This document shows positions 1 to 28,489 of a DNA stretch of 28,489 nt, one piece after another. Under the pieces are notes generated by a model, which was given only the letters and a program-made list of their open reading frames with translations, ran no database searches and was not told the DNA's origin. Every line of letters begins with the position of its first letter. Position 1 is the stretch's first letter. Made by a program: the position numbers and the translations under genes. The stretch is from a virus, in the IMG/VR virus record IMGVR_UViG_3300008267_000298, positions 1 to 28,489 of that record. One strand, written 5' to 3'.

Positions 1-1
1 T

Positions 2-793
2 GCTTACATTCGTAGAATTAATGATCCTCTAGAAAGAGATCTTGAAAAAGAAAGAGTGACTGCTCTTCGTGAAAGACTTCAGAATACTCTTGGAGGAATT
101 GATCTAGGTCCTAGATCTCAATTCTGGAACTACGGTCTTTCAACATCTACAAGTGATACAATGCATGTGCAACCTGTAAAACTAATTGATGGAGACAACT
201 ATTTTGATATGTCTGTTCCTCTACAAGAATTAGCCTTTGCATGGCTTAGAGTTCATCCAACAATTGCAAGCTCTTATCAAGCTTGGGAGCGTGGTGAATT
301 TCCAGCTGACACACAATTCTATGTAGCAGATGATGAGATTGAAAATGCTGTAATCTTCAAGAAGAAACAATTGATCAACAAGGCTATTGCTAAGTTTGAT
401 GCAATGACTCCTGAGAAGAAGCGTAAGGTTGCTCGTCTATTAGGACTTCCAGTAACAGAAGAAACTAAAGAAGAAGCAGTGTATAACCAAGTGGATAATG
501 TTTTGAAACAAACAGAATTCAAGAATGGTAAATACCAAGGCCTTTCTACAGTTGAGGTGTTCAACAGATTTGCTGATATGAAGGAAAATCTTCTTCACAT
601 CAAAGATCTAGTTAAACAAGCAATTGGTCATTCAGTGTATAGGGTGAAACCTAATGGAAGAATTTACGAAGGTGAATTTGAAGTGGCTACAGATGAAGAT
701 GAATTGGTTAGATATTTGGCAGATGATGATAATCAAGATGCCCTGATTACCCTAGAACAAAGATTAAAAAGTAAAAAACTGGCAGCTGTATGA
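2..793 (+). CDS. Conserved Bacteroidota-phage protein, 5' end cut by window
   Basis: The reading frame is open to the left edge, so the true start lies outside the window; the GTG at 56 is probably internal. About 263 residues are visible. The protein is soluble and charged. It has an N-terminal Arg/Glu-rich stretch, a middle part with a run of Lys/Arg after a 'MTPEKKRKVARLLG' helix, and a C-terminal part with 'YRVKPNGRIYEGEFEVATDE' followed by an acidic DDD segment and a basic tail. No signal peptide or membrane segment is seen. It ends in an ATGA overlap with the next gene, so the two are translationally coupled. I have an impression of similar proteins near capsid genes of Bacteroidota phages, but I do not know its function; a capsid-assembly or packaging role is a guess from position only. 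Confidence 0.85.
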   Translation, partial: AYIRRINDPLERDLEKERVTALRERLQNTLGGIDLGPRSQFWNYGLSTSTSDTMHVQPVKLIDGDNYFDMSVPLQELAFAWLRVHPTIASSYQAWERGEFPADTQFYVADDEIENAVIFKKKQLINKAIAKFDAMTPEKKRKVARLLGLPVTEETKEEAVYNQVDNVLKQTEFKNGKYQGLSTVEVFNRFADMKENLLHIKDLVKQAIGHSVYRVKPNGRIYEGEFEVATDEDELVRYLADDDNQDALITLEQRLKSKKLAAV

Positions 794-1521
794 TACCTGT
801 AGATAGTTTATTGTATAAAATAGACCAGAAACTAAATAAACTATCAACAAACGAACATCAGCAAATTCAGTTAGAAGATAAAATTTTAGCTTTAAATGAA
901 GCTCAGATAAAGCTGATAAAACAAAAAGTTGATGGTTTAAGTACAGTTTCTGGAATGGGACTGGATGCCTTTAAGAAAAGGTATGAAGACCTACAGAGCT
1001 TGGTTGAAAGTTATAATCATCAACCTCTAGAGTTAAGCCTACTTAACCCAGAATTAAATCAGTGGAAAGCTAACATACATCTGTTAGAACCTAAATACAT
1101 GTTCTACATTGATAGTTATGTAATAGCTGACAAGGGTAGATGTAAGAATAGGAAGATATGGATTAATAGGGATCTTGCTAAACGTGGTGATCTTCAGTTC
1201 ATTCTGAACAACACGCACTATAGACCATCCTTTGAATATCAAGAAACATTCAACTTCCTTTCATCTGATGAGATAAGTGTATTTACAGATGGTACATTCA
1301 CTCCCAAAACTATAAATATAATGTACATGCGTTATCCTCAATATATAAATAAAGAGGGATATATAATGCTAGATGGTGAACCATCATATGATCAGGATTG
1401 TGAATTGGAATTATACCTGGAAGATGAACTTCTAGATTTGACAGTTCAAAACCTTGCAATGTACACTGAAAATCAGTCTGCTGTCCAGAATAGCATATAT
1501 AGGATACAGACAAACGAATAA
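790..1521 (+). CDS. Coiled-coil virion protein with adaptor-like C-terminal domain
   Basis: This is a 243-residue protein whose start codon overlaps the upstream stop (ATGA). Residues 1-75 are heptad-rich (Leu/Ile/Lys/Gln) and likely a coiled coil. Residues about 95-243 form a mixed alpha/beta domain with many aromatic residues. It ends in a helical segment containing 'EDELLDLTVQNLAMYT' and an Asn/Gln-rich tail. An acidic hE.hhdLhhx.hA helix near the C-terminus is common in phage head-tail adaptor and T7 gp11-like proteins, which suggests a connector or adaptor role. That is an inference from pattern and position after the presumed capsid genes. No catalytic motif is visible. A short A/T-rich gap with a T-run follows before the next gene. 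Confidence 0.8.
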   Translation: MIPVDSLLYKIDQKLNKLSTNEHQQIQLEDKILALNEAQIKLIKQKVDGLSTVSGMGLDAFKKRYEDLQSLVESYNHQPLELSLLNPELNQWKANIHLLEPKYMFYIDSYVIADKGRCKNRKIWINRDLAKRGDLQFILNNTHYRPSFEYQETFNFLSSDEISVFTDGTFTPKTINIMYMRYPQYINKEGYIMLDGEPSYDQDCELELYLEDELLDLTVQNLAMYTENQSAVQNSIYRIQTNE

Positions 1522-1549
1522 GTTTTTTTATAATTTAAAATAAAACAAA

Positions 1550-2714
1550 ATGGCAGATTTTTCTCTAACTACGCTCTTCGTGGTTCCTGTTGGCACATCA
1601 ATAGCCAGTAGTGGTTCCACGCAAGACCTGGTTGCTGGACAAGTTGGTTTCTTTGATAAGGATTATCAAGCAACCGTAACTCCAAGCACCTCTCCTTATT
1701 TCTATGTTGCTCAAGGTCGAGTAAACACCTACCTCCAAGGTTCTAAGCGTTCTGATACGATCGCTGGTTGTGGAGATAACGCAGCTTGGTGCAGCATGTA
1801 AATCTAATGTAACTGAATGGTACAAAGTGGCTGGTTGTCCAACCCCTGCTGTTCAAATTACAGATGTTGATGGCTGGAATGTAAAATGTGGTGACGTTGT
1901 TACCCTTACACTTCGTGCTCACTCTTCTTACCTTGACACCCTGTATTTCAATGGTTTCACACGTTCAGTAACTGTACAAGCTCCTTGTTGTGACTGTGGT
2001 GGTGATCCTTGTGAGAACACTGATGTTAATGCATTGATTAATCAATTCATTGTAAAATTGCGTCAGCAAGCTCCAGGTAACAACCCAGATAACATTAGCT
2101 TCAACGACTTCTACACTTTTGAGAATGTTGGTGGAACTATCCTCCGTATCTCTGGTAAGCCTCTTACTAAGTATGGTCAGCCTTGTGATATCGCTGCATT
2201 CCCTTGGGAATATGACAGGATGTATTTCCGTACATTTGTTTACAGTGGACCAGCTACAACTGCTGACTTCATCGTAGCAGATGCTTGTAACATTGTTGCT
2301 GAAGCTCAAGTTGTACAGCGTGCATCTTACCCTTCAGGTACTTCTGATGAGGTTGCACAATTGGAAAAGAACTACTACAGCTACCAAGCTGGTTACCTGA
2401 AGCATCTCTATAGGATGAATGGTTACAATGAGAACTTCGAAAGCTGGGTAAGTAGCGGCACAACTTATGACACTTACTATGTTAAGTTTAATGAGTATAG
2501 CAAGTCTGCATACAGCTGGGGTGATTACATCAAAGAAGATTCTATGGTAATCATTGCTGTTCCTCAAGGAAGTGGTGCTGCTGCATCTGTTGATGCAATT
2601 CTTGAAGACGCTCTTGGTGTTATTGAGTTTGATAATGCTTGTGTAAGCACTACAACCACTACATCAACTGCTGCTCCTTCTACCACAACCACTACTAGCA
2701 CTCTTATTCCTTAA
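1550..2714 (+). pseudogene. Abundant Cys/Thr-rich virion protein, reading frame shifted (+1)
   Basis: Two overlapping frames read as one protein of about 387 residues. Frame A runs from ATG 1550 to TAA 1801 (83 codons). Frame B is open from 1725 and continues to TAA 2714. Frame B has no credible start of its own: its GTG at 1770 lies inside frame A and has no leader. The switch must occur between 1725 and 1801. Frame A carries 'AQGRVNTYLQGSKRSDTI' and frame B resumes with 'NVTEWYKV', which I recall as neighbouring parts of one phage protein family. Frame B has a Cys cluster (CCDCGGDPC), a beta-rich body, and a C-terminal tail with two S-T5-S-T blocks ending in LIP. Arg codons are mostly CGT, unlike the neighbours, which suggests very high expression and a major virion component such as a capsid auxiliary or head-fibre protein. 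The cause could be programmed frameshifting, a real mutation, or an assembly indel. The exact function is unknown. Confidence 0.7.
2646..2711 (+). repeat. Thr-rich C-terminal linker (two S-T5-S-T blocks)
   Basis: The last 22 codons hold STTTTTST-AAP-STTTTTST-LIP. The Thr codons mix ACA, ACT and ACC, so this is a protein-level repeat and not a simple DNA microsatellite. The same S-T5-S-T block recurs in the 1430-residue protein at about 13455-13478. Confidence 0.85.
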
Positions 2715-2747
2715 TAGGGCTGTAGAAAGAAACAATATCATATAACC

Positions 2748-2797
2748 TAAGCCAGAGGTGAGAGGATTCAATCTCAAATCCTCTGGCTTATTTATTT
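2748..2797 (+). terminator. Strong hairpin terminator with an alternative inner hairpin
   Basis: The arms TAAGCCAGAGG (2748-2758) and CCTCTGGCTTA (2780-2790) are perfectly complementary over 11 bp with a 21-nt loop, followed by the U-rich TTTATTT. Inside, AGAGGAT (2761-2767) can pair with ATCCTCT (2777-2783), which would compete with the outer stem. This fits a Rho-independent terminator or attenuator separating the abundant virion gene from the tail-fibre genes. No promoter of the Bacteroidota type is visible in the 15 bases between it and the next ATG, so downstream genes probably rely on read-through. Confidence 0.8.
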
Positions 2798-2805
2798 AAA
2801 AGAAT

Positions 2806-3372
2806 ATGGCAGATCTCAAATTAGATATATTAGTTATTCCTACATATAATCTAGAGACCTTGGGTATTGCTGATAATTCAACTTATCCAGTTAGTCCTGC
2901 TGTACAATCTCCTACTATTGAAATAGACGTTCCTGGATTTGGTGTAGTGAGTCTTCCTTTCAATATAAATGACTTTAATATATACAATTCTACATCATTA
3001 GGATTAACAGCAGTGGGCGATCCTCTGCTACCTCTTCCTGATGGAGTTTATTATATTAAGTATTCAGTAGCTCCAGCATATTTAAATTATGTTCAGAAGA
3101 CCATAATACGCGTTGATCAACTTCAAGAGAAGTTCGATAGTGCGTTTATGAAGCTCGATATGATGGAATGCGACTTGGCTATTAAGAAGCAACAGAAAGT
3201 GGAGTTGAATAGCATTTATTATTTTATACAAGGAGCAATAGCTGCAGCAAATAACTGTGCTGTAGCTACGGCAAACAAATTGTACAATCAAGCAAATAGA
3301 ATGTTAAATAACTTTATTAGAGGTAATTGTAACTGTTACGGTAACAATTATATAAATAATAATATGTATTGA
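2806..3372 (+). CDS. Phage structural protein, beta domain plus helical tail
   Basis: This is a 188-residue protein beginning MADLKLDILVIPTYN. Residues 1-105 look like a beta-sandwich with repeated Val/Ile/Pro strands and the phrase 'LPLPDGVYYIKYSVAPAY'. Residues 110-175 are helical, with 'VDQLQEKFDSAFMKLDMMEC' and a following AAxNNCA helix. The C-terminus is rich in Asn, Tyr and Cys. I recall this architecture from other Bacteroidota phages just ahead of tail-fibre genes, but no experimental role is known to me. It follows the 2748-2797 terminator closely and ends one base before the next small gene. A role as a fibre base or adaptor is inferred from position. Confidence 0.75.
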   Translation: MADLKLDILVIPTYNLETLGIADNSTYPVSPAVQSPTIEIDVPGFGVVSLPFNINDFNIYNSTSLGLTAVGDPLLPLPDGVYYIKYSVAPAYLNYVQKTIIRVDQLQEKFDSAFMKLDMMECDLAIKKQQKVELNSIYYFIQGAIAAANNCAVATANKLYNQANRMLNNFIRGNCNCYGNNYINNNMY

Positions 3373-3373
3373 T

Positions 3374-3517
3374 ATGGCAAGTTGTAGAAATTGTGGTACT
3401 AAAGTTGGCTGTGGATGTCAGTTAATTAATGGATTGTGTGCAGGATGTAACGCTGCACTTAAACAAGCAACTAAAAGAATAAAAGATGTTATATCCAAGA
3501 CTTACAGATTGTATTAG
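3374..3517 (+). CDS. 47-residue Cys-rich zinc-knuckle-like micro-protein
   Basis: ATG 3374 opens a 47-codon frame ending TAG 3517. The protein has seven Cys in a C-x2-C-x5-C-x-C-x6-C-x2-C arrangement (residues 4, 7, 13, 15, 22, 25), then a basic amphipathic helix with KQATKRIKD. It starts one base after the upstream stop, and its last 32 bases overlap the next gene in another frame, which is typical of a compact phage operon. The paired CxxC/CxC motifs suggest zinc binding. A folding, assembly or nucleic-acid role cannot be told apart. My impression is that very similar tiny Cys-rich frames occur in other Bacteroidota phages beside this block, which supports it being a real gene. Confidence 0.7.
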   Translation: MASCRNCGTKVGCGCQLINGLCAGCNAALKQATKRIKDVISKTYRLY

Positions 3518-3752
3518 TTGTACAACTATTCCAGCTCTGATGGCAGACATCGATTGTAAACTTACAGAGGTGGCAAACAAAGAATACAATAATATTGTGT
3601 TCTCTTTAAATTACGCTACAAATGGACCTCTTATAGATGACCTTCTTAATTACAGAAGGATTTTAAGATTTAAGTATTGTAATCTTGATTATGGAGCACC
3701 ATTCACTGTAGAGCAAATAGCAAGTAGAGTTAAAATATTAATTCATAAATAA
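3486..3752 (+). CDS. Small virion-block protein of unknown function
   Basis: This is an 88-residue protein. It starts inside the Cys-rich micro-gene (32-base overlap) and ends nine bases before the tail-collar gene. It is helical with four Cys (SCTTIP, DIDCKL, KYCNLD) and a central 'LNYATNGPLIDDLLNYRRIL' segment. No signal peptide, membrane helix or catalytic motif is seen. The leader AAAAGAATAAAAG before the ATG is purine-rich but not a Shine-Dalgarno sequence. From its place ahead of two tip proteins it may be a fibre assembly factor or connector, but this is inference only. Confidence 0.75.
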   Translation: MLYPRLTDCISCTTIPALMADIDCKLTEVANKEYNNIVFSLNYATNGPLIDDLLNYRRILRFKYCNLDYGAPFTVEQIASRVKILIHK

Positions 3753-3761
3753 AATAAAAAC

Positions 3762-4910
3762 ATGTCTTGTTCAAATTGTTATAACGGATGTGCTGAGATA
3801 GTTTCAGATAAATGCGTAAGATATACAGGAATTGATGTTCCAGTGTTGGGAATACAAACAGGAGACTCTTTGTCTTATATTGAGCAATCACTTATAGAAT
3901 TTCTCACATCCACTCTAAATGGTGTTGGAATTAAACCTATCATCGATCCAGCTATTATATGTGCAATTGTTAATGCCAATCTCCCTACATGCGGAGAGTT
4001 TACACTCAACGATTACCTTTCAGCACTCATTAAGTCTGTATGTGATTTACAAACTCAAATTGTAGTGCTTGATTCAAGACTTGATGTCATTGAAGCTAAC
4101 TACACTGTAGAATGTCTCACTGGTGTAACTTCCACTTCTGGCACACATGCTATTCTGCAAGCAGTGATTTCAAAGTTGTGTGATTTAGATTTGGAACTGT
4201 CAGCACTTGCTCTTGATGTAGATACAAACTATGTTAAGATTTCAGAACTAGATACATTAATCCAAGCATATCTGGATAGTCTACCTGCTTCTTCTAAGCA
4301 GTACAATAAAATGATTCCATACACTGTGGTTGAGTATTATGGCTCTCTGAGCTATTTTGATGCCACAGGAGCTGGTCTTGGTGACTGGGAGAAGATATAT
4401 CTGTGTAATGGTTTAAATGGCACTCCTGACAAGCGTGGGCGTGTTCCAGTTGGAGCTATACAATTAGTTCCTGGAGGAGCACTTAGTTCTGTTGTAAATC
4501 CTGCTGTAGCTGGTAATCCCAATTACGCTGTAGGAGATGCTATATTTGGAGCTAACACAATCACCCTTTCAGCTGCTCAAATACCTGCGCACACGCACGT
4601 AGCTACAACTGCTGTAACTGTAACAGATACACACAGACACTTTATTGCTGCAGATATTGCTGAGAACCTACCTAATCTTGCAAATGCTACATCACCAATT
4701 GTACGCACTTCAAATGAAGGTATTTATGCTGAATATGCACTTCGTGCTAACACAACTGGTCTAGATGCCACTGTAGGTAGAACAAGTCAAACAGCTGTAG
4801 GATCAATAAATGTTGGTGTTGGAGTGACAAATGCTGTAAATGTTGGTGATCAATCTCACAGCAATATTCAACCTACACTTGCTTGTTACTACATAATGTA
4901 CATTCCTTAA
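3762..4910 (+). CDS. Tail tip/collar protein with HxH fibre motifs
   Basis: This 382-residue protein probably forms a trimeric receptor-binding tip. Residues 17-48 carry a module (Cys, Y-x-G, P-x-x-G-I-x-T-G-D-x-L) shared with the next gene and likely used for attachment. A helical coiled region follows, with 'KLCDLDLELSALALDVD'. From about 208 on comes a tail-collar domain (microcystin-dependent-protein type): GDWEKIYLCNG, then GRVPVGA, then AAQIPAHTH. His pairs H277-x-H279 and H291-x-H293 resemble the metal-binding HxH motifs of T4-type fibre tips. The end 'SHSNIQPTLACYYIMYIP' is the usual collar-domain finish. It has no chaperone partner visible next door. Family assignment is fairly sure; the receptor is unknown. 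Confidence 0.85.
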   Translation: MSCSNCYNGCAEIVSDKCVRYTGIDVPVLGIQTGDSLSYIEQSLIEFLTSTLNGVGIKPIIDPAIICAIVNANLPTCGEFTLNDYLSALIKSVCDLQTQIVVLDSRLDVIEANYTVECLTGVTSTSGTHAILQAVISKLCDLDLELSALALDVDTNYVKISELDTLIQAYLDSLPASSKQYNKMIPYTVVEYYGSLSYFDATGAGLGDWEKIYLCNGLNGTPDKRGRVPVGAIQLVPGGALSSVVNPAVAGNPNYAVGDAIFGANTITLSAAQIPAHTHVATTAVTVTDTHRHFIAADIAENLPNLANATSPIVRTSNEGIYAEYALRANTTGLDATVGRTSQTAVGSINVGVGVTNAVNVGDQSHSNIQPTLACYYIMYIP

Positions 4911-4929
4911 TCTATTAAATCTACAATAA

Positions 4930-5766
4930 ATGGCTTGTGTACCAGGTACGCCATGCTATCCAGTCCAAGTTAATACTGTCTATCCAAAGAAGTGTAACAA
5001 TGGTTGGTTTGCTGGTTATCCAATAAATACGAATCTCATATGTTACAATGGTCCAAACCTGCCAAACACAGGTGTAATTACAGGGGATAACTTGAATGTG
5101 GTTCTTGAGAAGATAGATCAGGAGTTAGATCCTGTAACCTTAGTTCAAACAATTCTTCAAACTATATTAACCAATCCTTCGCTAAATGTAAGTTTTTGTA
5201 CTCTTGTAAATGCCTGTGTAGGAACTACTACAACAACTACAAGTAGCAGTACAACAACTACAACAACTACAGCTGCTCCTGTATATACTATTGGAGAACC
5301 TGCATTAGGTGGTATAATTGCATACATACTACAACCTGGAGATCCAGGATATGAGATAGGTGTTCAACATGGAATTGTAACAACAATTGCAAACATTGCT
5401 CAAACTGGATGGGGATGTCAAGGAACTTTAATAGCAGGTGCAGATGGTACAGCTCTAGGAACAGGTAATCAGAACACAATTGATATTGTAGCTGGATGTA
5501 GTGATGCTTCTGCTTTCTGTGCTGCAAAGCTATGTAGTGAATTGGTACAAGGAGGATATTCTGATTGGTATCTACCTAGTAAGGATGAGTTGAATAAGTT
5601 ATATTTAAATAAAATAGCAATTGGAGGATTCCCTGATATTTATGGATACTCCACTTCATCAGAATTTGATGCTTCATCAATATGGCTTCAGATGTTTAAT
5701 TTTGGTTTACAGACTACAAGTTTTAAAAACAATCCATATTACGTTCGTCCAATTAGATCTTTCTAA
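4930..5766 (+). CDS. DUF1566-type tail adhesin with Thr-rich linker
   Basis: This is a 278-residue, three-part protein. Residues 37-66 hold the same Y-x-G...P-x-x-G-x-x-T-G-D-x-L module as the preceding tip protein. A Thr/Ser linker follows at 5224-5271 (six Thr, three Ser, seven Thr). The C-terminal 160 residues match the DUF1566/Lcl-C pattern: a Gly-rich start 'GGIIAYIL', conserved Cys, 'GGYSDWYLPSKDELNKLY', a serine-rich Y-S-T-S-S-E-F stretch, and the closing 'YYVRPIRSF'. DUF1566 domains have a C-type-lectin-like fold and occur in surface and adhesive proteins, so sugar or surface binding is likely. It is the last gene before a terminator. An alternative is a decoration protein on head fibres. 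Confidence 0.85.
   Translation: MACVPGTPCYPVQVNTVYPKKCNNGWFAGYPINTNLICYNGPNLPNTGVITGDNLNVVLEKIDQELDPVTLVQTILQTILTNPSLNVSFCTLVNACVGTTTTTTSSSTTTTTTTAAPVYTIGEPALGGIIAYILQPGDPGYEIGVQHGIVTTIANIAQTGWGCQGTLIAGADGTALGTGNQNTIDIVAGCSDASAFCAAKLCSELVQGGYSDWYLPSKDELNKLYLNKIAIGGFPDIYGYSTSSEFDASSIWLQMFNFGLQTTSFKNNPYYVRPIRSF
5224..5271 (+). repeat. Thr/Ser linker T6-S3-T7
   Basis: Sixteen codons read T6-S3-T7, written with mixed ACA/ACT and AGT/AGC codons, joining the N-terminal anchor module to the DUF1566 domain. It is probably an extended and perhaps glycosylated spacer; glycosylation is inferred from similar linkers in Bacteroidota surface proteins. Confidence 0.85.
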
Positions 5767-5804
5767 TATATTAAAAACTCTGTTTTGTTGGTTTTACAGG
5801 GTTT

Positions 5805-5832
5805 CCCCTGGGCTCACGCCTGGGGGTTTTTT
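5805..5832 (+). terminator. Rho-independent terminator
   Basis: CCCCTGGGC (5805-5813) pairs with GCCTGGGGG (5818-5826) as a 9-bp stem with two G-U pairs and a TCAC loop. Six T follow (5827-5832). It is among the most GC-rich short stretches of the window. It lies 38 bases after the DUF1566 stop and before the next promoter, so it ends the fibre transcript. Confidence 0.9.
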
Positions 5833-5944
5833 GTTTAAATTATAATCATTTTGGTTATTATAGATAACCTAATTGATTAAATAAATTTGGAGAATTTCAA
5901 AAAGACTTGTATCTTTACTGCAATTTTAACCAAATAACAACGAC
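5833..5944 (+). promoter_or_regulatory. Bacteroidota-type promoter region with inverted repeat
   Basis: TTTG at 5886-5889 and TATCTTTA at 5910-5917 are separated by 20 bases, matching the Bacteroidota -33 TTTG / -7 TAnnTTTG promoter except for the last base (A in place of G). Transcription would start near 5921-5925, giving a leader of about 20 bases before ATG 5945. Upstream, GGTTAT (5853-5858) and ATAACC (5864-5869) form an inverted repeat around a 5-base centre, a possible operator. No small ORF of note is seen here. This promoter could drive the whole run of touching genes from 5945 to 21685. Confidence 0.7.
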
Positions 5945-7198
5945 ATGGTTGGCAACCAACACCTTCTTGACCAGCTTCAGCAAATGCTAAACTGGAAAAA
6001 AAGCAAAAAGTTTTATGCAGAAAAGCTTGGAATAGGTGAAGAAGAAGTAGGAAGTCTGCTTAGAGAACTCAAAGAATCAAAAGAAGCAATTAGAACTGAA
6101 GCAGAAACATCTGATTATATTGGTCTCCTTGAAGATGCTGTAGTTAAATATGAAGAAGATCTTACTAGAGGTGTAGGAGAAGTGATTTTTAATTCTGCTG
6201 AAGAAATTAAATCTCTCGATGAGCTTATTATAAAGTCAAAGATTGATACAGAGAAGTGGGAAATAACTAAATATGTTCAGAACTATTGGGGAAACAGTAA
6301 AACTCCTCATTGGCAGGTTAAAGCCTGGATGGCTAAAAAGTCCACTGAACAACTATTCCAAGACTCATTTATTGAGTTTCTTAAAGAGTACCAACCTACA
6401 TCTACAGAAGTTAAAGTTCCTAGAGACTACACTGATAAACCTTTAGCATCTTTAATTATCAATAAACAAGACTCTCATCTAAACAAATTTGACGTAGATG
6501 GGGACAATGATATAAGCAAAAGGTTCTCTAATATTCTACAGAAGGTGGAAGTTATTGTAAACCAAGCCAGCTTGTCAAACTCTGTAGACACAGTTTTCTA
6601 CATTATAGGTTCTGATGAATTTAATAGTGAGTTCACTGGAACCACAACTAAAGGAACTCCACAACAGAACATTCTTACATATCATGATTCTTTTGAGAGA
6701 ATCTGCAATCATGAGATAGAAATGATAAGAATGCTTCTTGAGAAAGCACTTGATGTACAAGTTATTTATGTAGCTGGTAATCATGATGAGTTTGTAGGAT
6801 GGCACATGATCACTTGGCTAGATGCATATTTCAAGAGTAATTTGAGAGTGACATTTGATTGTTCTCCTAAGTACAGAAAATATGTAAGTTATGGAGAAAC
6901 AGCAATGATGTTCAACCATGGTGATGCAATGAAGCCAGCAAAGCTTGCTAGTGTATTCCCAATAGAATTTAGAGAAGAATGGTCAAACCACAACAATTTC
7001 TACATATTCACTGGAGACAAGCATCATGAGATAAGTATTGACTTTGGTGGAATTAAGTTTTATCAAATACCAGCATTCTCTAACGCTAAGAGTTCTTGGG
7101 ATGAGAAGAATGGTTACACAATCTCAAAAGCTGAAGTTACAGGATTCCTTATAGATTATGAACAAGGAATGACAAACATATTCAAACAATATTTATAA
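5945..7198 (+). CDS. Calcineurin-like metallophosphoesterase with helical N-terminus
   Basis: This 417-residue protein has the full two-metal signature of the calcineurin/Mre11 phosphoesterase fold: D176-S-H178, G222-S-D224-E-F-N227, G278-N-H280-D281-E, H325-G-D327, and G357-D-K-H360-H361. The second and last motifs differ from the usual GDxxN and GHTH, but every metal position has a suitable residue. Residues 1-50 look like a helix-turn-helix ('KFYAEKLGIGEEEVGSLLREL'), and 80-140 contain a Trp-rich helical stretch. Likely activities are DNA nuclease or phosphodiesterase; the HTH favours DNA. It is the first gene after the 5833-5944 promoter and overlaps the next start (TAATG). It sits oddly inside a tail-structure block, so a role in processing or protecting DNA during late assembly is possible. 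Family sure, substrate unknown. Confidence 0.88.
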   Translation: MVGNQHLLDQLQQMLNWKKSKKFYAEKLGIGEEEVGSLLRELKESKEAIRTEAETSDYIGLLEDAVVKYEEDLTRGVGEVIFNSAEEIKSLDELIIKSKIDTEKWEITKYVQNYWGNSKTPHWQVKAWMAKKSTEQLFQDSFIEFLKEYQPTSTEVKVPRDYTDKPLASLIINKQDSHLNKFDVDGDNDISKRFSNILQKVEVIVNQASLSNSVDTVFYIIGSDEFNSEFTGTTTKGTPQQNILTYHDSFERICNHEIEMIRMLLEKALDVQVIYVAGNHDEFVGWHMITWLDAYFKSNLRVTFDCSPKYRKYVSYGETAMMFNHGDAMKPAKLASVFPIEFREEWSNHNNFYIFTGDKHHEISIDFGGIKFYQIPAFSNAKSSWDEKNGYTISKAEVTGFLIDYEQGMTNIFKQYL

Positions 7199-7926
7199 TG
7201 TCAACTTTAAGAAAATTAGTTTCAGACGTACGTTCAATGCATAAGCTGCTCTCTACAGACAGTCTTATCACTGATAGGGCTATTGCGTCTGAGATTAAAA
7301 ATAATTCACTACTTCTCATCAAAAGAGAAACTAATCTCAGAAAGCTTTGGGCTACTGACACTTTGTTTACCACAATCCCTTGCTTGCAATTGATTGAGGT
7401 TCCTATATCAGAATGTTGTGAGTTTGTAGATCCTTGCAGTGTAGCAAGAACAACATTTAAACTTCCTCGTATAGCTGAGGGTAATTATCAATATATTATT
7501 CAAGGTGTCTATTCTATAAATGCTCTCAGTGGTAGAGGTACAAAGATTAAAGAGATTACAATTAACAGGTATACCAATCTAATTAAACTTCCTATAATCA
7601 AAAGAGAAGAATACTATTGGATAATGAATGGTTACCTGTACGTAAGTAATCCTCTTCTTCGAGCTGTCAGAATATCTGCATTATTTGAAGAAGATGTTCC
7701 TAATTCAATACTTTACCCAGATTGTGAAGAGTGCGCAATAGAATATACAACTGATCAACTGTGTCTTAACCCTCTTGATAAAGAGTACGCCTGTCCTGGA
7801 TATTTAGAGAAACAAGTTCTTGAACTTACATCTCAGAAGTTACTACAAACATATTTTGCAATCAAAACAGATGTTACGGAAGATGGCATAGATGGTCAAG
7901 CACCAAATGCTAAACCAACAAGCTGA
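7198..7926 (+). CDS. Tail ring/connector-type structural protein
   Basis: This is a 242-residue protein starting within the upstream stop (TAATG) and ending in a TGATG overlap with the next gene. Residues 1-50 are helical and basic ('IASEIKNNSLLLIKRETNLRKLW'). Residues 55-180 are beta-rich with a Cys cluster (SECCEFVDPC) and a repeated Tyr pattern. Residues 165-215 contain paired Cys (PDCEEC, QLCLNP, YACPGY). In crAss-like phages a gene of this size sits immediately ahead of the IHF-like and tail tubular genes and is a virion protein of the tail or ring region. I assign it by that context and remembered similarity, not by a catalytic motif. No membrane or signal segment is seen. Confidence 0.7.
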   Translation: MSTLRKLVSDVRSMHKLLSTDSLITDRAIASEIKNNSLLLIKRETNLRKLWATDTLFTTIPCLQLIEVPISECCEFVDPCSVARTTFKLPRIAEGNYQYIIQGVYSINALSGRGTKIKEITINRYTNLIKLPIIKREEYYWIMNGYLYVSNPLLRAVRISALFEEDVPNSILYPDCEECAIEYTTDQLCLNPLDKEYACPGYLEKQVLELTSQKLLQTYFAIKTDVTEDGIDGQAPNAKPTS

Positions 7927-8402
7927 TGAGAGTAAAAGTTGACTGGAGAAGTTCTAGTAGAGAGAACTACGCTAATTTTTGTAAAAAGAATCCTTCCATA
8001 AAAATCTCGTTTGATGCATGGAAGAACATAGTTTATTCCTTCAACGAGTCTTTCAAGAATTATATATTAGAAACTGGAGAGAGAGCTAAGCTTCCTGCTG
8101 GATTTGGTGAATTCTCAATTAACAAGAAGAAGAGAAGGAAGATGAAGGGTATTGATGGGAAAGAGTTTGTCAACCTTCCTATTGATTGGCAGAAAACAAA
8201 AGAGAAAGGAAAGGTTATATACAACTTCAACTATCACACTGAAGGTTACTTCTTTGGTTGGATTTGGTTTAAAGAGACAGCCAGACTTAAGCATACAGAC
8301 CTTTGGTATTTTAAACCTACAAGAGTCACATCCAGACTCCTATCGCACTACCTCAAAACCAACGACAAATATCAACATATTTATCGTGAGTATAAAAAAT
8401 AG
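7926..8402 (+). CDS. Divergent IHF/HU-like protein of the crAss-type tail block
   Basis: This is a 158-residue basic protein. A helical N-terminal half ('FDAWKNIVYSFNESFKNYIL') is followed by 'ETGERAKLPAGFGEFSINKKKR', which lines up with the HU/IHF pattern of a helix, G-x-x-V-x-L-x-G-F-G-x-F, and a basic beta arm. It then departs from HU with a longer Trp/Tyr-rich C-terminus (WIWFKETARL). In crAss-like phages genes annotated as IHF subunits lie beside the tail tubular and stabilization genes, the same neighbourhood as here. It may bind DNA, or the fold may be reused as a tail ring component; sequence alone cannot decide. It overlaps the upstream gene (TGATG) and precedes the next ATG by four bases. 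Confidence 0.65.
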   Translation: MRVKVDWRSSSRENYANFCKKNPSIKISFDAWKNIVYSFNESFKNYILETGERAKLPAGFGEFSINKKKRRKMKGIDGKEFVNLPIDWQKTKEKGKVIYNFNYHTEGYFFGWIWFKETARLKHTDLWYFKPTRVTSRLLSHYLKTNDKYQHIYREYKK

Positions 8403-8406
8403 TTAA

Positions 8407-9375
8407 ATGTCATATTACTACAGATATAATTTTACAACTCCTGAGATTGTATATTCCACTGTAAAGGAGGAACTTAAATCTTATTTTGATACAGGAGCAG
8501 TTGATGATTTAATGTTCCCCACCTACCTGGACAAATGTCTTATGAAGTTAGGAAGGGCAACTTATGTCATTGCTGAAACCACACTTTTTGTTGATGATTT
8601 TGTAGCAAGACTCCCAGATAACTTTTATGCTGTTAGGGAAGCGTGGATGTGTTCACAGATCCCTCTAAGACCTTATCAAACAGCAAACTCATTCTATTCA
8701 CAAGCTGCTGATGTTACAACTATACAAGTTAGTCCTGTAATATCTGACGGTCAACCATGTACCAATCTTGAGTGTACAACAGGTTGTCCTGAGTGTATGC
8801 CTGAATTGATTCAAGCTGTATATAAAACAAACGCTCAAGCCACTAGAGGATATACAAGAGAATATCTTCTTAAACCAGGAAACCTTTCTGCATCAGGAAG
8901 GTGTGATGTAGAATATACAAATGCTTGGGAGTTTGCAAGTGCAACCCCTTCTCCTAACGAGTTTACACCAAACTCTGCTGGATATGATTCATTTGACATT
9001 AGGGACAATAAGTTTGTTACAAACTTTAGAAATGGCGTAGTTCATTTGATATTCTATGCTAATGAGTATGATGGAGCAGGAAATCAATTGATTCCAGACA
9101 ACTTCCGTGTTAGAGAGTATGTAGAAGCATTTATCAAGTATAAAGTGTTCGAAACTCTATCTAATCAAATTAACGATGAGACATTCAATCAGATTCAGCA
9201 AAAGCTGATGTACTATAAACAATTGTCTGAAGAAGCGTTTATTATGGCTAGTATTGAAATTAAGAAACAAGATTCTTGGACTAAGCAAAGAAGAATCAAG
9301 AATGATCTTAATAGATTCAATATGTATGAATTGCCTAATAGAACTAGTAGGTATGGTTGGAGACGTAATAATTAA
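8407..9375 (+). CDS. Tail tubular / head-completion protein (P22 gp4-like, crAss type)
   Basis: This is a 322-residue protein. The N-terminus has 'TPEIVYSTVKEELKSYFDTG', then helices with 'DKCLMKLGRATYVIAETTLFV', then 'DDFVARLPDNFYAVREAWMC'. This matches the small all-helical tail tube proteins of podoviruses, where conserved PxdFyavreaw-type phrases follow a helical bundle. A Cys-rich insertion occupies about residues 115-165 (CTNLECTTGCPEC). The C-terminus is helical and basic ('KKQDSWTKQRRIKNDLNRF') and ends GWRRNN. It sits between the IHF-like gene and the 1430-residue stabilization gene, the usual crAss-like order. It is expected to form a ring joining portal and tail. The assignment is good, though based on remembered patterns. 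Confidence 0.8.
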   Translation: MSYYYRYNFTTPEIVYSTVKEELKSYFDTGAVDDLMFPTYLDKCLMKLGRATYVIAETTLFVDDFVARLPDNFYAVREAWMCSQIPLRPYQTANSFYSQAADVTTIQVSPVISDGQPCTNLECTTGCPECMPELIQAVYKTNAQATRGYTREYLLKPGNLSASGRCDVEYTNAWEFASATPSPNEFTPNSAGYDSFDIRDNKFVTNFRNGVVHLIFYANEYDGAGNQLIPDNFRVREYVEAFIKYKVFETLSNQINDETFNQIQQKLMYYKQLSEEAFIMASIEIKKQDSWTKQRRIKNDLNRFNMYELPNRTSRYGWRRNN

Positions 9376-9377
9376 CA

Positions 9378-12300
9378 ATGGCTGATCAACAACAATCAAA
9401 CATTATTCAAGAGAATAATGTTGCAAGAACAGGGTTAAACTTAGACCAGTCTGTAAATCAAATTCAGAAAGGACAGCTAACTTATGCCCTGAACGCTGCT
9501 GTAGAGAACTATGACTCAAATTCTGTTAACTATCAGAATGAGCCAGGTAATGAGTTGTGCCTAAACTTTCCCGAAGAGTATCATATTATTGGAACCCACT
9601 TCATAAACGAACAGGACAAACATATATTCTTTCTCACCAATCCTACAACAGGAGCTTCTGAGATTGGATATATGGATAATAACGATTGTATCTATCACAC
9701 TTACATCAGTGGGGCTTGTCTTAATTTTAATATAGATAATCCAATACACAAAGCTGTCCATAAAATTACCAACTGTACTACAGAGATTTACTGGACAGAT
9801 GGTTTAAATCCACGTAGATATCTTGATTTAAACAATCTACCATACAAGATAAAGCCTGGTACAAATGTTTGTGATAATGAGACTATTCCAGAGTTAGATT
9901 GTAATAAGATAAAGGTTCAACCAAACTTTAACATTCCTAATCTTAAAATAACAAATGTTGTAAATGGTGGCAATCTTATTGCAGGCACTTATCAATTTGC
10001 TATTCAATATTGTGATGTTGCAGGAGATGCTTACACATCTTACTATTCAGTTACTAATCCCACACCAATTTTTGACACAGATATAACCACTCCTGATTTT
10101 AACTATCCAGTGGGTAGATCTATTGAAGTGTTAGTTAGTAACATAGATGTCACTGGATACTTTCAGTATTACAACCTTGCAGTGATAAAAACTGTAAATG
10201 CCATCACTTCTGTTGAGCTTATTGGAACCTATTTCATTGATGATTCAACCAACACAATAACTTACAATGGTCAGAATCAAGCACAGATTAGGTTAACTCT
10301 AAACGATATATTTGAGAAGTTTGCTTACTATGAGATTGCACAAGATCTCACATCTGTACAAGATGTCCTTGTTTGGGACAATCTTACATCTATAGATAGG
10401 ATTAACTATCAAAAGATTGCAAGTCAAATTAGTTTAAATTGGCAAACATACAAGCTTCCAGCTAACGAAAACTATTCTAATGAGTTAAATGCTACCAATC
10501 TCAGAGGCTATCTCAGAGATGAGGTGTATGCGTTTGAAATCGTATTTCTTCTAAGGAATGGTAAGCAAACAGATGGTTTTCATATTCCTGGAAGAGTTAA
10601 AAACTTTAATGAGTTTAGCTATCCTGATGTACCAACAACCAATCCTGATTTTATAGGTGAACCTGAGTATACATCTGGTGGTATTGGATATAGTCCATAT
10701 TGGAAGATATATAACACTGGTTCTGTACTTGGTGCTGCTTCAGGAGATAACATTGGTAACGCCACACCATATGAAGTTGGAGAATTTGCATATTGGGAAT
10801 CTACAGATGTCTATCCTTGTAATGTTGATGTTTGGGGAGAATTGGCAAACACACCCATCAGGCATCATAAGTTTCCTGATGTAAAAGTTAGTCCTATTTT
10901 CCAAAGCGGAACTCCAACCATAACAACTGGTGGTTTCTATACAAATCTTGTTATAGAAAACGAATCTGTTTTTCCAATTGGAGTAAAAGTTAGTATTCAA
11001 CAAGTTTTACAACTTATTACATCTTCAGATTTAACACAATCTCAAAAAGAAGATATTGTAGGATTTAAGATAGTTAGGGGTGATAGAAACACAAATAGTT
11101 CTATCATAGGTAAGGGTGTTCTTAGAAATGTTGGTAAATACAACAGAGAGGGTACAGATTACTACTTTCCTAACTATCCATATAATGATCTTAGACAAGA
11201 TCCATTCCTTCTTACTACAAGCAACGCATTATTTCCTTCGCCTGCTCCTGCTCAACTTGATGCATATAATAATCTTGAATCACCTTATAGATATGTATTC
11301 AACTCTCCAGAAACTTCTTTTGGAAAACCTTTCCTTGGAAATATTCTGAAGATTGAAAATGTAATGTATGGTGGCGGAAGAGCTCATTTTGTACAAGTTA
11401 GAAAGAATGCATTTTACAAGTTTATTTCACAAGATGCTCAAAAGAAGGCGTTAGATTCAAGTGCTGATATTGCTAATGTTGCTCCTCCATTTGATGCAAC
11501 AGCAATGTTCACCGCCTACCAAGCATATCTAACTATATACATCAATGGTATCACTAGAAAGAATTATGCTTATTCTTACAACTCAATAGCTCAATATAAC
11601 TATTGGGCAAATGTAGACAATGGGCTAGGAATTAAACAAAGAGAGTTAGATATTTCTCAATATATTATTCCTGGAGTACAAAATGTAGGAGATCTATATA
11701 ATATAAACAACTACGATAGAGAGTCTTCAGTTTACTTAAAAACAATAGACACAAGAGATGCATCTCCTGTAACTGCTCTACCGTATGCAAGCAAAACTCA
11801 AAGCATTGCTCCTGGTGGAATCAGTTTGGTTAGTGATGAGTCAAGATATACAATTTCTGAGAAAGGAAACTGTTTAACACCAAACAATGAGTTTAATATA
11901 TCAACTGTTGCTTACTATGGATCAATCAAAAACATACTAACCAATCAGTGGGGTCAAATGTATTCTTACAATACAATTGATACTGGTTTTCAAATAAGTC
12001 TTGATCAACAAGCTTTTCTCTCAGGTCAATCCCCAGAAATTACTGTTTTTGGTGGAGATACATTCATCAGTAAGTTCTCTTTTAAAACAAAGCTTCCGTT
12101 CTTTATTGATAATAGAGTGGGAGCTCCTGATGATTCAGATGTATTCTATGATGAGATAGGTAATGTAGCTTATCCAAAATACTGGCATTCATCTAGATCT
12201 ATACTAAGTAACTATACAGTTGTTGCAACTAGCACTGTGATGAACAACATCATATCAATAAAAGCTATCAACTTTGATTGTGCTAGCACTCCTGATAACA

Positions 12301-13670
12301 TGTACTATGATGGTAAGTTTTACTTATTTGCTTATGGTATTCCTACATTCTATTGTGAATCAAGTGTTAATGTAGATCTTAGGCAAGCATTTAATAACAG
12401 AGAGGGAGATTTCTTCCCTCACGTGAGCACGGGTATACCTGATGAATGGTTACAACAAAGTTTTGTACCTATTGCACAAGACAATACATATTATTACAAC
12501 CCAACATTCTCTAAACAAAACAAAGAGAATTCTTTCTCCCATCTACCCATAGATTGGACAAGTCAACTTTGTTACACTAATTTTCCATTTAGAACAATAT
12601 ATTCTGACAGACAACAAAGCTTTACAGATAATAGAATCAACAGTTGGTTGATATATCGTCCTATAAGCTTCTTTGATTTCCCACAGAATTATGGAGAATT
12701 GGTTAGTTTGGATGGTATTCAGAATAGAGGAATTCTTGCTAGGTTTGAGAACAAGTCATTGCTCTACAACACTCTATTGACAATAGATACAAGCAATCCT
12801 CAAGCAGCCTATATAGGAAATGATACATTGTTCAGGAGTTCTCCTCCAATTGACTTTGCAGAAACTGATCTTGGATATGTAGGAAGCCAGAATAAGATGC
12901 TTCTGAAGATACCACAAGGACAGATAACTATAGATGCTAAACGTGGACAGGTGTTCTTGATAACAGGTAATCAAGCGCAAGACTTGTCAGCATTTGGTTC
13001 AGGATTGAATAGGTTCTTTACAGACCATTTGGCATTTGAAATCCTTAGGTATTTTCCAAATGTTCCTACAGATAACCATTTCAACGGTGTTGGTCTACAT
13101 GGTGTATACGATAGTAAATATGATAGAATCATCATATCCAAGCTTGACTACATACCAAACAGTAGCGACATTAAGTATGATGAGACCACTAATGAATTCT
13201 ATATAAATATAGTGATTCCTCGTGATCCAAAACTTTATGATGATTTGGTCATAAGACAAGTGGTGTATTTAACAGATCTTGAGTATTTCTGTAATAAGTC
13301 ATGGACGCTCTCTTTCAACTTTAATACAAAGAGCTGGATAAGTTTCCACACCTATATTCCTAACTGGTATATTGGTGAGAACAACTTCTTCTATTCAGGA
13401 ATAAATGATGGGTGTAACTTAGAAGCAATTGCTGCTCAAGTGGTACCAACTCCTTCTACAACAACTACAACATCAACAATTATTCCTCCTGAACCTCTTT
13501 GTCAACTAGTAGGAACTGCAACAAGAACAGCTGAGTGTGAACTAGAAGGTGATGCTCAAAAAATACCAAACTGCTCACTTAATGGATTTGCTATAAGAGA
13601 AGCACAATGCTCTCTTGATGGATCTGCTGAAGAAGTAAGTACAACAACCACTACAACAACAATTCCTTAA
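9378..13670 (+). CDS. Tail stabilization ('muzzle'-type) protein, 1430 residues
   Basis: This is the largest complete gene of the window. The N-terminus has 'GLNLDQSVNQIQKGQLTYAL' followed by N-x-x-Y-Q-N-E-x-G-N, which I associate with the crAss-like stabilization protein family (functional analogue of P22 gp10). The body is beta-rich with many Asn, Tyr and Phe, as in a large tail-nozzle protein. A phrase near residues 470-500 (FAYWESTDVYP then WGELANTPIRHHKFPD) is also typical. The last 75 residues are different: S-T5-S-T, four 12-residue Cys repeats (13500-13640), then seven Thr and a terminal IP. That tail is probably surface exposed and may display a binding element. It starts three bases after the upstream stop and is followed by 11 bases before the next gene. 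Confidence 0.82.
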   Translation: MADQQQSNIIQENNVARTGLNLDQSVNQIQKGQLTYALNAAVENYDSNSVNYQNEPGNELCLNFPEEYHIIGTHFINEQDKHIFFLTNPTTGASEIGYMDNNDCIYHTYISGACLNFNIDNPIHKAVHKITNCTTEIYWTDGLNPRRYLDLNNLPYKIKPGTNVCDNETIPELDCNKIKVQPNFNIPNLKITNVVNGGNLIAGTYQFAIQYCDVAGDAYTSYYSVTNPTPIFDTDITTPDFNYPVGRSIEVLVSNIDVTGYFQYYNLAVIKTVNAITSVELIGTYFIDDSTNTITYNGQNQAQIRLTLNDIFEKFAYYEIAQDLTSVQDVLVWDNLTSIDRINYQKIASQISLNWQTYKLPANENYSNELNATNLRGYLRDEVYAFEIVFLLRNGKQTDGFHIPGRVKNFNEFSYPDVPTTNPDFIGEPEYTSGGIGYSPYWKIYNTGSVLGAASGDNIGNATPYEVGEFAYWESTDVYPCNVDVWGELANTPIRHHKFPDVKVSPIFQSGTPTITTGGFYTNLVIENESVFPIGVKVSIQQVLQLITSSDLTQSQKEDIVGFKIVRGDRNTNSSIIGKGVLRNVGKYNREGTDYYFPNYPYNDLRQDPFLLTTSNALFPSPAPAQLDAYNNLESPYRYVFNSPETSFGKPFLGNILKIENVMYGGGRAHFVQVRKNAFYKFISQDAQKKALDSSADIANVAPPFDATAMFTAYQAYLTIYINGITRKNYAYSYNSIAQYNYWANVDNGLGIKQRELDISQYIIPGVQNVGDLYNINNYDRESSVYLKTIDTRDASPVTALPYASKTQSIAPGGISLVSDESRYTISEKGNCLTPNNEFNISTVAYYGSIKNILTNQWGQMYSYNTIDTGFQISLDQQAFLSGQSPEITVFGGDTFISKFSFKTKLPFFIDNRVGAPDDSDVFYDEIGNVAYPKYWHSSRSILSNYTVVATSTVMNNIISIKAINFDCASTPDNMYYDGKFYLFAYGIPTFYCESSVNVDLRQAFNNREGDFFPHVSTGIPDEWLQQSFVPIAQDNTYYYNPTFSKQNKENSFSHLPIDWTSQLCYTNFPFRTIYSDRQQSFTDNRINSWLIYRPISFFDFPQNYGELVSLDGIQNRGILARFENKSLLYNTLLTIDTSNPQAAYIGNDTLFRSSPPIDFAETDLGYVGSQNKMLLKIPQGQITIDAKRGQVFLITGNQAQDLSAFGSGLNRFFTDHLAFEILRYFPNVPTDNHFNGVGLHGVYDSKYDRIIISKLDYIPNSSDIKYDETTNEFYINIVIPRDPKLYDDLVIRQVVYLTDLEYFCNKSWTLSFNFNTKSWISFHTYIPNWYIGENNFFYSGINDGCNLEAIAAQVVPTPSTTTTTSTIIPPEPLCQLVGTATRTAECELEGDAQKIPNCSLNGFAIREAQCSLDGSAEEVSTTTTTTTIP
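13455..13661 (+). repeat. Thr linkers flanking four tandem 12-residue Cys repeats
   Basis: Codons at 13455-13478 read S-T5-S-T. From 13500 to 13640 four units follow at an exact 36-base period (13500, 13536, 13572, 13608) with the consensus C-x-L-x-G-x-A-x(5). Codons 13641-13661 are seven Thr. Unit DNA sequences differ widely, so the repeat is old and kept at protein level. Confidence 0.9.
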
Positions 13671-13681
13671 TAAATAATAAT

Positions 13682-14635
13682 ATGGCACAAACAGTATTGA
13701 TAACATTAACAACAGCAGGACTTGACACGGGTCCATTTAATTTGTATTCTGATGCAGATGGTTATGTAACACCTTTTGAAACAGGTGTGGCAAAATCTGC
13801 ATTGGTTGCAGGATATACATCTACAGTAGTTCCCGATGCTGCTACAATAATTCGTGTTGATTCTACAGGAGTTTGTACAAACTTTGTAGATTTAACAATA
13901 AATATAGTTCCTCCAGCCACTACAACCACAACTACAACTATTGCATGCCCAGGTGAGTTTACATTAATAAATTCATCAAGTGATTTAGATATTAGCGGTA
14001 TGGATATTGGTGGCGCAGCTGTTGTTGTAACAAGCGGTGCTTTCCCAAGCACACCTTCCACTACAATAGTTGGGGAATTGTCAAATGTTTTGACTGTTCC
14101 TAACGTTTACGCTATAGATTTAATTTCTGTAACATCAAGCACAGTAGGTCAAACCATTACTGTTGTAGATAGCCTTGGGAACTCTCAGACACAGACAATA
14201 CCTGTAGGAACAAATGATATCATATTTAACGGTGTTGATTTCAACTGCTTAACTACAGTGCAAATTACATGTAACACATCCACTACAACTACCACCACAA
14301 CCGCACCTCCTGCAACAGTATCAATTGATGCATGCGGTAGTCAACAGGCTGACCCATCTGGTAATGTAGTGATATATGTATATGCTAGCGTTCCTGTAGA
14401 TACAACTCTTACAGTGGGTGTTACATGGACAGCTGTTGATACAAGTACAGTGTCTGGAACTGTTACAATCTTGGTAGGTGAGACATGTGGAACAACAACA
14501 CTGGTAGCTGATCCTAATGAAACTGGAGCTAATCTAGAAATTACATCAATCACTCCAGGATCGTTCGGTGGTCAAACTTATTTTGAAAATACAGAAACTC
14601 TATCCACTGTATGTACAACATGTCCCATACCGTAA
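13682..14635 (+). CDS. Modular Thr-linked beta-domain virion protein
   Basis: This is a 317-residue protein made of three beta-rich modules joined by two linkers of exactly seven Thr (13919-13939 and 14282-14302). Module 1 (residues 1-75, MAQTVLITLTTAG...STGVCTNF) is homologous to the N-terminus of the next gene. Module 2 is Ser/Val-rich with a CLTTVQITC ending. Module 3 resembles an Ig-like or Calx-beta-like domain ('VDTTLTVGVTWTAVDTSTV', then ILVGETCG). The protein ends CTTCPIP. There is no signal peptide, as expected for a virion protein. It probably attaches to the tail through module 1 and presents modules 2-3 outward for host contact. Function is inferred from layout; no enzyme motif is seen. 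Confidence 0.75.
   Translation: MAQTVLITLTTAGLDTGPFNLYSDADGYVTPFETGVAKSALVAGYTSTVVPDAATIIRVDSTGVCTNFVDLTINIVPPATTTTTTTIACPGEFTLINSSSDLDISGMDIGGAAVVVTSGAFPSTPSTTIVGELSNVLTVPNVYAIDLISVTSSTVGQTITVVDSLGNSQTQTIPVGTNDIIFNGVDFNCLTTVQITCNTSTTTTTTTAPPATVSIDACGSQQADPSGNVVIYVYASVPVDTTLTVGVTWTAVDTSTVSGTVTILVGETCGTTTLVADPNETGANLEITSITPGSFGGQTYFENTETLSTVCTTCPIP
13919..14302 (+). repeat. Pair of seven-Thr linkers around module 2
   Basis: The tracts at 13919-13939 and 14282-14302 each encode exactly seven Thr with different codon orders (ACT/ACA/ACC mixed), bracketing the middle domain of the 317-residue protein. They have the same length as the Thr tracts at 5251-5271 and 13641-13661. Confidence 0.85.
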
Positions 14636-14645
14636 ATAAATAAAC

Positions 14646-15518
14646 ATGGCTAAGACAATTGTCATAAAGTTAAAAAAGGCTGGCAGAAGAGCAACTATGT
14701 TTTCCATATCTGATGATATGGGGAACATACTTGCTACTGATGTGCCTAAAAGTCAATTGATTTCTGGATTAGCTTTGAGTGTTAATGATTCTGTAAATGT
14801 GGTTGTTCTTAAATCAACAGGGATTAACTGTTGTGGAAGTGTATGGAATATTCCTGTTACAACAATCACCAATCCAGAACTAGCTGCTATTAAGTTTCAA
14901 GATTCTAACACAGCATCTCTCTGGAGACATCTCACCAATCCTGTAATATACAATACATATTACGGATGTGTAAGACCATATATTATTGAGTATCCTTTCG
15001 CATACCAATACTATGATGAGATTCTTCAGAATGTAAAGGATTACACAAAGGCATATATATATTTGCCAAGTCAACAAGGTGTGTTTGATGACAATAGAAA
15101 GATAGAAGTGGATAATGAGTGGTTCAATAAAGCTGTTCTGTATAATGGTCAGCAGAGTTCTGGTGTGCTTAAATTGGTTCCAAAACCAATGCACAACCTA
15201 AAGGAATACTTGAAGTATCCTATATACAACACTGATAGTAAGACAATTACATTCACCAAGAGTGATAACTTCTATCAATATAACACCTTCTGGGGACTCG
15301 TTAAAAACAAACAAGTTCCTTTATTCGTAAACACTTGTGAAACCATGTCTATCGATAAGATAGTAAACCAAGAAAACATGGATTATGGCAAGAGATCATT
15401 TAAGAAGGAACCTCTAAGAGCAAAAGACTTGAAGGTGAGACACATATTAGATAACAAAGATTACGTACATTTGGTAAGTCAATTCATTTACACTCCTGCT
15501 CAAATCTCTTACAAATAA
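14646..15518 (+). CDS. Virion protein sharing its N-terminal domain with upstream gene
   Basis: This is a 290-residue protein. Residues 1-72 (MAKTIVIKLKKAG...KSQLISG...STGINCCG) align with the first domain of the preceding gene over its length: MA-x-T, an AG turn, K-S-x-L-x-x-G, and S-T-G ahead of a Cys. The rest is unrelated: a Tyr-rich alpha/beta region with 'YGCVRPYIIEYPFAYQYYDE', then 'NVKDYTKAYIYLPSQQGVFD', and a basic C-terminus ('YGKRSFKKEPLRAKDLKVRH'). No catalytic motif is visible. It ends in a TAATG overlap with the multi-enzyme gene. A structural role, docked on the tail by the shared domain, is the simplest reading. I recall similar proteins in crAss-like phages, but with no known function. 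Confidence 0.72.
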   Translation: MAKTIVIKLKKAGRRATMFSISDDMGNILATDVPKSQLISGLALSVNDSVNVVVLKSTGINCCGSVWNIPVTTITNPELAAIKFQDSNTASLWRHLTNPVIYNTYYGCVRPYIIEYPFAYQYYDEILQNVKDYTKAYIYLPSQQGVFDDNRKIEVDNEWFNKAVLYNGQQSSGVLKLVPKPMHNLKEYLKYPIYNTDSKTITFTKSDNFYQYNTFWGLVKNKQVPLFVNTCETMSIDKIVNQENMDYGKRSFKKEPLRAKDLKVRHILDNKDYVHLVSQFIYTPAQISYK

Positions 15519-18500
15519 TGGCTAACAAGATTAAATGCACATGTGGACATTCCTGGAATAAATCAGATTCCAGTAAGAAGGATGTAACAGTGTGTCATAT
15601 ATGTGGAAAGAACAATATGAAAGATGGTGGCTGGCTTGATAAGTTTGATGTTCCTGAAGCACAGAATGGTATAGAAGGAACAATGGGTGGATTGACAGAT
15701 ATTGGATTTAATTACAATGGTGCATGGGGAGGTCCTTCTATGGCAATGGGAGGATCAATGCCTGGTGCTGTAGGGTTCACGTACGCGCGTACAGGAGGCA
15801 TTCCTTCTAATGGTCCTTATGCTAAGAAGACAAAAGCTAGTGCACAGAATGGTAAGGAGATGAAATTCTACCAAGAAGGACTAGATTGGAAACCAAGGAA
15901 TATTAGTAGAGATGGAAGTGAAATACCACAGGCACAAATGGGAACAATGGTAACACCTCTTAATTTCTCTAAACCAATAGGAACATTGGAGGGTGTTTCA
16001 GAAGTTATGTCTGCTCCTGCTAGAACAGCAACATATTTACTTACAGGGAAATATCAAGATCCTTCTCAAGCTCTTGGTATTAAAAATCCTGTTGGAGCTT
16101 TTGTCACTGACGCTATTCTTGATCCTACAAATTTATTAGGAATTGGTGTTGCTGGTAAAGTTGCAAAAGCTGCTACAAAAACTGCTGGTAAAGTTGTAAA
16201 AGCTGCTGACAAAGTTGCAACAGCTATTGGCAAACCTGTTGTGGAAGCAGGACAATATATAGATAAAAAGTTTATATATCCACGTGTTTTTAAAAAAGAA
16301 ATGGAGGAATTAAAAAAAGTGCATGAACTTGCTCCTAAAAGATACAATTCTCCAGAAGCAGCTCCAAGAATAAATCAGGTTTTAGGTATAGATCCTAAAA
16401 ACATTCAACAGCCAGCACTTACATTTGAACCACATATAGGAAGTCATTATTCTTCATTATTTAATAATATAAACATAGATTTAAGACAAGCAAAAAATCT
16501 TCGTAAAAAACAATTGCTTAGTCCTAAATCTATTTACGAACATGAGTATGGTCATTTTTTACAAAGAGAATCAAATAGACATAGTGAAGATTTTGCTAAA
16601 GAAGTGTCAGATTATGAAAAAGAAGTAGCTAAATATAATTCTCCAGAAAATCAAAAGATACTAAAAGATCCTAGTCTCTGGCTTAATAACAAAGATGCAG
16701 TTTTATTCTCTCCTGGAATAAAACCAATACCTGCAAGTAGACCTACAAAAATTGACTTAGCTTCAAATAAAGTTTTTGACAGACAAAAAGGTCTTGGAGT
16801 TTTACCTGATAAAGGAGTGATGAACTTAGAAAATGCCCTTGACAATTCTTCTTATTTTACACATAGAAATGTAGAACAAATGCCTTTTTTAAGAGAAATG
16901 AGGCAAAGTATGCTAGATAAAAAATATATAAAAGATTACTATGAACCCATATCACAAGAAACAATAAGTAGGTTTATACAAGAAAATCCTAAAAATAGAA
17001 TAGCTAGTTTTACATCATCAAGTAATGCTAAACGTATGGAGGGATTAGAAAAACTATTTAGAAATCTTCCAGCCATTGTTCCTGCTATAGGTGTTGGTGC
17101 TGCTGCTACAGTTGAACAAAAGAAGAAAGGTGGAAAGATAAAAAAGGATGACAATGGTTATTGGAATCCAGAGAACTGGGGAGAGCCTGTAGAAATAGGA
17201 AGCAATGAAATAACAATGCAAGGAGTGTACGAACCTCTTCTTGGTGTTTCTGATACAGGAGATGTACAATACATGGAACCTGGTCAAGATTATAAATTTA
17301 AAGGTAATAAAGTTACAGAGTATCCTATTGCTCAAGAAGGTATAAAAACTTCAGCAAATCCTTATTTCAAATCTGCTAAAGAAAGAGATGCATATAGACA
17401 AAGGTTGAAAGAAGTTTCTGAACAAGCTCTAAGTGTTGGTTCTGATGAAGATTTGTTGATAGGAACTTCCTATCATAACATAGATGAGGGAAACAACTGT
17501 ATAAATGGTATATGTGGATTAAATCGTAGAGCAGGTATAACGTATAATAAACCTACTGATGTAGATAGGTTTTTAAGTGGAGAAAAGTTTGCACAAGCTG
17601 TGGCAAAGGGAGATGAAGATTATTATCAAGTTGATGGTAATTTTCAAATAGGGGATCACATGATGTATAGAAAGAAAAAAGGAACAGCTAGTCACAACAA
17701 AATTATTTATGATAGCTTTGTAAATAACCAAGGTGAGAAAGTTTACAAAGTGATAGATAATGCTGGTGGTAAACAAATGAAAACTGATAACTATACAGAA
17801 TCAGAACTTAAAAAAATGCAACTCGAAGGAGGTGGAGGGTATGATAAAGTTAACATTTATAGACCAGGATACAGTATAGATAAAACACTTATTGAAAAAG
17901 AAAGATTAGAAAGAACATCGCCTGAAGCAAGAAAAGCATTAGCAGATCGTGCAGAAAGAATAGCTTGGGAAACTTCAAATAATCCAGGGTATAAATACTC
18001 AATTAGAAAAGATAGTGAGTATTATAATGATCAACCTGAAGGAATGCAAAAGTTTATTGAGTTTGCTAATGATGACAAAAAAATCAATAAGCTTGTTGAA
18101 AAGTTAGGAGTAGACAAGGGTGTCATACATGATGAATTACTTAATACTTTTGGTGAGTTGGGTCAAGAGAATAAATGGGAGGATAGAACATTTGGTGGAA
18201 CAGGTGGTATCGAAAACACTATTGAGAAAATCTTTAAACCCAAATCTTGGTCAATAGGTCCTGGTCAAATAAAGTTTAATACAATTGATCCAGAACTTAA
18301 ACAAAAGTTCAATATTAAGAAGCCAAAAGACTTATACGATTTTGATAAGATTATTCCATTGATGACCGCAATGAATATAAAAAATCGTAAGTATATGGAA
18401 AATCAAGGTAAAGATCTTTCTACAAAACTTATAGGTAAACCAGGAGTTGGTGCAGATGAATTAGAAGGCGGTGTTGGTAGATGGACTCCATACATGTACA

Positions 18501-18781
18501 GAGGAAAATTGAGTAATCCTGTTAGTATAGCAAATGAAGAAATAGCAGGTTCAGATCTATACGGACAAGAACTTACAGATAAAAGAAATAGCATCATTAG
18601 AGATAAAGCAAGTTTATTTGATAAAGGATCATATGCATCAAATGTATTTGAAAATATAGACAAAAATCTAGAAAGAACTCTTCCTGGAGAGTACTTTTAT
18701 CTTCCTCAAGAAATGCAACCCATCAAAATAACTGCCAAGAAAAAGAAAAAGAACGGTGGTTGGTTAGAGAAATATAAATAA
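15518..18781 (+). CDS. Multidomain virion hydrolase: zincin-, papain/NlpC- and lysozyme-like
   Basis: This is a 1087-residue Gly-rich protein with several domains. Residues 1-31 hold Cys pairs (C7-x-C9, C26-x2-C29), a small zinc ribbon. Residue 342 starts H-E-Y-G-H, an HEXXH zinc-peptidase motif inside a low-GC segment. Residues 545-600 carry a domain (NPENWGEPVEIGS...PLLGVSDTGD...PGQDYKF) I recall from other Bacteroidota phages. Residues 655-740 contain N-N-C661 and G712-D-H-M-M-Y...S-H726-N-K-I-I-Y-D, the Cys-His layout of papain/NlpC-P60/CHAP enzymes. Residues 879-918 show G-E880-L-G-Q-E and S-I-G-P-G-Q-I, the lysozyme-fold transglycosylase pattern. GGWLDK (37-42) and GGWLEK (near the C-terminus) cap both ends. 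It is likely carried in the virion and opens peptidoglycan during entry. Individual domain calls are moderate; catalysis is untested. Confidence 0.8.
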   Translation: MANKIKCTCGHSWNKSDSSKKDVTVCHICGKNNMKDGGWLDKFDVPEAQNGIEGTMGGLTDIGFNYNGAWGGPSMAMGGSMPGAVGFTYARTGGIPSNGPYAKKTKASAQNGKEMKFYQEGLDWKPRNISRDGSEIPQAQMGTMVTPLNFSKPIGTLEGVSEVMSAPARTATYLLTGKYQDPSQALGIKNPVGAFVTDAILDPTNLLGIGVAGKVAKAATKTAGKVVKAADKVATAIGKPVVEAGQYIDKKFIYPRVFKKEMEELKKVHELAPKRYNSPEAAPRINQVLGIDPKNIQQPALTFEPHIGSHYSSLFNNINIDLRQAKNLRKKQLLSPKSIYEHEYGHFLQRESNRHSEDFAKEVSDYEKEVAKYNSPENQKILKDPSLWLNNKDAVLFSPGIKPIPASRPTKIDLASNKVFDRQKGLGVLPDKGVMNLENALDNSSYFTHRNVEQMPFLREMRQSMLDKKYIKDYYEPISQETISRFIQENPKNRIASFTSSSNAKRMEGLEKLFRNLPAIVPAIGVGAAATVEQKKKGGKIKKDDNGYWNPENWGEPVEIGSNEITMQGVYEPLLGVSDTGDVQYMEPGQDYKFKGNKVTEYPIAQEGIKTSANPYFKSAKERDAYRQRLKEVSEQALSVGSDEDLLIGTSYHNIDEGNNCINGICGLNRRAGITYNKPTDVDRFLSGEKFAQAVAKGDEDYYQVDGNFQIGDHMMYRKKKGTASHNKIIYDSFVNNQGEKVYKVIDNAGGKQMKTDNYTESELKKMQLEGGGGYDKVNIYRPGYSIDKTLIEKERLERTSPEARKALADRAERIAWETSNNPGYKYSIRKDSEYYNDQPEGMQKFIEFANDDKKINKLVEKLGVDKGVIHDELLNTFGELGQENKWEDRTFGGTGGIENTIEKIFKPKSWSIGPGQIKFNTIDPELKQKFNIKKPKDLYDFDKIIPLMTAMNIKNRKYMENQGKDLSTKLIGKPGVGADELEGGVGRWTPYMYRGKLSNPVSIANEEIAGSDLYGQELTDKRNSIIRDKASLFDKGSYASNVFENIDKNLERTLPGEYFYLPQEMQPIKITAKKKKKNGGWLEKYK
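16151..16207 (+). repeat. 11-residue amphipathic repeat (33-base period)
   Basis: Copies of a 24-base unit at 16151-16174 and 16184-16207 differ at one base. They encode AGKVxKAAxKx twice, with a decayed third unit. An 11-residue Ala/Lys/Val repeat forms an amphipathic helix; in an ejected phage protein it could touch membrane. It lies just before the HEXXH domain. Confidence 0.8.
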
Positions 18782-18802
18782 AAACCTGTATAATAATATA
18801 TT

Positions 18803-21685
18803 ATGAAAAAAGACATTCTGAAAATTGCTGGTGTTAAGTCTGAAGCTGAGTTCTATAAGAAGTTTCCTTCAGAAGCTGAATTTATGGCTAAGCATGGTGG
18901 TGCTTTTAAGAAAGCCAAGATGGGAGCATCTATGGTTAAAAAGCAATTAACACAGCTTACAGATTTCTCTAATCCTCCACAAGCACTATATGGACAAAAA
19001 ATAGGTGGATTACCTCCTGCATACCAATATGATCTGTATGATCCTTACAGTGGAAAGGTAAACAATGCTGCTAAGTACAACAAGCGTACAGGTATGATTG
19101 ATTCTCCTACAGGACAAGTTAGCATGGCTGACACTCAACAAATAGGATTTGGAGACACTGGTAAAAAGTCACCTAGTAGATTTGTAAAAGATTTGAATGC
19201 CAATGATATACAATCAGGTGTTCAAATGACATCAACACTTGGTAAGAATTATCAAAAAATAAGTACTGCTATTGAAGAAAAGAAAAAAGCAAAAAGATTA
19301 AACGCTTTAAGTCCTATAGTTCTACAAGCATCTGGAACCAGACCAGAGGAGATGAAACGTAGATATGTTAGACCTGAGGACAATATAGTTGATCCAGGAC
19401 AAATTAGTAGTCCCTATGGAACAGGTATGGACTTCCTACAGATGGCATATGGTGGATCTATTGGTGGTAATCCAACAGAGATTCAGAACATGTATAACCC
19501 TGGAGACATTTATTCTGACATGGGATATGAACCATTGAGTGAGAGTGATGTGGTAAAACAATATAGAAAAGGTGGAGGCATTCCAAAAGCTCAAGGTGGC
19601 ATGGATGTGATTATAGAGGGAGTTAATACTGTAGGAGACCTAGCTGCTGGTATTATAGGTATAGGTACTAAAAAACTTAATAAAGAAAGCCAACAGCGTC
19701 TTGGACAAGCTGCTTTTCAATCAGGTATGCAAGATTTGCAAGAGAATCAATATTCTGGATTTATGGAAGATGGAGGAGAAGTTGGACTCAAGTATTTGAG
19801 CCATGATTGGCAGCCACAGGTGATTACAAAGTTTGGTGACTATGATGTGAAAGATCTTCTTAAAGATGACCCAACTATGGACACTCTTAGAGCTGGTGGT
19901 CATCTCAAGAACTACACTGCTCCTAGTGAAGCAGCTATGTCTACAGAAAGACCAATGATGCAGATGGGTGGTGAACTTCAAACACATTGGGGTGGTGGAG
20001 CTGAAACCATTTCTCAGAATCCATTCTTACCAGGAGATGGAGAAACTATAATGTTCAGAGGACAATCTCATGATGAATCTGATGGACAGGGAAGAACAGG
20101 TATTGGTATCACTTATGGTGAGAATCCTGTAGAGGTGGAAAGAGGTGAACCTGCTGTAAAGCTTCAAGATGGTGGTGAAGAAGAAAGTCTTGTTGTATAT
20201 GGCAATATGAAGATTCCTTCTTACGGAGTGAGTGAACTTAATGACCCTAAAGCAAAAGGTAAGAAGTTCAAGAGTTATGTAAATGACCTGAGTAAGATGG
20301 AGGTTAAGCAAAACAAGATAATTAATAAAGCTATTTCTGGACTGGATAGTGCTGATATTAATGATCCTTACACACTTTTGTCATTCAATTCTGACAAAGC
20401 AAATTTAACTGGAGCGTACATGAAACTAAAAGATATTGCTCAGAAGAAACAAGTTGCTGCTGGTATACAGAATGCTATTCTAGATACAGCACAGGAACAA
20501 GGATTAGATAGCGATGCTCTTTCTAAAGGTAATATTAAAAAAGCTAAAGCTTCAGACATGGCTAAGTTTGGTGGTAAGTTTACACAAGCGCAATCTGGAA
20601 TAAATCAACCTCTCACTCCTATTTTGCCAATGAGCACATATTATAGGATTGATCCAAGATCTTATTCTCCAATGGTTACAGCTTCTGAACTAAAGAATAA
20701 AATGGAACAGAAACCTGTTAATAAAAAAACAGTTGCTAAAGGTAAAGCTCCAGTTAAAGAAACAATTGAAGCATCTACACGTATTGAACCGTTTACATCT
20801 ATAGATGTTCCAAGAAAGCTAAAAAGTGCTGCAGACATGGATATCACTCCAAAAGTAACTGCTGAAGTTCCTGGTTATGCAAAGAATTTAAAAAGTCCTA
20901 CACAACTGACACCAGAAGATAAGTTCGATTGGATGGATATATACAGGCAGGCGCAACCCTATCTTATTCCTAGCAATCAAGAAGCTCTTGATCCAGCTCA
21001 ACTTGCACCAGAAATGTTTGCTTTGGCAGCCAACCAACTAGAACCTGTACAAGCACAAACCTTCCAACCTATGCTGGAAGAAATGCCCACTGTATCTTTT
21101 CAGGATCAATTAAATGAGATTCAGGCTGAAGCTAATGCTGCTAGGAGAATGGCAGGAACTAATCCAGCAGCTCAGGCAATGATAAGTGCACAGGCAGCAG
21201 CAGCTAAAAACAAAGTGCTAGGAGAACAACTTAGGACTAATCAAGTTATGCAGGCTGAGGCTAGAAAAAGAAATCTTGATGTTTTAAATAAATCAACTCT
21301 TGAAAATCTAGGTATTTTTGATAGGCAGTACGGAAGACAAGAAGAAGCTAAGTCTAAAACAAAAGCTCAAGCTCAGGCAGCTCTTAGTTCAATAGCTGAT
21401 AAAATAGCTAAGAACAAACTTGAGAACAGAACATTGGGAGTGTACGAGAATATGTACAACTATAGGTTTGGTCCTAAAGGAAGAGCTTACAATGTTAACG
21501 CTCCTGTTGATTGGAATATGCAAGGAAGTCCTTTTGCTAGAACAACTGGTGGAAAAGGACAACTGGCTCCAGGGTACGAGTTTACATATGATGCCACTGG
21601 TAATATAATTGGCACCAAAAAATCATCAAAAGAAGATACGACTGGTAAAAATGGTACTATTGTAAAAGCTATCAAAAACTTATAA
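18803..21685 (+). CDS. Large Gly-rich internal virion (cargo-type) protein
   Basis: This is a 960-residue protein. Residues 1-45 are helical with 'KSEAEFYKKFPSEAEFMAKH' leading into GGAFKKAKMG. Residues 60-330 are low-complexity and Gly-rich. Residues 390-470 form a conserved-looking beta domain ('GETIMFRGQSHDESDGQGRT', then G-I-T-Y-G-x-N-P-V-E-V-E-R-G-E-P-A-V). Residues 770-905 are a long Ala/Gln/Arg helix region ('FQDQLNEIQAEANAARRMAG'). Three copies of the decapeptide G-G-x-[FI]-x-x-A-[QK]-x-G occur at residues 32, 257 and 590. No enzyme motif is seen. Its place between the multi-enzyme protein and the ejection-type proteins, and its helical C-terminus, suggest an internal head or tail-lumen protein released at infection. 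Confidence 0.75.
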   Translation: MKKDILKIAGVKSEAEFYKKFPSEAEFMAKHGGAFKKAKMGASMVKKQLTQLTDFSNPPQALYGQKIGGLPPAYQYDLYDPYSGKVNNAAKYNKRTGMIDSPTGQVSMADTQQIGFGDTGKKSPSRFVKDLNANDIQSGVQMTSTLGKNYQKISTAIEEKKKAKRLNALSPIVLQASGTRPEEMKRRYVRPEDNIVDPGQISSPYGTGMDFLQMAYGGSIGGNPTEIQNMYNPGDIYSDMGYEPLSESDVVKQYRKGGGIPKAQGGMDVIIEGVNTVGDLAAGIIGIGTKKLNKESQQRLGQAAFQSGMQDLQENQYSGFMEDGGEVGLKYLSHDWQPQVITKFGDYDVKDLLKDDPTMDTLRAGGHLKNYTAPSEAAMSTERPMMQMGGELQTHWGGGAETISQNPFLPGDGETIMFRGQSHDESDGQGRTGIGITYGENPVEVERGEPAVKLQDGGEEESLVVYGNMKIPSYGVSELNDPKAKGKKFKSYVNDLSKMEVKQNKIINKAISGLDSADINDPYTLLSFNSDKANLTGAYMKLKDIAQKKQVAAGIQNAILDTAQEQGLDSDALSKGNIKKAKASDMAKFGGKFTQAQSGINQPLTPILPMSTYYRIDPRSYSPMVTASELKNKMEQKPVNKKTVAKGKAPVKETIEASTRIEPFTSIDVPRKLKSAADMDITPKVTAEVPGYAKNLKSPTQLTPEDKFDWMDIYRQAQPYLIPSNQEALDPAQLAPEMFALAANQLEPVQAQTFQPMLEEMPTVSFQDQLNEIQAEANAARRMAGTNPAAQAMISAQAAAAKNKVLGEQLRTNQVMQAEARKRNLDVLNKSTLENLGIFDRQYGRQEEAKSKTKAQAQAALSSIADKIAKNKLENRTLGVYENMYNYRFGPKGRAYNVNAPVDWNMQGSPFARTTGGKGQLAPGYEFTYDATGNIIGTKKSSKEDTTGKNGTIVKAIKNL

Positions 21686-21771
21686 TCAACTCAGTTATAG
21701 CAACTTACCAAAATTCGTTATTGCTCTTGGTTGCTAAACTATTTTAAATTAAATTTGCTAACTCATTAATC
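21686..21771 (+). promoter_or_regulatory. Bacteroidota-type promoter with bulged inverted repeat
   Basis: CTTG at 21726-21729 and TAAATTTG at 21750-21757 are 20 bases apart; the second box fits TAnnTTTG exactly and the first differs from TTTG by one base. The start point would be near 21762, leaving a leader of about ten bases before ATG 21772. Arms AGTTATAGCAAC (21693-21704) and GTTGCTAAACT (21730-21740) pair over 11 bp with one bulged A and overlap the -33 box, so the repeat could be an operator or a weak terminator for the upstream gene. Confidence 0.65.
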
Positions 21772-24555
21772 ATGGCTTCATTTACAGACGCAATATCACA
21801 ATTTAATCCCTACGTTTCCCAGCTTCCCGTGGATGCTATGGTGAAGGTAGGTATGCAAAAACAAGCTCAGTATGATCAAGGAGTGCAGAAAATTCAAAGC
21901 TATGTAGATAATGTAGCAGGAATGAGTGTTTTGCGTCCTGTGGATAAACAGTATCTTGAGTCAAAAGTTAATCAATTAGGAAGTAGACTTAAGAATGTAG
22001 CTGGTGGAGATTTTTCAAATAGTCAACTTGTTAACTCTGTAGGAGGAATGGTTGGTCAAGTGGTAAAAGATCCTCTAGTTATGGCTGCTATGTATTCTAC
22101 ACAGAACGATGCAAAGAACCAAGCTGAGATGGAAGCTGATGAAAAAACTGGAAAACTCACTCCTCATGCTAGGTATTTTTATGATATTAAGCGTAATGCT
22201 TATTTGAATAATACAGAATTAAAAAACCAAGAAGGTAAACCTATCACCTTCACTGGACAATATCAGCGTTCTTGGGATCTTGATAAAAATATAATAGACG
22301 CAGTTAATGCTGTAGGTGAGCGTAAGTATGATGCTAAGCAAATATTTAAGACAGATCCTACTACAGGAGCAATATTGTATAACACACAAACTATAAAAAA
22401 TCCTAAAACAGGAAAAACTGAACAAGTTCAGGGCACTCCAATTCTTTCTGAATATGCCACAAGAGAGATAAAAGAAGGTAAGTTTAGTGAGAACATCTCT
22501 GCTGCTATCGATAGTGTATTATCTAGACCAGAAGCTCAACAAGAACTTTTGATGAGAGGTGTCTACACTTACAGAGGATATGATGACATTAATGATTTTG
22601 TTGCTGAGTATGAGAAAGAAAAGAGAACAGGACTTTCTCTTTTAGAAAGCAAGAAGCTTGAATTAATGAATAAGGTTCTTCTTGAAACAGATCCAGATAG
22701 AAAGGAACAACTTAAGAGATTGGTTGATTCTACTGAGAGTGAAATGTCCACACTTGCTAAATACGAAGATCCAAGAATCAAACAAGCAATAGCAACAAAA
22801 GATCTGGATGCTTACAAAGCAATGGTTTACACACAGCGTCAGAAGAACAATTGGATGACTTCGTATGTAACTGAATCAAACACAATAGATTATGTAGAAA
22901 GTGCTCCTTGGCAAGCTTATAGGCAAAAGATTAAAGATGAGCAAGAGTGGTGGGCTACAAAAGATGCAAGTAGCAGAGGATGGGCAGCAGTAAATATTTC
23001 TAGACAAAATGCAGCTCTTGAGGCAGAGAAGTGGAAATATGATCCAAATAATCCAGATGCAGCAATCAATCAAGCTAAACCTTATGAAAAAGCTTCCACT
23101 CCACAAGAACTATATAATAATTGGATAAGTTCAGGAGCAGAAGCTAGTGATAACTACGATGCTTCTAAAAAACAGTTTGTTGTAGATTACATGAAAGCAT
23201 TGAATTATGGGAATGGAAGAACCTACTCAGATGATGAAATAACAAGAAGTGCATATCAATATGAAAAAGACCGTCCTGGTTTTTTTGAAAGACAATATGC
23301 AATTGCTAAATCTGCTGTACAAAACAATCCTACAAACCCAGCTTTCTCAAATCTCATAACTTCCCTACCTGGAGTAAATCGTCTTGAGAAACAAGTTGAG
23401 AATTTCTCTAGAGAAGTTGATGAAATTAACAATGATCCAGAAGTTATAGCTGCAGCTGGAGGAAAAAAAGCTTCAGATTTAGAAAAGAACTTTAAAACTA
23501 CAAAGTTTAAGTTTCAAGGGTTTGGCGGTCAAGAGATTACTCTTACACCAAAAGATCAAATGAATTTAGCAATTGCACTTTCTACCACAAAAGGTTCTGC
23601 ACAAAATAATAAAGCAGTAGCTGAACTTAGAGCCTCTACAGGAAAAACGGTTGATAATCTTGTTACTACGGTTGGTATGATAGCTGAGACTGGAAAGAGT
23701 TTTAAAGAAGCAGGATTTACTTCTTTCTTTACAGATCCATTGTACGCACTTGATAAAAGAAGTCCTGAACATAAAGCTGCTGCTGGAAATATCCGAAAGT
23801 ATATGGATCTTATTGGTGCAGATGTTACTAGTGCTAAAGAGAATGTGCTAAAACAAAAAATGAAAGGGAACAGTCCTTTGGCATTTGAACTATTCTCTCC
23901 TGGTGCTAAAACTCCTGAGAAGGAATCAACTGTAGAAAGACTTAAAACTGTGCTTGCTGATAAGAATATAAGCGATGAAGATGTTTCTAAGTTTGCAGCA
24001 TTCTATTCAGGAACTGGTGCAGATAAAGATGCATACACAGTGAACATTGGTGTTAATAGAGGTGGTGCTTTTGGTGGAGAACCTAAATTGAGTCTTGATC
24101 TATATGATAAAGATGGATTAGTAAAATCTGTCATTGTAAGTAAAAACGATGCTGATTATATAAAAGGAACAAGATTAAACATACCAGCTCCTGTATCAGA
24201 TGCTGTAAAGAGAGTTAACTGGAATACTAAAACAGGTTCTACAAACTCTACGACAGCTGACCTAAACAATCCAAATGCTTATAAAGGAGCATTCTATCAG
24301 AGCGATGATTTCTATTCACTCAATAGACCTAATCTATTGGGAGCTGATATAAAAATAAATAATCTTGGTCAACCAAATGTATATTTTTATACAAAGGATA
24401 GGAACGGTAATCCTAAAGCTGCACCTTTTAAAGCCAGTGCTTCTGACATTTTACCAACTGGATTTTCTAGTATAGATGCAGCAGATAAGTTCATAAAAGG
24501 TATCACTACCGCTGCTCAGATTGATAACATCTTGAAGAACGCAAATATAAAATAG
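21772..24555 (+). CDS. Helical internal/ejection-type virion protein, 927 residues
   Basis: The N-terminus reads FNPYVSQLPVDAMVKVGMQKQ followed by a helical stretch with 'VDKQYLESKVNQLGSRLKNV', a start I recall from a family of large Bacteroidota and crAss-like phage virion proteins. The rest is mainly helical, charged and free of Cys, with a Trp-rich stretch ('WQAYRQKIKDEQEWW') near residues 380-405 and a beta-rich C-terminal 150 residues. No signal peptide or catalytic motif is seen. It has its own promoter at 21726-21757 and is separated by only two bases from the giant gene that follows, so the two are probably made together. In crAss-like phages proteins at this position are packaged cargo ejected with DNA; that role is inferred here. 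Confidence 0.75.
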   Translation: MASFTDAISQFNPYVSQLPVDAMVKVGMQKQAQYDQGVQKIQSYVDNVAGMSVLRPVDKQYLESKVNQLGSRLKNVAGGDFSNSQLVNSVGGMVGQVVKDPLVMAAMYSTQNDAKNQAEMEADEKTGKLTPHARYFYDIKRNAYLNNTELKNQEGKPITFTGQYQRSWDLDKNIIDAVNAVGERKYDAKQIFKTDPTTGAILYNTQTIKNPKTGKTEQVQGTPILSEYATREIKEGKFSENISAAIDSVLSRPEAQQELLMRGVYTYRGYDDINDFVAEYEKEKRTGLSLLESKKLELMNKVLLETDPDRKEQLKRLVDSTESEMSTLAKYEDPRIKQAIATKDLDAYKAMVYTQRQKNNWMTSYVTESNTIDYVESAPWQAYRQKIKDEQEWWATKDASSRGWAAVNISRQNAALEAEKWKYDPNNPDAAINQAKPYEKASTPQELYNNWISSGAEASDNYDASKKQFVVDYMKALNYGNGRTYSDDEITRSAYQYEKDRPGFFERQYAIAKSAVQNNPTNPAFSNLITSLPGVNRLEKQVENFSREVDEINNDPEVIAAAGGKKASDLEKNFKTTKFKFQGFGGQEITLTPKDQMNLAIALSTTKGSAQNNKAVAELRASTGKTVDNLVTTVGMIAETGKSFKEAGFTSFFTDPLYALDKRSPEHKAAAGNIRKYMDLIGADVTSAKENVLKQKMKGNSPLAFELFSPGAKTPEKESTVERLKTVLADKNISDEDVSKFAAFYSGTGADKDAYTVNIGVNRGGAFGGEPKLSLDLYDKDGLVKSVIVSKNDADYIKGTRLNIPAPVSDAVKRVNWNTKTGSTNSTTADLNNPNAYKGAFYQSDDFYSLNRPNLLGADIKINNLGQPNVYFYTKDRNGNPKAAPFKASASDILPTGFSSIDAADKFIKGITTAAQIDNILKNANIK

Positions 24556-24557
24556 TT

Positions 24558-27500
24558 ATGGAATTAGATCCAAAGTTTAGAGAATTTGCTAGTCAAATTA
24601 GAAATGAAGGTGTTCCAGATGTTTCACCTATTCCTCCAAGAGGAGGAGGAGAAGGTCAAGGTGGTATGATCACTGATCTCCAACGTTTATTTTTGGAATC
24701 TAATAAAGCAGAAGACACTTCTCAATTTTCTTATAATACAAGAGATGTATCTAAAAAATACGCTGTTACATACAAAGGTGTAGATAATGAGGAAGTTTAT
24801 GCTCAAGGACAGGGGTGGACTAATAAAATGGTTAATGGTGTAGGTAAAGGATTACTTCTCACAGGAACCACCTTCTTACAAAGTACAGTTGGATTAGTTA
24901 ATGGTTTAGGTGCAGCATTGGCAGATGGTAGAGCTGCGTCATTCTATGATAATGATATGAACAGAAGCCTTGATGCTCTTAATAAAGAGGCTGAAGAAAA
25001 CTGGCTTCCTAACTATTACTCACAAGCTGAAAGAGATGCTAGTTGGTATTCTCCAACAAAGCTATTGAGTGCAAACTTTTTTTGGGATGGTATTATAAAG
25101 AACTTAGGATTTGCAGCAGGTGCTGCTTTATCTGGTCAAGTGATATCTTCTGCATTAAAGTCAATTCCTCTTACATCTAAACTTTTTGTTTCAGGAAAAG
25201 CTGCACAAGCACTGTCTGCTACAGAGGAAGGATTACTTGCAGCTGATAAAGCAGCAGGTACATTTGGAAAGGTGAAAGCTCTTTCTGATAAATTTGTTAC
25301 AGGGTATGCATCAATGAATGCTGGTGGAAGAGCTGTTGTTGCAGGTCTTGCTACAACAGGTGAAGCTGGGTTTGAAGCATTCAATAATGCAAAAGAATTT
25401 AGAGAAAAGAAGATTGCAGAATATAGAGCAACTCACTCTGGATTAGATCCTACGCAACGAGAACTTGATGAGATTAATCAGTTAGCAGATGAGGTGGGTA
25501 ATTCCTCTTTCCTATTAAATACAGGACTTCTCACCGCAACTAACTATATTCAGTTTCCTAAAATATTAGGATCTTCTGCAAGACTGGAGAAAGGAATGGC
25601 AAGTGCTGCTACAAAAGAAATAGGTGAAGTGGCAAAAGATGCTGCTGGTAATCTTATTGTTGCTCCATCTAGATATGGTAAGGTGCTTGGCTTTATTAAA
25701 AAAGCTGCACCATATACATTCTCTGCATCTGAAGCATTTGAAGAAGGTGCTCAGTTTGCTATTTCTTCTGCTACACAAGACTACTATAATAAAAAATACA
25801 AAGGAGACGCAACCAGTTTTCTAGATAGTTTGACAGAGGGAGTTAGTAAAACATTAACCACTGATGAGGGAATGGAGAACGTTCTCATTGGTGGATTGTC
25901 TGGTGCACTAATGACTTCCAGAGGTAGGTATTTAGAACAGAAAGAAAAAACAAAAGACACTGCTGCCTTTGTTGAACAAGCTAATAAATGGAAACTCTCA
26001 GACTTTAGTAAAGAAACAATTGACTCTGTAAACAGAGGAACTGCTATTCAAGAGGAAAGAGAGAGATATTTAAAACAGGGTGACACTCTTATGAGTAAAG
26101 AGGCTGAGAGAGATTATCTAATTAACTATCTCACTCCTCGTATTAAGTATGGTAGGCTCGATCTTGTAAAAAGTGATATTGCAGATTTAAGACTGTTGGC
26201 ATCTTCAGAAGATGGTTTTAACCAACTTGTTCAAGAAGGTAAAGCTCTTAATGGAGATACACAACCAGCATATCTACAACGTCTCACTAATCTTGAGACC
26301 ACTGCAAATAGCATAGATTCTTTGTATCAGTCTCTCACTCTTCGCTATGGAAACTTAGTGAATGAAAAGAATCAACCTCTTTATAATCAAGAGGTTATGA
26401 GCAAGATGATCTATGCTGCTACAAAGGTGGCAGATTATGATGTAAGGATTCCTCAATTGAGTGGTGAACTTGCGCAATCAGGAATTGCTATTGAGGATGT
26501 AATAAATGGTGTTGCTCAAGGAAACGATGAAGCGTTTAATAAAGCTCTTGCTGATATCGATGCATTAGGTGTAATTGATGACCAAAAGATAGATCTCAAG
26601 ATTGCTCTCCAAGATGTAAAAGATCTTACACAACGTAGACAAGAGTTTCTAAAAGAATATGATGAGATAAAGAAATCTCCTGAGAAATTCTCCACTCCTG
26701 TTCCTACAGAAGAAGAAAAGAAACTTGCTGCTGAACAAGCTGATCAACCAAAGAAGACAGTAAAGATTAAGACAAAAGATGGTGAGGAAGAGGTTGAAGT
26801 AGGTACAGAATATTTCTTAGGAAGGGTGGTTGAATATGATAAAAATGGTAAAGAAGTTTATCGTGCACCTAGATTAACTGTTCTTGGAGAGAATGAGGAT
26901 GGTACAATAAAGATAAAAGACTCTAATGGTCTTGTAAGAGATGTTGCTAAAAGTGTTCTGGCTGATTATAAGCTTGGTAAGGTGAGTAGAACTTTAGCAA
27001 ACAGGAAGGCTAAATTTTTTAAGGACCATTGGAATACAATATATGAATTTAACTTTGGTAAAGGAAAGAAGGTTAAAGGTAGGTTAGAGTATTCTGATAA
27101 AGACAAAGTGTTAATCTTTGTCTATCGTAACAATAAAGGACAACGTAAAGAACTTGAAGTTACAGCAGATCAATTTGTTGCTAAGAAAGGATATGCTAAT
27201 CCGATGATTAAGGCTATAGGGGAACTTACAGCTGTACAGAAAAAATCAATGGAGGAATTTACAGCAGAAAAAGATGAAAGAACTGCTGCAAAAAAAGAGT
27301 CAAGACTTAAAATACTTAGTGATCTATTTGATGAAGTTTCTGATAAACTTGATTCTACAAAGAGTCTCCTCCAACAGAAGTATTCTCAGTTTGAAAAGAT
27401 TGTAAATGATCTTACCAAATTAGAAGAGCAGATTAAAGTTGGTGAACTTAGTAAGACCTACACATTTAAGAAGACTACTAATAATGCAATCAAAGCTGCT

Positions 27501-28489
27501 AATAGACTTTCGAGAATGCAAGAACAATTGCGTCTTGAGATTGCAGAACTTGAAGCAGAAAGAGATCAACTTGAAATAAACCAAGAATATATCTTTGACC
27601 TATCTGAAAATATAGATGAACTTCCTACAGATAGTAAAGAGTTCTTAGAAGAATTGAAAGAACAAAGAGATGCTGTTCAAGATCTTGTTCTTGAATCAGG
27701 ACTTGCTATCAACTCTCTTTCTAAACTACTTGATAATGTAGAAGGTGCATTAAAGACAGCTGTTGATTTTGCACTTGATCTTATCAGAAAGTTTGAATCT
27801 AAATATCCAAATCTACCATATACACCACTTGGACTTCGTGAGTTCTTGAATAAAGACCTTGAGTTCAAAGGTGTCTATCCAGATTACCAATCCTACCTAC
27901 AAGCTAATCCAAATCTATTAGCTGATCTAACAGAATTTGAAAGAGACATTGCTGAAATAGATGAACTTGATGTAACTCCTAATGAGCGTTCTGTTGCAGA
28001 ACTTAAGGATGAGATACAAAAGCTTTATGGTCAAATCAATGAAGCAGAGCAACAACTGAAAGCAAAGAATCTTGTATTAGACAGACTCAGTGATATTGCA
28101 GAAACATATAAGAAGCAACAAGAAGAAGAAAAAGCTGTTGCAAAAAGTCTTGCGTTAAGAGAAGAGTTCTTAGGAATTAATACAGAGGATGTTCAAACTC
28201 TTACAGCTGAAGATAACAGAGCTTATGAAGCAGCTGCTAAGAAAGGATATTTTGCTGTAGTTGGTGGCACAGTGCCTATTGATGATGGTAAAGCTCATCA
28301 GAAAAGAGCAAACAATTTTGGAGTGAGACTGCCATCTATGGATGATGCAGATAAGATATTTGGTATTATTGTAACCTCTAAGACAGAAGAAGAGCTTGGA
28401 CTAAAAGGATTGATGGAGCACTTATATGCCAAAGATCCTAGTACAGTGATTGCTCTTGTTATGGTTAAGAAGAACGATGATGGTACATA
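24558..28489 (+). CDS. Giant virion/cargo-type protein, 3' end beyond window
   Basis: ATG 24558 opens a frame with no stop to the right edge (at least 1310 residues). Residues 17-30 are Gly/Pro-rich. Residues 94-125 ('GVGKGLLLTGTTFLQSTVGL') and about 180-200 ('NLGFAAGAALSGQVISSALK') are hydrophobic, Gly/Ala-rich and could contact membrane. Residues 330-420 hold further Ala/Gly helices. About 730-815 looks like a small beta domain with charged strands. From about 890 to 1205 there is a long coiled coil rich in Glu, Lys and Leu ('RMQEQLRLEIAELEAERDQL'). The last visible part is a new alpha/beta domain of unknown type. The pattern fits a large ejected protein of a crAss-like phage. In that group, giant proteins of this region include virion RNA polymerase, but its DxDxD-type motif is not in the visible part. 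Confidence 0.78.
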   Translation, partial: MELDPKFREFASQIRNEGVPDVSPIPPRGGGEGQGGMITDLQRLFLESNKAEDTSQFSYNTRDVSKKYAVTYKGVDNEEVYAQGQGWTNKMVNGVGKGLLLTGTTFLQSTVGLVNGLGAALADGRAASFYDNDMNRSLDALNKEAEENWLPNYYSQAERDASWYSPTKLLSANFFWDGIIKNLGFAAGAALSGQVISSALKSIPLTSKLFVSGKAAQALSATEEGLLAADKAAGTFGKVKALSDKFVTGYASMNAGGRAVVAGLATTGEAGFEAFNNAKEFREKKIAEYRATHSGLDPTQRELDEINQLADEVGNSSFLLNTGLLTATNYIQFPKILGSSARLEKGMASAATKEIGEVAKDAAGNLIVAPSRYGKVLGFIKKAAPYTFSASEAFEEGAQFAISSATQDYYNKKYKGDATSFLDSLTEGVSKTLTTDEGMENVLIGGLSGALMTSRGRYLEQKEKTKDTAAFVEQANKWKLSDFSKETIDSVNRGTAIQEERERYLKQGDTLMSKEAERDYLINYLTPRIKYGRLDLVKSDIADLRLLASSEDGFNQLVQEGKALNGDTQPAYLQRLTNLETTANSIDSLYQSLTLRYGNLVNEKNQPLYNQEVMSKMIYAATKVADYDVRIPQLSGELAQSGIAIEDVINGVAQGNDEAFNKALADIDALGVIDDQKIDLKIALQDVKDLTQRRQEFLKEYDEIKKSPEKFSTPVPTEEEKKLAAEQADQPKKTVKIKTKDGEEEVEVGTEYFLGRVVEYDKNGKEVYRAPRLTVLGENEDGTIKIKDSNGLVRDVAKSVLADYKLGKVSRTLANRKAKFFKDHWNTIYEFNFGKGKKVKGRLEYSDKDKVLIFVYRNNKGQRKELEVTADQFVAKKGYANPMIKAIGELTAVQKKSMEEFTAEKDERTAAKKESRLKILSDLFDEVSDKLDSTKSLLQQKYSQFEKIVNDLTKLEEQIKVGELSKTYTFKKTTNNAIKAANRLSRMQEQLRLEIAELEAERDQLEINQEYIFDLSENIDELPTDSKEFLEELKEQRDAVQDLVLESGLAINSLSKLLDNVEGALKTAVDFALDLIRKFESKYPNLPYTPLGLREFLNKDLEFKGVYPDYQSYLQANPNLLADLTEFERDIAEIDELDVTPNERSVAELKDEIQKLYGQINEAEQQLKAKNLVLDRLSDIAETYKKQQEEEKAVAKSLALREEFLGINTEDVQTLTAEDNRAYEAAAKKGYFAVVGGTVPIDDGKAHQKRANNFGVRLPSMDDADKIFGIIVTSKTEEELGLKGLMEHLYAKDPSTVIALVMVKKNDDGT

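Follow-up and report, generated by a model that had tools for sequence, protein, structure and literature searches.

A recurring decapeptide in cargo-position proteins and small basic proteins of a crassvirus group: a candidate virion-loading motif

Two adjacent large proteins encoded in a crassvirus gene block, P1 (1087 aa, positions 15518-18781, + strand) and P2 (960 aa, positions 18803-21685, + strand), share a recurring ten-residue peptide, which raises the question of what such a peptide does in two putative virion proteins. An earlier note on this DNA proposed that it serves both proteins as a packaging tag, docking site or cleavage site. We addressed the question using the whole stretch of 28,489 nt (hereafter the window) and related viral genomes. 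Probably the peptide serves many proteins as one common label, by which they are sorted or docked into the virion. We put at about one half the probability that it is a short linear motif bringing proteins into the virion, or holding them there, in this crassvirus group.

The window was identified as a crassvirus structural block by a CrAss_Ring_2 protein (PF25702, E 8.9e-18; positions 7198-7926, + strand), the match that places the virus in the Crassvirales, and by a muzzle-like ORF (positions 9378-13670) with a csAssE-Sib match annotated as 'Muzzle protein'. The muzzle-like ORF is followed by two ORFs, P1, P2, a 927-aa ORF in the position of gp46 (positions 21772-24555, + strand) and an RNAP-side ORF. 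A crassvirus major capsid protein was not found within the 28.5-kb fragment; a relative (G003) contains Crass_capsid (PF23898, E 5.6e-29) together with ring proteins. The structural block of this relative also contains a Band_7/SPFH-domain ORF between its portal-like and scaffold-like ORFs (L078:12543-13073).

P1 contains one copy of the decapeptide, GSEIPQAQMG (residues 133-142, positions 15914-15943), and P2 contains three, GGAFKKAKMG (residues 32-41, positions 18896-18925), GGGIPKAQGG (residues 257-266, positions 19571-19600) and GGKFTQAQSG (residues 590-599, positions 20570-20599), all on the + strand and translating exactly as first described. The further AQxG pieces reported at P1 residues 48, 109 and 605 were also present in the translation. 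The first lies in GGWLDKFDVPEAQNG (residues 37-51, positions 15626-15670, + strand), where it follows a GGWL piece (GGWLDKF, from 15626-15637), in agreement with the GGWLDK said to precede it; the others are AQNG (positions 15842-15853, + strand) and AQEG (positions 17330-17341, + strand). The description of the two proteins as Gly-rich holds only mildly (9.2-9.3% Gly, versus 6-7% in three neighboring large ORFs).

When P1 and P2 were shuffled, 0.0026 copies of the decapeptide were expected versus the four observed, and none of 20,000 shuffles reached four, so the peptide is more frequent than in shuffled sequence of this composition. AQxG was observed 6 times versus 0.79 expected (P about 1e-4), and the control patterns A.QG, AQG, AQ..G, QA.G and AE.G were not enriched in P1 and P2 by the same procedure. 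Shuffling within local blocks of 20 residues, which keeps the local Gly content, had the same outcome. The decapeptide pattern was picked after the data had been seen, so that the decisive weight lies with the held-out tests given below. Synonymous codons differ among the four copies of the window and follow the background codon usage of the family; the differing codons point to selection on the peptide and not to a DNA repeat.

Relatives of P1 and P2 are encoded in viral contigs (24 and 49, respectively). Far from being absent from homologs, the copies are largely kept in 47 P2 homologs. In copy 1, K37 and A38 are each conserved in 42 of the 47 sequences and G41 in 46; in copy 2, GG is conserved in all 47, A in 36, Q in 28 and G in 38; and in copy 3, A is conserved in 34, Q in 31 and G in 43. 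The gap-free pattern G-[GS]-x-[FI]-x-x-A-[QK]-x-G fits the four copies of the window, as proposed; the leading GG of copy 1 is peculiar to this virus. In 41 of the 47 homologs K stands in place of the second G of copy 1, which reduces the conserved core to [FILV]-x-x-A-[QK]-x-G. The C-terminal residues of P2, K-N-G-x-I-V-K-A-I-K-N-L (positions 21646-21682), are also kept in most of these homologs, and they loosely resemble the motif core (G-x-I-x-K-A).

Comparison of the P2 family with that of cargo protein 1 (gp45) of crAss001, a virion protein held at the portal and tail (PMC10172136), showed a distant relationship (hhalign probability 96%, E 2e-9), which extended to the portal-bound domain alone (gp45 424-555, probability 89%, E 2e-6); reversed and column-shuffled controls gave 0.07 or worse. 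PF25725 (crAss_CARG1) was matched by none of 29 P2 family members at E up to 1, and fold searches with the whole P2 model and with its domain returned generic helical matches only, gp45 not being listed. P2 is therefore a gp45 relative by profile homology plus gene order, its position matching that of gp45. P1 and P2 gave no match in tblastn searches against cultured phages, and nothing usable in Pfam and PHROG. Their gene position, together with the distant relation of P2 to gp45, suggests that both are virion proteins.

In the crAss001 structure (PMC10172136), the portal is bound by gp45 residues 425-552, and the tail barrel contains residues 214-245. The P2 folded domain (residues about 392-566, positions 19976-20500, + strand; model pLDDT mostly 80-94) aligns by hhalign with gp45 420-560 and, on this alignment, is the counterpart of the portal-bound domain. 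In the structure model, copy 1 lies in an N-terminal helical hairpin, copy 2 in a stretch of predicted disorder ahead of the folded domain, and copy 3, likewise in predicted disorder, directly after it. Like P2, gp45 has recurring Gly motifs, with A-x-GG pieces just before residue 214, ahead of the tail-bound segment, and at each edge of 425-552, one at its start and one just after it. Unlike P2, which falls below the PF25725 model, the gp45 relatives use [FY]A-x-GG (16 versus 0.7 expected) and GG-x-[LI] (51 versus 11 expected), and are not enriched in A[QK]-x-G (14 versus 10 expected). The exact decapeptide is thus not general in the Crassvirales.

P1 is a mosaic protein, with the motif at module borders. 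P1 homologs have in common the N-terminal region and one joint module (residues about 532-609 in the window protein), while the segments between and after them differ. The slot closing the joint module, occupied by AQEG in the window, holds either AQ/AK-x-G or a GGWLxKY end in the homologs. P1 of the window itself ends in NGGWLEKYK (GGWLEKYK, positions 18755-18778, + strand), and GGW[LVI] is found in the last 14 residues of 47 of the 52 P1-related proteins whose C-terminus is complete, where it may be a second terminal tag. A literature search found no published work on GGWLDKY. The variable segments of P1 include HEYGH (positions 16541-16555) and NNCINGICGLN (positions 17492-17524), which are suggestive of a metallopeptidase and of a cysteine peptidase or amidase, respectively, and had no Pfam match. 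A single ORF joins the N-terminal portion of P1 to P2 in some relatives (L005:9965-13444, L006-L009:9905-14071). A similarity of the joint module to the P2 family (hhalign E 1e-9) was set aside, the P2 alignment including module-carrying P1-P2 fusions, as was a match of the P2 N-terminal HMM to P1, with fusion proteins again in the alignment.

Among the other large ORFs of the window, the one in the gp46 position has no copy of the motif (best profile score 3.1), and a profile scan found none in the muzzle-like and RNAP-side ORFs. The motif is therefore not on every cargo protein, and, as a packaging tag, it would not be universal among large cargo proteins.

The motif had been described as shared by two cargo-type proteins; both carry copies, but in related genomes it is not confined to them. 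In nine near-complete relatives it also recurs in a cluster of small, very basic ORFs. A profile constructed from the P1/P2 copies, by which GSEIPQAQMG had the best score of the window (21.9 bits), was run on these relatives and matched almost only P1, P2 and small basic late-strand ORFs. The training copies include those of the nine genomes, and the held-out set consists of the matches outside P1/P2 only: 27 of these scored above 13 bits, versus 2.75 in shuffles, most of them in small basic ORFs. Many of the small-ORF matches start at residue 3, with the form M-x-K-[IV]-K-K-A-Q-x-G, in the same register as the decapeptide. The core pattern was counted 27 times in small basic ORFs, 23 times in P1/P2-like genes and 7 times in all other genes, compared with 1-4, 2-3 and 7-12 times, respectively, for swapped or respaced controls.

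When 2.9 million viral contigs were scanned at the DNA level, the N-terminal form was recovered in 60 stretches, versus 2 for a control with A and Q swapped. The 54 tagged ORFs of at least 60 aa, which were called mechanically and in which redundancy among related contigs was cut by removing identical sequences only, fell into 19 clusters by the body adjoining the tag, and contained 17 further internal copies versus 1.6 expected. When linked by any similarity, most of them fell into one large group, because some pieces, an EF-hand-like segment among them, recur from body to body. The start codons of some are uncertain because an upstream in-frame extension is possible, and one of the 54 (L200) seems to be an internal P1-type junction instead of a gene start. 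A conserved N-terminal peptide on diverse small proteins, as in the capsid targeting sequence (CTS) of T4, was found in this set. That many small basic late-strand ORFs, unrelated to one another, begin with the motif shifts the evidence toward a tag or docking site.

The tagged small proteins mostly contain 24-33% K+R and have a pI near 10-11, and their ORFs lie on the same strand as P2 and the capsid gene in every genome checked; the tag is missing from some small basic ORFs in the same clusters. Three of the tagged proteins had no Pfam match, and a tblastn search with one of them against cultured phages matched only an EF-hand-like piece in a pelagiphage. No published work on small basic proteins of crAss-like phages was found in a literature search. 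The clusters (G003:877-3028, G002:86275-88975, G011:22139-24359, G007:37896-38932 and G009:44187-46052) recombine a few pieces, including the EF-hand-like SFPDLNKDGKITKADILKGRGV, SPAWQRKEGK...SRINKSLRKWNC and C-termini like GGKMKKCKYGC. The small-ORF cluster adjoins an ORF that, read by eye, looks like a ferritin or Dps (MAKSLFPDEMM...).

To describe the wider occurrence of the motif, 20 longer tagged contigs were examined: 14 contained Crass_capsid and 11 a P2 homolog. Bacterial and archaeal genomes (257 Gb) gave 14 matches, none of them at the start of a small basic gene like the phage ones. In one genome (G012), a 4141-aa ORF of the RNAP block begins with MSKENLPKAQSG. In the isolated phage Lbo-JY46, an ORF located between the muzzle-like and gp46-position genes (protein XAI97384) starts with MKIRIIGLPKAQIG, the tag occupying residues 7-14; this was the best match of its genome. 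The muzzle gene of this Leptolyngbya phage (PP438436.1:77867-79321), the host of which is recorded as a cyanobacterium, is crassvirus-like (34.7% identity), and the tag is N-terminal on a cargo-position ORF.

A loading or docking role may be pictured as follows. The core of the linear motif would be [I/V/F/L]-x-[K/P/Q]-A-[Q/K]-x-G, present in P1 and P2 as several copies between modules, and in the small basic late-strand ORFs as the N-terminal ten residues or as repeats inside the protein. A single partner inside the prohead or tail would recognize it during assembly, candidates being a scaffold-like protein, the portal, the ring proteins and the inner face of the capsid protein. Many unrelated proteins could then be loaded or held through the same peptide, and the multiple copies on P1 and P2 could provide avidity, or anchor the chain in several places within the portal and tail channel.

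Such use of one peptide by many proteins would resemble that in two known systems. The T4 CTS (IPI-III, Alt) is a short N-terminal peptide that is the sole conserved part of diverse small internal proteins (PMC3012670, PMC7411985), and here too a short conserved N-terminal peptide is found on small proteins with differing bodies. The present motif differs from the CTS in its sequence, in being repeated inside large cargo-type proteins, in that packaging itself is here what we infer from sequence, and in that the S77 prohead protease (gp21) that removes the T4 peptide was not found in the nine relatives. Because no S77 or S78 protease was found, the motif is not assigned to the T4 CTS. Encapsulin cargo-loading peptides are about ten residues long, N- or C-terminal, and bring unrelated proteins into a shell of the HK97 fold (PMC7355545). 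The present motif is similar in length and in its occurrence on unrelated proteins; the sequences differ, encapsulins are not viruses, and any shell binding by the present motif is putative.

Several other explanations were weighed. The motif could be a processing site, with a protease cutting at A-Q-x-G or beside it, either in the course of maturation or following ejection, trimming the N-termini of the small proteins and separating the modules of P1 and P2. The copies at the module borders of P1 and in the disordered stretches of P2 are consistent with this, as are the N-terminal ten-residue position, which resembles the cleaved T4 propeptide, and the protease-like patterns HEYGH and NNCINGICGLN of P1 itself. 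However, Peptidase_S77 (PF03420) and Peptidase_S78 (PF04586), the families by which a T4- or HK97-type prohead protease was sought, were absent from the nine near-complete relatives, and Pfam identified no protease among ten structural genes of one relative. We consider processing unlikely. Of the functions proposed in the earlier note, a tag or docking site is favored by the N-terminal copies on the small ORFs, and cleavage gained no positive support from the search for these peptidases.

The disorder around P2 copies 2 and 3 would also suit a flexible hinge, in which Gly joints kept for mechanical reasons, and not for a binding partner, let cargo unfold through the portal and tail; ejection through the narrow tail requires partial unfolding of cargo (PMC10172136). 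A hinge would have no need for the A-Q order, yet the swapped and respaced controls were not enriched, and it would leave unexplained why many small proteins have the motif as their first ten residues, making this reading rather improbable. We are as doubtful that it is a basic peptide helping the small proteins and cargo to lie on packaged DNA. The high K+R content and pI of the tagged small proteins, and the contacts of T4 internal protein lysines with DNA phosphates (PMC3012670), speak for such a role, whereas GSEIPQAQMG and GGKFTQAQSG of P1 and P2 are hardly basic and nevertheless keep A, Q and G. That the pattern was picked after the fact, and that P1 is a mosaic, could suggest that Gly-rich sequences resemble one another by chance, or that the motif is a repeat or a recombination joint at the DNA level. 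Chance and composition are ruled out by the shuffles, control patterns and held-out sets, and a repeat or joint by codons that differ between copies and match background use; we give this explanation almost no weight.

The loading or docking reading may extend beyond this group. Environmental crassviruses could use one peptide as a virion-loading code, making it a general, portable packaging signal for this virus order, a proposal that we regard as tentative. The users of such a code would possibly be portal-associated cargo, modular enzyme-type cargo, sometimes the giant protein of the RNAP block, and small basic proteins codelivered with the DNA. The motif bears on the selection and retention of the megadaltons of protein that crassviruses store in their capsid and tail. 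With a peptide common to cargo-type proteins and a set of uncharacterized small proteins, the question of cargo choice becomes directly testable. If true, the proposed role would predict which uncharacterized ORFs encode virion or injected proteins, and would provide a handle for loading reporter proteins into laboratory phage particles.
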